64,000 nucleotides of DNA from an uncultured bacterium (GTDB lineage Bacteria; Desulfobacterota_D; UBA1144). Positions within the stretch are counted from its first letter, which is position 1, and every line of letters starts with the position of its first letter. Where the stretch lies: positions 1 through 64,000 of the forward strand of contig CAJWZP010000006.1 of NCBI GenBank assembly GCA_913050325.1. The letters run 5' to 3'. Shown here piece by piece: positions 1-64,000 of the stretch. Below the pieces are notes generated by a model, which searched no databases, was not told where the DNA came from, and saw only the letters and a program-made list of their open reading frames with translations. A program made the translations under genes and the position numbers.

Positions 1-869
1 TTTAATTTCTTAATTTTAGATATGATATTTTCCCATTTTGATAAATCGGGCTCTTTGGTCCAAATCTTTAAAGACTCCAATATAATGTCATCCAAGCCTT
101 CCTTATGAAATATGAGAGGGACTTCATATATAATATCAACATCTTTAGCTGTTATAACTGATTCAACATTTAGGTTGCAAAATAATGCTATTTTCTTTTT
201 TAATTCATTTGATAAAAATCTATCTGTTCTACAAAGAAGAATGTCGGGCTGAATACCAATTTGCAGTAAATCTTTAACACTATGTTGCGTAGGTTTTGTT
301 TTTAATTCACCCGCTGCAGATATATACGGAACATAAGTTAAATGAACAAAGATAGCATTCTCTTTGCCCAGCTGCGTTCTTATTTGTCTTATTGACTCTA
401 AATATGGAAGACTTTCTATATCTCCAACAGTTCCTCCAATTTCTACTATAGATATGTCACTTTTTCCCTGTAATTTATATACATTTTTAATTATTTCATC
501 TGTTATATGTGGTATAACTTGAACTGTTTGACCTAGATAATCACCTCTTCTTTCTTTAGAGATAACTTCATTATAAACTCTTCCAGTAGTTACATTATTA
601 TCTTGTGATAAGTTAACATTTGTAAATCTTTCATAATGTCCTAAATCTAAATCTGTTTCGGCACCATCATCTGTCACATAGACTTCACCATGCTGATATG
701 GATTCATTGTTCCTGGATCTACATTTAAATAAGGATCAAGTTTTTGCAAAGAGATTCTTATACCCCTAGCTTCTAACAAAGCCCCAATGGACGCACTAGC
801 AAGACCTTTTCCCAATGAGGACATGACCCCACCTGTAACAAATATAAATTTAGTAGCTTTTTTTCTCAT
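1..869 (-). CDS. pyrG: CTP synthase, N-terminal part (cut by window edge)
   Basis: CTP synthase makes CTP from UTP, ATP and glutamine in the cytoplasm. The frame starts at an ATG (867-869) and stays open to the left edge, giving about 289 of the usual 540 or so residues, so only the synthetase (amidoligase) domain is present. The ATP-binding start [12 protein letters not shown] is at residues 11-22, followed by family signatures [20 protein letters not shown] and [11 protein letters not shown]. The C-terminal glutaminase domain lies outside. rdgB lies upstream on the same strand 42 bases away, so the two may be co-transcribed. Confidence 0.97.
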
Positions 870-911
870 TGGATATATTTTGATAATAATTAATGTTTAA
901 ACCATTTACAA

Positions 912-1499
912 TCAAAAATTTAAAATTGAAAATAATTCTTTCATAGCCATAGCTCTATGACTTACTTTATTTTTTTCATCTTCAGATAAATTCGCAAATG
1001 TTTTTGATAAATTTTCATAATAAAATATTGGATCATAACCAAAACCACTATCTCCAGATTCATTTTCAAGTATAGTGCCATGACACTCTCCCCTGAATAA
1101 TTTTGGATAGGAAGAAAATTTATCCCAAAAAAAGGATATAACGCATACAAATTTTGCTTTTCTATCTTTTTTTCCTTTTAAATTGGCTAAAACTTTATTT
1201 ATATTATCCTTATCTGAACAATCTTCACCTGCATACCTTGCAGAAAATACTCCAGGTTGGCTATTTAAAGATTCTATTTCTAAACCTGAATCATCACATA
1301 AGATTGCCATATCTAAATCTTTTCTTCTAAGGAATTCTAGTTTTAATAATGAATTTTCTTCGTAAGTAGTTCCTGTTTCTGCAACATCAAAATTTATTCC
1401 TATTTCTGAGGGTGTTAAAATATTAAAGTGATTGGATAGAAAAAATTTATATTCCTTTAACTTTCCTTTATTATTAGTTCCAATTAATACATTTTGCAT
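912..1499 (-). CDS. rdgB: RdgB/HAM1 family non-canonical purine NTP pyrophosphatase
   Basis: Hydrolyses (d)ITP and XTP to the monophosphates, keeping deaminated purines out of nucleic acids. The 195-residue length is standard. Seen motifs: N-terminal TNNKGKLKE (substrate-binding T/SxNxxK), the catalytic DDSGLEI, GFGYDPIF, and C-terminal SHRAMAMKEL with the family SHR. Start ATG at 1497-1499. It sits directly upstream of pyrG on the same strand and is divergent from the autotransporter gene, leaving only about 30 bases for both start regions. Confidence 0.95.
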   Translation of the reverse strand: MQNVLIGTNNKGKLKEYKFFLSNHFNILTPSEIGINFDVAETGTTYEENSLLKLEFLRRKDLDMAILCDDSGLEIESLNSQPGVFSARYAGEDCSDKDNINKVLANLKGKKDRKAKFVCVISFFWDKFSSYPKLFRGECHGTILENESGDSGFGYDPIFYYENLSKTFANLSEDEKNKVSHRAMAMKELFSILNF

Positions 1500-1529
1500 C
1501 TTATAACCTTATAGAATAAAATTTAATCA

Positions 1530-3848
1530 ATGATTTCAAAAATCAAAATTTTTCTTATGCATCTAATACTACTCCTTACTTTTAATGAAGCAAATGCATC
1601 ATGTGTAGATGGTGAAATAAATTATATAACGGGAAGCCTAACTGTCTCAAATGATTGCACAGCATTATTTATAAAAGAAAAACAAGAAAAAACAATTACA
1701 GTCAACTCTGGTGTAACTGTAAATGATGGTGATGGTAAAAGACCACTTGTTATAAATAAGTCAAGTGAGGGAACAACTATAATAAATAATGGATCAATGA
1801 TAGAGACCAGAGACAACCAGAGAGTTATTCTTATGGGAAGAAATTCAACTGCCGAATTATTAGAAAATAATGGAACTATATCAGGGCCTTTGGGTATAAA
1901 ATTGGTCAATAGAGAATTGGCAAGTTCGAATTGGGGCCATATTAAAGTTTTTACTAACACTGGAACCATAAAGCAAACTAGAGATATTCCAGATCCTACA
2001 GATGATAATGCAGCAGTTTGGGTAAATGTATGGGGTAAAATTACAGAATTTAATAATTCGGGTTTTATCAGGTCTAGTTGGCAAACAGTAAGAAATGATG
2101 GAATAATTGAAAATTTTAATAATACCGGAACCATAACAACAGATAGAGATGATGACGGGACTGTAGACAATGGAAAAGCAATTGTTAATGTCAGAGATAC
2201 TGAAACACCTGCTTCATGGTATGCAGATCAAAGTTATGAGAAAAGAAAAATAGGAACACTGAATAATTCTGGAACAATTGAGGCAACAGTAAACACAATT
2301 CATAATACTGGTTTAATTGAAACAATAAATAATTCTGGAAATATTACGGCAACAGGGAACAGGGCAATTTACAATAAAAATGAAAATGATGGAAGGAACT
2401 TTGGAGAAATAGATACTTTAATAAATTCCGGGACAATATCTGCAGACACTCAAGCAATTCATAACACTGGAACCATAACAACTATTATTAATACAGGAAC
2501 AATTGTATCAACAGGTAGTGGCTATTCGATAAAAAATGAAGGCACAATAACTAATTTAACAAACTCTAAAGGAGCATCTGGATCGATAATTACTTATACG
2601 GGAACAGTTCCTACAAATTATAATATAAGAGTAAATAGTGCTTCCGATTATGGCAAAATTGCATTCACAAGTATTTCTGGAACTTTAAATTTTGATGTTG
2701 ATTCAGAATCTGAACTTGCAAGTGGGACCACTTATAGTTCAATTATGACTGGAATTAGTTCAGGTTCTATATCAGGGCAATCTGGATCACATCTAAATTC
2801 TTCTGGAGATAGGTTTGAATGGTCTTTAGAAAATGGAGGAGATGCTACTACATGGAATCTTGTTACAGAATCTGCTCAATCAATTGCTCCTCCAACCAAC
2901 TGCTCAATAAACTCTTCATTGCCTGGATGCACTAATGATGATGAGGATATAGCCTCTACAGTTGAGGTTGGGATGAATAATCTAACAAATGTAGTAAATG
3001 TTAATTTTGCTCATATGAATACATATGATTGTGATACTTTTGGTCCTAACGGATTATGTATCTCAATAGGTGCAAGAAAAAGTAAGATTAAAAATCCCGA
3101 TTCAGAATCAACTTCTTCTGTCTTTGTTTTTGGAAAAAAATTATCTTCAAACTATAGATTCGCTTTATTTCATCATTCAAATCATGATCATGATACACCT
3201 ACAAATTTTTCTTTAAGAGACGAGACACCACTTTTAGGGTTTTTAGCTGTTTGGAATCAAAGTGCTGATAAATCGAGGTTACAAATAAAAATAGGTACCG
3301 CACATCAAGTTAAACATGCAACAATTATTAGAAAACAAGTTGGAATATCTGAACAAGCAGTTGGTGAAACAACTCTGACAGCATGGAACTTAGTGTCAGA
3401 ATTTAGATATAACCTTAATCTCTCAGAAGACTTTATTTTATCGCCTTATTCAGCTTTAAGATATGCTGAAAAGAAACAAAAAGGTTACACAGAAACAGAT
3501 GCAAACATACCTCTCACTTATAACGATATTAGAGATGAATCATTATCAATTGTTAATGGATTTAAATTTATGAAAAAATTTTCATATAAATTCGATATAT
3601 TTGGGAGTATTGGAGTTGAATATGATTTACATCATAAGATTAATGACTTAAGCCCAACTGGCATATCAGGAATCACTGATGTTAATCTTGATAAAAATTT
3701 CAACAGAACGCGTCCTGTAGTTTCATTAGGATTGAATTTTAATATATCTGACCAAGAAGTAATAAGATTCAATACACAGTATGAAGAACTACCTTATCAA
3801 GGAATGTCAGAAAGAAATCTATATATAAGTTATAACATTGGTTTTTAG
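1530..3848 (+). CDS. Autotransporter (type V secretion) adhesin-like protein
   Basis: A 772-residue protein with three visible parts. Residues 1-24 are a signal peptide (hydrophobic LMHLILLLTF, cleavage likely after NANA/NEANA). Residues about 60-360 are a repetitive passenger with many NNSGTI / NTGTI units, as expected of a beta-solenoid. The last roughly 280 residues look like an autotransporter barrel: alternating strands, ending in SYNIGF with the terminal phenylalanine used by the BAM complex. A short segment with two cysteines (CSINSSLPGC) separates passenger and barrel. It stands alone with no secretion partner, as expected for a type Va autotransporter. The bound ligand cannot be inferred. 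Confidence 0.85.
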   Translation: MISKIKIFLMHLILLLTFNEANASCVDGEINYITGSLTVSNDCTALFIKEKQEKTITVNSGVTVNDGDGKRPLVINKSSEGTTIINNGSMIETRDNQRVILMGRNSTAELLENNGTISGPLGIKLVNRELASSNWGHIKVFTNTGTIKQTRDIPDPTDDNAAVWVNVWGKITEFNNSGFIRSSWQTVRNDGIIENFNNTGTITTDRDDDGTVDNGKAIVNVRDTETPASWYADQSYEKRKIGTLNNSGTIEATVNTIHNTGLIETINNSGNITATGNRAIYNKNENDGRNFGEIDTLINSGTISADTQAIHNTGTITTIINTGTIVSTGSGYSIKNEGTITNLTNSKGASGSIITYTGTVPTNYNIRVNSASDYGKIAFTSISGTLNFDVDSESELASGTTYSSIMTGISSGSISGQSGSHLNSSGDRFEWSLENGGDATTWNLVTESAQSIAPPTNCSINSSLPGCTNDDEDIASTVEVGMNNLTNVVNVNFAHMNTYDCDTFGPNGLCISIGARKSKIKNPDSESTSSVFVFGKKLSSNYRFALFHHSNHDHDTPTNFSLRDETPLLGFLAVWNQSADKSRLQIKIGTAHQVKHATIIRKQVGISEQAVGETTLTAWNLVSEFRYNLNLSEDFILSPYSALRYAEKKQKGYTETDANIPLTYNDIRDESLSIVNGFKFMKKFSYKFDIFGSIGVEYDLHHKINDLSPTGISGITDVNLDKNFNRTRPVVSLGLNFNISDQEVIRFNTQYEELPYQGMSERNLYISYNIGF

Positions 3849-3852
3849 TTTG

Positions 3853-4196
3853 TGGAGGCGCTGGGAATCGAACCCAGGTCCGAAAATTAGCTAAATAAGA
3901 GCTTCTACATGCTTATTTTAGCTTTGTTTTTTAAAGATATTTCCAAAGCAAAAAGAAAGAAAATATCTCGATCCTCTTAAATACTAAAACAGTCAAAGAG
4001 GCAAGTTCTGTTTTAGTCTCATATTAATGTCATCTTTTAATACCCTATGAGAAAGGCACAAAAGATGTTGCTACACTATCTAGGCAGCAAGTTGATTTAT
4101 TGGTTCGGCACTTATAGTGCTTTTGCCAGATTAACGAGTTAGCTCTCGACATGCTACTTTTAAATGCTTAATCATCGTCGAAACCAAATCGCCCCC
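3853..4196 (-). ncRNA. ssrA: tmRNA (one-piece)
   Basis: Transfer-messenger RNA that rescues stalled ribosomes with SmpB. The 5' end GGGGGCG (4196-4190) pairs with CGCCUCC at the 3' end (3860-3854), with discriminator A at 3853. The 5' part has the conserved GGUUUCGACG and GCAUGUCGAG. The 3' part has AAGCAUGUAG and a T-arm GGGUUCGAUUCCC. The probable tag frame is 4109-4080 and reads AEPINQLAA then UAG, ending in the usual LAA. CCA is not encoded. A possible -10 box TATACT lies at 4206-4211 (minus strand). The order 5' domain, tag, tRNA 3' half shows a normal unpermuted gene. The exact resume codon is inferred. Confidence 0.95.
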
Positions 4197-4228
4197 AAAG
4201 TTACCAGTATAGATGATTTTTTAAGAAT

Positions 4229-4681
4229 TTAAATGGAAATTTTTGATTTAAAGCTTCTTTTTAATTGTTTATTGATTTCTTTCTTCTTGATATCAGCTCT
4301 TTTATCATACAATTTCTTACCTTTACCAAGTCCAATTTCTATTTTAATTATATTTTTTTTTGAATAAACTTTGATAGGGATTAATGCATATCCTTTAATT
4401 TTGATTTTACCAATTAATTTTCTAATTTCGCTTTTATTTAATAATAATTTCCTATCCCTTTTTTCATCATGTGTAAAAAAAGAAGATGCAGAATACTTTG
4501 GAACGTAAGAATTAATTATAAAGAGTTCACCTTTTTTTAAAATTACATAACTTTCTTTAATACTAAATTTGCCTTGTTTAATAGATTTAACTTCAGATCC
4601 CAATAGTACCATTCCAGCTTCATAAAATTCTTCAAATGAATAGTTTCTAGATGATGTTGGATTAGTAGAATAAATAGGCAT
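4229..4681 (-). CDS. smpB: SsrA-binding protein SmpB
   Basis: Binds the tRNA-like domain of tmRNA and brings it to stalled ribosomes. 150 residues, the usual size. Recognisable family features are YEAGMVLLGSEVKSIKQGK near the N-terminus, the SYV...Y region, RDRKLLLNKSEI and the basic tail with GLGKGKKLYDKRADIKKKE. It directly precedes the tmRNA gene on the same strand, which fits the shared function, and follows mlaD by one base. The tmRNA -10 box lies just beyond its stop codon, so tmRNA probably has its own promoter. Confidence 0.97.
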   Translation of the reverse strand: MPIYSTNPTSSRNYSFEEFYEAGMVLLGSEVKSIKQGKFSIKESYVILKKGELFIINSYVPKYSASSFFTHDEKRDRKLLLNKSEIRKLIGKIKIKGYALIPIKVYSKKNIIKIEIGLGKGKKLYDKRADIKKKEINKQLKRSFKSKISI

Positions 4682-4682
4682 A

Positions 4683-5657
4683 TTAAAAAAGTGTCATAAC
4701 ACCAAAAGCTGCTGTAATAGTTGTTAGAGGTGCCAAATCCTCTTGGGTTTCTACTGCATTCTTTAATTTTCTCACAGAATTAAGTGCGTCATAATATAAT
4801 CTATCATCATTTACTAGCTTTCCTAATGTGCCCTCTCCTGAATTTACTTTAGCTACCACAGAATTCAGATTGTCTGACAATTCATTAATTGAATTATACA
4901 ATTCATCATCGTTCACTAGTTTTCCAAGTGAGCCCTCTCCTGTTGCTACTTTTTCGGTTAAATAATTTAATGTCTTCAGAGTTTTATTTGCTTGAATATA
5001 GATTTCTTCATCATTAACTAGTTTTCCCAATGTGCCCTCACCACTATCTATCTTTCGAGAGATGTTTGAAAAATAATTGAGACTTTCTATCAATTCATCA
5101 TATAAATCTGACTCATTTACTAGTTTTCCAACACTACCTTTTGAATTTGCAATATTTGAAATAACATCATCTAAATTAAATAGAATTGAATTTATTTTTT
5201 CACTGTAACCAGAAAACTGACTATTAAATAAAGTTACTGTTTTATCTAATTTTGAAAGAAGTGAGTTAAAATCGGAAGATTGAGCAGATTGAACTATACC
5301 ACCTTCTTTTAGTATTTTTGAGTTAATAGAACCAAATGTAATTCCAACATAAGAAGATCCCAATAAACTTGTCATATTAATGGAAGCTATCGAATCTTCT
5401 TTAATCATTATGTCTTTATTTATAGACAATTGAACTTCAACATTTTGACCTGATAATGAAATTTTATTGACCTTTCCAACATTAACACCTGACAATTTGA
5501 CTTGACTACCCGATCTCAATTCTCCCACAGATTGAAAATATGTATAATAAATTTTATCTTTTTTTAATAATGAAACTCCCGATACGACTTCAAACAAAAC
5601 CAATAAAATGATTAAACCAAGTATAAAAAAAATGCCCATTTGAAAATTTTTATTCAT
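4683..5657 (-). CDS. mlaD: MlaD-like MCE-domain lipid transport protein
   Basis: Substrate-binding subunit of an Mla-type phospholipid transporter, anchored in the inner membrane and facing the periplasm. Residues about 8-27 form a single membrane anchor (FFILGLIILLVLFEVV). Residues about 38-115 are the MCE domain (GVNVGKV, MTSLLGSSYVGI). The C-terminal half carries four tandem units of about 40 residues around GxLGKLVND[ED], starting with GSVGKLVNES. The protein (324 residues) is much longer than E. coli MlaD (about 183), and the extra length is this repeat region. It follows mlaF by 23 bases and precedes smpB by one. Confidence 0.9.
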   Translation of the reverse strand: MNKNFQMGIFFILGLIILLVLFEVVSGVSLLKKDKIYYTYFQSVGELRSGSQVKLSGVNVGKVNKISLSGQNVEVQLSINKDIMIKEDSIASINMTSLLGSSYVGITFGSINSKILKEGGIVQSAQSSDFNSLLSKLDKTVTLFNSQFSGYSEKINSILFNLDDVISNIANSKGSVGKLVNESDLYDELIESLNYFSNISRKIDSGEGTLGKLVNDEEIYIQANKTLKTLNYLTEKVATGEGSLGKLVNDDELYNSINELSDNLNSVVAKVNSGEGTLGKLVNDDRLYYDALNSVRKLKNAVETQEDLAPLTTITAAFGVMTLF

Positions 5658-5680
5658 AGTTTTAATTATACATTAATTAA

Positions 5681-6391
5681 TTAGGCAATTGGCTTTAATA
5701 ATGGGTGATTTATTTCTTTTATTTCTTCAGGTTTACCAGAAATATTGATTAGACCATCCTCAAGAATTGATATCGTGTCAGCTATAGCAAAAGCAAAGGA
5801 AATATCATGAGTTACTACTAATTGAGTGATAGGTTTAGCTTTTTTCAAATCTAATATTATATTAGCTATTATACCCGTATTGATTTGATCTAGCTCGGCT
5901 GTAGGTTCATCGTAAAGTAATATGTCAGGCTCAATCATTAACGATCTAGCAATTGCTGCTCTTTTTCTCATACCACCGCTTAATTCAGAGGGATTTTTGG
6001 TGGCTGAGTGATCCAGGTCTAAATCACTTAATATTTTATAAGCTTTTTTTAATCTATTTTCCTTTGTATCAATATTTTTTTCATCTAAATATAAAGTTAT
6101 ATTATCAATTACAGATAACGAATTTAATAAAGCAGAAAATTGAAAAACATAAGAGACTTTTAATGAATCAATCTCTTTAGCTAAATCTAAAGACTTATTA
6201 TTGATTAATATCTCTCCGTTATCAGGAGTGATTAAGCCCATTAAAACTTTTAAAAGAACAGATTTTCCCATTCCAGATTTTCCAAGTATCACATGAACTT
6301 TACCGGATTCAAAAGAATGAGAAAAATTATCAAGAACGACTTTTCCTTCAAATGATTTTGAAATATTTTTATATTCAATTGATTTATTCAC
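5681..6391 (-). CDS. mlaF: MlaF-like ABC transporter ATP-binding protein
   Basis: Cytoplasmic ATPase of the Mla phospholipid transporter. 236 residues with Walker A GKSGMGKS at residues 37-44, Q-loop YVFQFSALLNSL, signature LSGGMRKRAAIAR, Walker B ILLYDEPTAELD and H-loop VVTHD. LSGGMRKR (methionine after GG) and the DPI/GL-type Q-loop are typical of the Mla/Tgd/MCE ATPase branch. It overlaps the mlaE stop by one base and so is translationally coupled to it. No MlaB STAS-domain gene is present nearby. Confidence 0.93.
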   Translation of the reverse strand: MNKSIEYKNISKSFEGKVVLDNFSHSFESGKVHVILGKSGMGKSVLLKVLMGLITPDNGEILINNKSLDLAKEIDSLKVSYVFQFSALLNSLSVIDNITLYLDEKNIDTKENRLKKAYKILSDLDLDHSATKNPSELSGGMRKRAAIARSLMIEPDILLYDEPTAELDQINTGIIANIILDLKKAKPITQLVVTHDISFAFAIADTISILEDGLINISGKPEEIKEINHPLLKPIA

Positions 6392-7158
6392 TAAAGCAAG
6401 CCCACCAATATTAAAAATCTTGTAAGAATATAATCTAAAATTAAAATAGAAATAAATGATGCCACAACCGATTTTGTTACTGATGTACCAATCTCACGTG
6501 GGCCACCATTGGTTGTTAAACCAACTAAGCAAGATGTTATAGAAATTGTAATTGCAAAAAAAACTGACTTTATTAATCCTGATGCAATATCCGAGAATGT
6601 AACAACCTGACTTAAATCATTATAAAATGCCGAAAACGATACAGATATACTTTGATTAAGATTTGAAACAAAAGACCCTCCTAGCCAACCAATTAAATCC
6701 ATATATATTACCAAAAAAGGAAGTGTGATAAGACATGCTACAAAACGTGGTAAGACTAAATATCTAATAGGGTCTATATCCATAGTTTTAAGTGCTGAAA
6801 TCTCCTCATAGACACTCATTGTAGATATTTCCGCGGTTATAGATGACCCAACTCTTCCTGCCATCAAAATAGCAGCCATAACTGGCGCTAATTCTGTACA
6901 CAAAGAAACACCTACTATTCCTCCTATTCTATCTTGTATTCCATATTCCGATAACTGTATTCCGGTTTGTAAAGCTAAAACAGCACCGATGGATAGAGAA
7001 ATTAGAGCAGCTACGGGCAGGGTCCTATTACCCATATCAAAAAGTTGGGAGAAAATCTTATCGATAGATACTGAAAAAAACTTTAAAGAACAAAGAGTTT
7101 GCCAAAAAAGATTTAAAAATAATCCTACCGAATTAAAAAAATTATATATTCCTCTCAT
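6391..7158 (-). CDS. mlaE: MlaE-like permease of the MCE lipid transporter
   Basis: Inner-membrane permease subunit pairing with MlaF and the MCE protein. 255 residues with five to six hydrophobic segments. The family core AELAPVMAAILMAGRVGSS followed by ISTMSVYEEISALKTM and IDPIRYLVLPR is unmistakable. The start ATG overlaps the stop of the upstream WP-repeat gene by four bases, and its own stop overlaps the mlaF start. The gene order permease, ATPase, MCE protein matches Mla clusters lacking MlaB and MlaC. Confidence 0.94.
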   Translation of the reverse strand: MRGIYNFFNSVGLFLNLFWQTLCSLKFFSVSIDKIFSQLFDMGNRTLPVAALISLSIGAVLALQTGIQLSEYGIQDRIGGIVGVSLCTELAPVMAAILMAGRVGSSITAEISTMSVYEEISALKTMDIDPIRYLVLPRFVACLITLPFLVIYMDLIGWLGGSFVSNLNQSISVSFSAFYNDLSQVVTFSDIASGLIKSVFFAITISITSCLVGLTTNGGPREIGTSVTKSVVASFISILILDYILTRFLILVGLL

Positions 7159-8543
7159 AAATCTATTGGAATATATAATATTCGAATTTTAGCGTCCTCA
7201 CCAGTTTTTAAACCTAGAAAACCACCTAAAATATTAAATTCATTAGTATTATCTGAAGATTCATTTGAAATTAAAGGTATAAAGAAGTTTATACTAAATT
7301 TATTTTTTCTGGTTTCTAAATTTTTATTAAATTTTATAAAATTAAACAAAATCGAAGTAGTTTCAATTTCATTGTTCTTTTTAATTCTAATTATTGACCA
7401 AAGAGGTGACCAAATTTCTCTAATTTTTGTATTTTTTGAAAAGAAACTCTCTATGGGTGCAAAAATACGAAAATCATAGCCATCAGAAGTTGAGTCCATA
7501 GAATAAATTGGCCACAAACTTGAAAATTCCTTTATTATTTTATTTGTTTCTAACTCATAAGAAATATCCTCTTTGTATAGAAAAAACAAAAAACTTTTAG
7601 TTTTGAAATATTCTGATGCTAAAATTTCATTTTTATATCTATATAATGGCCAAATGAAAAAACCTTTTTCAACATATTTTGATTTTGAGTATGAGTAAAT
7701 AGGAAAAAATCTTTTACTTTTTATATTCGCTCCACTTTTATACTGTATTATAGGCCAGGGCATATTATATGTTTTTTGATCTCTAATTTTATCTTCATAA
7801 ATATTAAAAAAAGGCCACAAAAAAGTTCGTGAGCTATGAACATTTGATTCTGCAGATAAATAAAGAGGCCAATAATTATTTTCTTCCAAATTTATTCCTG
7901 TTGTATTATCATTTTTAAATGTAAAAAAAGGCCACAAATAAAACTTTGATTCTTTTATTGTCTTTAATGATTCTGAATCAATTTTTGTTGTGTAACCATA
8001 AATAGGCCAAAACTTAAATCCTTTTGAATATTTACCAGATGTTTTAGAAAATATTGGCCATAAGAAGTGGGTATTATATGAATTTTTTTTGTAAGTTTTC
8101 ATATATAAAGGAAATAAGAAGTAGCTAATCTTTTCTTTTGCATATTTATTTTTAACTGAACCTAAAAATGGAAAAATAGAAAAATAATTATTTTCAGATT
8201 CACCACCCCACGAAAAATCTATTATCGGAAAAATTTCAAAAGTTTTTTCATCTTTATTACTATAGTTAGTAAAGTTACTATATTTTATCAATCTAAAAAA
8301 AATATTAATTTGTGATTGTTGGTTATCTTTTGTCCAGCCAATTAAAGGGTATAAAATATCCAAGGACTTATATTTTAATTCATAATTTGATTGATAATAA
8401 AAAAATGGTCTGAATGCATAAACTTTATAATCTTCAGCTTTATCAACTTTTATAAGAGGACCTAAGTATGTCTTTTCTTCTGCATAAAGATGAAAAGGAG
8501 AAAAAATTAATATAAAAAAAATTAATGCTTTTATTTGTATAAT
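7155..8543 (-). CDS. WP-repeat exported protein of unknown function, apparent AUU start
   Basis: I do not recognise a named family. The protein (462 residues if started at 8543) is built of about nine loosely spaced units of 25-35 residues centred on [FL]WP[FIL][FY], rich in aromatic residues and suggesting many beta strands. From an in-frame TAA at 8556-8558 the frame is open through a clear signal peptide (hydrophobic LIFFILIF, then HLYAEE). No ATG, GTG or TTG occurs before a TTG at 8363, which would discard the signal peptide. An ATT at 8541-8543 has a strong ribosome site GAGGG seven bases upstream and overlaps the end of alr by 13 bases; I take it as the start. Overlap with mlaE suggests an envelope partner of the Mla system (inference). 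Confidence 0.7.
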   Translation of the reverse strand: MIQIKALIFFILIFSPFHLYAEEKTYLGPLIKVDKAEDYKVYAFRPFFYYQSNYELKYKSLDILYPLIGWTKDNQQSQINIFFRLIKYSNFTNYSNKDEKTFEIFPIIDFSWGGESENNYFSIFPFLGSVKNKYAKEKISYFLFPLYMKTYKKNSYNTHFLWPIFSKTSGKYSKGFKFWPIYGYTTKIDSESLKTIKESKFYLWPFFTFKNDNTTGINLEENNYWPLYLSAESNVHSSRTFLWPFFNIYEDKIRDQKTYNMPWPIIQYKSGANIKSKRFFPIYSYSKSKYVEKGFFIWPLYRYKNEILASEYFKTKSFLFFLYKEDISYELETNKIIKEFSSLWPIYSMDSTSDGYDFRIFAPIESFFSKNTKIREIWSPLWSIIRIKKNNEIETTSILFNFIKFNKNLETRKNKFSINFFIPLISNESSDNTNEFNILGGFLGLKTGEDAKIRILYIPIDL

Positions 8544-9601
8544 CTTGTTACCCTCTTACTAATTCCACATACAATATCATATGCGATTGTTTTAGCAGAT
8601 TTTCCTATATCCATAGCACTTTGATATTTGTCACCAAAAATTATTACATCATCTCCAATTTTTGGACTTAAGACATTGGTTACATCTATCATTGTTAAAT
8701 CCATACAGACTCTTCCTAAAATTTTACATTTATTCCCTTTACAAAATAAATATCCTTTATTTGACAAAGATCTTGGAAGGCCATCTGCGTATCCAATTGG
8801 TACAATAGCAATCTTTTTTTTAGATTTAGCGATATATGTTCGTCCATAGCTAACAGATTCGCCTGGTTTTAAATCTCTTAGTTTTATAATCTTCGTTTTT
8901 AACGTCATAACAGGATTGAGATTCTTATTTGTTCCAAGTCCATAGAGCATTAATCCAGGTCTTGTCGTATTACAAAAATCAATATTGTGATTTAGTATTC
9001 CTGAACTATTAGCAATATGAATAAAATCAATTCTATTTACTGATTTTTGAATTTTAATTACTATTTCATGAAATAAACTTATCTGTTTTTTAGTAAAAGA
9101 GGATTTTTTTATATCCGCTTCAGCTAAATGAGTATAAACCCCTTCCATATTTAATTTAGTATTCATGTTTATTATTTTTAATATTTTATCAATTTCATTG
9201 ATTGATACACCAAGTCTATTCATTCCAGTATCTATTTTTAAATGAAATTTAATTCTCTTAAATGGAAGTTTGTTTATGAACTTAAGTTGTGATAAATCAT
9301 AGATTGTGAAAATTATATTTTTTTTGATTGAATCAGTAATTTCTTCATTTGATATGGAACCTAATATTAAAATATTTTTTTTTATTTTTGCTTCTTTTAA
9401 CTCAATTGCTTCCTGTAAATTAGCAACTCCAAAATAATCAATTTTCTTATCAAATTTTTTAGCAACCTCAATAGCTCCGTGCCCATAAGCGTTTGCTTTT
9501 ATAATCATTATAATCTTTGAATTATTTTTTATATTTTTAGTTAGATATGAGAAATTTTTATCTAATTTTTTAGAATCTATAAAAGCTATTGTTGGACCCA
9601 T
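8531..9601 (-). CDS. alr: Alanine racemase
   Basis: PLP enzyme interconverting L- and D-alanine for peptidoglycan. 356 residues, normal size. The PLP lysine is in IIKANAYGHG near residue 34, and the second catalytic tyrosine is in SYGRTYIA. KIDTGMNRLG and the HIANSSG and RPGLMLYG segments are family hallmarks. Start ATG at 9599-9601. It begins the minus-strand run that continues into the WP-repeat and mla genes, and is divergent from an MFS transporter with about 79 bases between them. Confidence 0.96.
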   Translation of the reverse strand: MGPTIAFIDSKKLDKNFSYLTKNIKNNSKIIMIIKANAYGHGAIEVAKKFDKKIDYFGVANLQEAIELKEAKIKKNILILGSISNEEITDSIKKNIIFTIYDLSQLKFINKLPFKRIKFHLKIDTGMNRLGVSINEIDKILKIINMNTKLNMEGVYTHLAEADIKKSSFTKKQISLFHEIVIKIQKSVNRIDFIHIANSSGILNHNIDFCNTTRPGLMLYGLGTNKNLNPVMTLKTKIIKLRDLKPGESVSYGRTYIAKSKKKIAIVPIGYADGLPRSLSNKGYLFCKGNKCKILGRVCMDLTMIDVTNVLSPKIGDDVIIFGDKYQSAMDIGKSAKTIAYDIVCGISKRVTRLYK

Positions 9602-9680
9602 TTTGTAAATCTAACACAGATGAATACATTTCCATAATAAACAAAAGTCTAGCAAATTATGATATATTTCATAATACTCT

Positions 9681-10847
9681 ATGTCATTGACCAAAAACGA
9701 ATTTAAATCAACATTAGTTGTTAGCTTGATATTTTCTTTAAGATTATTTGGCCTTTTTGTTTTATTACCTATTTTTAGTTTATATGCATCAGAATATGAG
9801 AATTCATCTGCTTTTTTAGCTGGTATTGCATTGGGTATATACTCTTTATCTCAAGCATTAATGCAAGTACCAATGGGATTTCTAAGTGATAAGTTTGGAA
9901 GAAAAAAAATTGTTATGCTAGGTCTTATAATGTTCATTTTTGGTAGCTTGATTTGTTACTTTTCTAAAGATATTAACACTCTCATTATTGGCAGATTAAT
10001 TCAAGGATTGGGAGCAATAAGCTCAATCGGAATTGCTACTTTATCAGAAAATACTAGTGCAAACAATAGAGCCTCTGCCTTTACTATAATGGGCATATCA
10101 GTTGGTGGTGCTTTTATAATAGGTTTTATCATAGGTCCTTTTTTTGCTTCTATTTATTCTTTTAAATCAATATTTATTTTGCTATTTATTTTAGGTTTTA
10201 TTGCAACAATCGTTACGTATTTATATTATCCAAATGATAAAAATGAAAAAATAAATTCAACAAAAATAAAATACAATAATAATTTAACGCAAATTTATTT
10301 AGGTTCGTTTTTCTTATCATTAATCTTAAGCATGATGCTATATACATATCCACTTACATGGAATAGTCTTGGAGCAACTAAAGATGAATTACCAATAATC
10401 TATTTATATATTTTCTTGCCAGCAGTATTATTTATTTATCCATTAGTTAGATATTTCGAAAAGATAAAAAAGATAGATAAAATGGTAAAAGCAGGATGGT
10501 TTTTTTTAGTTTTGGGTTACTTAATATATTTGATAGCACCAAAAAATAACTATTCATTATATGCTTTGGGAATTTTATTTTTCTTTGGTAGCTCTGTGTT
10601 TAATTCAATTCTTCCCAGCTTACTAACATTTAATATTCCAAACAATCTTAAAGCAACTAGTACTGGGCCATTTTATCTTATGAACTTTTTAGGCCATGCA
10701 ATTGGAGCTTTGATTGCAGGCTTGATTTATATGAAAGAAAGTTATCTAGGTATTCAAAATAGTTTATTTATATATTTCATATCAATACTTATTGTTATAA
10801 TATGGATCAAAATTGACTTACCAGAATATAAAGAAAAGAATGAATAA
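9681..10847 (+). CDS. Major facilitator superfamily transporter (YajR-like)
   Basis: Inner-membrane transporter of 388 residues with about 12 hydrophobic segments. The MFS motif A occurs between TM2 and TM3 as GFLSDKFGRKKIV, and RLIQGLGA matches motif B/C of the drug:proton antiporter type. The N-terminus (FSLRLFGLFVLLPIFSLYA) resembles the YajR branch, but there is no C-terminal YAM domain. Substrate cannot be told from sequence. Convergent with htpX, two bases apart. Confidence 0.85.
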   Translation: MSLTKNEFKSTLVVSLIFSLRLFGLFVLLPIFSLYASEYENSSAFLAGIALGIYSLSQALMQVPMGFLSDKFGRKKIVMLGLIMFIFGSLICYFSKDINTLIIGRLIQGLGAISSIGIATLSENTSANNRASAFTIMGISVGGAFIIGFIIGPFFASIYSFKSIFILLFILGFIATIVTYLYYPNDKNEKINSTKIKYNNNLTQIYLGSFFLSLILSMMLYTYPLTWNSLGATKDELPIIYLYIFLPAVLFIYPLVRYFEKIKKIDKMVKAGWFFLVLGYLIYLIAPKNNYSLYALGILFFFGSSVFNSILPSLLTFNIPNNLKATSTGPFYLMNFLGHAIGALIAGLIYMKESYLGIQNSLFIYFISILIVIIWIKIDLPEYKEKNE

Positions 10848-10849
10848 TT

Positions 10850-11686
10850 TTAGAAAGTTATTTCATTCAGTCTTTTAACTCTTTCTTGCATTGGAGGATG
10901 AGAACTAAATAATTTACCAATTCCACCGGCTAGAGGGCTAATAATATACATATGACTTGTTGCAGGACTAGGTTCTTCTTCTAGTTTATGATTTTCGTAA
11001 AAATATGAAATTTTCTCTAGAGCTGATGATAAACCCTGTGGGTTTTTTGTAATTTGAGCAGCTGTATAATCAGCTTTGAACTCTCGAGTTCTCGAAATTG
11101 CCATTTGAATGATTAGAGCAATCAATGGCGCTAAGATTGCTACTAAAAGATGACCAATTGCACTACCAGACTCTCTGTTACCTCTAAAAGCACCAAAAAT
11201 CAAACCCCATTTTAACATACTTGCAATCATACTAATTGAACCTGCAAAAGTGGCTGCAATTGATGCAATTAGAATATCATTATTCTCAATATGAGCGATC
11301 TCGTGAGCAAGAACCCCTTCTAATTCATCATCATTTAATTCTTCTACTAGCGAGGTAGAAACAGCTACTACTGAATTTTCATAATTCCTACCCGTCGCAA
11401 AAGCATTAGGTTCATTTGATTCATATATATACAATTTTGGACCATTAATATTAGCTTTTACTAATAAATTATTAAACATGGACATCATAGGAGATGAAGA
11501 TTCAATTAGTTTTGCTTTATGAATTTTTAAAACTATTTTATGTGAAAACCAATATGAAAAAAAATTCATACCAAGTGCAAAAATAAAAGCGAACATCATA
11601 CCTGATTGACCACCGATAAGTCTACCAATAAGTATGAAAAACATTGTCATTACGGTAAGAAGAAAAAAAGTTTTAACAGTATTCAT
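10850..11686 (-). CDS. htpX: Membrane metalloprotease HtpX
   Basis: Zinc metalloprotease of the inner membrane (peptidase M48) that removes misfolded membrane proteins. Two N-terminal membrane segments are followed by the zinc motif HEIAH, two more hydrophobic stretches and the third ligand region (SRTREFKADYTAA). I place the start at the ATG at 11686 because GGAGG lies about seven bases upstream; an in-frame ATG five codons earlier (11701) is possible but would sit upstream of that site. This gives 278 residues. It follows msrA with a slight overlap. Confidence 0.94.
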   Translation of the reverse strand: MNTVKTFFLLTVMTMFFILIGRLIGGQSGMMFAFIFALGMNFFSYWFSHKIVLKIHKAKLIESSSPMMSMFNNLLVKANINGPKLYIYESNEPNAFATGRNYENSVVAVSTSLVEELNDDELEGVLAHEIAHIENNDILIASIAATFAGSISMIASMLKWGLIFGAFRGNRESGSAIGHLLVAILAPLIALIIQMAISRTREFKADYTAAQITKNPQGLSSALEKISYFYENHKLEEEPSPATSHMYIISPLAGGIGKLFSSHPPMQERVKRLNEITF

Positions 11687-11690
11687 GATA

Positions 11691-12170
11691 TCAACCTCCA
11701 CAAGATGAAAGATTATTTTTTTGAATATATTTTTGATGATAATCTTCAGCTAAATAATAATCACTAGCATCTTTTATTTGAGTGACAATTAAAGAATTAA
11801 ATTTAGTACTATTAAGAGAATCTATAACTTTTTTGGATACTTCAATTTGATTTTCAGAATGAGTAAAAATTACAGATCTATATTGTGTTCCAACATCAGG
11901 GCCTTGTTTATTTAAGGTTGTTGGATCATGAATTGAGAAGAAAAAATTACAAAGTTGTTCAAATGATATTTTTGAATTATCAAACTTAATATCAACAACT
12001 TCTGCGTGACCTGTCATTCCAGTACATACATCAAAATATGTTGGATTTTTAAAGGAACCACCCATATAACCTACAGAGGTCTCTATCACACCCTCAAGCT
12101 GCATAAAATTATTTTCGACACCCCAAAAACAACCAGCACCAAAAGTAGCAGACTCTATATTATTAGACAT
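11691..12170 (-). CDS. msrA: Peptide methionine (S)-S-oxide reductase MsrA
   Basis: Repairs the S-epimer of oxidised methionine. 159 residues. Catalytic motif GAGCFWG near the N-terminus, then YMGGS, TGHAEVV and FFSIHDPTTLNKQGPDVGTQYRS, all MsrA hallmarks. A C-terminal SSCGG may carry a resolving cysteine. The partner msrB is far away at 28.3 kb. Follows recG on the same strand by 17 bases. Confidence 0.97.
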   Translation of the reverse strand: MSNNIESATFGAGCFWGVENNFMQLEGVIETSVGYMGGSFKNPTYFDVCTGMTGHAEVVDIKFDNSKISFEQLCNFFFSIHDPTTLNKQGPDVGTQYRSVIFTHSENQIEVSKKVIDSLNSTKFNSLIVTQIKDASDYYLAEDYHQKYIQKNNLSSCGG

Positions 12171-12187
12171 AAATAAAGTATAACTGC

Positions 12188-14326
12188 TTATAGAATTTTT
12201 TTAAGATTAATGCTTTTACCCCATAAGATATTAATATTTTCTAGTATTTGATCATAATTTTTTTTAAAGAAATCATACTTTTCAATCTTATCACAACAAT
12301 TTTTTGCATCTTTAAGAATTTCTAAATCTCTTTTTATATCAGCCATATTTAAACTCAAATAATTTCCAGATTGCTGGCTGCCAGCCCCATAAAAAGCTCC
12401 AGGTCCTCGGATGGATAAATCAACCTCTGAGAGTTCGAAGCCATCATTTGTCTCTGAAAAAATATCAATTCTTTCTAACGACTTTTCATTTAATTTTTTA
12501 TTATCAACAACTAAATAACAGTGGGATTTATAATTTCCTCTTCCTACTCTTCCTCTTAATTGATGTAGTTGTGAAAGTCCAAATCTTTCTGGGTTATGAA
12601 TAATCATTATACTAGCATTTGGAATATCAACTCCAACTTCAATAACAGTAGTTGAAATCAAAAAATCTATATTGCCCTTTCTAAATTCATCCATAATTTT
12701 TTCCTTCTTTTCAGATGATAATTCTCCATGAACAATTTCAAAATTAAATTCTGATAATTTAGTAGTCTTAAAATAATTATATAAAGTATTAACATCAACT
12801 AAATCTAAAAATTCATCATTTTCAGACTTGTTTATTAAAGGACATAGAAAAAAAACTTGGCGACCTGCTGAAATTTCATTATAAACTGAATCTATTAAAT
12901 CTTTATAATTTTTTTTATCAACTACCTCTGTTACTATTTTTTGTTTTTTGCAATTTATATTTTTTAATATTGAAATATCAAAATTGGAGAAAAAAATAGA
13001 AGATAAGGTTCTGGGAATTGGAGTTGCAGTCATCGTTAAAATATGAGGATCAAAACCTTTATCAATCATTAATTTTCTTTGTTCAACACCAAACCTATGT
13101 TGCTCATCAATAACTATTAGTCCTAGATTTTTATAAATTATTTTAGGCTGAAATAACGAGTGAGTCCCTACAATAAACTTCACTTTTCCTGACTTAATAT
13201 TATTAATTATAATTTCTTTATCTTTTAGAGATAATGATGATTTTAAAAGAGCAAGTTCTTCATGAGGTATGTATTTTTTTAAATAATAATAATGTTGATC
13301 AGCTAAAATTTCTGTAGGTGCAATCATACAGGATTGATAATTATTATCATAACTATATGCCATCGCCATTAAACCAATAATTGTTTTTCCACTTCCAACA
13401 TCTCCTTGAAGCAATCTATTCATTTGATTATCACTCTCCATATCATGATAAATTTCTTTGATCACATCATTTTGAGATTTGGTTAATGAAAAAGGAATTT
13501 TTTCTTTAATTTGATCAACCATAGAATTAACTAATTTTGATTTATGTTTTTTATTTGATTTAGGATTATTACTATTAATTATTTTTAACCCTAAACATAA
13601 AATTAAAAATTCAAAAAATATAATTGATTTATGTGCCTTAGATTTATATATTGAAAAAGATGATTCCATATCAACCAAATTTGAATTTTTATCTGGAATA
13701 TGAATTTCTTTTATTGCTTCTGAAAGTTGAAGAATATTTTGTTCGGTAAGAATATCTTCAGAAAGTATGTCTAAACTACTAAACGAAAAATTTCTTAATA
13801 AATCTTGGATTAGATTTTTTATTTTATTTTGTGATAATCCTTTTGTTAAGGGATAAGTTGGGGATATATTTGCAAAGTTCTCGATATTTTCTTCTGAATC
13901 AAAAATAAGATATTTATCAGGACTTGGGTTTATCATTTGATAGATTTTTGAATTCTTTGACTTAAGAACTTTACCAGACAATATTATATGTGAACCAATT
14001 TTGAAATTATCTTTTAGATACCCATAGATTGGATTGAACCAAATTATTTTAAAATTTGAAGTTCCATCATTTATTTGAACTTCATAAATTTTTCTTCTAG
14101 ATTTTATTAGTCCCGACAATATCACCTCTCCTTTGATTGTGACTTCTTCGTCTGGCTTTAAATCTATAATATTTTTAATTTTTCTGTAATCGTTATAGGA
14201 TCTTGGAAAATAAAGCAAAAGATCTAAAATACTATTGATACCTATTTTTTCAAAAATCTTTAAATACTTTGGTCCTATTCCATTTAAATTAGAAATTTTT
14301 GAAGAAATATCAATTTTTCTATTCAT
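12188..14326 (-). CDS. recG: ATP-dependent DNA helicase RecG
   Basis: Branch-migration helicase that remodels stalled replication forks. An N-terminal wedge/OB domain (EVTIKGEV ... FKIIWFNP) is followed by helicase motifs: Walker A LLQGDVGSGKT, box II IVIDEQHRFGVEQR, TATPIPRT, ISTTVIEVGVDIPNA and QLRGRVGRG. The start chosen is the ATG at 14326, overlapping the end of ugd by eight bases; an in-frame ATG at 14347 lies further inside ugd. 712 residues, close to the E. coli 693. Confidence 0.95.
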   Translation of the reverse strand: MNRKIDISSKISNLNGIGPKYLKIFEKIGINSILDLLLYFPRSYNDYRKIKNIIDLKPDEEVTIKGEVILSGLIKSRRKIYEVQINDGTSNFKIIWFNPIYGYLKDNFKIGSHIILSGKVLKSKNSKIYQMINPSPDKYLIFDSEENIENFANISPTYPLTKGLSQNKIKNLIQDLLRNFSFSSLDILSEDILTEQNILQLSEAIKEIHIPDKNSNLVDMESSFSIYKSKAHKSIIFFEFLILCLGLKIINSNNPKSNKKHKSKLVNSMVDQIKEKIPFSLTKSQNDVIKEIYHDMESDNQMNRLLQGDVGSGKTIIGLMAMAYSYDNNYQSCMIAPTEILADQHYYYLKKYIPHEELALLKSSLSLKDKEIIINNIKSGKVKFIVGTHSLFQPKIIYKNLGLIVIDEQHRFGVEQRKLMIDKGFDPHILTMTATPIPRTLSSIFFSNFDISILKNINCKKQKIVTEVVDKKNYKDLIDSVYNEISAGRQVFFLCPLINKSENDEFLDLVDVNTLYNYFKTTKLSEFNFEIVHGELSSEKKEKIMDEFRKGNIDFLISTTVIEVGVDIPNASIMIIHNPERFGLSQLHQLRGRVGRGNYKSHCYLVVDNKKLNEKSLERIDIFSETNDGFELSEVDLSIRGPGAFYGAGSQQSGNYLSLNMADIKRDLEILKDAKNCCDKIEKYDFFKKNYDQILENINILWGKSINLKKIL

Positions 14327-15629
14327 TATCAGGTGTAAATCCAACATTGGAATAGTAGAATCCTAATGATTTCAATTTTTGAGGATTATACAAATTCCTT
14401 CCATCAAATATTATTGGCTTTTTCATTTTTTTCTTTATCAAATCAAAATCGGGTTGTCTATATACACTCCACTCAGTATTAATTACAAGACAGTCAGAAT
14501 TTTCAAGTATATCATAATTGTTTTCACTATATTTTATTTTATCTCCAAAAACTTTTTTAAAGTTATCCATTGCTACTGGATCGTTAACTGATATATTAGC
14601 TCCATTATCTAATAAATTATTAATGACATTAATTGAAGGTGCTTCTCTTATATCATCGGTATTTGGCTTAAATGACAAACCCCAAATTGAAATATTTAAT
14701 CCTTTTAGATCTTTAAAATATTCTTTAATCTTATTGAAAAAAATTTCTCTTTGTAAATTATTGACTTTATCAACAGATGAGCAAAGATCCATAGGTACTC
14801 CAAAATTTTTACCAACCTCTATTATCGCTTTTACATCTTTTGGAAAACATGAACCACCATATCCTAATCCAGGATAGAGGAATTCTTTACCAATTCTTTT
14901 ATCATGAGACATAATCTTTCTAACATTTGATATATCAGCTCCAACTTTTTCGCATAAATTTGCCATTTCATTCATAAATGAAATTCTTGTTGCAAGCATT
15001 GAGTTGGAGGCATATTTTGATACCTCTGATGACTTAATATCCACAAAAATCAACCTATCTTCTTTTCTCAAGAAAGGCTCGTATAAATCTCTTAAAATTT
15101 GTTCAGATTTTTTTGATTCTACACCAACAACAATTCTGTCTGGAAACATAAAATCATTAACTGCTGATCCTTCTTTTAAAAATTCAGGATTTGAAGCAAC
15201 ATCAAATTGTTTATCTGTTTTAGAAGATATAATATCTTTTAACATATTTGTAGTACCGACAGGAACAGTACTTTTTGTAACTATTACTTTGTAATTGTTT
15301 ATATATTCTGCTAATTTTAAGGAAGCATTTTTAATGAAAGTTAGATCTGCGGAACCATCCTCTTTAGGTGGAGTTGAGACAGCTAGAAAAATTATTTTTG
15401 ATTTTTCAATGGCTTCAGAATATTCAGTAGTAAAGCTCAATCTCCCAGCATCATAGTTCCTTTTAACAATATTTTCTAAACCAGGCTCATATATTCCTAT
15501 AATTCCATTTTTTAATTGCTCTATTTTATGATTATCAATATCTATACAGATAACATTATTACCACTATCCGCTAAACAAGAACCGGTTACAAGACCAACA
15601 TATCCTGTTCCGATAATACATATGTTCAT
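14319..15629 (-). CDS. ugd: UDP-glucose 6-dehydrogenase
   Basis: NAD-dependent oxidation of UDP-glucose to UDP-glucuronate for surface polysaccharides. 436 residues. Rossmann motif GTGYVGLVTG at residues 7-16, STVPVGT, EFLKEGSAVNDF, the catalytic cysteine in GYGGSCFPKDV, and GLSFKPNTDDIREAP. The glycosyltransferase at 36.5 kb could use products of this route, but the two are not linked. Overlaps recG by eight bases. Confidence 0.96.
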   Translation of the reverse strand: MNICIIGTGYVGLVTGSCLADSGNNVICIDIDNHKIEQLKNGIIGIYEPGLENIVKRNYDAGRLSFTTEYSEAIEKSKIIFLAVSTPPKEDGSADLTFIKNASLKLAEYINNYKVIVTKSTVPVGTTNMLKDIISSKTDKQFDVASNPEFLKEGSAVNDFMFPDRIVVGVESKKSEQILRDLYEPFLRKEDRLIFVDIKSSEVSKYASNSMLATRISFMNEMANLCEKVGADISNVRKIMSHDKRIGKEFLYPGLGYGGSCFPKDVKAIIEVGKNFGVPMDLCSSVDKVNNLQREIFFNKIKEYFKDLKGLNISIWGLSFKPNTDDIREAPSINVINNLLDNGANISVNDPVAMDNFKKVFGDKIKYSENNYDILENSDCLVINTEWSVYRQPDFDLIKKKMKKPIIFDGRNLYNPQKLKSLGFYYSNVGFTPDNE

Positions 15630-15647
15630 ATTAATGATATTATGCTA

Positions 15648-16262
15648 TTACTTATCGAAATTACAAAAGTTTTTAAAAAAACAAATAGAACATTTAGGTT
15701 TTAAACTAGTACAAAAATCTTTTCCAAAACTAGTTACTAGATTCGAAAAGTTTGTTAGGTTTTTATTTTCAATGTTATCAATAACAAATTTTTCAATTTC
15801 ATTATCTTTCAAATTTTCAAATGAATTAAATAATCTTTTAATTACTCTTCTTAAATGTGTATCAACCATTACATAATTACTATCTTCAACTAAAGATAAA
15901 AACTTTTTAGCTGATTTTTGTCCAATTCCAGGAATCAATATTAAATCATCGTATTTTGAAGGTATTACTCCATTAAATTTTTGAATAATTAATTGAGCAG
16001 CTTTTTTAAGCCTAAGTGCCTTTTGTCTATAAAATCCAATTTTTTTAATTTTAAATTCTAAATCTTTTAAATCAGCCCTATTTAGATCATCTATACTACA
16101 ATAATCTTTAATTAATTCATTACCGATTTCACAAGCTCTGAATTCATTAGTGCTTGAGGATAAAATAAGTTTTATAATTAATTCATATTTAGTGTTAAAA
16201 ATAAAACTCTCTGCGTGATTAATATTCAAGCAGAGAGTTTTTTCTATATTTGTTAAGTTCAA
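15648..16262 (-). CDS. nth: Endonuclease III-family DNA glycosylase, TTG start
   Basis: Base-excision repair glycosylase/AP lyase. 204 residues. Helix-hairpin-helix with catalytic lysine in IPGIGQKSAKK, catalytic aspartate in VDTHLRRV, and a 4Fe-4S ligand set spaced C-x6-C-x2-C-x5-C at the C-terminus. The usual LSAQ(T/A)TD segment is replaced by LSSSTNE, so the conserved glutamine is lost and substrate choice may differ. The only plausible start is TTG at 16262, nine bases after AAAGG; there is no in-frame ATG before the conserved core. Codons 8-21 contain a terminator-like hairpin. Lies six bases after fdxA. Confidence 0.85.
   Translation of the reverse strand: MNLTNIEKTLCLNINHAESFIFNTKYELIIKLILSSSTNEFRACEIGNELIKDYCSIDDLNRADLKDLEFKIKKIGFYRQKALRLKKAAQLIIQKFNGVIPSKYDDLILIPGIGQKSAKKFLSLVEDSNYVMVDTHLRRVIKRLFNSFENLKDNEIEKFVIDNIENKNLTNFSNLVTSFGKDFCTSLKPKCSICFFKNFCNFDK
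16203..16241 (-). terminator. Terminator-like hairpin inside the nth 5' coding region
   Basis: A perfect 12-bp inverted repeat (16203-16214 with 16230-16241, core CTCTCTGC/GCAGAGAG) has a 15-base loop. It is followed on the minus strand by TTTTATTTT and on the plus strand by TTTTTT. It lies about 30 bases past the fdxA stop, exactly where a factor-independent terminator for fdxA would be expected, but within the frame of nth. It may terminate or attenuate transcription between the two genes. Confidence 0.6.
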
Positions 16263-16267
16263 TTCAC

Positions 16268-16531
16268 TTAACCTTTTCTTTGCGCTGGATTTAAACCTTC
16301 AAAGGAGAAGTTTGCCGCTTTCTCTATAAAGCTCGCCCATTTATCTGGAACTTCGTCTTCATGTACAATTGCATCAACTGGGCATGGACTTACGCAAGCT
16401 CCACAGTCAATACATTCTTCAGGGTTAATCAATAATTGATCACCAACTTCATAAATGCAATCGACAGGACAAGCTTCAACACAAGATTTATCTTTGATAT
16501 CAACGCATGGTTCTGTAATAACGTATGGCAT
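16268..16531 (-). CDS. fdxA: Ferredoxin, 7Fe/8Fe type
   Basis: Small cytoplasmic electron carrier of 87 residues. Cysteines occur as C-x7-C-x3-CP (EPCVDIKDKSCVEACPVDC) and CIDCGACVSPCP, the arrangement of bacterial FdxA with one 3Fe-4S and one 4Fe-4S cluster. The rest is acidic with a short C-terminal helix, as in the family. A good ribosome site (AAAGGAGG) precedes the ATG. About 100 bases upstream are free of genes and contain ATGTCCAGATGT, similar to elements near 53.5 kb. Confidence 0.93.
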   Translation of the reverse strand: MPYVITEPCVDIKDKSCVEACPVDCIYEVGDQLLINPEECIDCGACVSPCPVDAIVHEDEVPDKWASFIEKAANFSFEGLNPAQRKG

Positions 16532-16633
16532 ATTAACCTCCTTTTAATCTCTCTCTTTTACTAGAGTAACTAATCGAAAAACAAGGTCAACATCTGGACA
16601 TTAACGGTCTAGAAAGGCAAACATAACTTAAAT

Positions 16634-16942
16634 TTAATCAATTTCAGAGACTTCTTGCTGGTTTTCAAGAGTTTTAACTCTTTCTTCAATAATAATTTTT
16701 TTATCATATTTTAAATATATAAACCCCAAAGCTAAACTAGTAGTAAAAAAAATTATTCCTAGCCATATTGTAAGCTTTTTTAAAAAAGAGGAAGAATCAG
16801 CTCCAAAAACGGAATCTGAGGAGCCCCCAAACATTGATCCTAAATCGTCAGTTTTTGAAGGTTGAAACAAAACAGATAAAACTAAAAGCACTGATACGCC
16901 AGCATGAAAAATTATTAAACTATCTTTTATTGTTTCAATCAT
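16634..16942 (-). CDS. secG: Preprotein translocase subunit SecG
   Basis: Small accessory subunit of the SecYEG channel. 102 residues with two membrane segments (about residues 10-28 and 55-75) and the family signature SVLFQPSK...GSMFGGSSDSVFG. The start overlaps the end of tpiA by eight bases, reproducing the common tpiA-secG pairing. In many Alphaproteobacteria pyrG follows secG; here it does not. Confidence 0.95.
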   Translation of the reverse strand: MIETIKDSLIIFHAGVSVLLVLSVLFQPSKTDDLGSMFGGSSDSVFGADSSSFLKKLTIWLGIIFFTTSLALGFIYLKYDKKIIIEERVKTLENQQEVSEID

Positions 16943-17705
16943 TTAAGTTCCCAACTGTTATTACAATATCACAAAATTTATTAGTGTCTAAACTAGCATT
17001 GCCTACTAATACTCCATCTACATTTTGGATTTTCATTATATCAGAGATATTATTGTTGTTAACACTTCCGCCATAAACAATTTTAGGTTCAATACTGGAT
17101 TCAGGATACATTATATTTAATTGCTTATCTATAAAAGTGTGGACTTCATCAATATCTTTTAAATTTGCTGCTTCGCCTGAACCAATTACCCAAACAGGTT
17201 CATATCCAATTACAATATTTCTTAATTGTTTTTCATTAATATCTCTCAATCCTCTCTTGAGTTGGTCGCTAATAACTTCATAAGTCTTTCCATTTCTTCT
17301 TTCTTCATAAGATTCACCTACACAAAATATAATATTTAAATTGTGTTTACTGCTTGAAATTATTTTCTTATTTATCATCTCATTTGTCTCTAATGTATGG
17401 ATTCTTCTTTCGGAATGTCCAATCATAACCCATTCACACCCTACATCTCTCAGCATTAAAGGAGATATCTCTCCTGTATATGCACCTGAATCTTCATAAA
17501 ATACATTTTGTGCAGCCAACATAAAATTTTTATTTTTATTTTTTTTTCTAATTTCATTAAGATAAATAACAGGGGGAGCAAAAATGACATCAACGTCCTC
17601 AAAACTTAGTTCTTTTGCTAAAAAATCATCAATCAATTTATTTAGAGAGTTGGAATTAAGATTCATTTTCAAATTAGCAAAAATTAATTTTTTTTTATTT
17701 TTCAT
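16935..17705 (-). CDS. tpiA: Triose-phosphate isomerase
   Basis: Interconverts dihydroxyacetone phosphate and glyceraldehyde 3-phosphate. 256 residues. N-terminal FANLKMN with the catalytic lysine, catalytic histidine in WVMIGHSERR, catalytic glutamate in GYEPVWVIGSG, phosphate loop IVYGGSVNN and GVLVGNASL. Followed by secG, with overlap. Confidence 0.97.
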   Translation of the reverse strand: MKNKKKLIFANLKMNLNSNSLNKLIDDFLAKELSFEDVDVIFAPPVIYLNEIRKKNKNKNFMLAAQNVFYEDSGAYTGEISPLMLRDVGCEWVMIGHSERRIHTLETNEMINKKIISSSKHNLNIIFCVGESYEERRNGKTYEVISDQLKRGLRDINEKQLRNIVIGYEPVWVIGSGEAANLKDIDEVHTFIDKQLNIMYPESSIEPKIVYGGSVNNNNISDIMKIQNVDGVLVGNASLDTNKFCDIVITVGNLND

Positions 17706-17726
17706 ATCTACATTTAACCATAAAAT

Positions 17727-18884
17727 TTAAACATTGTATTTCATTAAAAAATTACTTAATAATTTAACACCTTTTCTAAGGTCACTGAACGAGCCGGCAT
17801 AGGAAATACGAACAAAATTTTTATAATTGTCACCAAAATCAATACCAGGTGCTAAAGCTAAGCCTGTTTTATTAAGAATTTCTTTACAAAACATTAAAGA
17901 ATTATTTGTGAACTTAGAAAAATCACAAAAAATATAAAATGCTGAATCTGGATAATAATCAATATTAATTCCCATTTTATTCAGGTTTTTAATTAAATAA
18001 TCTCTCTTTTTTTTATAGCTCATTAATAATACATTTTTATTCTTTTCTGGAATTGAAAAAGCTTTAGTAGCTGCATGTTGGGATAAAGTTGGTGCACATA
18101 TAAACATATTTTGTTGTAATTTCTGACCTACTCGTATAATTTTTTTTGGTAATATACAATATCCTAATCTCCATCCTGTCATTGAATATAATTTTGAAAA
18201 ACCATTAACAACTATAGTTTTAGTAGAATTATATTTAAATATTGAGCTTACATTATTAGAAATTGACAAACCTTGATAAATTTCATCGCTTATTACTTGA
18301 ATCTTTAAACCTGAAATTTTCTTTAGTATTTCTTCACTTTGAGAAATACTAGTTGGATTAGAAGGAGAGTTTATTATTAAAGCTTTAGTTTTCTTAGTAA
18401 TTGAATTTGAAAGTTTTTTAAAATTTATTTGATAATTATCTTTTTCGAATGTTTCAAAAAATTTAACCTTTCGGCCTAAAATCTTAATTATTTGTGGGTA
18501 ACAAGGATAATGTGGCTTTACTATTATTATTTCATCGCCATAGTTTGTTGAGCTTAAAATAGATAAAATAATAGCTCCAGAACTGCCGAGTGTTAAAATT
18601 ATTCTATTGGGATCTATACTTAAATTAAAATTATTTTTATAATATTTTGATATTAGAAGTCTAAGTTCAATCAATCCTAAACTGTTTGTATATTTATCTT
18701 TATTTCTATCTAATGCCTTCTTTGCAAATGAAATAATTCTGTGATCAACTTTTTCTATTGGTTCACCAATTTCGAGATGGACTATTTGCATACCCTTTTT
18801 CTCTAGTTGTTGAGCTTCCTCTAAGATTTCCATTACAAAAAAAGGATTTATAGTTGACAGTTCGCTAGTATTCATAAGTATCAT
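17727..18884 (-). CDS. PLP-dependent class I/II aminotransferase
   Basis: Cytoplasmic aminotransferase of the aspartate-aminotransferase fold, 385 residues. Visible are LEIGEPIEK near the N-terminus, the cofactor-binding LGSSGAI, INSPSNPT, the PLP lysine in VNGFSKLYSMTGWRLGY and the C-terminal arginine region NFVRISYAG. The amino acid substrate cannot be assigned. An internal ATG at 18875 may be the true start (three codons later). Upstream of tpiA on the same strand with a 21-base gap, so probably co-transcribed. Confidence 0.9.
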   Translation of the reverse strand: MILMNTSELSTINPFFVMEILEEAQQLEKKGMQIVHLEIGEPIEKVDHRIISFAKKALDRNKDKYTNSLGLIELRLLISKYYKNNFNLSIDPNRIILTLGSSGAIILSILSSTNYGDEIIIVKPHYPCYPQIIKILGRKVKFFETFEKDNYQINFKKLSNSITKKTKALIINSPSNPTSISQSEEILKKISGLKIQVISDEIYQGLSISNNVSSIFKYNSTKTIVVNGFSKLYSMTGWRLGYCILPKKIIRVGQKLQQNMFICAPTLSQHAATKAFSIPEKNKNVLLMSYKKKRDYLIKNLNKMGINIDYYPDSAFYIFCDFSKFTNNSLMFCKEILNKTGLALAPGIDFGDNYKNFVRISYAGSFSDLRKGVKLLSNFLMKYNV

Positions 18885-18971
18885 TTTATTTCAAAATATC
18901 TAAAAAGATATAAAAAAATTGTTTTGGTCAAATAATCTAGGTAGTATAAGTACTTTAATTTGGAGTTTAAT

Positions 18972-19262
18972 ATGTCAAAAGTTTGTTTTTTAACAGGTAA
19001 AAGATTTATGACAGGTAATAATGTAAGTCATGCGAATAATAAGACAAAAAGAAAGTTTGATGTCAATTTAAGATCAGTAACCTTGAATAGTGATACTTTA
19101 GGTGAAAAGTACAAGGTTAAAATTGCTGCTAGTACAATGAGAACTTTAAATAAGGTTGGCGGTTTGGATAGATTTTTATTAGATTCTGATAATTCAAAAT
19201 TATCCCATGATGCGCTTAAACTTAAAACTAAAATTTCTAAAAAATTAAGACCTATTAAATAG
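18972..19262 (+). CDS. rpmB: 50S ribosomal protein L28
   Basis: Large-subunit protein of 96 residues starting at the ATG after TTGGAG. The core GNNVSHANNKTKRKFDVNL is the L28 signature. The C-terminal extension (VGGLDRFLL...LSHDALKLKTKISKK) is the long form typical of Alphaproteobacteria, not the short 78-residue gammaproteobacterial form. A plausible promoter (TTGTTT, 17-base spacer, TAGTAT) lies at about 18919-18947. Tail to tail with def. Confidence 0.97.
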   Translation: MSKVCFLTGKRFMTGNNVSHANNKTKRKFDVNLRSVTLNSDTLGEKYKVKIAASTMRTLNKVGGLDRFLLDSDNSKLSHDALKLKTKISKKLRPIK

Positions 19263-19766
19263 TTATTTTTTAAATTCTTTATTAATTTTTTTAAAAAAGA
19301 TTTCTTTTCTTATTAATGGTAACTTGTCTGGAAAAAGAATTCCTTCAAGATGGTCAAATTCATGCTGAAAAACAATTGATTGCATTCCACTAAATTCCTT
19401 TTCAATATTTTTACCATTTTGATCTAAATACGAAACAAGGATTTTTTCATGTCGTTTAATCAAATCATAATACCCAGGAATGCTTAAACAACCTTCCTTA
19501 GATTCAATTGTTCCATACATTTCTTTAATTGTAGGATTTATAAAAACTAAAAATTTTTCAGAGTCTTCATCTTGAAAATCTTTTGTAATAAAAAAACGTT
19601 TTGAAATTCCAACTTGAGGAGCAGCTAGTCCTATGCCTTTATTCTCATTCATTAACAAATCCATTTGTGAAACTGTATTAATTATATTTGAATCAATCTT
19701 TTCTATATTTTTGGAAATTTTACGTAATACATCATCTGGATAGATTCTTAAGTTAAGATTTTTCAT
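19263..19766 (-). CDS. def: Peptide deformylase
   Basis: Metalloenzyme that removes the formyl group from new proteins. 167 residues with all three motifs: GIGLAAPQVG, EGCLSIPG (metal cysteine) and QHEFDHLEG (two metal histidines and catalytic glutamate). Follows the IHF/HU gene by two bases; fmt, its common partner, is not nearby. Confidence 0.97.
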   Translation of the reverse strand: MKNLNLRIYPDDVLRKISKNIEKIDSNIINTVSQMDLLMNENKGIGLAAPQVGISKRFFITKDFQDEDSEKFLVFINPTIKEMYGTIESKEGCLSIPGYYDLIKRHEKILVSYLDQNGKNIEKEFSGMQSIVFQHEFDHLEGILFPDKLPLIRKEIFFKKINKEFKK

Positions 19767-19768
19767 TT

Positions 19769-20044
19769 TTATTTATTCAATTTAGATAGTAATTCTTTAC
19801 TTGGTCTAAAAAGGGGCAATATTTTTTCAGAAACCTCAACACTTTCACCTGTTTTTGGATTTCTACCTTTATAAGCCTTATATTCTTTACTAAAAAAACT
19901 TCCAAAACCTCTAATTTCAACCCTGTTATTATTTGAAATCGATGAGCTGATAGAATCAATTAAACTTGATACAACTGCATGAGACGTATCTTGATCTAGA
20001 TTAAAAATTCTACTTATCTCATTTTCAATATTAGATTTAAGCAC
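19769..20044 (-). CDS. HU/IHF family DNA-bending protein (IHF-beta-like)
   Basis: Nucleoid protein of 91 residues. RVEIRGFGSF, the beta-arm GRNPKTGE and the C-terminal FRPSKELLSKLN match the family. The FxPxKEL ending and EIRGFGSF fit IHF beta best, but HU and IHF subunits are hard to separate by eye. Upstream of def with a two-base gap. Confidence 0.9.
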   Translation of the reverse strand: MLKSNIENEISRIFNLDQDTSHAVVSSLIDSISSSISNNNRVEIRGFGSFFSKEYKAYKGRNPKTGESVEVSEKILPLFRPSKELLSKLNK

Positions 20045-20082
20045 ATAATATTTATAAAATAATATAATATAAAGTCAATTAT

Positions 20083-20154
20083 TGCCCTCGCCGGGAATCG
20101 AACCCAGAACTAGGGATTAGGAATCCCTTGTTATATCCGTTTAACTACGAGGAC
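20083..20154 (-). tRNA. tRNA-Arg (anticodon CCT)
   Basis: 72 nt. Acceptor GTCCTCG pairs with CGAGGGC (one T-G pair), discriminator A at 20083. Anticodon stem AGGGA/TCCCT encloses TTCCTAA, anticodon CCT, reading the codon AGG. T-arm GGGTTCGATTCCC. CCA is not encoded. Confidence 0.95.
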
Positions 20155-20196
20155 TAAAATATTTACTCTTTATAAAAAATAGTTTAAATTTTTTTT

Positions 20197-20493
20197 ATGT
20201 CTTTTAAAAACAAACCATTTTTTGTTGAAATATTCAATAAATATACAAAACAATTTTCTAAGGAGCTTTTGATTGATTCAGATTCCTCTGAAAATGCAAT
20301 CCAGAAAACAATATCAATAGCAAATATTGATCCGCTAAATTATGATATCAAGGTTCAAGAAGCGTCTGTTTCACAAGCGCAGGGATGGTTAGAGGAAAAA
20401 TTTCCTAGTGGGGATGCAAAACATAAAATAATAGATGGTGACAATGGAGTTTATGAACTAATTTATAATCCTATGGGGAATCCGTATGATTAA
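20197..20493 (+). CDS. Conserved-looking small protein of unknown function
   Basis: 98 residues, no signal peptide or membrane segment, mixed charge. I do not recognise a family. It has an acidic C-terminal half ([14 protein letters not shown]) ending in NPMGNPYD. The ATG is 43 bases past the tRNA-Arg gene on the opposite strand. Its stop overlaps the stop of rpmJ by four bases (convergent). Coding is supported by a clean frame filling the whole space between two RNA/protein genes. Confidence 0.7.
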
Positions 20494-20639
20494 AGCTTAT
20501 TTCTTTTCTTCTTATAGCCCTGCCTAACTTTAAATCTAGGATCAGATTTACATATTACATAAATTCTTCCTCTTCGTTTTACAACTTGGCAATCAGGGTG
20601 CCTTTTTTTCATTGATCCTATTGAGCTAACAACTTTCAT
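20490..20639 (-). CDS. rpmJ: 50S ribosomal protein L36
   Basis: 49 residues starting [14 protein letters not shown], with [10 protein letters not shown] and PRFKVRQG, the L36 signature. Two cysteines remain but not the full zinc set of the short L36 type, and a basic tail (YKKKRNKL) follows the usual RQG end. It is separate from the main ribosomal protein operon, as often seen for this longer form. Convergent overlap with the 98-residue gene. Confidence 0.93.
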
Positions 20640-20683
20640 AGGTCTTTATTAAAACTCAATAAATATTTTATGTCAAATATTTT

Positions 20684-22633
20684 TTATATTTTTTCTAACT
20701 TATAAGAACCATTTTTTGTTAGCTCTAAAGATAAATTATGAAATTTGTTCAAATTTGAACGATGACCAACACTAACATAAGCAATAGATGTATCTTTTAA
20801 TAATTTATAGGCATTTTCTTCATTCCTTTCGTCTAACGCACTAGTCGATTCATCTAGAATTGCGATTTTAGGCTTATTTAAAATAATTCTAGCAAAACCT
20901 AATCTTTGTTGCTCGCCTACTGATAAAATTCTAGACCAATCTTTGGTTGAATTAATACCATGATCATTTATTAAATATTCTAAGCCTAACTTATTTAAAG
21001 CTTCTTTAATTTCATCAAATGAATATTCACCTTGTTGTTTTGGATATGATATTTGTTCCTCTAAAGTTCCTAGTATCATGTATGGTTTTTGAGGTAAAAA
21101 CATTATATTTGAAAAATCAGGCTTACTTATTTCACCTTTACCCATTGTCCATATCCCAGAGATTGCTCTAAGTAAAGAGCTCTTTCCAACCCCACTTTCA
21201 CCTTTAATTAAAAGATTCTGATTAATTAAATCAAAACTTAAATCTTTTATTAAATATTTATCACTGCCAGGAGTGGTAACAGATAATTTATCAACTGAGA
21301 CGTTATTTGAAATTAGATAGTTTATTCTATTATTAGTTTTTTCTTCATCAGGAATTTTATTTAACATTTCATTAAAATTTCCAAGCCTAAAAATACTTGC
21401 GGCAAAAGATGATATATTCTCAATTTGATTAGTAACAATCGATAGCGCCCCAAAGACTTGAAAAAAAGCTATCCAAGCTTGTGTAATCGTTCCAAAATCT
21501 ATTTCTTTCGCAAAATACAGTGGAGCTACTAATATATAAACTGGAAATCTCATCAAATTAGAATACATAAACTGGAAAAGATCAATTATTGATTGCCAAA
21601 TTATTAATAAATCAAAGTTTTTAAGTGCATTAAACAATCTTTTTAGAACATTATTAACCTCTTTTTTTTCACCTCTATAAAAAGCTATAGATTCAGAATT
21701 ATCTCTGACATGAACTAAGCTATATCTGAAATCAGCTTCTAACCTTAATTGATCATAATATATTCGGATCATTTTTTTACCCGTTAATATTGCTATCCAA
21801 GTTCCAATAAATACATAAATTATTAATCCTAAAGTTAATGTTTTTGAAATTGAATATAATATTGCACTAAAAGATACTATGGTTAGAATCGCATATAAAA
21901 TATCTATTAAAAAATCAAGAGTGACGGATGTAAAATGTTTTATATCTTCAGAAATTCTTTGATCTGGGTTATCTATGTCTGAATTGAGTGAATTAGAATC
22001 CAATAAATAGTAACAACGATAATTAAAATATCTTGAAATAAAATTATTTGTTAACCATTCTCTCCAATATCTACCAAACTTTAATCTTGTAAAACGATAA
22101 AAGGCTATAATTGGAACTGCTAATAAAACTGCACCTCCATAAACCCATAGAAAATCCCAAAAAACTTTTTCCTCTCTTGTATTTAGTGAAGTATCTAAAA
22201 ATCTAAATATATAACTTAATCCTACATTTAAGCCAGTAACAGAAAATAATAATATGATTATAATAAATAAGAGTAGCCATGGTCTATATCGATTTTGAAG
22301 ATGTTTTAAATTAGTATAAAAAGAATAAATTCCAATACTTAAAACACCAAGTGATAAATAAATTAAATTTGGCTCTTTTAAGCTATTAACATAAATTTTA
22401 AAATTTGGTGCTAAATCATTTGTAAATTTAGGAAAGAATGTATCTAACATGAATCCTAAAAAAATAATAAAAAAATGACTTATAGATATTACAGATAAAA
22501 TTGAAACTAAGATTAGTATAAGTAACTTTAGTTTTGATTTTTTTACATCAGTTGGAAAAAAATAAGGTTGTGCAGTATTTATAAATCTATCTAGTAGTTC
22601 TTTATTGAAATTAAACTTAGGTGTATTATTCAT
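20684..22633 (-). CDS. ABC transporter, fused permease/ATPase (YddA/SbmA-like, ABC-D type)
   Basis: 649-residue half transporter. The N-terminal membrane domain (about residues 30-400, six hydrophobic segments) contains the hallmark run NPDQRISEDI...FT, then LEADFRYSLVHVRDNSESIAFYRGE, typical of the SbmA/BacA-YddA group. The ATPase domain has Walker A GESGVGKSS, signature LSVGEQQRLGFARI and Walker B IAILDESTSALDE. Family members move peptides, B12-like or lipid-like substrates across the inner membrane; the substrate here is unknown. Upstream of rpmJ and downstream of lgt on the minus strand. Confidence 0.88.
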   Translation of the reverse strand: MNNTPKFNFNKELLDRFINTAQPYFFPTDVKKSKLKLLILILVSILSVISISHFFIIFLGFMLDTFFPKFTNDLAPNFKIYVNSLKEPNLIYLSLGVLSIGIYSFYTNLKHLQNRYRPWLLLFIIIILLFSVTGLNVGLSYIFRFLDTSLNTREEKVFWDFLWVYGGAVLLAVPIIAFYRFTRLKFGRYWREWLTNNFISRYFNYRCYYLLDSNSLNSDIDNPDQRISEDIKHFTSVTLDFLIDILYAILTIVSFSAILYSISKTLTLGLIIYVFIGTWIAILTGKKMIRIYYDQLRLEADFRYSLVHVRDNSESIAFYRGEKKEVNNVLKRLFNALKNFDLLIIWQSIIDLFQFMYSNLMRFPVYILVAPLYFAKEIDFGTITQAWIAFFQVFGALSIVTNQIENISSFAASIFRLGNFNEMLNKIPDEEKTNNRINYLISNNVSVDKLSVTTPGSDKYLIKDLSFDLINQNLLIKGESGVGKSSLLRAISGIWTMGKGEISKPDFSNIMFLPQKPYMILGTLEEQISYPKQQGEYSFDEIKEALNKLGLEYLINDHGINSTKDWSRILSVGEQQRLGFARIILNKPKIAILDESTSALDERNEENAYKLLKDTSIAYVSVGHRSNLNKFHNLSLELTKNGSYKLEKI

Positions 22634-22660
22634 ATCCTAGTAGATTAAACGTTTATACAA

Positions 22661-23476
22661 TTATTTAAATGATTTTGTAGCAAAAAATTTATAACCTATA
22701 AATGATATAGCCAACAGTAATAATGTAAGCAACTGTGCCATATTAAAATATTCGAAAACTATTTTTGTATTTGGTAATTTGAGAAATTCAACAAAAAATC
22801 TAACTAATCCTAATGCAATAAGCATTGCAAATATAGATTTTACTACATTGTCTCTATAACCACTCTGAGAAAAATATCTGAAAAAAACGAAAAGAATAAA
22901 GTATAAAAAAGCTTCTAAAAGCTGAACAGGATACCTTGGTAACATATCATAAGATGGAAATATAAAACATAAAAAATTTATTTCAAAACACTCTTTGCCT
23001 AATATTTCAGAATTGAATAAATTACCTATTCTTATGAGACTCATCAAAATAAATGAATACAGTAAAATATTTAGTAAAATATGAAGCCTATCAAGCAATT
23101 TAATTTTATTTTTTTGAAAAATAAATAGTCCTAGAAACAATCCAAAAAGTCCTCCATGGCTTGACAAACCTTGATAACCCGTGAAGGTAAAACTTGAAAG
23201 TTGCACGGGCAACAAAATCTCAATTAAATTACTAGAATAGTATTCGAATTGATAAAATAAGCAGTGGAATATTCTTGAAAAAACTAATGTGCTAATGATA
23301 AGTTTAAAAAGAAAATTTTCTATATCATAATTTTTATCTAGAAATTTTTTGGAAACTTTCATGTAAACAAATAATAGGCCTAAAGCAAATAGAACTGAAT
23401 AAATTCTGAGTTGAAAATAATCCGAATAGTACAAAAATGGTGAATAATCCCAAATTATATAATTATAAGATTGCAT
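22661..23476 (-). CDS. lgt: Prolipoprotein diacylglyceryl transferase
   Basis: Inner-membrane enzyme that transfers diacylglycerol to the lipobox cysteine, the first step of lipoprotein maturation. 271 residues, seven hydrophobic segments. The signature appears as LIRIGNLFNSEILG, and the catalytic-region LSSHGGLFGLFLG matches the conserved HGG. Lies four bases after the thioesterase gene. Confidence 0.95.
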   Translation of the reverse strand: MQSYNYIIWDYSPFLYYSDYFQLRIYSVLFALGLLFVYMKVSKKFLDKNYDIENFLFKLIISTLVFSRIFHCLFYQFEYYSSNLIEILLPVQLSSFTFTGYQGLSSHGGLFGLFLGLFIFQKNKIKLLDRLHILLNILLYSFILMSLIRIGNLFNSEILGKECFEINFLCFIFPSYDMLPRYPVQLLEAFLYFILFVFFRYFSQSGYRDNVVKSIFAMLIALGLVRFFVEFLKLPNTKIVFEYFNMAQLLTLLLLAISFIGYKFFATKSFK

Positions 23477-23480
23477 AAAT

Positions 23481-23984
23481 TTATAAATTCTCTTTAAGCT
23501 CTATTTGAAATCTTTTTTCTTCTAATTTTTGTCTCTTACGAATCTCTTGACCTATCGCGTAGTTCTTTTTATCGGTTAAACTTTCAACTAACAACTCAGG
23601 AACAACCACAGGTTTTCCTTCTAGGTCAATAGCAACAAAACAGAAATAAGCTCTTGAACAAATAATCTTCTCTTCAGTATATTCCTCTTTGGTTACTTTT
23701 GTTTTAATGATTAATGACTTAGTACCAGTCCATATGACGCTCGATGTTATTTCTATAATATCTCCTTTATTAATTGGTTTATAGAACTGCATATCTTCTA
23801 TTGAAGCTGTTACTGCTTTGGTACCCGTGAAACGCCTGGCACAAATACCACCAACCATATCCATTAATTCTATGAGTCTCCCACCGTACATGGTACCAAA
23901 ATCATTTGTATCATTAGGAAAAACCATCAGGCTTGTTCTTGCTTCGGGGCTCTTTCTTTTAAGTCTTTTTTCATTTTCTTGCAT
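23481..23984 (-). CDS. Acyl-CoA thioesterase, hotdog fold
   Basis: 167 residues. NDTNDFGTMYGGRLIELMDMVGG is the hotdog active-site helix of the cytosolic acyl-CoA thioester hydrolase group. Later segments KAVTASIEDMQFYKPI and KGDIIEITSSV fit. Chain-length preference cannot be told. Divergent from the MoxR ATPase, 65 bases apart, and followed by lgt. Confidence 0.9.
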   Translation of the reverse strand: MQENEKRLKRKSPEARTSLMVFPNDTNDFGTMYGGRLIELMDMVGGICARRFTGTKAVTASIEDMQFYKPINKGDIIEITSSVIWTGTKSLIIKTKVTKEEYTEEKIICSRAYFCFVAIDLEGKPVVVPELLVESLTDKKNYAIGQEIRKRQKLEEKRFQIELKENL

Positions 23985-24049
23985 ATTTAATAATACCTTT
24001 TTTTAATTTATTAGTTTTTTAATTATTGATTAAACATTATAATAAATAT

Positions 24050-24895
24050 ATGAAAAAATTCACATCTACAGAAAATTATGTAACCACACCAGATTTAGAA
24101 TTAGCTGTAAATTCTGCGGTGACTCTTGAAAAACCTTTACTTGTAAAAGGTGAGCCTGGAACAGGAAAAACTTTATTAGCTGAAGAAATAGCTGTTGGAC
24201 TTGGCCTCAAAATTATCAAGTGGCATGTTAAATCAACAACGAAAGCCCAACAAGGATTATATGAATATGATGCAATAACTAGGTTAAGAGATTCACAACT
24301 AGGTGATTCTAGGGTAAAAGATATCTCTAATTATATTGTAAAAGGTAAATTATGGGAAGCTTTTAAAGCTGATGAAAAAGTTGTATTACTCATTGATGAA
24401 ATTGATAAGGCTGATATTGAATTTCCTAATGATTTATTACAAGAGCTTGATCGAATGGAATTTTATGTTTATGAGACTAAACAAAATATAGTTGCTAAAA
24501 ATAGGCCAATTGTTGTGATAACAAGTAACAATGAAAAAGAACTACCAGATGCTTTTTTAAGGAGGTGTATATTTCATTATATTAATTTCCCAGATAAAAA
24601 AACAATGGAATCTATAATAAATGTTCATTTTCCAAAGATTAAAAAGAAGTTGTTAACAGAAGCATTAAATATTTTCTTTGATTTAAGAGAAGTCCCAAAT
24701 CTTAAGAAATATCCATCAACCTCTGAATTGATTGATTGGATTAAACTTTTGTTATCTGATGATATTCCAAGGGAAATTCTCTTAGAACGTGACCAAACAA
24801 AAGCGATACCTCCTCTTCATGGTGCATTGTTGAAAAATGAGCAAGATGTTCAAATGTTAGAAAGGTTAAGGTTCATGCTTAGAAGAGAGAGCTAA
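24050..24895 (+). CDS. MoxR-type AAA+ ATPase
   Basis: 281 residues. Walker A GEPGTGKT, Walker B VVLLIDEIDKAD, sensor 1 VVITSNNEKELPDAFLRRC with the arginine finger region. This is the MoxR/CoxD branch, whose members act with a VWA-domain partner in chaperone-like metal insertion or complex assembly. The next gene is exactly such a partner, with the stop and start overlapping by one base. I place the start at the ATG at 24050 because the sequence before it is not conserved-looking. The client is unknown. Confidence 0.92.
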   Translation: MKKFTSTENYVTTPDLELAVNSAVTLEKPLLVKGEPGTGKTLLAEEIAVGLGLKIIKWHVKSTTKAQQGLYEYDAITRLRDSQLGDSRVKDISNYIVKGKLWEAFKADEKVVLLIDEIDKADIEFPNDLLQELDRMEFYVYETKQNIVAKNRPIVVITSNNEKELPDAFLRRCIFHYINFPDKKTMESIINVHFPKIKKKLLTEALNIFFDLREVPNLKKYPSTSELIDWIKLLLSDDIPREILLERDQTKAIPPLHGALLKNEQDVQMLERLRFMLRRES

Positions 24896-26070
24896 TGTTA
24901 ATAGAATTTTTTAATACTGTTAAGAAATCAGGAGTAAATGTCTCATTAAAAGAATTATTAGATTTAATAAAAGCTTTAAATTCAAATTTAATAAATAATA
25001 CAGTTCAGGATTTTTATTTTTTAAGTAGATCAATTATGGTTAAAGATGAAAGATTTTATGACAAATATGATAAAGCATTTGGTATTTTTTTTGAAGGTAT
25101 AGAAAATTTAGATTTTGATTTTGTAAAAAACGAGATACCGGAGGAATGGCTTAGAAAACAATTTGAAAAATCATTATCTAAGGAAGATAGAAAAAAAATT
25201 AAATCTCTTGCAGATTTGGAAGAACTAATGAAAAAATTTATGGAAACCTTTAACAAGCAAAGGGAAAGACACCAGGGAGGGAATAAATGGATTGGTACTG
25301 GTGGAACATCTCCTTATGGTGCTTATGGTTCAAATCCTTTTGGTATTAGAATTGGTCAAGATGGCAATAGAAATTTTTCTGCTGCTAAGGTTTGGGATGA
25401 AAGAAAATTTCAGAATCTTGATGATAGTATTGAAATAGGAACAAGAAACATCAAAGTAGCACTTAGAAAATTGAGAAAATTTGCTAGGATTCAAGGAAAT
25501 GAAGAACTTGATCTAGATCAAACTATAAAAAAAACAGCAGATAATGGTGGTTTTATTGATATTAAAACAAGACCAGAGAAAAGAAATCAAATTAAAGTCT
25601 TGATTTTCTTTGATATTGGAGGCTCCATGGACCCACATATTAATTTATGTGAAGAACTTTTTTCTGCAGCTAAATATGAATTTAAAAATTTAGAATTTTA
25701 TTATTTTCACAATTTTATATATGAAGGTGTTTGGAAAGATAATGATAGGCGTAATGAAACTATTAACCTTTATGACATAGTTAATAAGTATAGTAGTGAT
25801 TATAAAGTTATATTTGTTGGTGATGCATCTATGGGAATATACGAAGTGACACATATTAATGGCTCAGTAGAGCACTATAATGAAAAACCAGGTGAACACT
25901 ATTTCAAGATACTTAAAAGTCATTTCAATAAAATTGCATGGCTTAATCCAATAGAAATAGATGAATGGGATTATTCTCAATCTATAGACTATATTAGATA
26001 TTTATCTGAAAATAAAATGTTTCCACTAACTATTGATGGGATTAACAAAGCAGTCAAATTCTTAACCTAA
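24895..26070 (+). CDS. VWA-domain protein (CoxE-like), MoxR partner
   Basis: 391 residues. An N-terminal helical part is followed by a glycine-rich linker near residues 125-155 (GTGGTSPYGAYG) and a C-terminal von Willebrand A domain with a MIDAS-like motif (FFDIGGSMDPH), LYDIVNKY and VGDASMG. The first MIDAS residues are D-I-G-G-S, close to the DxSxS consensus but with glycine for the first serine. CoxE-like proteins pair with MoxR ATPases; no carbon-monoxide dehydrogenase genes are nearby, so its job is elsewhere. Convergent with crcB, directly adjacent. Confidence 0.88.
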   Translation: MLIEFFNTVKKSGVNVSLKELLDLIKALNSNLINNTVQDFYFLSRSIMVKDERFYDKYDKAFGIFFEGIENLDFDFVKNEIPEEWLRKQFEKSLSKEDRKKIKSLADLEELMKKFMETFNKQRERHQGGNKWIGTGGTSPYGAYGSNPFGIRIGQDGNRNFSAAKVWDERKFQNLDDSIEIGTRNIKVALRKLRKFARIQGNEELDLDQTIKKTADNGGFIDIKTRPEKRNQIKVLIFFDIGGSMDPHINLCEELFSAAKYEFKNLEFYYFHNFIYEGVWKDNDRRNETINLYDIVNKYSSDYKVIFVGDASMGIYEVTHINGSVEHYNEKPGEHYFKILKSHFNKIAWLNPIEIDEWDYSQSIDYIRYLSENKMFPLTIDGINKAVKFLT

Positions 26071-26439
26071 TTATTTAATTAGCCTAATAAAAAAATAAAT
26101 CGATAGAAAACCTAATACTAAATTTAAAGATAAATAAGTAAATGCTTTAATAAAATTTTTATCATTTATTAAATTATTAAACTCAAAGCTAAAAGTTGAG
26201 AACGTTGTTAATGAACCAAGATAACCAACAACAAAAAATTCTTTAATATTAGGTTTCAAATCTAGTTGAGATGAAACATAATAAAAAAAACCTAACAAAA
26301 TCGATCCAATTATATTTACTAGAACTGTAGACATATATGGCTTTGAAGGTAGTTGATTTGCTACAGCATTGTTTGCCATAAATCTTGTTATTGCTCCCAA
26401 AAAACCACCTAAACCAACAACTAAAAAAGTAAGAAACAT
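26071..26439 (-). CDS. crcB: Fluoride efflux channel CrcB/Fluc
   Basis: Small four-helix inner-membrane fluoride channel. 122 residues from the ATG at 26439. GGFLGAITRFM, VNIIGSILLGFF and GYLGSLTTFSTFSFE are the Fluc signatures (asparagine, and the TTFSTF phenylalanine box). No fluoride riboswitch was recognised upstream; the gene follows the paralogue at 26476 by 37 bases. Confidence 0.94.
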   Translation of the reverse strand: MFLTFLVVGLGGFLGAITRFMANNAVANQLPSKPYMSTVLVNIIGSILLGFFYYVSSQLDLKPNIKEFFVVGYLGSLTTFSTFSFEFNNLINDKNFIKAFTYLSLNLVLGFLSIYFFIRLIK

Positions 26440-26475
26440 TAAAAACAAGATACATCAATTAAACATTTTTCAAAA

Positions 26476-27366
26476 TCAATTTATTAAAGTAACTGATATA
26501 TCACTTATTTCCTTAGAAATTAAGATGTTTTGATTAACTACTAAATCATAAAACATATTAAAATCTACTGAAATATTTTTATCTTTTATAAGAGAATTAT
26601 GACTGATGTAAAAATAAATAATTACAATATCTTGAATTTTATTAATATTAATCTTATCAAAAATTTTTAAGAATTTTTTTTGAAAATTTTTAATTAATGA
26701 ACTAAATACCTTTATCCAATATTTTTTCTTTTCATTTTGATTCATAGATTTACTTTCTCTATAATAAGTTTTAATTTCACTTAAAAATTTATTATAAGTT
26801 TTTATGAAGATAATTTTATTAAATGGATTCAAATTCAACTCAAAACTATCATTTGTAAAAGAATGGATTATCCCATCACTATATAATTTAATACCATTTT
26901 GTTTAAATTTTTTTTCGCAAATAATTGATACAGTCTTAAGAAAATATTTAACTTTTTTAGTTTCATTCTGGTCATATTGATTAGTAAATATCATTAATCT
27001 CCAATACAATACAGCTCTTGAAATAATTTCAGATTCTACTGATAAATCAATTTTAGAATTCATATCCCAATCCTCTAATGTATAAAACAGGAATCTTGGC
27101 TCTTTAGTTTCTAGAAAATCAATTAAAGCAGGAACATTTTTAGTGAATGGATTAGCTAAATTATTGGGATGGACAGAACTATCTTTTCCCCACTTATATT
27201 TTTTTCTTCCTTTAGTAGAGGTTTTAGGTTGTATTCTCCATCCTAGATTAAAAGAACTTTTCTTATACTCAGCATTTGTTCCATATCTTTTGGCATGCTC
27301 CTCTTTATGATATTTTTCAAGTTCTTCTTTCATAATAGAGCCATTATAAAGTCTAAAAACAGTCAT
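26476..27366 (-). CDS. Orphan protein A, member of local NPF-TKEP-WR paralogue family
   Basis: 296 residues, not a family I know by name. Clearly related to the next gene upstream (27368): both have a basic start, then KGRKKYKWG / EGRKRYRWG, NPF (72-74), FLETKEPRFLFYTLEDW (84-100) and an AVLYWRL segment (YWR 121-123). The C-terminal half is lysine- and asparagine-rich and helical. No signal peptide or membrane segment. It sits one base after the paralogue at 27368, in a run with msrB and a glutaredoxin-like gene. Confidence 0.75.
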   Translation of the reverse strand: MTVFRLYNGSIMKEELEKYHKEEHAKRYGTNAEYKKSSFNLGWRIQPKTSTKGRKKYKWGKDSSVHPNNLANPFTKNVPALIDFLETKEPRFLFYTLEDWDMNSKIDLSVESEIISRAVLYWRLMIFTNQYDQNETKKVKYFLKTVSIICEKKFKQNGIKLYSDGIIHSFTNDSFELNLNPFNKIIFIKTYNKFLSEIKTYYRESKSMNQNEKKKYWIKVFSSLIKNFQKKFLKIFDKININKIQDIVIIYFYISHNSLIKDKNISVDFNMFYDLVVNQNILISKEISDISVTLIN

Positions 27367-27367
27367 T

Positions 27368-28300
27368 TTAAATACTCATCACCATTACATCATTTGTTTT
27401 AAATTTTTCAGGATTTTTATTTTTAAGAAGTTCTAGTTCTTTATAAATAGAATAAATTAATTTCCAATCGGTTATTAATCCTTTTGATGGTTCTTTTTTA
27501 TGAGGCTTAATAATATTATGTTTCCAAGATATATAAGAAGAAACAATTAAATCTAAATTTTGATAATTAAATGTTGATTTTAACTGAACCATATCTGGAA
27601 GATCTTTTTTTGTAAAAATTGATTTTAAAGTCCTAATCCAATACGTTTCTTTTTTTTTGAGATTACTCTCATTAATAATATCACGCTCATAAGGTAATAA
27701 TTTTTCTTTAAATTGATTAAAGAAATCATAAAATTTCTTAGGCTCATCATTATTAAAAGATATATACGCTGAATTTCTATTTCTATTTTTATAAGAACGA
27801 TCTTTTTGGATATTATATACATGAACCAAGCCGTCAGAGTATGGCCAAAAAGATTTTCTAGGCATTGTATCATCAATTATCTTACTAGCAGTTTTTAAAT
27901 AGAACTTAATTATTTTCTTTTCTTCATCATCTACAGATCCGGTCATTAGTCTTAATCTCCAATGTAATAAAGCCCTACAAGCTAATTCTTCTTCTACGGG
28001 ATTCAGTCTCTCTCTAAAGTTCCAATCTTCTAACATATAAAAAAAGAAACGAGTCTCCTTAGTTTCAACAAAATCTACAAAAGATGGAACTTTACAAGTT
28101 AATGGGTTCACCACATTAGTAGGGAAAAGATTTTTATTAGATCCCCATCTGTATCTTTTTCTTCCTTCAAGATTTGTTCTGGGTTGAAAGAATAGCCTCT
28201 GCTGAGCATACTGCCCTTTCTTTCTCTTTATTTTTTTTGCATTTTTATCAAGCTCTTTCTTTTTTTCTTGAGATGCAATCACTATTCCCATTATGGTCAT
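27368..28300 (-). CDS. Orphan protein B, member of local NPF-TKEP-WR paralogue family
   Basis: 310 residues. Same layout as protein A: basic N-terminus, EGRKRYRWG, NPL (65-67), VETKETRFFFYMLEDW (78-93), ALLHWRL (HWR 113-115), YSDGLVH and a long helical tail. Cytoplasmic by appearance. 35 bases after msrB and one base before protein A, so likely one transcript. Function unknown; the shared SDG[IL][IV]H segment with protein A is another conserved patch. Confidence 0.75.
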   Translation of the reverse strand: MTIMGIVIASQEKKKELDKNAKKIKRKKGQYAQQRLFFQPRTNLEGRKRYRWGSNKNLFPTNVVNPLTCKVPSFVDFVETKETRFFFYMLEDWNFRERLNPVEEELACRALLHWRLRLMTGSVDDEEKKIIKFYLKTASKIIDDTMPRKSFWPYSDGLVHVYNIQKDRSYKNRNRNSAYISFNNDEPKKFYDFFNQFKEKLLPYERDIINESNLKKKETYWIRTLKSIFTKKDLPDMVQLKSTFNYQNLDLIVSSYISWKHNIIKPHKKEPSKGLITDWKLIYSIYKELELLKNKNPEKFKTNDVMVMSI

Positions 28301-28335
28301 AGATTAATTTTAACATTTTTCAACAATTAAATTAA

Positions 28336-28716
28336 TTAAGACTTAATAAATTTTAATGAAGCAGAATTTATGCAATACCTTAAGCCAGTCGGTCCTGGTC
28401 CATCATCAAATACATGTCCCAGGTGAGCACCGCAATTTTTACAAGAAACTTCAATTCTAATCATCATATGTGAGGAATCTTCCTTTAAATCAATGGATTC
28501 TTTATTAAAACAATCGTAAAAACTAGGCCATCCAGTTCCAGAATCAAATTTAGTTTTTGAAGTAAACAATACAGTGTCACAGCATACACATTCATAAAGA
28601 CCATCAAGTTTACAATCATATAAATCACCAGAAAAAGGTGGTTCAGTTCCAGCTTCTTGAGTAACATGATATTGAACTGGTGAAAGTTTATTCTTTAAAT
28701 CATCTTTTTTGTTCAT
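28336..28716 (-). CDS. msrB: Peptide methionine (R)-S-oxide reductase MsrB
   Basis: Repairs the R-epimer of oxidised methionine. 126 residues. Zinc cysteines CVCC and [23 protein letters not shown] and the catalytic [11 protein letters not shown]. The start overlaps the end of the glutaredoxin-like gene by 17 bases, which ties it to a possible electron donor. Flanked by the paralogous orphan genes. Confidence 0.97.
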
Positions 28717-29077
28717 TATTTAACTCCAAGTAATCAATGAAGAAATTAATAATATCATTAGATTCGTAAAGCCATTTATTTTCATCATTATTGAATCGAA
28801 GGCATGGTACTTGCAATTTCCCACCTCCATTTATAAGTTCATTAGCAAAATCTTTATTTCTTCTAGCATCTTTAACCTTAATTATAATATTATTCTTTTT
28901 CATAAACCTTCTGACTTTTACACAAAATGGACAAGCTCTAAATTCATATATTTCCATTTTTTTTACTTTATTTTGGATAAATTCAAGCTTTTCAGAACTG
29001 AAATTTAGAGGCTTTGGAGAGGTAAGCCAATCGAAAAAGAGAATTATTTTTCCTAAAACAAACCTTATAATATTCAT
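28700..29077 (-). CDS. Glutaredoxin-like protein with N-terminal membrane helix
   Basis: 125 residues. An N-terminal hydrophobic, amphipathic stretch ([14 protein letters not shown]) precedes a glutaredoxin/GST-N fold with the redox motif CPFC ([14 protein letters not shown]), cis-proline region LQVPCLRF and [11 protein letters not shown]. This combination is common in gammaproteobacterial and related genomes. Its start overlaps the upstream orphan by four bases and its end overlaps msrB, so it may supply reducing power to MsrB (inference). Confidence 0.85.
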
Positions 29078-29490
29078 TTATCTTTCCCCGGGAAAGAGCT
29101 TAATGCTTGCCCTACACTTTCCAATAAAGACTTTGCAACCTCAGATTTCTCATCTCCATTAATAATAATATTTCTCCAAGAACTTATGACATCAGAAAAA
29201 ATATTTTCTGTTAATGGGTTACATATATCAAATGAAGCTTCAGAGTTCCAGGTCTCTAGAGCAAGAAGGAAATATCCTGGTAATTTTTTATTGAAAAATT
29301 TCGCAAGGTATGGATTTTTTCTTGCAAATTCTTGCCATTCTTTGATTTCCATTGTCCTTATATTTTCTGGAAATAAATCAGCCCTGTCATAATATTTATA
29401 CTTTTTCATATGCAGTTCAGCATCAGTTTCATTAATCATTGTTCTACCAATGACTGCAACACTAGAACCACCTGTACATTCTCGACTCAT
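29074..29490 (-). CDS. Orphan protein C, short member of local paralogue family
   Basis: 138 residues. Shares with proteins A, B and D the patch YFLLALETWN, an NPL (91-93) and SSWRNIIINGDEKSEVAKSLLE (SWR 104-106). The N-terminus (SRECTGGSSVAVIG) has one cysteine. No signal peptide. First gene of the minus-strand run C, glutaredoxin-like, msrB, B, A. Divergent from the DUF4396 gene. Function unknown. Confidence 0.7.
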   Translation of the reverse strand: MSRECTGGSSVAVIGRTMINETDAELHMKKYKYYDRADLFPENIRTMEIKEWQEFARKNPYLAKFFNKKLPGYFLLALETWNSEASFDICNPLTENIFSDVISSWRNIIINGDEKSEVAKSLLESVGQALSSFPGKDK

Positions 29491-29607
29491 AATATTTATA
29501 GGTTATTATAACTACTGTTATGATTCAAGATACTATATTTTATTATTTCACAATAACATGCATCTTAATGGTAGTTATTATAATTTATCTAGTGAAAAGG
29601 AAATAAT

Positions 29608-30024
29608 ATGTGGAAGTGTAAACATACTTGGAAAAAATCATCAATTAATACAATGTGGTGCTTAATAGGATGCTCTATTGGAGATTTAGGAACAATTTTT
29701 TATTTTCAAAATATAGAACATTCCCTTTCAATTATGAATGTAATGATTATTGCAATTTTAGCAGGCTTAACAACTAGCATTATTCTTGAAACAATAATAC
29801 TATTAAAGGATTTTAAATTTTTGCAATCTTTAAAAATTGCTCTTGGTATGAGCCTAATTAGCATGATTGGAATGGAAATAGCAATGAATTCAGTGGACTT
29901 TATTCTAAATGGTAAGGCTGTTATAAATATTCAAACCATCGGTCCAGTTCTTTTAGCTGGATTTTTAACACCACTACCATATAACTATTGGAGACTTAAA
30001 AAGTTTGGAATTTCTTGTCATTAA
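29608..30024 (+). CDS. DUF4396 membrane protein
   Basis: 138 residues with about four hydrophobic segments. NTMWCLIGCSIGDLGTI, LAGLTTSIILETIIL, MSLISMIGMEIAMNSVDF and the ending LTPLPYNYWRLKKFGISCH are the DUF4396 pattern. Function of the family is not established; copies often occur near metal-handling genes. Starts after AAAGG. Convergent with protein D, nine bases apart. A ten-base direct repeat flanks the region upstream. Confidence 0.88.
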   Translation: MWKCKHTWKKSSINTMWCLIGCSIGDLGTIFYFQNIEHSLSIMNVMIIAILAGLTTSIILETIILLKDFKFLQSLKIALGMSLISMIGMEIAMNSVDFILNGKAVINIQTIGPVLLAGFLTPLPYNYWRLKKFGISCH

Positions 30025-30032
30025 TAAAATAA

Positions 30033-30623
30033 TTAGGCACTTTTCATTTCACGATACTTTCTTTCTTCTTCAGTAAAAGCACCATCAGCTACTGGAATTA
30101 TAGAAGGAATCAAGGCACCACCTAATCTTAAAAAACATTTCTCCAGATAACTTTGGGCTTCTCCAGCATTAAAAGCAGCTCTTTTAAAAGTTAAATATGA
30201 CCTCCAGTAATTTATAGTAGACCATACAACTGTAGGAGGTGTTACTTTATCTAATAATTCGTTATAAGTCCCAATATGTGCCATAGAAAGAATTGTTATA
30301 TCAATTATTTCGTCACCTTGCATTGTATTGGGATCCCAAGATTCAGGATCTTCAATAACCCTACCCTGCAATAAAGAGATATCATGCATAACGGCTTCTA
30401 TTAATTTATTAGGATCTTTAGTGGTTAAATATTCTTCTAAGCAATCATAAGCAACTAATTTAAAAGGATTATGACTGTGATAACCTTCACCTTTCTCACT
30501 TGTCATTTGGACATTACCTTTCATTTTAGGTCTAAATAATGTCTTATCAAGTAAACCATCGGGATATATAGATTGAACTATTGTTTCTTCTGCTTTTTTT
30601 TCTTTAAAATCAATACCTTGCAT
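30033..30623 (-). CDS. Orphan protein D, member of local paralogue family
   Basis: 196 residues, acidic overall, no signal peptide. Shared family patches: NPF (52-54), YLTTKDPNKLIEAVMHD (65-81) and INYWRSYLT (YWR 139-141) followed by a helix YLEKCFLRLGGAL. Compared with A and B it lacks the basic N-terminus and the long tail, so it may be nearest to the core domain. Function unknown. Confidence 0.72.
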   Translation of the reverse strand: MQGIDFKEKKAEETIVQSIYPDGLLDKTLFRPKMKGNVQMTSEKGEGYHSHNPFKLVAYDCLEEYLTTKDPNKLIEAVMHDISLLQGRVIEDPESWDPNTMQGDEIIDITILSMAHIGTYNELLDKVTPPTVVWSTINYWRSYLTFKRAAFNAGEAQSYLEKCFLRLGGALIPSIIPVADGAFTEEERKYREMKSA

Positions 30624-30689
30624 AGAGTTTATTATACCGACATTTAATTTAAATCAAATAAAATTAACAATATTAATTATAATAAGTAT

Positions 30690-30773
30690 ATGGATAAAAA
30701 AATTTTTGGGTTCATATTCCTGTCAACTTTTATAGTTATGATGTATTTTTTGTATAAAATAGTTATTCATTAG
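30690..30773 (+). CDS. Possible 27-residue single-helix membrane peptide
   Basis: The frame MDKKIFGFIF...VIH fills part of the gap between protein D (minus strand) and the 92-residue gene. It has one hydrophobic helix with a basic start and end. There is no strong ribosome site (AATAAGTAT). It could be a chance frame in AT-rich sequence. Confidence 0.3.
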   Translation: MDKKIFGFIFLSTFIVMMYFLYKIVIH

Positions 30774-30775
30774 AA

Positions 30776-31054
30776 TTAATTACTACCATTCCAGAAGCTT
30801 TTTAATTCTTTTATTAGTATTTTTCTGCCATCTTTGGTTTTTAATAGTGTTATGGATCGCCTGAAGCTATTATAGTAATTTTTCAATTTCAATCTTCCAT
30901 CGCTGGATGAACTCAAATATATTCCATATATTAAAAAAAAGGGAAGCAATAAAGGTATGCCCATAGGCATAGCTAAAATAAATATAAAAATTCTATTTAG
31001 AATTTTTTTAAATTTTGAATAAAAATTTTTAAAGTTCGAATTCAAGCTGGTCAT
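30776..31054 (-). CDS. Small membrane-associated protein of unknown function
   Basis: 92 residues: basic N-terminus, one or two hydrophobic stretches (IFIFILAMPMGIPLLLPFFLIYGIY is split by MPMGIP), then a basic soluble tail. No family recognised. The start overlaps the metalloprotease gene by 26 bases, so the pair is probably co-translated. Confidence 0.55.
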   Translation of the reverse strand: MTSLNSNFKNFYSKFKKILNRIFIFILAMPMGIPLLLPFFLIYGIYLSSSSDGRLKLKNYYNSFRRSITLLKTKDGRKILIKELKSFWNGSN

Positions 31055-31796
31055 TTGGATTTTTTACACCTAATTTTTTATCGGAAGAAATTTTTTTATT
31101 AAAAGATCCTAAATCATTTTTGAACATGGAACATATATGATCATTCTTTTTAAGCCAATTTTCATACTTAATATATTCCGGCATCATTTTTTCTACCTCA
31201 ATCCAATAATCACTTGAATGATTTGGATGAACAATGTGAGCTAACTCATGAACAACCAAATATGAAATCACTTCATGTGGAACTAATATTGATCGCCAAC
31301 TGAAATTTAGAACACCATTCCCTGAGCAGGATCCCCACTGAGAATGTGCATCACGAATTTTTATTTTTGTATAATTGATATTATATAATTTTGAAAATCT
31401 ATTAGCTAAATCTAAAATATAAGTTCTAGCATTTTCTTTATACCAGTCTATAAATACTTTGTTTGCTACTTTCAAAAAAGATTTAGAAAGAAAAAAGGTT
31501 CCATCAACATACTTTAGTGGAATAGATTTATTTTCTACAATTTTGAGAGGTCTCTGTTTTCCTAAGTATAGGAACTTCTCACCTTCTTCATATTTTTTAT
31601 GCAAGTCATTTAAATATTTTGCCTTTGTAATTTGCTGAGTTCTAAGTAAGTAAAATTTTTTTTCTTCCAGAAATTTTTCTATATTCTCATTTGTCTCTTC
31701 AATAGGAGCGCGAACAATTATATATCCCTCGACAGAAATTTGAATTTCAAGTGATTTTCTATCAGACCTAATGATTTGATCAACTTTAATTGACAT
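31029..31796 (-). CDS. YgjP-like (SprT-related) zinc metallopeptidase
   Basis: 255 residues from the ATG at 31796 (an in-frame ATG at 31817 is less likely). The zinc motif HELAH followed by HPNHSSDYW and, earlier, RDAHSQWGSCSGNGVLNFSWR are the signature of the YgjP/M48-like WLM-adjacent family found widely in bacteria. Physiological substrate unknown. Followed by the 92-residue membrane protein with overlap. Confidence 0.87.
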   Translation of the reverse strand: MSIKVDQIIRSDRKSLEIQISVEGYIIVRAPIEETNENIEKFLEEKKFYLLRTQQITKAKYLNDLHKKYEEGEKFLYLGKQRPLKIVENKSIPLKYVDGTFFLSKSFLKVANKVFIDWYKENARTYILDLANRFSKLYNINYTKIKIRDAHSQWGSCSGNGVLNFSWRSILVPHEVISYLVVHELAHIVHPNHSSDYWIEVEKMMPEYIKYENWLKKNDHICSMFKNDLGSFNKKISSDKKLGVKNPNDQLEFEL

Positions 31797-31850
31797 TTTA
31801 TGGCTACTATAACACATAAAAAAATAAAAATTAACAATAATTTTAAGTAT

Positions 31851-32153
31851 TTATGAAACTATTATAAAAATAACTGTCATAAATGAACCAAAGACCAATC
31901 CAACTATTCCGGCAGCCAGTAATTCTGTTTGAGTTTTTGTCAAAGGTGGTGGTTTCGGAAAGGAATCTGAATCTAAGAATTCAAATAAACCAATATGAGC
32001 AAGAATGATTTTAGTTGGTATTGCAAATGCGACACTCAACATAATCATTTTTCCCCACATAGGAACAGTTTCATAAAAAACAGGCTCTTCTGCTAATGCT
32101 GAAATATTTATCAAAAAAGAAAAAATTAAAAAATTAATAATAAAAACTCTCAT
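31851..32153 (-). CDS. Small exported/membrane protein of unknown function
   Basis: 100 residues from the ATG at 32153 (an ATG at 32162 is an alternative). Signal-peptide-like N-terminus (RVFIINFLIFSFLINISALAEE), then two hydrophobic helices around residues 35-52 and 78-98 separated by SFPKPPPLTKTQ. Not recognised. Divergent from the gene at 32197. Confidence 0.55.
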   Translation of the reverse strand: MRVFIINFLIFSFLINISALAEEPVFYETVPMWGKMIMLSVAFAIPTKIILAHIGLFEFLDSDSFPKPPPLTKTQTELLAAGIVGLVFGSFMTVIFIIVS

Positions 32154-32196
32154 ACAACACATTGAATTATAATAATAAATATAGGAAAATCAATAT

Positions 32197-32943
32197 ATGC
32201 CAGCTTGCTATTTACAGGTTTATGAAAACCTTGAAAAATCTTCAAAGAATAAAGAATATTGGAGAGAATATACATCATTTTATGAGAGTTATTGGGGAGG
32301 TCCTACTTCACCTTATGGTATTTGGTTTGGAAGCGAATATGAAAACTTTGAGAAATCTTTAGCTGATCATTTAAACATGGAAATTAAAGACTTGAAACAA
32401 TGTTTATTTATAAAAGAAAATGACGAGTACTATATATGTCCATCTGATTTAAATGAAAATAGGCAAAACTATTCATTTTTAGTAAATAATCTGGTTCCAA
32501 TCCATTGGCTCATGTTATTTAATGAAAATCAAAAAAAAGTTTTTAAGACTCATTGGGGATTTGGTGCTATTCATTACACAAGCACAATAATTGATAGTTT
32601 ATCGTCTATTAATGAATTTTTTAATTTAAATATAAATCAAAATAAAAATGAAAAATTCACAGAGAATTTTAAAAATATATTGGCTGACCTGAAAGATACA
32701 GAAAACTGGCTAACTGGATTTGATAAAGATAGTATTTTAATACTTAACTTTGGAGATTTATTAGCAAGCCTGCCTCAAAACAGTTTAGATAAAGAGGATT
32801 CAGTGAGTATATTAAATGATATTAAAGAACTTATTAAAGAAGAATCTTATAATGAAGCGGAAAAAGTTTTTAATTTTTTAATTGAAAGATGGTCAAAAAT
32901 TGAATTTGTAAATCAAAAAAATGAAAGTAATTTAGATAATTAA
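32197..32943 (+). CDS. Protein of unknown function, 248 residues
   Basis: Soluble, acidic, aromatic-rich N-terminus (EYWREYTSFYESYWGGPTSP and PYGIWFGSEYENFEK) and a helical C-terminus. No motif I recognise. A segment IHWLMLFNENQKKVFKTHWGFGAIHY is striking for its tryptophans and histidines. Long clean frame with a start eight bases after AGGAAA. Convergent with the gene at 32946, three bases apart. Confidence 0.65.
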   Translation: MPACYLQVYENLEKSSKNKEYWREYTSFYESYWGGPTSPYGIWFGSEYENFEKSLADHLNMEIKDLKQCLFIKENDEYYICPSDLNENRQNYSFLVNNLVPIHWLMLFNENQKKVFKTHWGFGAIHYTSTIIDSLSSINEFFNLNINQNKNEKFTENFKNILADLKDTENWLTGFDKDSILILNFGDLLASLPQNSLDKEDSVSILNDIKELIKEESYNEAEKVFNFLIERWSKIEFVNQKNESNLDN

Positions 32944-32945
32944 TT

Positions 32946-33644
32946 TTATTTCTTTCCGAGTACTTTTTTTTCAATCCATTTCATTGGTATTAATTTGGGT
33001 GGAACTAGTAATTGGTTTTTATCTTTAACAAAGTCATTCTTGTATTCTAAACTCCATTTATAACTTAAGAAATATTGAGTAATTTTCAGAGTTAACTCTT
33101 TTATAGTTCTAATTGATGACCACTCTTCTATCTTGTTTTCCAAAGGAATTATTTTAGCCTTTGAAGGGTTAAACAGTGTTCTTAGAGCAAAGTTCATCTC
33201 CATTTCATTTTGCGGTTTCAATTCCTTTTTCATATCAGAAATCATTTTATATATATATTTATATGTTCCTACAACATGCTCATTACTAAATGGAAGCTTT
33301 CTTCTTTTTTTATTTGGATAATCATGTCCTCTCATTCCCTCTGCAAATTTAATTATATTTTGTTTATCCTCTGGATAAGGATATTTTGCTTGAAGGGACC
33401 ATGCTATAATCTGGTATCTAATTGTCGGGTGATCAAGGACAATTGGATGCTCTTTTATAGCTAATGCCAAATGTAATGGATTCTTTGTTTTCTGAAAATC
33501 TCTGAAATACTTACAGAAAAAGAGCCAAGATAAAATACCTGTCTTGCCTTCATGTACTCTTTCAACAAAATTTTTAATCTCTTTGAAAAAATCATCACTT
33601 AAAATAACTGAATCTATCCATGGATCTTCCTTTATTTTTCCCAT
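32946..33644 (-). CDS. Orphan protein E, distant match to local paralogue family
   Basis: 232 residues, helical, basic C-terminus. It contains KYFRDFQKTKNPLHLALAI (TKNP 53-56), which resembles the TK[DE]P helix of proteins A, B and D, but lacks a clear WR segment, so membership is tentative. 19 bases after protein F and probably in the fumC transcript. Confidence 0.6.
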   Translation of the reverse strand: MGKIKEDPWIDSVILSDDFFKEIKNFVERVHEGKTGILSWLFFCKYFRDFQKTKNPLHLALAIKEHPIVLDHPTIRYQIIAWSLQAKYPYPEDKQNIIKFAEGMRGHDYPNKKRRKLPFSNEHVVGTYKYIYKMISDMKKELKPQNEMEMNFALRTLFNPSKAKIIPLENKIEEWSSIRTIKELTLKITQYFLSYKWSLEYKNDFVKDKNQLLVPPKLIPMKWIEKKVLGKK

Positions 33645-33663
33645 TTTATTATCAACCCCATTG

Positions 33664-34398
33664 CTAAATCAATTTCATTCTCATGGAAATTGACTGGTAA
33701 GTAGTTCTATATTTGTTTGCCAAAATATGCATTACTATTTTATCTATAGAATTGACCTCATGTAAAGGTCTGGAAGCAATAACACCGGAGTATGGCATTG
33801 AGGATTTTTGATAAATTATAGCAAAGTTGCATAAAGCCTCATCAATTAATAAAGTATTGACATGATTGGAAAGCATTATGACACCTTTATTAGTTTTTTT
33901 TGCGCTTTCTAAGAAAAATGGATAATATTTATTGAAAAATTTTTCTATTTTGTTCTTTAATGAAGTAAATTCGGATAATAACTTTTTATCAGTAGGTGAT
34001 TTGTCTGCATCAGGTCCATAATAAACCAACTTAGAAAGTGACCCAGAGGATGCTGCTTCAAAAATGGATTTGAGCCAATTTTTTGCTTCTGACCATCTGT
34101 CAAAGTTTTTCTTGGATGATAATAATGTATGAGCAGATTCAAGTTCATTTAATACAGATTGTAGTAAATTAATTACAATTTTAATTAATGACTCACGTTC
34201 AAGCGTTAGTTCATCTTTCCATCCTTTAACATAGCTTTCGTCATATAATATTCTAGGTTCAAGTTTTATTTGTTCTACAATGTTTTCAAGCAAATCAACT
34301 TCTTTTAAAATATCTGGATAATATTTATCTTTAAAATACTCTACACTTAACGAAATATCATCAATATTACTGACTTTAGTAAATAATTTATTTTTCAT
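33664..34398 (-). CDS. Orphan protein F, helical, coupled to fumC
   Basis: 244 residues, mainly predicted helix, no signal peptide or membrane segment. Segments such as LESAHTLLSSKKNFDRWSEA and GVIMLSNHVNTLLIDEAL stand out, but I recognise no family. The start ATG overlaps the fumC stop by four bases (ATGA), so it is translationally coupled to fumarase. Confidence 0.65.
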   Translation of the reverse strand: MKNKLFTKVSNIDDISLSVEYFKDKYYPDILKEVDLLENIVEQIKLEPRILYDESYVKGWKDELTLERESLIKIVINLLQSVLNELESAHTLLSSKKNFDRWSEAKNWLKSIFEAASSGSLSKLVYYGPDADKSPTDKKLLSEFTSLKNKIEKFFNKYYPFFLESAKKTNKGVIMLSNHVNTLLIDEALCNFAIIYQKSSMPYSGVIASRPLHEVNSIDKIVMHILANKYRTTYQSISMRMKLI

Positions 34399-35780
34399 AA
34401 ACTTGGCTTCACCATTGTTATTGGATTAAGTACCCTATCAGATTCTTCTTTTGATAATATTTTATCCTCGTTAACAATTTCTCTGACAGTTTTTCCAGTT
34501 TCATGAGCCTTTTTTGCAACCATTGCAGCTTTGTTGTAGCCAATGATTGGAGCTAGGCTTGTACACATTGCTAAACTCTCCTCTATATATCCCTCACAAA
34601 TTTTCTTATCCGCTTCTATACCTTTTATACAATCAGTAGCAAAAATTTCAGATGATGACGATAAAAGCTCTATTGACTCCATTAAATTATGCAACATCAC
34701 AGGCATCATAACATTTAGTTGAAAATTACCTGATTGCCCCGCAATGGTTATAGTTAAATCATTTCCTATAACATGTGCACAAACTTGAGTAAGAGATTCA
34801 GCAAGAACAGGATTTACTTTCCCTGGCATTATAGAGGATCCAGGTTGGATAGAAGGAATAATTATCTCTCCAAATCCACATCTTGGACCACTACCGAGCC
34901 ATCTTATATCATTTCCAATTTTCATTAAAGAAGTTGCATAAGTCTTTAAGGATCCACTAAGATTTACAATCCCATCTTTTGAAGATTGCGAATCAAAATG
35001 ATTTTCAGCTTCGGTGAATTTAACTTTAGTGATTTTTGAGACCTCATTTGCAAACTTCTTTGCAAATTTTGGATGACTGTTAATACCTGTTCCAACTGCT
35101 GTCCCGCCTTGAGCTAAAAATGTTAAGGCCTTATTTGATTCTTTAATAAATTGAATTGAATTTTGAACCATTTGTGAAAAACCACCAAACTCTTGTCCTA
35201 ATGTTATTGGAGTAGCATCTTGCAAATGAGTTCTACCTATTTTATAAATATTTTTAAATTTTCTTTCTTTTTTATTTAATTCTTTATACAAAATCAACAT
35301 TTTTGGAATTAAAAGATTAGTAACTAGTAAGTTGCATGAAATATGCATTGCTGTAGGTATTACATCATTACTAGATTGTCCTAAATTAACATGATCATTT
35401 GGGTGGATTAAGTACTTACCTTTATGGTATTTATTTGCTAATGTCGATATGACTTCATTAGCATTCATATTAGATGATGTTCCGGAACCAGTCTGAAAAA
35501 TATCTACAACAAATTGGTCATCATGCTTACCCTCTATTACTTCATCAGCTGCTTTCATTATCGACTTAGAAACAGATTTAGAGATAAGACCTAACTGAGC
35601 ATTTACTTTTGCAGATGCAAACTTAATAATTCCTAATGCAGATATGAATGGCCTTTTAAATCTTAAATTACTAATAGGAAAATTATCTATTGCTCTAGCA
35701 GTTTGAGCCGCATATAGTGCATCCTTAGGGACTTTCATTTGACCCATGGAATCAGATTCAATTCTAAATTTTTTAGACAT
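34395..35780 (-). CDS. fumC: Fumarate hydratase class II
   Basis: TCA-cycle enzyme converting fumarate to malate. 461 residues. TGSGTSSNMNANEV, GRTHLQDATPITLGQE and the superfamily signature GSSIMPGKVNP are all present. Divergent from thioredoxin, 94 bases between the two starts. Followed without a gap by orphan proteins F and E. Confidence 0.97.
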   Translation of the reverse strand: MSKKFRIESDSMGQMKVPKDALYAAQTARAIDNFPISNLRFKRPFISALGIIKFASAKVNAQLGLISKSVSKSIMKAADEVIEGKHDDQFVVDIFQTGSGTSSNMNANEVISTLANKYHKGKYLIHPNDHVNLGQSSNDVIPTAMHISCNLLVTNLLIPKMLILYKELNKKERKFKNIYKIGRTHLQDATPITLGQEFGGFSQMVQNSIQFIKESNKALTFLAQGGTAVGTGINSHPKFAKKFANEVSKITKVKFTEAENHFDSQSSKDGIVNLSGSLKTYATSLMKIGNDIRWLGSGPRCGFGEIIIPSIQPGSSIMPGKVNPVLAESLTQVCAHVIGNDLTITIAGQSGNFQLNVMMPVMLHNLMESIELLSSSSEIFATDCIKGIEADKKICEGYIEESLAMCTSLAPIIGYNKAAMVAKKAHETGKTVREIVNEDKILSKEESDRVLNPITMVKPSL

Positions 35781-35874
35781 AATAACTCCTAGGTAATAAA
35801 ATATAATTTTAACTTAATTAGGGACTTTTGATAATTTATTTTTTTTTATTAAAATATAATGTAGGAGATTTTTG

Positions 35875-36198
35875 ATGAGTAATGTTATTGAGAGTAATGA
35901 TTCTAATTTTGAAAATGATGTTTTAAAATCTGATATTCCCGTATTAGTTGATTTTTGGGCACCTTGGTGTGGACCTTGTAAAGCAGTTGCGCCAGTTTTA
36001 GAAGAAATATCAATTGAATTAAAAGACAAAATTAAAATAATTAAAATCAATGTAGATGATAATCAGGAATATGCCGCAAAATATGGAATTCAAAGTATTC
36101 CAACCTTGTTAGTTTTTAATAAAGGTGAATTAAAAAACCAAATAATTGGTGCACTACCAAAGAATGAAATAGAAAAATTTTTATTGGATGAAATATGA
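35875..36198 (+). CDS. trxA: Thioredoxin
   Basis: 107 residues. Active site WAPWCGPC, VDDNQEYAAKYGIQSIPTLLVF with the cis-proline, and the C-terminal helix. I start at the ATG at 35875 following GTAGGAG. The stop overlaps the start of the GYD gene. TATAAT at 35855-35860 is too close to the start to be the -10 of a leadered transcript. Confidence 0.97.
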   Translation: MSNVIESNDSNFENDVLKSDIPVLVDFWAPWCGPCKAVAPVLEEISIELKDKIKIIKINVDDNQEYAAKYGIQSIPTLLVFNKGELKNQIIGALPKNEIEKFLLDEI

Positions 36199-36497
36199 TG
36201 GAAAAATTTATAATGCTAAGTAAGTTAACAGATGAAGGAAGAAAGACTGTTAAAATGAGACCTGAAAGAATAAAAGAAGTTAATGATGAAATTGAGAAAA
36301 TGGGCGCAAAAGTTATCGAACAATATGCAGTTTTAGGAGAATTTGACTTTATAAATATATTAGAGGCGCCTGATAATGAAACTATTTCAAGAGTATCAAT
36401 AGAATTAGGTGCTCGAGGAACAATTCAATTAATAACTTTAGCTGCAATCAGTATCGAAGAACTTCAACAAACATTAAATTCTAGTTCAATTTATTGA
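36195..36497 (+). CDS. GYD-domain protein
   Basis: 100 residues (or 99 from the second ATG at 36198). KFIMLSKLTDEGRKT, MGAKVIEQYAVLGEFDFINILEAPD and SIELGARGTIQLITLAAI match the GYD domain, a ferredoxin-like fold of unknown biochemical role. Coupled to thioredoxin by overlapping stop and start. Its end overlaps the glycosyltransferase gene tail by seven bases. Confidence 0.88.
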   Translation: MMEKFIMLSKLTDEGRKTVKMRPERIKEVNDEIEKMGAKVIEQYAVLGEFDFINILEAPDNETISRVSIELGARGTIQLITLAAISIEELQQTLNSSSIY

Positions 36498-37597
36498 TCA
36501 ATAAATCCTTTTGCCCTATTAATCCAACTAAATTTTAAAGATTTTTTCTTTGCATTTTCAGATAATTTTTTTTGAAGTTTTTCATCATTAACTAAATTTG
36601 TAATTTTTTTTACATATTCTTCAAAATTACCTTCAGGAATTAGAATTGCATCTTGACCATCTTCTAGAATAGAGTTAATAGAATCTATATTTGATGCTAT
36701 TATAGGTTTTTCAGATGCTAAATGCTCAAATAGTTTAATCGGAGATGAAAAAGTAGCCGCATTAATACTTCCTTTTATAGTAAAATTATTTTCATATGGA
36801 ATAATTAAAAAATCTGATAATTTATAATACTTTACAATATCAGATTGAAGTATATGCCCTGTAAATAGGATGTTTTTATTTTCCTCAGATAACAGGTTTC
36901 TGTAATTCTCTATATCGCTTTTCTCTCCACCAACTAACAGAAAAAACAAATTTTCAAAATGTTTTGATAATTTTATTATCATTTCAATTCCACGGCCTTG
37001 ATATAGATTTCCTATATATGAAACTATTTTTATATTTTTATTAATTTTGAGTTTTTTTCTTAATATGTCTAAATCATATGTTTTATCAAATTTTTTTAAA
37101 TCAACACCATTTGGTAAAATTTTTGCTTTCTTAATATTATTAGCATTAATATGTCTATATGTTCCTGCAGAATTACATATTATATTTTTAACATTACTAC
37201 TTTTTATAAATCTTTTAATCGCAATTTTAGAAAAAAAATTTATCGGTGGATGATGAATATCAATAATAATATTTTTTAAAAAAAATGAACCTAAAAATGC
37301 AAAAGTTATATTTCTTGTAATAATGAGATTATATTTTTCTTTAATTGAGAATAGAGATATTATTCCATGTAAAAAATGTCTAAGTGATCCGGCGCTAACA
37401 CCAACAGAATTAATAATTTTAAAATTTTTATTAACTGAATAATACATGTAAAAATCGTTAATCTTATTTTTTTTAATTGGAATCAATAAATCAACTTCAT
37501 GTTTTAAATGGCCAAAAGCCTCAACCATTTTAGCAACATGTATGCTACTTGCGCCTGATCCAAACAATTCTGGACTACCAACATATAATATTCTCAC
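36491..37597 (-). CDS. Glycosyltransferase, GT4-like
   Basis: 368 residues with a GT-B fold pattern. N-terminal LFGSGASSIHVAKM, acceptor domain, then VSYIGNLYQGRGIEMII opening the donor domain, and the conserved KLFEHLASEKPIIASN with the E-x7-E region. Probably adds a sugar to a lipid-linked or surface glycan; donor and acceptor unknown. No other glycan genes adjoin it. Divergent from hisS. Confidence 0.85.
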   Translation of the reverse strand: MRILYVGSPELFGSGASSIHVAKMVEAFGHLKHEVDLLIPIKKNKINDFYMYYSVNKNFKIINSVGVSAGSLRHFLHGIISLFSIKEKYNLIITRNITFAFLGSFFLKNIIIDIHHPPINFFSKIAIKRFIKSSNVKNIICNSAGTYRHINANNIKKAKILPNGVDLKKFDKTYDLDILRKKLKINKNIKIVSYIGNLYQGRGIEMIIKLSKHFENLFFLLVGGEKSDIENYRNLLSEENKNILFTGHILQSDIVKYYKLSDFLIIPYENNFTIKGSINAATFSSPIKLFEHLASEKPIIASNIDSINSILEDGQDAILIPEGNFEEYVKKITNLVNDEKLQKKLSENAKKKSLKFSWINRAKGFIDQ

Positions 37598-37660
37598 TCT
37601 AATATATTATTGATTAATTGATTAATAAACAATATTTAATTAAGATTTCACAATATAGTT

Positions 37661-38932
37661 ATGAAATTAATTAAGGGCTTTAAAGATATATATCCACTCT
37701 CAGATAAAGTTGTTGAAAATACATCTATTTTTAATTCTGTAAAAGAAATCATTACAGAGATTGCAAAAAGATATAATTTTCAAGAAATAATAACTCCTGT
37801 TATAGAAAATAAAGATACTTTTACAACCGGTATTGGATCTGATACTGATATTGTATCGAAAGAGATGTATGATTTTTATTTATTCAAAGAAGGGAAAGTT
37901 GATAAATCTTCTATATATTCATTGAGACCTGAAGGAACTGCCGCAGTAATTAGAAGCTATATAGAGCAGTCAATGGATAAAAAAAGAAAAATTAATAAAC
38001 TATATTATTTTGGCCCTATGTTTAGATATGAAAGATCACAAAAAGGAAGATATAGACAATTTAATCAAATGGGTATAGAGCTTATAGGTTCAGATAATAT
38101 ATATTATGAATATGAGATAATATCCTTAGCAATCGATATTCTAGAAAATTTAGAAATTAAAAACTTTGATTTAGAAATTAATAGTATTGGAAATGAACAA
38201 AGTTTAAAAAAACTATCAAAAGAAGTTATTAAGTTTACTGAACAAAATAAATCAAAAATAAATTCTGATGACTTACAAATAGTTAAAAAAAATCCTTTAA
38301 GATTTTTAGATAAGGCAATAAATAAATATAATTTCAAAGATGTTCCCAGAGCAGAAGAATTCTTAGATAACAATTCCAAATCAAGATTTAAGGATTTAAC
38401 AGATATTTTAGATGAAAATAAGATACTTTATAAAATTAACAATCAGTTGGTTAGAGGCATTGATTATTATAATGATTTAGTTTTTGAAATTAAATCATCT
38501 GAACTTGGATCTCAAGATACAATATTAGCAGGCGGTAGATACGATAATCTTGTAAAAAAATTTAATGGTTCTCAAACATCATGTGTTGGTTTTGCAGCCG
38601 GCGTTGAAAGACTTTTATTACTTTTATCTAATCAATTTATTCAAAAAATAGAAATTAGTACTGAATTTTATGTTATATATCAAAATCAATCTTTTCAAAA
38701 TTATGCAAATGAAGTTACTAAAATGCTCAGAAAACTTGGTAAAAATGTTGAAATGGATCAAGAATATAGAAGTTTTACAAAGCAACTCAAACATGCAAAT
38801 AAAATTAAATCTAAGAAAGTTGTGATTATTGGTGAAAAAGAATATAAAAATAAACAAATTTTGTTAAAAGATATGATTACCGGTCAAGAAGAATTATTTG
38901 ATATTGGTAAATTAAGTACTAAAATTACATAG
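37661..38932 (+). CDS. hisS: Histidine--tRNA ligase
   Basis: Charges tRNA-His. 423 residues. Class II motif 1 region near YNFQEIITPVIE, motif 2 FGPMFRYERSQKGRYRQFNQ, histidine-specific LVRGIDYYNDLVFE and motif 3 GFAAGVERLL, then a C-terminal anticodon domain. MFS gene follows after ten bases on the same strand. Confidence 0.97.
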   Translation: MKLIKGFKDIYPLSDKVVENTSIFNSVKEIITEIAKRYNFQEIITPVIENKDTFTTGIGSDTDIVSKEMYDFYLFKEGKVDKSSIYSLRPEGTAAVIRSYIEQSMDKKRKINKLYYFGPMFRYERSQKGRYRQFNQMGIELIGSDNIYYEYEIISLAIDILENLEIKNFDLEINSIGNEQSLKKLSKEVIKFTEQNKSKINSDDLQIVKKNPLRFLDKAINKYNFKDVPRAEEFLDNNSKSRFKDLTDILDENKILYKINNQLVRGIDYYNDLVFEIKSSELGSQDTILAGGRYDNLVKKFNGSQTSCVGFAAGVERLLLLLSNQFIQKIEISTEFYVIYQNQSFQNYANEVTKMLRKLGKNVEMDQEYRSFTKQLKHANKIKSKKVVIIGEKEYKNKQILLKDMITGQEELFDIGKLSTKIT

Positions 38933-38942
38933 CTTATTTATT

Positions 38943-40154
38943 ATGAAAAAAAATAAAGTTTTTTATGGTTGGTTTATTATTCTTGGAGCCTTCCTTTTAA
39001 TTTTTCTAGATGGTCTGCTTTTGTACTCATTCGGTGTTCTTCTTCCATCAATAGAAATCAAATATGGCCTATCTAATGCCTCTGTAGCTTCAATATTTAG
39101 CGTTAGATGTTTAGTATTTGCTTTTTCAATGATTATTTTTGGAAAATTAACTGATAAATATAAGCCACAAAAAGTTATTTTCTTTGGTGGCTTAATTTCA
39201 GCATTGGGAATGTTTTTAACTGCATTCTCAACATCTAAAGCTGCTTTATTCTTTAATTATGGAATTTTAACTGGACTTGGTGATGGTGCTTTTTATGTTC
39301 CAGCAATTGTGATTGCTCAAAGATGGTTTAACAAAAGAAGAGATTTTGCTGTAGGTCTTGCAACCACAGGTGTACCTATAAGTGGATTAATAGTTAATCC
39401 TCTATCAGCATATATACTAAAAGAATCTAATCTTGAATTTACATTAATTATTTTATCAGCAATTACCTTTGTGTTTCTCTTTGGCGCTTTTTTAATGAAA
39501 GAATCCCCTGAGGAAATGAATTTAGAACCATATGGAGGAAAATTTCCAAAAGAAGATGATGATTTAAAAAATAGCTGGTCTAGTACAGCTGCTGTGAAGA
39601 CATTAGCCTTTAATCTCTTATATATCCAATTAGTTTTAGGGATGCTATCTTTTTTAATAGTTGTCACTTTTCAATATGATTTAGCCTTAGAAAGAGGTTT
39701 TAACATCTTAACATCTTCCCTTGCTCCTGCATCAATTGCTGCAGGTAGTTTTTTTGGAAGAATTGTCACAGGATATTTAACGGATTATGTCGACAGGAAT
39801 AAAATTTTATTTTTTGTATTCTTGGGTCAAGCATTATCAATATTTATTATATTAAACACCAACTCCATACTAGGATTTGTGCTTTTTGGAATTTCTTTCG
39901 GTTTTTGTTATGCTGGTTGGATTCCGATATTCCCTAGTAAATTAAAAGATTTTTTTGGAAAAGCTAATTCTGGGGTTATTTATGGGATTTTTGGAACGGG
40001 GTTCTCTATATCAGCAATCTTTGGACCTCCACTTGGTGGATATTTGATCGATAATTTTGGAACATATGATTATGGTTTATATTTCTGTATTATAGTTTGC
40101 TTAATAGCAGCATCATTATCTTTAATAATTAAAAAGCCCATAAAAGCTAAATAG
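38943..40154 (+). CDS. MFS transporter, monocarboxylate/oxalate-formate type
   Basis: 403 residues, about 12 membrane segments. The start YGWFIILGAFLL, GKLTDKYKPQKV (motif A), and GLGDGAFYVPAIVIAQRWF with FAVGLATTG are typical of the OFA/MCT branch, which carries small carboxylates. Substrate inferred only at that level. Between hisS and tatA on the same strand. Confidence 0.85.
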   Translation: MKKNKVFYGWFIILGAFLLIFLDGLLLYSFGVLLPSIEIKYGLSNASVASIFSVRCLVFAFSMIIFGKLTDKYKPQKVIFFGGLISALGMFLTAFSTSKAALFFNYGILTGLGDGAFYVPAIVIAQRWFNKRRDFAVGLATTGVPISGLIVNPLSAYILKESNLEFTLIILSAITFVFLFGAFLMKESPEEMNLEPYGGKFPKEDDDLKNSWSSTAAVKTLAFNLLYIQLVLGMLSFLIVVTFQYDLALERGFNILTSSLAPASIAAGSFFGRIVTGYLTDYVDRNKILFFVFLGQALSIFIILNTNSILGFVLFGISFGFCYAGWIPIFPSKLKDFFGKANSGVIYGIFGTGFSISAIFGPPLGGYLIDNFGTYDYGLYFCIIVCLIAASLSLIIKKPIKAK

Positions 40155-40171
40155 TATATAATTAAATCTAT

Positions 40172-42840
<2,669 letters not shown>

Positions 42841-42878
42841 TTAATTGAATTCTAACATGTCATTAAATTAATTAAATA

Positions 42879-43439
42879 CTAATCTTTCATTCTAGGCAAT
42901 GTTATACCAGTTTGATTTTGATACTTACCTTTTTTGTCTGCATAAGTAACTTCACACTGCTCATCACCTTCAAAAAATAAAACCTGAGCAATTCCTTCAT
43001 TTGCATAAATTTTTGCAGGTAAAGGTGTAGTATTTGAGATTTCTAAAGTTACATGGCCTTCCCATTCAGGTTCAAATGGAGTTACATTAACTATTATTCC
43101 ACATCTCGCATATGTGGATTTACCTAAACATACAGTTATTACATTTTTTGGAATTTTAAAATATTCAACAGTTCTTGCTAATGCAAAAGAATTTGGTGGA
43201 ATAATACACTCATCTGCTACTATTGTTACAAATGATTTTTCATTAAAACTTTTTGGATCTACAACAGTATTAAATACATCTGTAAAGACTTTAAATTCAT
43301 CCGTCACCCTTATGTCATAACCATAAGATGAAACACCATATGAAATTGCCCCTTGAGTAGTTTGTTTATCAGTAAAGGGTTCGATCATTTTATGCTCCGT
43401 AGCCATTTTTTTAATCCATTTATCAGATTTTATTCCCAT
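42879..43439 (-). CDS. dcd: dCTP deaminase
   Basis: Makes dUTP from dCTP for thymidylate synthesis. 186 residues. [30 protein letters not shown] and [26 protein letters not shown] are conserved in the trimeric Dcd/dUTPase family, and the SxxAR-type catalytic glutamate is in TLEISNT. Follows pheS by 11 bases. Confidence 0.96.
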
Positions 43440-43450
43440 CTTTCACCTCA

Positions 43451-44437
43451 CTAAAATTGCTTTAGAAACTTTAAATCATTTTGATAAAAATATCTAATAT
43501 CTGTAATACCTAATTTAATCATGGCTAACCTTTCGATTCCCATACCAAAAGCAAATCCAGTATATTTGCTTGTATCATACTTTACAAATTCAAAAACTTT
43601 TGGATTTACAATTCCACAACCAAGAACTTCCATCCATTTAGTTTCATCTTTTTTATTTTTCCACTCTATATCGAGTTCTGCGCTTGGCTCTGTAAACGGA
43701 AAATAGCTTGGTCTAAATCTAGTTTTAATTTTTTTTCCAAAAAAATCATAACAAAAACGGTTCAATATGCTCTTTAAATTAGCAAAGCTAACACCTTCAT
43801 CAACCAATAATCCTTCAACCTGGTGAAACATCGGAGTATGTGTTATGTCGCTATCACATCTAAAAACTTTTCCAGGAGAAATTATTTTAATAGGCGGACT
43901 ATTCTTTTCCATTATTCTTATCTGCATGGGCGATGTATGAGTACGGAGCAAGTTGTTATTCTCTAAATAAAAAGTATCCTGCATATCCCTAGCTGGATGG
44001 TCCTTGGGAATATTTAATGATTCAAAATTATAATAATCATTTTCTACTTCTGGACCTTCAGTAATTTGAAAACCATACCCCTCAAAAATATCAATTATTT
44101 CATCTAATATTTGAGAAATTGGATGAACTGAACCTAAACTGTTTAATTTTCCTGGAAGTGATACATCAATCTCTTGTTCTTTTAATTTTAAATTAATTTC
44201 TTCAGATTCAATCCTTTTAAGATTACTATCTATTAGATTTTCTACTTCTTTTTTAATCATATTTACTTCAGATCCACGAATTTTTTTTTCTTCGACTGGT
44301 AAATTTTTTATCTCTTGCATTAGAATTGAGACTAAGCCTTTCTTGCCTATATATTTTGACTTAATGTTCATTAACTCATTTTTATTTTTTATATCTTTTA
44401 AATCTTCCATTAAATTATTAATAATTTTATCTGCCAT
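43451..44437 (-). CDS. pheS: Phenylalanine--tRNA ligase alpha subunit
   Basis: 328 residues. N-terminal coiled coil, then class II core HPISQILDEIIDIF, GPEVENDYYNFE, DTFYL, RCDSDITHTPMFHQVEG and FGMGIERLAMIKLGI. The beta subunit gene pheT, normally next to it, is not in the window. One base after secF end and upstream of dcd, so the run is secF-side last. Confidence 0.97.
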   Translation of the reverse strand: MADKIINNLMEDLKDIKNKNELMNIKSKYIGKKGLVSILMQEIKNLPVEEKKIRGSEVNMIKKEVENLIDSNLKRIESEEINLKLKEQEIDVSLPGKLNSLGSVHPISQILDEIIDIFEGYGFQITEGPEVENDYYNFESLNIPKDHPARDMQDTFYLENNNLLRTHTSPMQIRIMEKNSPPIKIISPGKVFRCDSDITHTPMFHQVEGLLVDEGVSFANLKSILNRFCYDFFGKKIKTRFRPSYFPFTEPSAELDIEWKNKKDETKWMEVLGCGIVNPKVFEFVKYDTSKYTGFAFGMGIERLAMIKLGITDIRYFYQNDLKFLKQF

Positions 44438-44438
44438 T

Positions 44439-45314
44439 TTAACTTGTTCTCCATTTAGAAATTAAATACATCAAGAAAGGAGCAAAGAAAATTGATGAAT
44501 AAGTACCCACTGCTACTCCTATAATCATAATTATTGAAAAGTCCTCGATAACAGGGCCACCAAAGAAATATAATGGTAGTAAAACTATCAGTACAGTTAT
44601 GACAGTTAAAATGGTTCTCGAAAGAGTTTGGATTATACTAATATTTATAATTTTTTCGACCTTATCATCTAAAAGTAAGTTCATATTTTCTCTCACCCTA
44701 TCAAATATGACTATAGTGTCATTGACTGAATAACCTATTACAGTCAACAATGCCGCAATAGTAGAGAGTGTAATCTCAATGTCCAAGAAAATTATAAAAA
44801 AGAGTGCAATTAAAAAATCATGAAAGAGTGCTGTTATAGCTGATATTGCAAAACTAAAATTAAACCTAAAAAAAACATAAATTAATATTGCCAAGGATCC
44901 ATACAACAATGCCATTAATCCATTGTTTACTAACTCTTGACCAACCTTGGGTCCTATATAATCAATTTGTTTTATTAAGGGTTCGTCATTTTTATAATCA
45001 TCATATAGAACTTGATCAAGATATTTTTTAACGTCTTCATTAAATTCAATTCGTTTTTCATTCACAGGGAATTTAATCAAATAATCTTTAGTGTCATATA
45101 CTTGAACTGAGGCTGTTCCACCACTAATTGATTCTAATTTGAATCTAAGATTATCAATATTAATCTCTTTGTTAAAACCCACTACAACTTCGGTTCCACC
45201 CGAAAATTCTAGACCATATTTTATGTCATTGTTTTTAACATAATACAATATCAGACCAACACATAAAATTGAGAAAATAAATATAAACCTTGAAATTTTA
45301 AATATATTAATCAT
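44439..45314 (-). CDS. secF: Protein-export membrane protein SecF
   Basis: Second half of the SecDF proton-driven export motor. 291 residues, six membrane segments. Start region YGLEFSGGTEVVVGF, and TM4-5 motif VIGYSVNDTIVIFDRVREN. Overlaps secD by eight bases. Confidence 0.96.
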   Translation of the reverse strand: MINIFKISRFIFIFSILCVGLILYYVKNNDIKYGLEFSGGTEVVVGFNKEINIDNLRFKLESISGGTASVQVYDTKDYLIKFPVNEKRIEFNEDVKKYLDQVLYDDYKNDEPLIKQIDYIGPKVGQELVNNGLMALLYGSLAILIYVFFRFNFSFAISAITALFHDFLIALFFIIFLDIEITLSTIAALLTVIGYSVNDTIVIFDRVRENMNLLLDDKVEKIINISIIQTLSRTILTVITVLIVLLPLYFFGGPVIEDFSIIMIIGVAVGTYSSIFFAPFLMYLISKWRTS

Positions 45315-46872
45315 TAACTTCTTCTTTTATTAAAATTTTTGTTACAACACGCGTAAATATTACATTTGAAAAAATAGTAGAAAAAATTCCTATTGATAAA
45401 GTTAAAGCAAAGCCTTTTATAGGACCGTCACCTAGGAGAAATAAGCAAAAAGACGCAATCAATGTTGTTATGTTTGCATCCAAGATTGTTGAAAGTGATT
45501 TTTCAAAACCAACTTCAATAGCTAATAATTTTTCTTTACCTTTTATAATTTCTTCACGAATTCTCTCATAAATTATTATGTTTCCATCAACAGCCATTCC
45601 TAATGTTAATACAAGTCCAGCAATCCCAGGGAACGTAAGGGTGACTCCAAACAATGATAATAATCCAAAAATTGAAAAAATATTAAATATTAATGCGAGG
45701 TCACAAACTAATCCTAGTTTTTTATAATAAATAAACATAAAAATAAATATTAAAATTGATGCAACAATCATTGTCATCTTGCCTCTATCAATTGAAGCTT
45801 GACCCAAAGAAGGTCCAATAGTTTTTTCTTGCATTATACTTATAGGTATTGGTAGTGAACCTGATTTTAAAATTATTGATAAGTCAGAAGCCTGTTCAAA
45901 AGTATAATTCCCTGTAATAGAACCTCTACCAAAAATTTGTTCTTGGACAACAGGAGCAGATTTAACTTTTCCATCCAATACAATTGCAATTTTATTGCCA
46001 ATATTATCACTTGTCATTTTTGAAAAAATTTCTGTACCTTTAGAGTCGAGTGAGAAAGCAATGTAAGGCCTATTTAATTGATCGTATGCTACAAATGCAT
46101 CACTTAGTGACGTTCCAAAAAGCTCAGTTGTTTTTTTTGTAACAAGATAATTTTTATTATCTTTTTCAACTTCATGTTCATATATCAAAAACTCATTATT
46201 TATTTTTTCATTTCCATATTTTGATAAAATCAATTGTTTTGTTTTGGATTCTTGTATTACAGGCTTAAATTCTAACAATGCAGTTTTAGATATGATATCA
46301 ATAATTCTAGATCTTTGAGATTCTCCAACACCAGGAATTTGAACAATTATTCTATCGTTTGATGCAATTTGTATAGATGATTCTACAACACCAAATTGGT
46401 CGATTCTATTATTTAGTATATCTTTAACTTGCTTTAATAACATTTCCTTTTTTTCTAAGTACATACTTTCATCAATATCTATAGATAATATTTTGTTCTC
46501 GTCTTCATTCGATGTAGTAAAATTTTTCGTAAGTAATTTATTGGCATCACTTAAGCTTTGGTTGTCAAAGAATTCTATTTTTAATTCTAATTCTGAGACA
46601 TAAGCATTCCTAATTAGTATATTTTTATTTATTAAGAGATCTTTCACTCTTTTAATCTCTTCATTTAATATTATGGGTTTTATTTTTTCTTCGTTAATGC
46701 CTAAAACGATAAAAATTCCACCTTTTAAATCTAAACCTAGATTAATTTTGTTTGCTGGGAATACATATCTCCACCAATTTGGCAATTTATTGTTAAAGTT
46801 AGGATATGTGAAAATTAATGTTAAAAACAAAACTATCACACTTAAAATTGAAAAAAACCTAAATTTTGTCAT
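45307..46872 (-). CDS. secD: Protein-export membrane protein SecD
   Basis: 521 residues. N-terminal helix, D1 motif LGLDLKGGIF, P1 periplasmic domain, and LTLGMAVDGNIIIYERIREE in the membrane core. It is about 90 residues shorter than E. coli SecD (615) and of the size common in Alpha- and Deltaproteobacteria. Sits between yajC (one-base gap) and secF (overlap). Confidence 0.96.
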   Translation of the reverse strand: MTKFRFFSILSVIVLFLTLIFTYPNFNNKLPNWWRYVFPANKINLGLDLKGGIFIVLGINEEKIKPIILNEEIKRVKDLLINKNILIRNAYVSELELKIEFFDNQSLSDANKLLTKNFTTSNEDENKILSIDIDESMYLEKKEMLLKQVKDILNNRIDQFGVVESSIQIASNDRIIVQIPGVGESQRSRIIDIISKTALLEFKPVIQESKTKQLILSKYGNEKINNEFLIYEHEVEKDNKNYLVTKKTTELFGTSLSDAFVAYDQLNRPYIAFSLDSKGTEIFSKMTSDNIGNKIAIVLDGKVKSAPVVQEQIFGRGSITGNYTFEQASDLSIILKSGSLPIPISIMQEKTIGPSLGQASIDRGKMTMIVASILIFIFMFIYYKKLGLVCDLALIFNIFSIFGLLSLFGVTLTFPGIAGLVLTLGMAVDGNIIIYERIREEIIKGKEKLLAIEVGFEKSLSTILDANITTLIASFCLFLLGDGPIKGFALTLSIGIFSTIFSNVIFTRVVTKILIKEEVND

Positions 46873-47238
46873 TTACTTTTTACTATCTTGAACCAATAAT
46901 GAGTTTACAAAATCTCTTTTAATTTTTATTTGAACTCCTTTTGAAATTTCTAATAAAATTATATCATCATCTAAGATATCTAAAATTTTTCCAATTATCC
47001 CGCCATTAGTTAATACAGACTCGCCTTTTTTTAAATTTTTTAACATCTCACGTCTTTCACGTTGTTGTTTATTTTGAGGTCTAATAATTAAAAAATAAAA
47101 AAGTATTATTATTAAAATAAATGGTAAAAAAGGTCCCACTGAACCCATGAAAGATGTGTTCCCTCCTGGTGGTGGTGCACAAGATGTTAGCAAGATTGAG
47201 CTAATTAGTAAAAATGTTAATTTATTTATAATTTTCAT
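46873..47238 (-). CDS. yajC: Preprotein translocase subunit YajC
   Basis: 121 residues. The core LPFILIIILFYFLIIRPQNKQQRERREML and VLTNGGIIGKI is standard YajC. Unusual: an extra N-terminal hydrophobic segment ends in LLTSC followed by APPPGG, which reads as a lipoprotein signal with a lipobox. It may therefore be acylated. The start overlaps tgt by four bases. Confidence 0.94.
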   Translation of the reverse strand: MKIINKLTFLLISSILLTSCAPPPGGNTSFMGSVGPFLPFILIIILFYFLIIRPQNKQQRERREMLKNLKKGESVLTNGGIIGKILDILDDDIILLEISKGVQIKIKRDFVNSLLVQDSKK

Positions 47239-48341
47239 TTTTGAAGATACCTCTCTAAGAAATTATTTTTATAATCTGTAAAATTACAATTATTAATTGA
47301 AATTTTAATGTTTTCAATAAATTCATGATAAAAATTTAGATTATGTTCAGTCATTAATTGAATTGCACTTATCTCATTATTAACATATAAATGTCTAAGA
47401 TATCCTAAACTATAATTTAAGCATGCTCCACAAGAACAATTAATATCAATTGGATTATTATTATTTGAATATTTCGTATTTTTAATATTAATCTTTCCAT
47501 CAAATGTAAATAAAGTTCCATTTCTAGCATTTCTAGTTGGTACGACACAATCAAATATATCTATCCCATAAGAAATTGATTCAATAATATCTTCAGGTCT
47601 TCCTATTCCCATAGAATATCTTGGCTTATCTTGAGGTAACATGTCATTCAAATATTCAGTTATTTCATAAGTTAACTGTGGACCTTCACCCAAACCTAAT
47701 CCACCAATAGCATATCCATCAAAATTTATTTCAACCATTTGTTCCGCGGATAATCTTCTCAATTCTTTATGGATACCACCCTGTACGATACCAAAAAGTA
47801 AGTTAGAACTTTTTTTAGCATTTTTAGATCTTTTAGCCCATTTTGAAGTTCTATTTATTGAATCAAGAATGATAGAATATTCTGAATTTGGTTTTGGACA
47901 ATCATCAAAAATCATCATTATATCAGAATTTAACTCCTCTTGAATTTGAATTGATATTTCAGGAGTAATTTTATTTAGCTTTCCATCAATATGAGATTTA
48001 ATCAGAGCTCCATCATCCTGAATTTTTACTAAAGAATCTAAAGACCATATTTGAAATCCGCCACTGTCCGTCAAAATAGCATTTTTCCAATTTGAAAAAT
48101 TATGTAAATCTTTGAAATTGTTTTTAATAAACCTACTACCAGGTTTTAGAAACAAATGGTATGCGTTACAAACAACCATTTTATACCCAATATTATCAAG
48201 AGTACTCATTGTAAGACCTTTAGGCGTACCAGAGGTACAGACAGGCATGAATAAAGGAGTTTGCAGCTCAATTCTAGGTAGCTTAAGTAACCCTGAACGA
48301 GCATGAGAAAGTTTATCATTGTTCAATACTGTAAAAGACAT
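47235..48341 (-). CDS. tgt: tRNA-guanine(34) transglycosylase
   Basis: Inserts the queuosine precursor at the wobble base of GUN anticodons. 368 residues. TDSGGFQIWSL with the first catalytic aspartate, GGLGLGEG, FDCVVPTRNARNG with the second aspartate, and zinc ligands C-x-C-x2-C followed by a downstream histidine (MTEHNL). Two bases after dapB end and first of the tgt-yajC-secD-secF run. Confidence 0.97.
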   Translation of the reverse strand: MSFTVLNNDKLSHARSGLLKLPRIELQTPLFMPVCTSGTPKGLTMSTLDNIGYKMVVCNAYHLFLKPGSRFIKNNFKDLHNFSNWKNAILTDSGGFQIWSLDSLVKIQDDGALIKSHIDGKLNKITPEISIQIQEELNSDIMMIFDDCPKPNSEYSIILDSINRTSKWAKRSKNAKKSSNLLFGIVQGGIHKELRRLSAEQMVEINFDGYAIGGLGLGEGPQLTYEITEYLNDMLPQDKPRYSMGIGRPEDIIESISYGIDIFDCVVPTRNARNGTLFTFDGKINIKNTKYSNNNNPIDINCSCGACLNYSLGYLRHLYVNNEISAIQLMTEHNLNFYHEFIENIKISINNCNFTDYKNNFLERYLQK

Positions 48342-48343
48342 TT

Positions 48344-49123
48344 TTATAAAAGATCGGTCACGTTAAAAAAACCAGTTTTTTTCTTTAATAATTTCAAACC
48401 TAATTCTATTGCACCTTGAGCAAAAACAGATCTGTCATGGGCTTGATGAGTTATAGAAAGAGATTCTTTTTCAGAATATGAAAATAAAGTATGTTCTCCT
48501 ATAACATTTCCACCTCTTATAGAACTAATTCCTACCTCATCTTTTTTTCTTTTCATATTATTAGATAAGTTTCTAAATTTTATAAAGGATTTTAAATTCT
48601 TCTTTTTTAAACTTGCAAGATTCTCTGCAATTAAAAGAGCAGTACCACTAGGTGAATCGATTTTCTGAGAATGATGTTTTTCTAAAATCTCTAAATCTGT
48701 ATTTTTAAAATACTTAAAATTATCTCTCATAATTTTAATTAACATATTAATTCCAATACTCATATTATAAGATTGTAAAATTGGAATTTTTTTACTTAAT
48801 TTTTTTAATTCATTTAAATTTTTATTATTAAAACCTGTAGTTCCTATTACTATAGGAATTTTTAATTTTGCAGCAGCTCTAGTAATAGCCAATGAAGATT
48901 TAGGAGATGAAAAATCAATAATAAAATCAACTTCAAAGTTATTTTGAAATTTAGTAACCTGCAAATTTTTATATAATTCTGTTCCTATTAGTGGATGGTC
49001 GTCCCTTTCAATTGCATATTTTAAAATAATATTAGGAAAATTATTCATAAGCTCGTTAATAATTGAATAGCCCATTCTCCCTAAACAGCCATTTATTAAG
49101 ACACTCTTTTTGTTTTTACTCAT
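48344..49123 (-). CDS. dapB: 4-hydroxy-tetrahydrodipicolinate reductase
   Basis: Lysine/diaminopimelate pathway. 259 residues. NAD(P) motif GCLGRMGYSI, DFSSP, GTTGF, catalytic HHSQKIDSPSGTA and GEHTLFSY. Divergent from yicC with only about 48 bases between starts. Confidence 0.96.
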   Translation of the reverse strand: MSKNKKSVLINGCLGRMGYSIINELMNNFPNIILKYAIERDDHPLIGTELYKNLQVTKFQNNFEVDFIIDFSSPKSSLAITRAAAKLKIPIVIGTTGFNNKNLNELKKLSKKIPILQSYNMSIGINMLIKIMRDNFKYFKNTDLEILEKHHSQKIDSPSGTALLIAENLASLKKKNLKSFIKFRNLSNNMKRKKDEVGISSIRGGNVIGEHTLFSYSEKESLSITHQAHDRSVFAQGAIELGLKLLKKKTGFFNVTDLL

Positions 49124-49171
49124 AAATAAAGGATAATACTCGTAATAAATATTATTTCAAAGGTAACAAAA

Positions 49172-50023
49172 ATGCACAAAAGTATGACAGGATTTTCAAG
49201 TAAATATATTAAATATAAAAATGCAATTTTATCAGCACAAATCAAGTCGGAAAATAGTAAAAATTTAGAAATTTTAATCATTAATGAATACAATGATTTT
49301 TCTTTAGATAACATGATAAAAAAAGAAATTGAAAAAAAATTTAATAGAGGAAAAATTAAAATAGCTTTCAATTTTGATTTTATTGATGAATCTAAAGAAT
49401 TATTTGAATTTAAAAAATATATTAATGATTATAAAAATTTCTTATCACAGAAAAATATAAACCTAACAATCTCTCTCTCTGAACTTGAAAACTTATCAAA
49501 AAAACAAAAAAGAAATTCTCTGAAAAAACCATTTATTATAAAAAAAGTAATAAAATTAATGAAAGATTGTTCTATAGAGTTGGAAAACAAACAAATGGCA
49601 GAAGGAAAAATAATAATTTCTGCGGTTAATAAAAAAATAAATAAAATTGAAAGTCTAAAAAATTTGTTTCATAAAAAATATGATTTATATTCTAAAAAGC
49701 TAGAAAGAAAATATTTAAAGGAGTTAAATAATCATATTGATAGTGGAACTATTAACAAAAAAGAAATAAGTGTTTTTATTGAAAAAATTGATATAGAAGA
49801 AGAAATTATTAGACTCGATTCTCATATTAAAATGATTAAAAAGATAATTTCCAAAAAATCTTCAAAAAACATTGGTCAAGTTTTAGACTTTTATATGCAA
49901 GAAATAAACAGAGAGGCAAATACTTTATCATCAAAAAGTAAAGATCCTACAATATCTAATAAAACTATTGAAATTAAAACATTGGTTAATCAAATCAGAG
50001 AATTATCTGCGAATTTGAGTTAG
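49172..50023 (+). CDS. yicC: YicC family endoribonuclease
   Basis: 283 residues. The family start MTGFSS and the conserved C-terminus QEINREANTLSSKSKDPTIS with LVNQIRELSANLS are present. E. coli YicC is an endoribonuclease acting on small RNA. The middle is very lysine- and asparagine-rich. Ends convergent with rsmG with a 21-base overlap. Confidence 0.93.
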   Translation: MHKSMTGFSSKYIKYKNAILSAQIKSENSKNLEILIINEYNDFSLDNMIKKEIEKKFNRGKIKIAFNFDFIDESKELFEFKKYINDYKNFLSQKNINLTISLSELENLSKKQKRNSLKKPFIIKKVIKLMKDCSIELENKQMAEGKIIISAVNKKINKIESLKNLFHKKYDLYSKKLERKYLKELNNHIDSGTINKKEISVFIEKIDIEEEIIRLDSHIKMIKKIISKKSSKNIGQVLDFYMQEINREANTLSSKSKDPTISNKTIEIKTLVNQIRELSANLS

Positions 50024-50743
50024 CTTTTCAACTTTAAAATAAAAAATTCCTCTGTCTACTTTATTATCATTCAATTTATACTTAATCAATTCATTAAAAA
50101 TACTAAAATGTTGAATATTGAATATCTTTTTTAAAAATAATTCGCTAGGACATTCAAAACTAGGCCCAACAAGATACACAAAATCAATAAAATCTAAATT
50201 ATTCAGTAATACAAATTTTTTTATATTTTTTAAAATATTTTTAATATCTTCTATGGCTCTACCGACTAATAGAATTTTTTCATTATTATTCAATTTTAAT
50301 TCTTCTATTCTTGATTTACTCAAAACTAATTTTGATTCAAATTTTATTGAAATATGGGTTAACAAATTCTTAATAAAATTAATTTTTTTATTATTTGAAT
50401 CATTTATTAAATATTCTGTTTTAGATATTTCTTTTTTATGATTTGAATAAATTAGCCAGGGTAATAGAGGAAATCCTGCACCAGAGCCATAGTCAATGAT
50501 TAAATCATAATCTTTAAGTAAATTAATTCTTTTTTTATTTTCAAAGTAGTTCAGAGCAAAAATTGAATCAATAAAATGTTTATTAATTAAATCTGTTTGA
50601 GAGACTATAGAAGTCAGATTATATTTTTTATTTTCTGACATTAAAAAATTTTGATATTCATTAATATTTTTTATTAAATCACAATTAATCTCAAGATTAT
50701 TAAGCCTTAGAGCAGATTTAAATTCATTATTAAAATTATTCAT
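50003..50743 (-). CDS. rsmG: 16S rRNA (guanine527-N7)-methyltransferase RsmG
   Basis: 246 residues. SAM-binding motif IDYGSGAGFPLLPWLI and the N-terminal NLTSI...NKHFIDSI are characteristic. Usually found next to mnmG and parA, but neither is here. Follows the MFS gene by one base, with coding overlap at its end with yicC. Confidence 0.93.
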   Translation of the reverse strand: MNNFNNEFKSALRLNNLEINCDLIKNINEYQNFLMSENKKYNLTSIVSQTDLINKHFIDSIFALNYFENKKRINLLKDYDLIIDYGSGAGFPLLPWLIYSNHKKEISKTEYLINDSNNKKINFIKNLLTHISIKFESKLVLSKSRIEELKLNNNEKILLVGRAIEDIKNILKNIKKFVLLNNLDFIDFVYLVGPSFECPSELFLKKIFNIQHFSIFNELIKYKLNDNKVDRGIFYFKVEKLTQIRR

Positions 50744-50744
50744 T

Positions 50745-51878
50745 TTATTTTTCCTTCAAATATAATAAGAATGTTCCTAAAAGAATAAAAATTGAAGCTA
50801 TTTTAAATCCAATATTAAAATCATATATATGAATAATATATCCAAAAACGAATGTCATTAAATGCACACCTAGACCAAAAGTTGCATTTAATGCTCCAAA
50901 TAAACGTCCAGAATTACTTTGAGACTTGGGACCAACCAATAAATTTGATACAAAAGGATAAATTAAAGCATATGTGGATGAAAAGATTATTGAAAAAATA
51001 ATTATAAATAAAATACTGTCAATTAAAGACATAAAGAATATAGAAGTTGAGAAAAGAGCCAACATTAATAAAACCTTCTTAAAAAGATTTTTTTCGCTAA
51101 ACAAGTCAGACAGAAAAAGCCTAAAAATAGTTACAGTAACGCTATATATTACAAAAAAAATACCTGCTTTTAGATCTTTAGATTTTAAAAAAATAGCAAT
51201 AAAATTCATTATTACTCCAAATCCAGTTGAAGATAAAAAATTAGTTATCAAAAGTTTCTTTGAATTAGAATCATTTACAAGTTTGAAGAAGTCATTAAAG
51301 TTTATATTTTCTCTGGTCATATTAAGCTTTTCGCCATCATCCACTTGATATAAAATTATTAAAGCTAAAATCGAAAATATTGCAGAGAAAATGAAAAAAT
51401 ATAAATAACCAAAATTTATAATTATATATTCCCCAAAATATGGGCCAATAAAATAAGGAAAAATTGTTGAGGAGTAATAAATTGAGAGACCCCTTTTTCG
51501 CTGGCTTTCTTCAAGATTGTCTGATGCAAGAGCTGATGAAGAATTAAAAAATATTGAAAAAGATGCACCTTGAAAAATTCTTAAAATCATAAACACATAA
51601 AAAGATTCAGAGAATGCAAATAATAAAGATGTAGAAATCATTACGAACAATGCTATTATTCCTAGTAATTTCTTTCCATATTTATCTATTAAAGTTGATG
51701 TTATTGGGGTTAAAAATATAGATGATATGCCAAAAGAACCCATCAAAATACCAATTTCATATTTTTGAAAATCTAAATTATCAAGAAACAAGGGTAGGAG
51801 AAAAAAAGATGAGAAATTTATAAAGAAAAGACAATTGGCTAAAGTTGATAATAAAAATTTTCTATTTAGATTAAACAT
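50745..51878 (-). CDS. MFS transporter
   Basis: 377 residues, about 12 hydrophobic segments. TSTLIDKYGKKLLG is motif A and RIFQGASFS a motif B-like stretch. Resembles general sugar-phosphate or drug exporters; the substrate is not assignable. Upstream of rsmG (one-base gap), divergent from the tRNA-Lys promoter. Confidence 0.83.
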   Translation of the reverse strand: MFNLNRKFLLSTLANCLFFINFSSFFLLPLFLDNLDFQKYEIGILMGSFGISSIFLTPITSTLIDKYGKKLLGIIALFVMISTSLLFAFSESFYVFMILRIFQGASFSIFFNSSSALASDNLEESQRKRGLSIYYSSTIFPYFIGPYFGEYIIINFGYLYFFIFSAIFSILALIILYQVDDGEKLNMTRENINFNDFFKLVNDSNSKKLLITNFLSSTGFGVIMNFIAIFLKSKDLKAGIFFVIYSVTVTIFRLFLSDLFSEKNLFKKVLLMLALFSTSIFFMSLIDSILFIIIFSIIFSSTYALIYPFVSNLLVGPKSQSNSGRLFGALNATFGLGVHLMTFVFGYIIHIYDFNIGFKIASIFILLGTFLLYLKEK

Positions 51879-51908
51879 ATAAAGTATTTATAAAGTGTAA
51901 ACTAACTT

Positions 51909-51936
51909 TTGACAAAAAGGGTCATCATGATATATT
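51909..51936 (+). promoter_or_regulatory. Promoter of tRNA-Lys/tRNA-Glu/cspA unit
   Basis: A perfect -35 TTGACA (51909-51914), a 16-base spacer and -10 TATATT (51931-51936). The tRNA begins 17 bases beyond the -10, leaving a short leader. This is the clearest sigma-70 promoter in the window. Confidence 0.75.
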
Positions 51937-51953
51937 CAACCCATTAAAAGTTA

Positions 51954-52026
51954 GGGCCGTTAGCTCAGTTGGTAGAGCAACTCCCTTTTAAGGAGTGGGT
52001 CGCAGGTTCGAATCCTGCACGGCTCA
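51954..52026 (+). tRNA. tRNA-Lys (anticodon TTT)
   Basis: 73 nt. Acceptor GGGCCGT pairs with ACGGCTC (one G-T pair), D-arm GCTCAGTTGGTAGAGC, anticodon stem ACTCC/GGAGT around CTTTTAA, anticodon TTT, T-arm CAGGTTCGAATCCTG. Discriminator A at 52026; CCA is not encoded. Confidence 0.97.
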
Positions 52027-52033
52027 TACTAGA

Positions 52034-52108
52034 GTCCCCATCGTCTAGTCTGGCCTAGGACGCCGGGTTTTCATCCCGGTAACAGGGGTTCGAATCCCCT
52101 TGGGGACG
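52034..52108 (+). tRNA. tRNA-Glu (anticodon TTC)
   Basis: 75 nt. Acceptor GTCCCCA/TGGGGAC, anticodon stem CCGGG/CCCGG around TTTTCAT, anticodon TTC, T-arm AGGGGTTCGAATCCCCT. Discriminator G at 52108. Seven bases after tRNA-Lys, so both share one transcript. Confidence 0.97.
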
Positions 52109-52126
52109 ATTTTAAAGGAGGGCAAT

Positions 52127-52330
52127 ATGCCAAACGGGAAAATAAAATGGTTCAATGCTAAGAAAGGTTATGGTTTCATTGAACCGGAAGATGGTAGCAA
52201 AGATGTCTTTGTTCACATCACAGCTCTTGAAGCAGCTGGAATTGATAACCTGAATGAGGGTGATTCAGTTTCATTTGAAGTTGTTAGCGAAAGAGGAAAA
52301 GAAAAAGCAAGTGATTTAAAAACTTTATAG
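52127..52330 (+). CDS. Cold-shock domain protein (CspA family)
   Basis: 67-residue single-stranded nucleic-acid-binding protein. RNP1 [10 protein letters not shown] and RNP2 VFVHITALE are present, with [14 protein letters not shown] at the start. The ATG at 52127 follows AAAGGAGGG; the frame is open further left but runs into tRNA-Glu. Probably co-transcribed with the two tRNAs and ended by the terminator at 52361. Confidence 0.96.
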
Positions 52331-52360
52331 AATAAGTAATTTTCACAGTATTTTCATTTA

Positions 52361-52392
52361 TAAGAGGTCTTTTCGAGACCTCTTATTTTTTC
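52361..52392 (+). terminator. Factor-independent terminator after the cold-shock gene
   Basis: A 10-bp perfect stem (TAAGAGGTCT with AGACCTCTTA) with loop TTTCG is followed by TTTTTTC. Ends the tRNA-Lys/tRNA-Glu/cold-shock transcript, 31 bases after the stop. Confidence 0.88.
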
Positions 52393-52426
52393 TTGACTAT
52401 TTTTATTTAATTACTACCTTTTAAAT

Positions 52427-52558
52427 ATGGCTAGAAAAGACAACACCAATTTAAAGAATCACAAGGTTATTTCTAAATATATTTATTCCAAAAAACTTGA
52501 TAAAGCTTTTAAATATTTGGAGAAAATATCATATAATGATAAAAAGCTAAAGAACTAA
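52427..52558 (+). CDS. Possible small basic protein, 43 residues
   Basis: The frame MARKDNTNLKNHK...KKLKN is strongly basic, with no membrane segment and no recognised family. It starts 35 bases after the terminator, and its last four bases overlap the stop of the MerR-type gene on the other strand. A TTGACT box lies at 52393-52398 but the matching -10 is weak. No clear ribosome site is visible. Confidence 0.4.
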   Translation: MARKDNTNLKNHKVISKYIYSKKLDKAFKYLEKISYNDKKLKN

Positions 52559-53499
52559 ATTTTTCTTAAAACATCCGTTCTAATATCTTCTAAAGCGTTA
52601 GGCAAGCTGAATAAATCATATATTTGATGAGAACCTATCTTTGAGCATGTTTTAGAATAAATGCTAGAACGTTTACCGTTTATTATTATTTCAAATTCAC
52701 CGCCCAAACCATTTCTAATTCGTTCCAACTCTAAAGGAACCGTTGGATCATTTAGAGGAAATAAAATACTCATTATAACAGCGCTACAACTTGAATTTTT
52801 AGCTGCTTCGCAAATATCACGAGATGACAAATCTGTTCCTAGATAGACAGGGTTCCAACCAGTTGAAACTGCTAAACAAGCATTAACCAAGCAACCTAAC
52901 TCAGCCTTTTGACCTTTTGGTGTTGCTACTAATACAAATGGATTATTAGGATTATAATTTTTAAATGATGATCTATAATTTTCTAAGTAATTTCTAATTA
53001 CAGCATTTGCAAACCTTTCTTGTGACTTAGATATTTTATTATTTTTCCAAAGCCTACCGACATGTTTAATAAAGGGAACCATAAATTTATGAATTACATA
53101 TATTGCACCTAAATCTAAAGCTACATCATAAATAGCTTTTTCCATTTTACGCAAATTGTATTCATTAAGAGCTTCAACACAACTATCAAAATAAGGTCTT
53201 GCAGAATTTGTTAATTGTTCTAATTCAGGATAAACAACGGAACTTTTAGTTGATTCCAATTCATTAACTAGGCTTCTTAAATCTTCAACTTTATAATTAC
53301 CAATTTCTTGCAATGTAAATCCTATTCTCTTTGCTTCAAGCATTAACTGCAATATTTCTAAATCTTTATCAGTAAACCTTCTACTTCCTCTTTCGGATCG
53401 AGATATTTTTAGGATTGGGTATCTTTCTTCCCACTTTCTTATTTGGTCTGATGTCAAACCAGTAATCTTACTTACAATTCTAATTGGATACTCTTTCAT
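52555..53499 (-). CDS. MerR/CarH-like regulator with degenerate B12-binding domain
   Basis: 314-residue transcription factor. Residues 1-70 are a MerR winged helix (IRKWEERYPIL, RRFTDKDLEIL). Residues about 95-185 are the helical B12-cap domain and residues 186-314 a Rossmann-like B12-binding domain. In CarH the helical bundle has W-H, then EH, and the fold has an axial histidine in a PxGExHELG loop. Here the positions read W151-K152, E161-R162 and PKGQKAELG (194-202) with no histidine. It is therefore unlikely to bind adenosylcobalamin the CarH way. Divergent from a sigma-70 gene with a repeat-rich shared promoter region, suggesting it controls that sigma factor. Confidence 0.88.
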   Translation of the reverse strand: MKEYPIRIVSKITGLTSDQIRKWEERYPILKISRSERGSRRFTDKDLEILQLMLEAKRIGFTLQEIGNYKVEDLRSLVNELESTKSSVVYPELEQLTNSARPYFDSCVEALNEYNLRKMEKAIYDVALDLGAIYVIHKFMVPFIKHVGRLWKNNKISKSQERFANAVIRNYLENYRSSFKNYNPNNPFVLVATPKGQKAELGCLVNACLAVSTGWNPVYLGTDLSSRDICEAAKNSSCSAVIMSILFPLNDPTVPLELERIRNGLGGEFEIIINGKRSSIYSKTCSKIGSHQIYDLFSLPNALEDIRTDVLRKI

Positions 53500-53524
53500 A
53501 CAACCTTTCCTTATGTGTTTATAC

Positions 53525-53614
53525 TATAATGTCATATAAATGTCCAATGTCAATAGTAATTTGTCCAGAAAAAATAAAATTATTTTAAAAAAAAGCTGGA
53601 CAAGATTATTGACA
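53525..53614. promoter_or_regulatory. Divergent promoter/operator region with TGTC[CA]A elements
   Basis: ATGTC occurs three times in direct order at 53529, 53540 and 53547. On the minus strand a TTGACA (53548-53553) and TATAGT (53523-53528) give a 19-base spacer, the unusual length favoured by MerR-type regulators, and the repeats fall inside it. Further right, TTGTCCAG (53561-53568) and CTGGACAA (53596-53603) form a perfect 8-bp inverted repeat, the second followed by another TTGACA (53609-53614). Probably the binding region of the adjacent regulator (inference). Confidence 0.55.
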
Positions 53615-53645
53615 TAAGTTATCTTTAAAATGTGAGGTGATAAAT

Positions 53646-54638
53646 ATGAAAAATTTAAACTCCAATAGTAAAAAAAATAACTTCTTAAATGCTAAGAATA
53701 ATTATGTTTACAACGAATCTTCAGGTCAAGAATATGAGACTGTAAAAGATTACTTTTCAAGGGCACTGGTCACACCTTTACTTACTGCTGTTGAAGAAAA
53801 AGAACTAGCATCAAAGATAAAAAATTGCAAAGATAAAATTATTTCTCTGCAGAAACAGCTTAAGAAAAATGAAAATAATAATAAATTGAACTCTTTTATA
53901 AAAGTTTTTGAACAAAAAAAATCTCAACTTATTCAAGCTTTCACAAAGGCAAATCTAAGATTGGTCGTTAGTATTGCCAAAAAGTATAATGGTAGAGGAC
54001 TACCCTTACTAGATTTAATACAAGATGGTAATGTAGGTTTGATAAGAGCTGTTGAAAAATTTGATCATACTAAAGGATTTAAGTTCTCTACATATGCTGC
54101 CTGGTGGATACATCAATCTATTACTAGAAGCATCATGGATCAATCAAGGACAATCAAAGTGCCAGTATACATTCTTGAAAAATCAGCAAAAGTATTCAAA
54201 GCTTTTAAGGAACTCGAAGACAAATTAAACAGAAAACCAGAATTTTTTGAAATTGCTGAAGAAGTAGGTTTACCAGAAGAAGCTGTAAAACAAATCTTAG
54301 AATCCGGTACTGATACCTTTTCACTTGATTCGCCAATCTCAAATGAAGAAAATGCAACTTTTGTTGATTTTCTTGAGGATGAAAACGATCGCCCTGATGA
54401 TTTGAGTGGTAAAATAGCTTTATCTCAATCTATATCTACAGCACTTACCCAGCTTGACCAACGTGAAAAAGAGATAATAGAAATGCGTTTTGGTTTTAAT
54501 GGCTCTAATACATATACTCTTGATCAAATTGGGAATAAATATAATTTAACTAGAGAGAGAATTAGGCAAATTGAAAAAAATGCACTAAAAAAAATTCAAA
54601 GACTTGAAGGAGATAAGCTAAAAAGCTTTATGAACTAG
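53646..54638 (+). CDS. Sigma-70 family factor (group 2-like)
   Basis: 330 residues from the ATG six bases after GAGGTG (a GTG at 53637 is an alternative). Region 1.2/2.1 begins near [17 protein letters not shown]. Region 2 contains [37 protein letters not shown] and the -10-recognition helix [15 protein letters not shown]. Regions 3 and 4 follow, with [13 protein letters not shown] as the -35 helix-turn-helix. There is no region 1.1, so it is an alternative factor, not RpoD. Divergent from the MerR-like regulator, which may repress it. Confidence 0.92.
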
Positions 54639-54646
54639 GTGAGACT

Positions 54647-54796
54647 ATGACAATTTTATATAATTCAAATTTTAAAAAACTTAATAACTTATTAAAGAAG
54701 AAAAAACCTGTGAAACGTAAGTTTAGCAAGAAAATTGCCTCCGAATCTGTTAATAATACTATTAATACGTCAACAAGAATGTTACTGATGTATTAA
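54647..54796 (+). CDS. Possible 49-residue basic protein after the sigma gene
   Basis: Frame MTILYNSNFKKLNN...TRMLLMY, rich in lysine in the first half (KKKKPVKRKFSKK). It starts eight bases after the sigma stop with GGTGAG upstream, so coupled translation is plausible. Its last third lies inside the left arm and loop of a strong hairpin, and its stop codon is in the right arm. No family recognised. Confidence 0.5.
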   Translation: MTILYNSNFKKLNNLLKKKKPVKRKFSKKIASESVNNTINTSTRMLLMY

Positions 54797-54805
54797 TAGT
54801 ATTAT
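54753..54805 (+). repeat. 16-bp perfect inverted repeat over a start codon
   Basis: Left arm 54753-54768 and right arm 54790-54805 are exact reverse complements (core ATACTATTAATAC), with a 21-base loop. The right arm ends on the first two bases of the start codon of the next gene (ATG 54804-54806), so the folded RNA would hide its translation start. No U-run follows, so it is not a typical terminator. Confidence 0.85.
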
Positions 54806-56219
54806 GGGCAGTTTTTCATTTTCTAGCATTATAGATTCTTCTCTTTCAGAGACTTTTAATTGGCATGAGAAATTATTCTGTTTAGAAAGGCTCACTCCAC
54901 CCTGGGAAAATATTGAAATTGTAGACAGAAACTATATAGATACTAATAACTTAATTAATGGTGGATCTCTATCATTAATTCATAATGTTTTTCCATTTAT
55001 CAAATTAAAGTGGAAAATAAAACATTCAAATTATATTAAAGATGAGATTTTTAGAGATTACATGGTTAAAGGCCCATTAAAAAAGTGGACTCATGATCAT
55101 ATATTCCAAAATGACAATAATCAAACAAAAGTAATAGATAAAATATCTTTCAATACTCATATATTTGAAGATATATTAGATAAATGGATTGAAAAACAAT
55201 TGGAAAGTACTTTTGAATATAGGCATAAAATTTTAAAACATGATTTATGTTCTATAAATCTTAAAAATCAAAATAAGGAATTTTATATTCTCATAACAGG
55301 TGGAAATGGATTGATTGGAAAGCACTTAATTCCTATGTTAAATTCGTTTGGATATAAAATAATACAACTCAAATATAATAAAAAAATAAAAAATTACAAA
55401 TCAATCAATATAGAATTTAATGATTTTATCAAAATTGAATGGAACCCTTATTTAAATGAGGATTTAGAATTACCAAAAGAAATATCCGATAAGATAAAAT
55501 ACGTAATAAATCTTTCTGGTGAAAATATTTTAGGCATTCCAACCAAAAAAAAGAAAGAGTTAATTATGGAAAGTAGAAAAATATCTACAAATCGATTATT
55601 AAAAATTATAAAGAAAAATAAAATAAATTTACAATGTTGTATACATGCATCAGCTACTGGTTTTTATGGAAATGATTTAAATAATGAAATTATTGAGTCT
55701 TCAACAAAAGGAGATGGCTTCCTATCAGATACAACAAAAATTTGGGAAGACTTTCAAAATAAATTTAATTCTATTAGCAATAGAGTTGTAAATCTCAGAA
55801 TTGGGGCTGTTTTATCTAGAAAAGGTGGTTTTTTAAAATCTATGACTATGCCCTATAAAATGAGCTTGGGAATAAAAATAAAATCTGATAATTTTATCAG
55901 TCATATATCAATTGAAGATTTGTGTAGGTCAATTTGCTATATTTTAAAAGAAGAAAATTTAAATGGACCTATAAATGCAGTTTGTCCTCAACCGGAAAAA
56001 TTATCTAATATTTTCAATATATTGAGAAGAAAATATACATCAAATATAAATATTAATATTAACAAGAGGTTTATAGAGAAAATTAGCCCAGAACTTAATA
56101 ACGAACTATTATTTTCAAATCAGTATATAATTCCAAAGAAACTATTGGATAACGGTTTCCAATTTTTAAATAATAATTTTAATGACTCAATAAATAGCAT
56201 GTATCCTAAAGGTGGTTAG
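54804..56219 (+). CDS. SRPBCC domain fused to TIGR01777 SDR-type epimerase
   Basis: 471 residues. Residues 1-150 resemble a polyketide-cyclase/SRPBCC ligand-binding domain (SETFNWHEKLFCLERLTPPW, GPLKKWTHDHIF). Residues about 155-455 are a TIGR01777-type NAD(P) epimerase with ILITGGNGLIGKHLIP, INLSGENI, CIHASATGFYG, RIGAVLSRKGG and HISIEDLCRSI. The fused form is known in several phyla and is often near photolyase or light-response genes. Preceded by the hairpin; followed by pdxH one base later. Confidence 0.88.
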   Translation: MGSFSFSSIIDSSLSETFNWHEKLFCLERLTPPWENIEIVDRNYIDTNNLINGGSLSLIHNVFPFIKLKWKIKHSNYIKDEIFRDYMVKGPLKKWTHDHIFQNDNNQTKVIDKISFNTHIFEDILDKWIEKQLESTFEYRHKILKHDLCSINLKNQNKEFYILITGGNGLIGKHLIPMLNSFGYKIIQLKYNKKIKNYKSINIEFNDFIKIEWNPYLNEDLELPKEISDKIKYVINLSGENILGIPTKKKKELIMESRKISTNRLLKIIKKNKINLQCCIHASATGFYGNDLNNEIIESSTKGDGFLSDTTKIWEDFQNKFNSISNRVVNLRIGAVLSRKGGFLKSMTMPYKMSLGIKIKSDNFISHISIEDLCRSICYILKEENLNGPINAVCPQPEKLSNIFNILRRKYTSNINININKRFIEKISPELNNELLFSNQYIIPKKLLDNGFQFLNNNFNDSINSMYPKGG

Positions 56220-56220
56220 C

Positions 56221-56841
56221 ATGAAAATTGGTGAGACTAGAAAAGAATATAAAACAAGAAAAATAATAATTAATTCCGATTGTCCTATATTAACTTTTAA
56301 AAATTGGTATAAGAAGGCTGAAAAGAAGGTTTCTGAACCAAATGCATTCAACTTAGCTACATCCTCTGGAAAATATGTTTCTTCAAGAATGATGTTACTA
56401 AAAGATTATGGAGAAACTTTTATCTTTTTTACAAATTTTCATAGTAGAAAAGGTGTTGAACTATTTAATAATAGTAAGTCCTCAATGAATTTCTGGTGGA
56501 AAGAAATTCAACAGCAAATAAGAATTGACGGAGTAGTTAAAAAAATACAAAAAGAAGAATCAAAGGCATACTTTTATTCAAGACCTAAGAGCAGTCAAAT
56601 AGGAGCCTTTTTGTCGAACCAAAGTCGTAAAATAAACTCCTATGAAGAGTTAATAAAGGAATATAAACTTCTAATCAAAAAATATAAAAATGATATAGTT
56701 CCCTATCCAAAAAATTGGGGTGGATATGAATTAACACCTTATAGAATAGAGTTTTGGCAAGGTGGATCATATAGGCTTCATCAAAGAGTTGAGTTTATTA
56801 AGGCACGAACAAAATGGCAAATGAAAAAACTAGCACCTTAA
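56221..56841 (+). CDS. pdxH: Pyridoxamine 5'-phosphate oxidase
   Basis: FMN enzyme making PLP from PNP or PMP. 206 residues from the ATG at 56221, preceded by AAAGGTGG. NAFNLATSSGKYVSSRMMLLKDYGE, FFTNFHSRKG, the QIRIDGVV FMN region, YFYSRPKSSQIGAFLSNQS and C-terminal WQGGSYRLHQR are canonical. Overlaps the DUF1285 gene by 28 bases. Confidence 0.95.
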   Translation: MKIGETRKEYKTRKIIINSDCPILTFKNWYKKAEKKVSEPNAFNLATSSGKYVSSRMMLLKDYGETFIFFTNFHSRKGVELFNNSKSSMNFWWKEIQQQIRIDGVVKKIQKEESKAYFYSRPKSSQIGAFLSNQSRKINSYEELIKEYKLLIKKYKNDIVPYPKNWGGYELTPYRIEFWQGGSYRLHQRVEFIKARTKWQMKKLAP

Positions 56842-57260
56842 AAATAAAACCAAGATTTTATGTAGATAAAGAATGTAATTGGTTTCAAGATGGTAAGCCT
56901 ATTACTCATAAAAGGATTTATAAATATAATTATGAAAATTTAAAATTTTCAAATGGTTTATTTTATGTGCAAGAAGGTCAACAAAAAGCTTATATATACT
57001 TTGAAGATAGGCCGTATATGGTCAAATCTGTTAATTTCCTTAAAGAAGAGAAAATTATCATAAATTTAAATGATTATACATTTGAAGAACTTAATTTAGA
57101 ATCTTTATATTTTGATAATAATATTCCCTATTGTAGAGTAAAAAAAAATGAATTTGAGGCAAAATTTTCAAGATCGTCCCTACACCAATTATCAAAAGAA
57201 ATAATAATGAAAAAAGATAATTTTTATCTTTTTGGTAAAAAAATTAATATAAAGGGTTAA
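56814..57260 (+). CDS. DUF1285 domain protein
   Basis: 148 residues, soluble. The start KPRFYVDKECNWFQDGKPITHKRI is the DUF1285 beginning (FYVDxxGxWFxxGxPI), followed by ENLKFSNGLFYVQEG and DRPYMVKSV. Structure is known for the family but not the function. Translated with pdxH by overlap. Confidence 0.75.
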   Translation: MANEKTSTLKIKPRFYVDKECNWFQDGKPITHKRIYKYNYENLKFSNGLFYVQEGQQKAYIYFEDRPYMVKSVNFLKEEKIIINLNDYTFEELNLESLYFDNNIPYCRVKKNEFEAKFSRSSLHQLSKEIIMKKDNFYLFGKKINIKG

Positions 57261-57313
57261 AATTATATAAAAAAGTACATGAAACCCATCGTTCATGATA
57301 TAATTTCAGCAAA

Positions 57314-58570
57314 ATGTTCCAAGCAAGGTTTTTCCAATTTTTAATTTTTATTTTTTTTATTTTCTTATTTAATAAAATAGTTTATTGCTCTACTCTAAAT
57401 TTAAATCTTAATAAAGCTATAGACATAGCTGAATCTAACAACCTTGAACTAAAATTTTTAGAAAAAGATTTAGAGGCTAAAGACTATTTGAGAACTCAAT
57501 ACTCATCAGCATATCTACCACAAGTTGATATGACTCTTATCTATCCATTTGTGGGTAGATCATCATCTGTTAACTTTAGACAAATTTTATATGATTTTGG
57601 AAAATTAAATAAAAGAGTACAAGCTGGTAGCTATGCAATTAAAGCATTTGAATATGCAATAGTATCTAAACGTGATGAAATTGTTAATAAAATTTCGGAA
57701 AATTATTATGAAATTTTAAAATTAAAAAATTCTATTAAAAAAATTAAAAAAGATATTGAGACCAATAGAGATTTGTTATCAAAAAATAAAGCTTTTTTAG
57801 AAGCTGGAAGATCCTCAAGGATTGATGTCATTGAATCAAATATAGATTTAAGTGAATCTGAATTAGAATATATTGAACTTCAGGGGAAACTTCTCAAACA
57901 CGAAGAAGATTTATTTAATTTGTTAGGTATTTTAAAACCAGATGAAGTAACATATGAATCAGAACTTTCTTATACAAGATTGAATTTAGATGAAAATCAA
58001 GTGCTAGAGTCTAGAGCTGCCACAGATTCAGATATCAAATCAACTGAAATGGAAATCTTATCTCAAAAAACTCTTATTAGTGCATATAAGAGAGATTTCT
58101 TACCAACTCTTGTTGCTGGGGGAGCATACAGGTTTGAGGGTAAAGGGGTGGCAGAAGAAGATAAAGATAATGATTTTATAGTTGGCTTGGGATTAACATG
58201 GAATATCTTTAGCGGCGGAAAGACAATGGGTCAAATTAAAGAAGCTAAGGCTAGGATAAAAGCGTTAAATGCTAAACTAAATTTTCTAAAAAGCCAGATG
58301 AAATCAACAATCAAATACGGGTTAATAGATCTTGATACAGCTTATTATAAGATAGATGTTTATAAAAAACTTTTAAACTCGGCAAACGTAAACTATGAAT
58401 TTGTTAAAACAAAATTTGAAAGTGGTCAATCATCCCGTGTAGACTTAAAAGAAGCCGAGAGACTGTTACAAGAACAAAGCGTAAATTATGAAAATGCAAT
58501 TTTTAGTTATTTAATCAAGATAGCAAGATTTGAAAAAGTTGTAGGAGTAAAAGTAAATGCCGAAAATTAA
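57314..58570 (+). CDS. TolC-like outer-membrane efflux protein
   Basis: 418 residues. Signal peptide (FLIFIFFIFLFNKIVYC), then two long helical/coiled-coil halves with NKAIDIAESNNLEL at the start, SKNKAFLEAGRSSRIDVIESNIDL in the first half and KTKFESGQSSRVDLKEAERLL in the second, the internal duplication of TolC. Forms the outer-membrane duct for the MacA/MacB pump behind it. Overlaps macA by 14 bases. A TATAAT-like -10 occurs 10-15 bases upstream of the start. Confidence 0.9.
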   Translation: MFQARFFQFLIFIFFIFLFNKIVYCSTLNLNLNKAIDIAESNNLELKFLEKDLEAKDYLRTQYSSAYLPQVDMTLIYPFVGRSSSVNFRQILYDFGKLNKRVQAGSYAIKAFEYAIVSKRDEIVNKISENYYEILKLKNSIKKIKKDIETNRDLLSKNKAFLEAGRSSRIDVIESNIDLSESELEYIELQGKLLKHEEDLFNLLGILKPDEVTYESELSYTRLNLDENQVLESRAATDSDIKSTEMEILSQKTLISAYKRDFLPTLVAGGAYRFEGKGVAEEDKDNDFIVGLGLTWNIFSGGKTMGQIKEAKARIKALNAKLNFLKSQMKSTIKYGLIDLDTAYYKIDVYKKLLNSANVNYEFVKTKFESGQSSRVDLKEAERLLQEQSVNYENAIFSYLIKIARFEKVVGVKVNAEN

Positions 58571-59714
58571 AATTAATATTTTATTTGCAATAATACTATC
58601 TTTTTTTCTTGTATATAAAATCATAACTAAAGAAGGGGCTCCTGACTTTAGATTCTCAACAACAGAGGTTGTCAAAGGAGATATAGTTGAATCAGTTTCA
58701 AGTTCTGGAAAAATCATTCCAGGTGAAGAGATAAAAGTATATTCTCGTGTATCAGGTGACATATATAAAAATTATGTTGAATACGGTGATATAGTAAAGA
58801 AGGGTCAAATTTTAATTGAGTTAGACTCAACCAGGTATAAGAACGATTTATCAACCAAGTTAAAGAATTTAGAAATTCTTGAAATTGAATTTTTACAAAT
58901 GAAAAAAAAAGTTGATAGTGATAAAAAATTACTCGAAGAAGGTTTTATTCCTAAAGTGGAATTTGAGGAAAGTCAAAATGAATATAGGATAAAATCTATT
59001 GAAATTGAAGAATTAAAAAGTGGAATTGACTTATTAAGACAAAACATTACTGACACAAAAATAATTTCTCCTATAGATGGAAGAGTTGACTATATAGATG
59101 AAGACCTTATTAAAGAAGGTAAAATCTTTACAAATAGTTGGGTTTATACTGTTTCGTCAGGATATAGAGATTTAAATATAAGTTTAAGTATAGATGGTAG
59201 AGAAATAACCAAGATAGATGTTGGACAAAAAGTTGAGTTTTCAGTTGAAAATAACTCAAATGTAAAATTCCTTGGTATTGTTAAAAAAATTATAGAACCT
59301 ATAGATCTGAAGCCAAATATCAACAAGGGGCCTGTATTTTATGAAGTTATTGTTGAGATAACAAATACTAATGCAGCTTTAAAAACAGGATTAAGTGTTG
59401 ATGCGACAATTAATATTCAAGTTAAAAATAATGTATCAAAAGTTAAAAGATCTTCTTTAAGATTTGTTCCACCTGAAGGAATTATAATAAAAAGAGCACC
59501 AGAAAATGATGAAAATTATGGTGTTATATGGACATTAAATTCAGACAATACTTTATCAGCTTACTCAGTAGAAACAGGTATTAAGGATACAGAATACGTA
59601 GAAATTATTAATAAAAAAGACTTACCAATCGATTCAAAAATAATAACAAGTGTAGAGATTATTAAAAAAAATAAAAATAACGGTTTTTCATTACCACAAC
59701 CTAAGAGATATTAA
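58557..59714 (+). CDS. macA: MacA-like periplasmic adaptor (membrane fusion protein)
   Basis: 385 residues. One N-terminal membrane anchor, then lipoyl halves (VSSSGKIIPGEEIKVYSRVSG and IISPIDGRVDYIDEDLI) around a coiled-coil hairpin, beta-barrel and membrane-proximal domain. Links the TolC-like channel to the MacB pump. Starts within the tolC end and is followed by the ATPase gene one base later. Confidence 0.9.
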   Translation: MPKIKINILFAIILSFFLVYKIITKEGAPDFRFSTTEVVKGDIVESVSSSGKIIPGEEIKVYSRVSGDIYKNYVEYGDIVKKGQILIELDSTRYKNDLSTKLKNLEILEIEFLQMKKKVDSDKKLLEEGFIPKVEFEESQNEYRIKSIEIEELKSGIDLLRQNITDTKIISPIDGRVDYIDEDLIKEGKIFTNSWVYTVSSGYRDLNISLSIDGREITKIDVGQKVEFSVENNSNVKFLGIVKKIIEPIDLKPNINKGPVFYEVIVEITNTNAALKTGLSVDATINIQVKNNVSKVKRSSLRFVPPEGIIIKRAPENDENYGVIWTLNSDNTLSAYSVETGIKDTEYVEIINKKDLPIDSKIITSVEIIKKNKNNGFSLPQPKRY

Positions 59715-59715
59715 A

Positions 59716-60393
59716 ATGTCTTCAAATATACTATTGGAATTATCTGGAATAAATAAGATTTATAAAATGGGAGATCTTGACTTACAGGTATTATTTGATG
59801 TTAGCCTACATATTTATCAAAGTGATTTTGTATCTATTATAGGTCCCTCAGGTTCTGGTAAAACAACACTACTTAACATAATTGCTTGTTTAGATCGTGC
59901 TACCAGTGGTAAATATAATTTTTTTGGTGAGGATGTAAATTCTAAAACCAATGATGAAATGTCAGAAATTAGAAATTTAAGAATTGGTTTTATATTTCAA
60001 AGTTTTAATTTAATTCCACGACATACGGCTCTTGAGAATGTCATTCTACCATTACATTATTCAAAGAAATTTAAAAATGAAAACTTTAATAAGTTAGGTG
60101 AGGAGTGTTTAAATATGGTTGGACTTAAAGACAGAATTAATCACTATCCTAATGAACTATCAGGGGGCCAACAACAAAGAGTCGCCATAGCAAGGGCACT
60201 TGTAACTCAACCAGAAATTATTCTTGCAGATGAACCTACTGGAAATTTAGATTCAAAAACCAGCGATGATATCATGAATCTTTTAAAAGAATTAAATAAA
60301 GATAAAAAAACTATTATAACAATTACCCATGATAATGAAGTTGCTGAACAAGCTAATGAAATGATTAGAATAAAAGATGGAAGAGTGATTTAA
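59716..60393 (+). CDS. MacB-type ABC exporter ATPase subunit
   Basis: 225 residues. Walker A GPSGSGKTT, Q-loop FIFQSFNLIPRHTALENV, signature LSGGQQQRVAIARAL, Walker B ILADEPTGNLDS and H-loop TITHD, the LolD/MacB branch. In E. coli MacB the ATPase is fused to the permease; here it is a separate gene immediately before it. Confidence 0.93.
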   Translation: MSSNILLELSGINKIYKMGDLDLQVLFDVSLHIYQSDFVSIIGPSGSGKTTLLNIIACLDRATSGKYNFFGEDVNSKTNDEMSEIRNLRIGFIFQSFNLIPRHTALENVILPLHYSKKFKNENFNKLGEECLNMVGLKDRINHYPNELSGGQQQRVAIARALVTQPEIILADEPTGNLDSKTSDDIMNLLKELNKDKKTIITITHDNEVAEQANEMIRIKDGRVI

Positions 60394-61614
60394 TTGATAC
60401 CAAATTACATATTATCAAATTTAAATGAAGCTAGAATTAATCTTTTTAGAAATAAAACCCGTACTTTATTAACATCATTAGGAATCATTATAGGTATAAC
60501 TTCTGTAATTATTTTAATTGCCATTACAAATGGTGCAAAATCTGTGATTGAAACTCAGCTTACAAGCTTGGGTGCAAAAACTATAATGCTTAAACCATTT
60601 GTAAGAACCGCAAGTGGACAAACAACTGGAAGAGGTCAAAATTTTACTGAAGAAGAATTGGAGCTCATTAAAAGTCTTGATTCGGTAGATTATTTAGCTC
60701 CAATCGTAAAAGCCTCTCAAGAAGTAAATTACAGATCGATATCAAACATTATAGCTCTAGTTGGATCGAATGCTGATTTTGCCGCAATAAACGATTGGAA
60801 CAACAAAAGTGGTTCGTTTATTACACAAAATGATGTTAATGATGGAACAAAAGTCTGTGTATTGGGTCTTACTAACTCTAGACGATTTTTTGGAGCAGAA
60901 AATCCAATTGGAAAAAAATTAAGAATAAATGGAGTTCCCCATCTTGTAATAGGAGTTTTAGAACCCAAAGGGCTAACTCCTGGTGGAAGAGACCAGGATG
61001 ATTTTATATTATTACCATATACATCACTAAATAGATTAAACTTCAGACCAGATCTTTCTAATGTAGTTAGTGTATTAATGTCAGCAAGAAGTTCAGATGA
61101 ATTAGAATATGCAAAATTTTCCATAAAGAAAATATTAAGAGAAACAAGAAGTTTGAAACCCGGGGAGGATAATTTTGACATTTCATCTTACGAAGGTGTT
61201 ACTAAAAGAATATTAAATACAACAAAAATATTAAGAATACTTTTGACATCTATAGCATCAATCTCTCTTATAGTTGGTGGCATAGGAATTATGAATATCA
61301 TGTTAGTATCAGTTACTGAAAGAACTAAAGAAATTGGCATAAGAATAACTATAGGTGCAAAAAGTAAAGATATAGTTTTTCAATTTTTATGTGAATCAGC
61401 ACTTCTGTCATTAATCGGGGGTATAGTTGGTGTTATGCTTGGTTTTATAATTAGTAAAATAGCTTCAACAATAATAGGATGGCCAGCAATTGTTTCACTT
61501 AGCTCAATTATGATATCATTTTTCTTTTCAGGCGGTATAGGTGTTTTTTTTGGAATATATCCAGCTTTTAAAGCATCGAAGTTGGATCCTATTCTTGCAA
61601 TTAGGAACGAGTAA
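60394..61614 (+). CDS. MacB-type ABC exporter permease subunit, TTG start
   Basis: 406 residues. N-terminal membrane helix (TLLTSLGIIIGITSVIIL), a large periplasmic domain (residues about 50-275) and three C-terminal helices with IMNIMLVSVTERTKEIGIR, the FtsX/MacB signature. The only start at this position is TTG, directly after the ATPase stop. Exports an unknown peptide, lipid or toxin through the adjacent MacA and TolC-like proteins. Confidence 0.92.
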   Translation: MIPNYILSNLNEARINLFRNKTRTLLTSLGIIIGITSVIILIAITNGAKSVIETQLTSLGAKTIMLKPFVRTASGQTTGRGQNFTEEELELIKSLDSVDYLAPIVKASQEVNYRSISNIIALVGSNADFAAINDWNNKSGSFITQNDVNDGTKVCVLGLTNSRRFFGAENPIGKKLRINGVPHLVIGVLEPKGLTPGGRDQDDFILLPYTSLNRLNFRPDLSNVVSVLMSARSSDELEYAKFSIKKILRETRSLKPGEDNFDISSYEGVTKRILNTTKILRILLTSIASISLIVGGIGIMNIMLVSVTERTKEIGIRITIGAKSKDIVFQFLCESALLSLIGGIVGVMLGFIISKIASTIIGWPAIVSLSSIMISFFFSGGIGVFFGIYPAFKASKLDPILAIRNE

Positions 61615-61793
61615 TGATTTTTATAGGATTTAATTTTTTAATAAATAATTTTTTGAACTTACCGATTATAAGATCTATTCCATTGATTTTATTAACTTTT
61701 TTTATCTACCCATTGAGTGTTATAGTTCTATACTTATTAAAGTTATTCACTATTCTAATAATTATATTTTATAGGTTGCTTAAAAATGAATAA
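61614..61793 (+). CDS. Small hydrophobic protein, 59 residues
   Basis: Not recognised. Starts within the TAA of the permease (TAATG) and ends eight bases into uppS, so it is locked between both genes by overlaps. Two hydrophobic stretches (about residues 1-16 and 24-53) rich in isoleucine, leucine and phenylalanine, with a short basic end RLLKNE. Likely an integral membrane micro-protein. Confidence 0.6.
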   Translation: MIFIGFNFLINNFLNLPIIRSIPLILLTFFIYPLSVIVLYLLKLFTILIIIFYRLLKNE

Positions 61794-62472
61794 GACGCCA
61801 GATCATATTGCTATAATAATGGATGGAAATAGACGATGGGCTGAAATAAACAATTTAGACAAAATACAAGGTCACAAATCAGGAATAGAAGCCGCAAAAG
61901 AGATTTGCCTTGAGGCTCAAAAATTAGATGTTCAAGAATTAACTCTTTATGCATTTTCTCTACAAAATTGGAAAAGGCCACGAATAGAAGTTGAATCACT
62001 ATTTAATCTTTTTATAGAATTATTTGAAGATAAATCAAAATTTTTTACTAAAAATAATTTTATATTTAATCCGGTTGGTAGATTAAATGATTTAAATCCT
62101 ATAATTAAGAATCAATTGAATAAACTAAAAGAATTAACATCGAACAATAAAAATTTAAAAATTAATGTTGCTATAAATTATGGAGGTATCGAAGAAATTA
62201 CTGATGTTGTAAAAAAAGTTTTATCTGTAGGAACCAAAATTAATGAGATATCAATTGATTTAATTAAAAAATTATCATACTTTCCTAATTCACCTGATCC
62301 CGAAATTATTATTAGAACTGGAGGCCATAGTAGAATTTCAAATTTTTTAAATCTTCACAATTCATATTCTGAAATTATTATTTCAGAAAAATTATGGCCT
62401 GATTTTAATAAAGATGATTTACAATTAATAATTAAGAAGTATAAAATGATAGATAGAAAATATGGAAAATAA
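61786..62472 (+). CDS. uppS: Undecaprenyl diphosphate synthase
   Basis: Makes the C55 carrier lipid of wall synthesis. 228 residues. HIAIIMDGNRRWAE with the catalytic aspartate, GHKSGIEAAKEI, LYAFSLQNWKRP and the C-terminal RTGGHSRISNFLNLHNSYSEI. It overlaps dxr by 11 bases; cdsA, which usually lies between them, is absent. Confidence 0.96.
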   Translation: MNKTPDHIAIIMDGNRRWAEINNLDKIQGHKSGIEAAKEICLEAQKLDVQELTLYAFSLQNWKRPRIEVESLFNLFIELFEDKSKFFTKNNFIFNPVGRLNDLNPIIKNQLNKLKELTSNNKNLKINVAINYGGIEEITDVVKKVLSVGTKINEISIDLIKKLSYFPNSPDPEIIIRTGGHSRISNFLNLHNSYSEIIISEKLWPDFNKDDLQLIIKKYKMIDRKYGK

Positions 62473-63622
62473 AATGTTAAAGTTTGTATCAATTATTGGG
62501 TCAACCGGGGAAATAGGGAATAAAACTTTAGAAATAATTTCCAGTCAAAAAGATAAATTTAAAGTTTCATTATTATCATGCAATCAAAATATACATATAT
62601 TAAAAAAACAGGTAAAAAAATTTAAACCAAATTTTGTCTATATCTCCAAAATTGAAGAGAGAGATAAATTTAAAAAATATAAATTTAATTTTAAAATAAA
62701 AATTATCCCTAATGAGAAAGAACTAAATAAATTTTGCGAATCTAAATTAACTGATATTTTAGTTGCTTGCTCATCTGGAATTAATTCAATAGATCCAGTA
62801 ATTTATGCCTTGAAAAGTAAAAAGAAAGTTTGTATTGCAAGTAAAGAAATATTTTTATTGTATGGGAATAAAATAATGGCTATCTCAGAAAAATATAACA
62901 ATAAATTCATTCCAATTGATAGTGAACATTCAGGTATTTTCCAAATTCTAGAAAATCAAAAAATTAAAAACGTAAAATCTATCTATATTTCTGCATCTGG
63001 TGGACCATTCTATGGTAAAGAATTAGGAGAATTAAAAAATGTTTCAATAAAAAAAGCATTAAATCATCCAACATGGAAAATGGGTCAAAAAATTACAATT
63101 GATTCTGCTACGCTAATGAACAAAGCTATTGAAATCATAGAAGCCTCTATAATTTTTAGATTCCCTAGTGACAGGATATATCCAATAATTGATAAAAGTA
63201 GTCAAATACATTCAATAATTGAATATAATGATGGGAATTTTACTTTTTCTGCAAGTATTAATGACATGAAAGTACCTATAAATTATGCACTTAACTATCC
63301 TGATAGAGTTAAAACAAAAACATATGCAAACTTTAATTTATATAATAGAATTGAACTTAAGAAAATTAACGAAAATAAACATAAAGCCTTTAAATTATGT
63401 AGATTAGCCCTGAAAAAAGGAGAATCTTCTATGGCTGTATTAAATGCTGCAAATAATATAGCTGTTAAATCTTTTTTAAATAAGGAAATATCGTTTTTGC
63501 AAATTTTAGAAATTGTTGAAAAAGTTTTAAAGAAACATAAACCAGTGAAAATAAAAAAACTTCAAGAAATTAGAAAAATATATAAAAATACGGAAAAATT
63601 AACTTTAAATATCTGTAATTAA
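62462..63622 (+). CDS. dxr: 1-deoxy-D-xylulose 5-phosphate reductoisomerase
   Basis: Second step of the non-mevalonate isoprenoid route. 386 residues. NADPH motif GSTGEIGNKTL, IASKEIFLLYG, PIDSEHSGIFQ, SASGGPFYG and HPTWKMGQKITIDSATLMNKAIEIIEA are all canonical. Lies between uppS and rseP in the usual envelope gene order. Confidence 0.97.
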   Translation: MENKMLKFVSIIGSTGEIGNKTLEIISSQKDKFKVSLLSCNQNIHILKKQVKKFKPNFVYISKIEERDKFKKYKFNFKIKIIPNEKELNKFCESKLTDILVACSSGINSIDPVIYALKSKKKVCIASKEIFLLYGNKIMAISEKYNNKFIPIDSEHSGIFQILENQKIKNVKSIYISASGGPFYGKELGELKNVSIKKALNHPTWKMGQKITIDSATLMNKAIEIIEASIIFRFPSDRIYPIIDKSSQIHSIIEYNDGNFTFSASINDMKVPINYALNYPDRVKTKTYANFNLYNRIELKKINENKHKAFKLCRLALKKGESSMAVLNAANNIAVKSFLNKEISFLQILEIVEKVLKKHKPVKIKKLQEIRKIYKNTEKLTLNICN

Positions 63623-63640
63623 ATATATATTAATTACTTC

Positions 63641-64000
63641 ATGACTATCATTGTTTTCATATTAATAATTAGTTTCTTAATCTTTATTCATGAGCTTGGT
63701 CATTTACTTGCGGCCAAATGGGCTAATGTTAAAGTAGAAAACTTTTCTGTAGGTTTTGGACCCAAATTATTTAAATTCTATATTGGAGAAACAGAATATT
63801 CACTTTCTGCTCTTCCTTTAGGCGGATATGTGAAAATGCAAGGTGAGAATCCCACTGAAGTAAGTGATGACAGTATCATTGATCCAAGTAGGAGTTTTTC
63901 TAATATTCCTATTTATAAAAAGCAAATTATTTTATTAGCTGGTCCTTTAATGAATTTATTAATTCCATTTATTTTTTTTCCAATAATATTCTTAAACGGT
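63641..64000 (+). CDS. rseP: RseP-type site-2 membrane metalloprotease, N-terminal part
   Basis: Cut by the window edge after about 120 residues. The first membrane helix contains the zinc motif HELGH. VGFGPKLFKF, SALPLGGYVKM and AGPLMNLLIP follow as in site-2 proteases that process anti-sigma factors. Starts 18 bases after dxr. Confidence 0.95.
   Translation, partial: MTIIVFILIISFLIFIHELGHLLAAKWANVKVENFSVGFGPKLFKFYIGETEYSLSALPLGGYVKMQGENPTEVSDDSIIDPSRSFSNIPIYKKQIILLAGPLMNLLIPFIFFPIIFLNG

Follow-up and report, generated by a model that had tools for sequence, protein, structure and literature searches.

A lineage-restricted family of paralogous helical proteins in pelagic Candidatus Dadabacteria

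The window analyzed here (the 64,000-nucleotide stretch at positions 1 to 64,000 of contig CAJWZP010000006.1) encodes several members of a new lineage-restricted paralogous family, previously undescribed in the libraries we searched. Three proteins of the window, P1, P2 and P3, and a fourth encoded elsewhere in the genome, P6, almost certainly form one family by profile comparison; two further window proteins, P4 and P5, are probable members. As far as searched, the family is confined to one bacterial family of pelagic Candidatus Dadabacteria. The host genome is 1.0 Mb in size and 92.7% complete, and the GC content of the window is 24-32%. Its bacterial family, hereafter family f1, comprises 14 genomes of 0.8-1.1 Mb each, including the host, and is taken as the pelagic Dadabacteria described as having streamlined genomes of ~1.2 Mb with "limited/no gene duplication events" (PMC8115339). 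The class was sampled with 58 genomes, 44 of which lie outside family f1 and range from 1.2 to 4 Mb.

Table 1. Family members and neighboring genes, numbered from the first letter of the window except for P6
Feature	Position	Strand	Description
P1	26476..27366	-	296 aa; member of the family, in tandem with its paralogue P2; TK patch 27098-27117
P2	27368..28300	-	310 aa; member of the family, full-length: a helical core, then small strands and a C-terminal half made of helices
MsrB (methionine sulfoxide reductase B)	28336..28716	-	PF01641 match at 28345-28686; between glutaredoxin and P2
Glutaredoxin with CPFC	28700..29077	-	PF00462, E=1.9e-9; overlaps P3 and MsrB
P3	29074..29490	-	138 aa; core domain only
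P4	30033..30623	-	196 aa; probable member; insert of ~40 residues in core; TK patch 30412-30431
P5	32946..33644	-	232 aa; probable member; TK patch 33478-33497
Orphan protein adjoining P5	33664..34398	-	244 aa; restricted to family f1
P6	G000:C8:44254-44967		241 aa; on another contig of the host genome; found with the P3 model; also recorded as L037 2552-3277

Sequence patches and a common helical core

A preliminary description of this region had singled out five open reading frames whose products share short patches, and had proposed that a single helical domain was duplicated in this lineage and then diverged. All five (P1-P5) are present at the given positions on the minus strand with the patches described, and all are conserved genes in related genomes. 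P1 carries NPF72, FLETKEP84 and YWR121; P2 carries NPL65, FVETKET77 and HWR113; and P4 carries NPF52, YLTTKDP65 and YWR139. The TKNP reported for P5 lies within FQKTKNP50. P3 has the expected SWR104, an LALETW patch and an NPL, the last of which (residue 91) is located downstream of the TK-like patch and not upstream. Among the 69 genes of the window, the pattern [FY][LVQ]xTK[DEN][PT] is confined to four of the five named proteins, and P1, P2 and P4 alone have the full NP..TK..WR pattern. The DNA form of [FY]xxTK[DENK]P has 6 matches across the whole 1.0 Mb genome; those in a real gene frame are found only in P1, P4, P5 and P6, and the other two sit in very short open frames. The TK patterns were composed after the sequences had been seen, and their rarity is supporting evidence rather than an independent test. 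The suggestion that NP[FL], TK[DE]P and WR together mark the family holds for P1, P2 and P4, but NP[FL] falls outside the shared pattern: its order is reversed in P3, where it does not align, it is missing from the equivalent place in P6, and it is frequent in other window proteins. We therefore discarded NP[FL] as a family mark.

Sequence and profile comparison placed P1, P2 and P3 firmly together. By BLAST, P1 and P2 are 35% identical across 191 residues (E=6e-39), and profiles built with their orthologues from family f1 matched with E=8e-57 (hhalign). In the same type of comparison P3 matched P1 with E=6e-8 and P2 with E=5e-7, while P6, outside the window, matched P1, P2 and P3 with E-values of 8e-11, 9e-12 and 9e-12. 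Pairwise profile E-values among the four thus span 8e-57 to 5e-7 over the core. A combined P1/P2/P3/P6 model matched exactly these four genes in the host genome. The duplication envisaged in the preliminary description is firmly supported for P1, P2 and P3 and extends to P6; neither of the outcomes that would have spoken against it, a lack of profile similarity or matches to different known families, was observed.

A multiple alignment of P1, P2, P3 and P6 revealed a common order of elements: FP, the TK.P helix, the YWR helix and an [IV]G helix. In fuller form the core reads FP, an [FY]L.TK.P.[YF]LF..[LI]E helix, an [IV].YWR helix and then L..[IV]G..L. P3 lacks the TK letters, with NKKLP instead, yet aligns at the TK.P position. 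The combined alignment has just three invariant positions, Pro59, Glu90 and Trp113 (P2 numbering). In P1, P2 and P6 a Y..G..H turn comes after the core and leads into a C-terminal half that is helical, and the P6-P2 alignment extends over 210 columns, so that P1, P2 and P6 have a common full-length architecture and P3 consists of the core only. HPPRRC is an invariant motif of P6, which also ends in a C-terminal VDYW.P.KKR. For P2, AlphaFold2 gave a fairly confident model (pLDDT 81, pTM 0.69). It predicts that the shared core is made of helices 71-79, 82-91, 100-119 and 124-148, with the TK patch between the first two helices and HWR in the third; short strands at 150-181 follow, and then the helical C-terminal half. 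The model of P4 (pLDDT 45) was too poor for superposition.

Membership of P4 and P5

The preliminary description had placed all five proteins in one family. For P4 and P5 this claim is probable, at profile E-values of 0.0004-0.006. Against a merged profile, P4 (E=0.006) and P5 (E=0.004) came next after the confirmed members, and profiles of control families from the neighborhood, built alike, all gave E>=0.059. The real score was matched by 1 of 200 column shuffles for P4 and by 0 of 200 for P5. With core-only profiles the E-values were 0.0027 for P4 and 0.0004 for P5, and the real score was reached by 0 of 100 shuffles in each case. Among individual comparisons, P4 matched P6 with E=0.0038 or lower and P3 with E=0.0019, and P5 matched P6 with E=0.008-0.011. 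Searches of 865 open reading frames with the P4 HMM returned P3 and P6 as the first matches other than P4 itself, and the P5 HMM returned P6 first. The alignments of both proteins land on the same elements, [FY]xxTKxPxxL followed by [IV]xxW, and LGGAL of P4 aligns with [IV]GxAL of P3 and P6.

An alternative is that only P1, P2, P3 and P6 are related, and that P4 and P5 are unrelated orphans of the neighborhood whose TK.P and W patches are short helix motifs that arose by convergence. In keeping with this alternative, neither pairwise BLAST nor single-family profiles gave a signal between P4 or P5 and P1 or P2 individually, the combined model did not list P4 or P5 in the host genome, the E-values are modest, and the P4 orthologues of genus g2 have TENP in place of TKDP. 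By contrast, chance similarity of short motifs does not readily account for P4 and P5 leading the matches after the confirmed members in forward searches, and P4 also in reverse; for scores above those of 99-100% of column shuffles; or for alignments that extend past the TK patch, as into the LGGAL helix of P4. We consider convergence unlikely. Although the E-values are below conventional significance, these comparisons suggest that P4 probably belongs to the family and that P5, with slightly less assurance, probably does too.

Distribution, gene order and duplication history

The combined model matched 14 of 14 genomes of family f1; P4 was detected in 12 and P5 in 13 of the 14, and gaps of single members occur in incomplete or fragmented MAGs. 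No credible match to family members was found in the 44 class genomes outside family f1, the combined model had no further matches in 387 genomes of 317 genera, and P1, P2, P3 and P6 were absent from ~330 genomes more distant than the class. A P6 search of genome contigs returned only 12 loci, all from this bacterial group. No match exceeded a curated cut-off in Pfam-A, NCBIfam or PHROGs, and the PDB sequences contained no credible match. The best matches of the P2 model had E-values of 3.2 among PDB folds and 0.13 among BFVD viral folds, neither of which is a match. Five scans of IMG/VR gave none, nor did 50,697 phage genomes for P2 or P4. PADLOC matches of P3 to Csm3 (E 0.02) and of the 33664 protein to PglZ (E 0.0014) were weak and partial and were set aside.

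Two other origins were weighed against these results. In one, the family is a known cellular one, such as an enzyme or binding protein, whose divergence in a rapidly evolving, AT-rich lineage hides it from sequence comparison and whose fold would be recognizable in the AlphaFold DB. Streamlined AT-rich genomes diverge strongly, the fold comparison of the P2 model was confined to PDB and the viral folds of BFVD, and the strongly conserved Y..G..H turn (with HPPRRC in P6) could be a binding or active site. Set against this are the lack of matches in Pfam, NCBIfam and PDB sequences, and a P2 model that is fairly confident and finds no counterpart among PDB folds; we regard this origin as rather unlikely. 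In the other origin, the pelagic family's ancestor took up phage or mobile-element genes on one occasion, and these were domesticated and later duplicated; this would fit the presence of members in one bacterial family while the remaining families of the class have none. The lack of matches in all viral sources (IMG/VR, phage genomes for P2 and P4, PHROGs and viral folds) and the stable gene order around the P genes across family f1 make it very improbable.

Gene order is conserved across family f1 wherever contigs reach. Within that limit the run P3-glutaredoxin-MsrB-P2-P1 keeps one order; its neighboring genes overlap or lie no more than a few tens of bases apart, and P1 is followed by what we take, from reading its sequence, to be a CrcB-like gene. 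Each paralogue is kept across family f1 as its own orthologous line and not as interchangeable copies. Orthologues of the same genus are identical to the window protein at ~91-92% of positions for P4, 74-82% for P3, 77% for P5, 66-71% for P2 and 51-59% for P1, compared with ~77% for a fumarase-like neighbor and 89-94% for the AAA+ ATPase, indicating that P4 is among the most constrained genes of the region and P1 among the least.

Genera g1 and g4 carry P1, the g4 copy being truncated to 177 aa. In g2, genome G009 carries a pair of P2-like genes, only one of which encodes a P1-like N-terminus, and G005 carries one; a g3 genome (G006) has one longer copy of 399 aa with a P1-like N-terminus. The two adjacent P2-like copies of G009 (L046, G009:C9) have very similar cores and different N-termini, which suggests gene conversion between tandem copies. 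The tree (one stray VWA sequence in it was disregarded) and the N-termini favor an older duplication over a recent, within-genus origin of the P1/P2 pair and fit an old duplication followed by loss and gene conversion.

The orphan protein adjoining P5 is likewise strongly constrained, with 68-89% conservation among the pelagic genomes, and no other member of the class has it; it has no Pfam or NCBIfam match and is not homologous to P1-P6 by profile. Three more conserved orphan genes (30776-31054, 31851-32162 and 32197-32943) have orthologues in the same order across family f1. Two of the three resemble small membrane proteins, and the 32197 gene is split into two overlapping frames in L019 (11883-12628). 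P6 adjoins peptidyl-prolyl isomerase-like and acyl-CoA dehydrogenase-like genes in conserved order. At 24026-26070, on the plus strand and convergent with the P1/P2 operon, lies a highly conserved gene pair for an AAA+ (MoxR-like) ATPase (83-94%) and a VWA protein (73-87%). We did not retain this pair as a partner of the P family, since its strand is opposite and nothing observed connects the two. Its NCBIfam matches to MadB/MadC were weak and far below cut-off.

Possible function and relation to known systems

We propose that one helical domain multiplied within the pelagic Dadabacteria family to give P1, P2, P3, the unlinked P6 and, very probably, P4 and P5. The paralogues might then act in a protein assembly of the cytoplasm, as soluble subunits or adaptors that cannot replace one another, a role we put forward tentatively and with low confidence. 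In such an assembly the helix with the conserved Trp would pack the core, the helical module would bind proteins, and the variable, oppositely charged remainders would give each copy its partner. By charge the members fall into two sets: P1, P2 and P5 are basic (pI ~9.6), and P3, P4 and P6 are acidic (pI 5.1-5.5). The P3-P2-P1 branch could have a part in the repair of thiols and methionine sulfoxide, since its genes alternate with that of a glutaredoxin, whose ortholog is found within the class only in family f1, and with the only MsrB gene, the sole SelR match in the genome. We rate this putative redox link as unlikely. P4, P5 and P6 lie outside the glutaredoxin-MsrB run, and gene neighborhood is a weak sign of common function at very high coding density. 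P1 is absent or truncated in some genera and is thus not a required subunit. In the combined alignment no Cys is conserved through the family, whereas thiol-redox or Msr enzymes would keep a catalytic Cys in all members.

In its strongest form the proposal would be of a new fold and of a new multi-part system, in which six paralogues serve as non-interchangeable subunits of a previously undescribed assembly in the cytoplasm, with its origin in pelagic Dadabacteria and its persistence due to selection. We hold this improbable as a whole; if true, selection retains such an assembly in genomes that shed duplicates. A paralogous family of four to six members, mostly within 7 kb, is in itself an exception to the limited or absent duplication reported for these genomes (PMC8115339). 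In part it is as conserved as the nearby AAA+ ATPase and probably does something basic in the lineage. Orphan families are common; what is unusual here is duplication together with strong conservation in a genome type reported without duplicates. Being small and well defined, the family lends itself to structural and interaction studies, and the origin and duplication of new protein domains in streamlined bacteria could be examined on it as a test case.

Comparison with known systems places the family as follows. The likeness to gene pairs for MsrB/glutaredoxin repair is an analogy by neighborhood alone, with P3, P2 and P1 in one tight run with them; the P proteins show no match to either fold family and lack a family-wide Cys. 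With the named families of Pfam-A, NCBIfam, PHROGs, PADLOC and PDB they share being mostly helical soluble proteins and nothing more, as none of the profiles passed a cut-off and the fold searches gave no match. A further parallel is with taxonomically restricted paralogous families of unknown function, which are alike in confinement to one family, in having no outside homologues and in having several paralogues, partly in tandem. Unlike these, the P family sits in streamlined genomes with limited or no duplication (PMC8115339), and some of its copies are conserved like their housekeeping neighbors.

Follow-up and report, generated by a model that had tools for sequence, protein, structure and literature searches.

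A CarH-like regulator with a replaced B12 pocket, encoded divergently from a sigma-70 gene

The regulator gene and its surroundings

The window, meaning the whole stretch of 64,000 nucleotides that was analysed, comes from an uncultured bacterium, presumably a pelagic Dadabacterium with a genome of ~1.0 Mb. Its named relatives are metagenome-assembled and single-cell genomes with labels including Dadabacteria UBA1144 and Deltaproteobacteria TMED58. The window encodes a MerR-type regulator resembling the light sensor CarH, divergent from a gene for a group-2-like sigma-70 factor, with two putative operators in the region between them (Table 1). For the sigma gene, the GTG listed as its start sits within a GAGGTG ribosome-binding-like stretch (53637-53648), and the true start is probably the ATG at 53646 that follows GAGGTG and is used by relatives. 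On the other side of the regulator, a gene for a cold-shock protein (52128-52331) lies just after genes for tRNA-Lys and tRNA-Glu, and in several family genomes a contig ends near this side.

Table 1. Features of the regulator locus, in positions of the window
Feature	Position	Strand	Remarks
MerR/CarH-like regulator, 314 aa	52555..53499	-	ORF exact; Pfam MerR_1 (7e-15) and B12-binding_2 (3e-5)
MerR DNA-binding head, residues 4-68	53296..53490	-	RKWEERY, against RxWERRY in CarH
Four-helix cap, residues 101-178	52966..53199	-	W151 and E161 retained; K152/R162 at the H132/H142 positions; K158 at V138
Rossmann (B12-binding-like) domain, residues 186-313	52561..52944	-	A199 at the H177 position; N274 at the first G of GG
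Putative operator, regulator side	53530..53565	-	GACA at 53565-53562, 53551-53548, 53544-53541 and 53533-53530; overlaps promoter-like TTGACA
Putative operator, sigma side	53597..53615	+	TGGACA-N6-TTGACA, two TnnACA 12 bp apart; overlaps candidate -35 box
Divergent sigma-70 factor, group-2-like	53637..54638	+	Regions 2, 3 and 4; region 1.1 not detected
NAD-dependent epimerase (SDR39U1/DUF1731-like)	54804..56219	+	Pfam; downstream of sigma
Pyridoxamine 5'-phosphate oxidase (PdxH-like)	56218..56841	+	Pfam; order conserved

The regulator was found in 12 of the 14 family genomes examined, in 13 copies, and the sigma partner lies beside it throughout the family. Genomes G003 and G006 lack both genes; their assemblies are 90-93% complete, and gaps are possible. 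The epimerase follows as in the window at seven further loci (L033, L035, L036, L038, L039, L093, and L094), and the order sigma factor, epimerase, PdxH, and small protein is common to four family genera. In one genome (G005), a contig end holds an additional copy of the regulator, near-identical to the copy of a genome from another genus (G008; loci L025 and L015), which points to transfer or mis-binning. No relative was found in the viral contigs searched, and the open-access literature searched yielded no account of Dadabacteria having a CarH family without the histidines.

A proteorhodopsin gene is present in only two family genera, matching the two pelagic clades described in PMC8115339, and the regulator is therefore not linked to rhodopsin. 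At one such locus (L042, G000:C2:97714-98358), the proteorhodopsin gene is directly followed by a gene for a CrtI-like oxidoreductase, and no GACA repeat pairs were seen there.

As the first-pass annotation had read from the sequence, the MerR head, the helical cap, and the Rossmann fold are all present, as judged from Pfam for the head and cap and from the AlphaFold model and Foldseek for the fold, and the protein is predicted to retain a CarH-like fold. PDB searches group it with Thermus CarH, both by sequence (phmmer, 2e-15) and by full-length fold (Foldseek, 1.5e-14), and the model compares with the cobalamin-binding part (CBD) of CarH at a TMt of ~0.83. The regulator scores 79.6 bits against the NCBIfam CarH equivalog, below the cut-off of 400, and the Pfam B12-binding model (PF02310), which matches the sister protein L018, finds no match in it. 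Across the family, 46 of the 67 residues at positions 4-70 and 30 of the 38 residues in the cap core (133-170) are invariant. Sequence comparison indicates purifying selection on all domains: dN/dS (Nei-Gojobori) is ≤0.11 in every domain and every pair with a finite dS, values being given only where dS could be estimated, as several pairs are saturated.

Replacement of the B12-pocket residues

Residues were matched by alignment to the annotated CarH of Thermus thermophilus HB8, whose W131, H132, E141, H142, and H177 correspond to W151, K152, E161, R162, and A199 of the regulator. This bears out the earlier reading that all three histidines are gone, the last within a PKGQKAELG loop that holds no histidine at all, while the tryptophan and glutamate remain; G148 and G202 are retained as well. 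Further family-wide changes are E129 to R149, V138 to K158, E175 to Q197, and GG to NG (N274), of which the glutamine at the E175 position occurs in histidine-bearing sisters too. The invariant charged residues R149, K152, K158, and R162 now line the old pocket. An assembly or frame error as the cause was considered and rejected, the ORF being open in 12 genomes.

CarH is defined by a Wx9EH motif in the cap and by D/ExHx2G...GG (PMC8156234, PMC9304148). The former reads Wx9ER in all 13 family copies, and the latter reads Q197-x-A199-x2-G202 with N274-G275. Since both motifs fail, the regulator is by definition not a CarH, and it probably works like one at DNA.

The annotation had proposed conservation of the substitutions within the clade as support, and this is what the alignment returned: all 13 family copies have H142, H177, and GG replaced, and none of the 8 aligned class relatives (seven f4, one f6) does. 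All eight relatives retain the tryptophan, the glutamate followed by H142, H177, and GG, and carry arginine at the H132 position; even relatives with an intact pocket can thus lack H132, and on these alignments the diagnostic losses are those of H142, H177, and GG. Motif reading of three more f4 loci showed Wx9EH and the H177 loop there too, with no GGR seen in L145.

With nine pocket columns left out of the alignment, the tree groups the histidine-free copies in one clade, with support of 100/100 and a long stem (2.2 changes per column). The simplest reading is a single loss accompanied by rapid change; the placement of f6 as sister is weak, and long branches meet.

A histidine placed elsewhere to coordinate cobalt would have spoken against the loss. 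The only invariant histidines in the family alignment are H137 and H146, which lie on the same helix as W151 (model residues 132-152), 14 and 5 residues ahead of the tryptophan. Judged from the helix geometry, without coordinates, coordination of cobalt by either is unlikely. The accompanying statement that the axial histidine is needed for B12 binding holds for Thermus CarH, in which H177A abolishes AdoCbl binding (PMC4557120), but is too strong as a general rule, since some B12-dependent enzymes have a cysteine, an arginine, a hydrophobic residue, or no ligand in its place (PMC13331322). From the substitutions, loss of the CarH photochemical pocket is well supported.

Candidate operators and the sister modules

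CarH sites are described in PMC9304148 as 11-bp tandem direct repeats of nnnnTnnACAn. In all 11 intact family regions, GACA elements on the regulator strand are spaced 21 bp apart, and additionally 11 bp in the genus of the window, while GACA pairs on the sigma strand are 11-12 bp apart. This spacing was significant in each of the 11 regions (p<0.001 against dinucleotide shuffles) for a motif picked after inspection, and the motif recurs across genera and agrees with the published CarH unit. On the sigma side, 8 of the 11 regions hold pairs of the strict TnnACA form, 11-12 bp apart. The putative family operators have their repeats in pairs, not as three in tandem. Promoter-like sites in the scan were no more numerous than in shuffled sequences.

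Among the eight sisters, three carry three tandem repeats counted as perfect: L018 and L019 upstream of carH, and L021 in an offset register. Two or three repeats, one of them imperfect, were found in L016, L020, L022, and L023, and pairs in L017. In the window's own genome, a strict search for three tandem repeats returned none, with overall matches not exceeding the reversed control, and a strict operator search run across relatives returned just two sites there, both at the regulator locus. No wider direct regulon was therefore seen, as far as pattern searches and individually read loci sampled it, and no intergenic GACA repeats were found at the family photolyase or rhodopsin loci that were read.

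In the histidine-bearing sisters, the divergent partner of carH is a fasciclin gene and/or the counterpart of the sigma gene, and in the f4 sisters genes for a photolyase and a TudS-DUF1722 (RudS-like) protein lie close to carH. RudS genes often occur within light-responsive operons (PMC11417400). Given this association and the nearby photolyase, the ancestral carH-sigma module was probably light-responsive. Three f4 loci (L088, L089, and L090) combine a carH, fasciclin, and group-2-like sigma cluster with nearby photolyase and TudS-DUF1722 genes and CarH-type repeat operators at carH; this cluster is likely a B12-light-responsive module driving a sigma-70 factor.

A proposed B12-independent repressor and its known relatives

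Taken together, the retained fold, the family-wide replacement of the pocket, purifying selection, and CarH-spaced repeats at candidate promoters suggest that the regulator descends from CarH, no longer senses light through AdoCbl, and has been kept as a repressor that works without B12 on its own gene and on the sigma gene. We hold this reading to be fairly probable. The MerR head would contact the candidate repeats, with the protein acting as an oligomer (probably a dimer) that forms without B12, and both its own gene and the divergent sigma gene would be repressed. Release would follow from a signal other than AdoCbl photolysis, for which photolyase/cryptochrome proteins, redox, singlet oxygen, or another ligand are candidates, and the sigma factor would then switch on the wider response. 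The regulator may also activate rather than repress.

A pair of K/R198 and D223, at the positions of Thermus R176 and D201, is present in 11 of the 13 copies and missing in the sisters. We take the Thermus pair to be a salt bridge at the CarH dimer interface. PMC9304148 mentions a crucial Arg-Asp pair at this interface. Domain conservation and the K/R198-D223 pair would fit a retained B12-free dimer or oligomer, without amounting to proof. Of the two options in the first-pass annotation, another ligand and a constitutive dimer, either may apply; the divergent sigma gene and the CarH-like operator had not figured in it.

The old pocket could instead have been re-tasked, such that another small molecule or a partner protein releases the repressor, as happens to class II LitR on illumination of a short-LOV protein (PMC9758184). 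We regard this as possible but doubtful. The invariant charged lining and the conserved cap core suggest a preserved function, but this conservation could equally serve oligomerisation. No ligand candidate emerged, and neither a LOV nor a BLUF partner was found in the family genomes searched. There, PAS_9 matches were weak and those read were sensor kinases, no PAS locus examined contained the LOV motif GxNC[RQ]F[LI], and no BLUF photoreceptor was found. Similarly tentative is the broader notion that the whole marine family turned a B12 light receptor into another sensor, with the sigma circuit and the operators retained and the pocket remade around positively charged residues.

It is improbable that cobalamin is still bound in a His-off mode, with B12 level or light sensed by other chemistry. 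B12 enzymes lacking a His ligand offer a precedent, W151, E161, G148, and G202 are kept, and the genome encodes MetH- and mutase-like B12-binding proteins; however, both CarH motifs including GG are altered here, the H177A exchange alone is reported to stop binding in CarH, and the Pfam model separates the regulator from its sister. Decay into a functionless protein would account for the missing pocket residues and for the joint absence of regulator and sigma gene in two of the 14 genomes, but is very hard to reconcile with an ORF open in 12 genomes, low dN/dS, and conserved operators and gene order.

Set beside known systems, the B12-independent repressor proposed here shares its MerR head, cap, and Rossmann fold with CarH of T. 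thermophilus and the class I LitR of Bacillus megaterium, and its putative operators partly resemble theirs in having TnnACA repeats 11 bp apart that overlap candidate promoters, but it differs in its Wx9ER, QxAx2G, and NG sequences and in having only two-repeat operators. In Thermus HB8, carH is divergent from phytoene synthase and photolyase genes, whereas the regulator of the window is divergent from a sigma-70 gene. CarA of Myxococcus xanthus is likewise a B12-independent relative of CarH, according to PMC9304148, but its pattern is the opposite one: CarA retains the axial-histidine motif and EH and has lost the tryptophan, and in our alignment the regulator keeps tryptophan and glutamate and has lost the histidines. 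Class II LitR proteins (PplR and PmlR2 of Pseudomonas), repressors of the LitR/CarH type that do without B12, are by analogy the nearest functional parallel, although they have lost clear similarity in the Rossmann domain and rely on a short-LOV partner (PMC9758184), while the regulator keeps the fold and no LOV partner was found in the family genomes searched. A homologue on a plasmid of Gemmatirosa kalamazoonensis (L138, 1501-2403) has also lost the tryptophan, glutamate, axial histidine, and Wx9EH, through other substitutions; it falls on a separate branch of the tree, and its loss of the pocket was probably independent.

B12-independent relatives of CarH were thus known before in CarA and class II LitR, and the family described here is a further variant. 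Within a single class, it provides a before-and-after pair: histidine-intact CarH-like proteins with CarH-type operators and with photolyase and sigma genes beside them, and a family without the chromophore ligands in which the circuit is kept. Two questions can be approached with it: in what way a photoreceptor comes to do without B12, and what signal operates a sigma-factor switch in bacteria of the surface ocean that are streamlined, uncultured, and in part rhodopsin-bearing.
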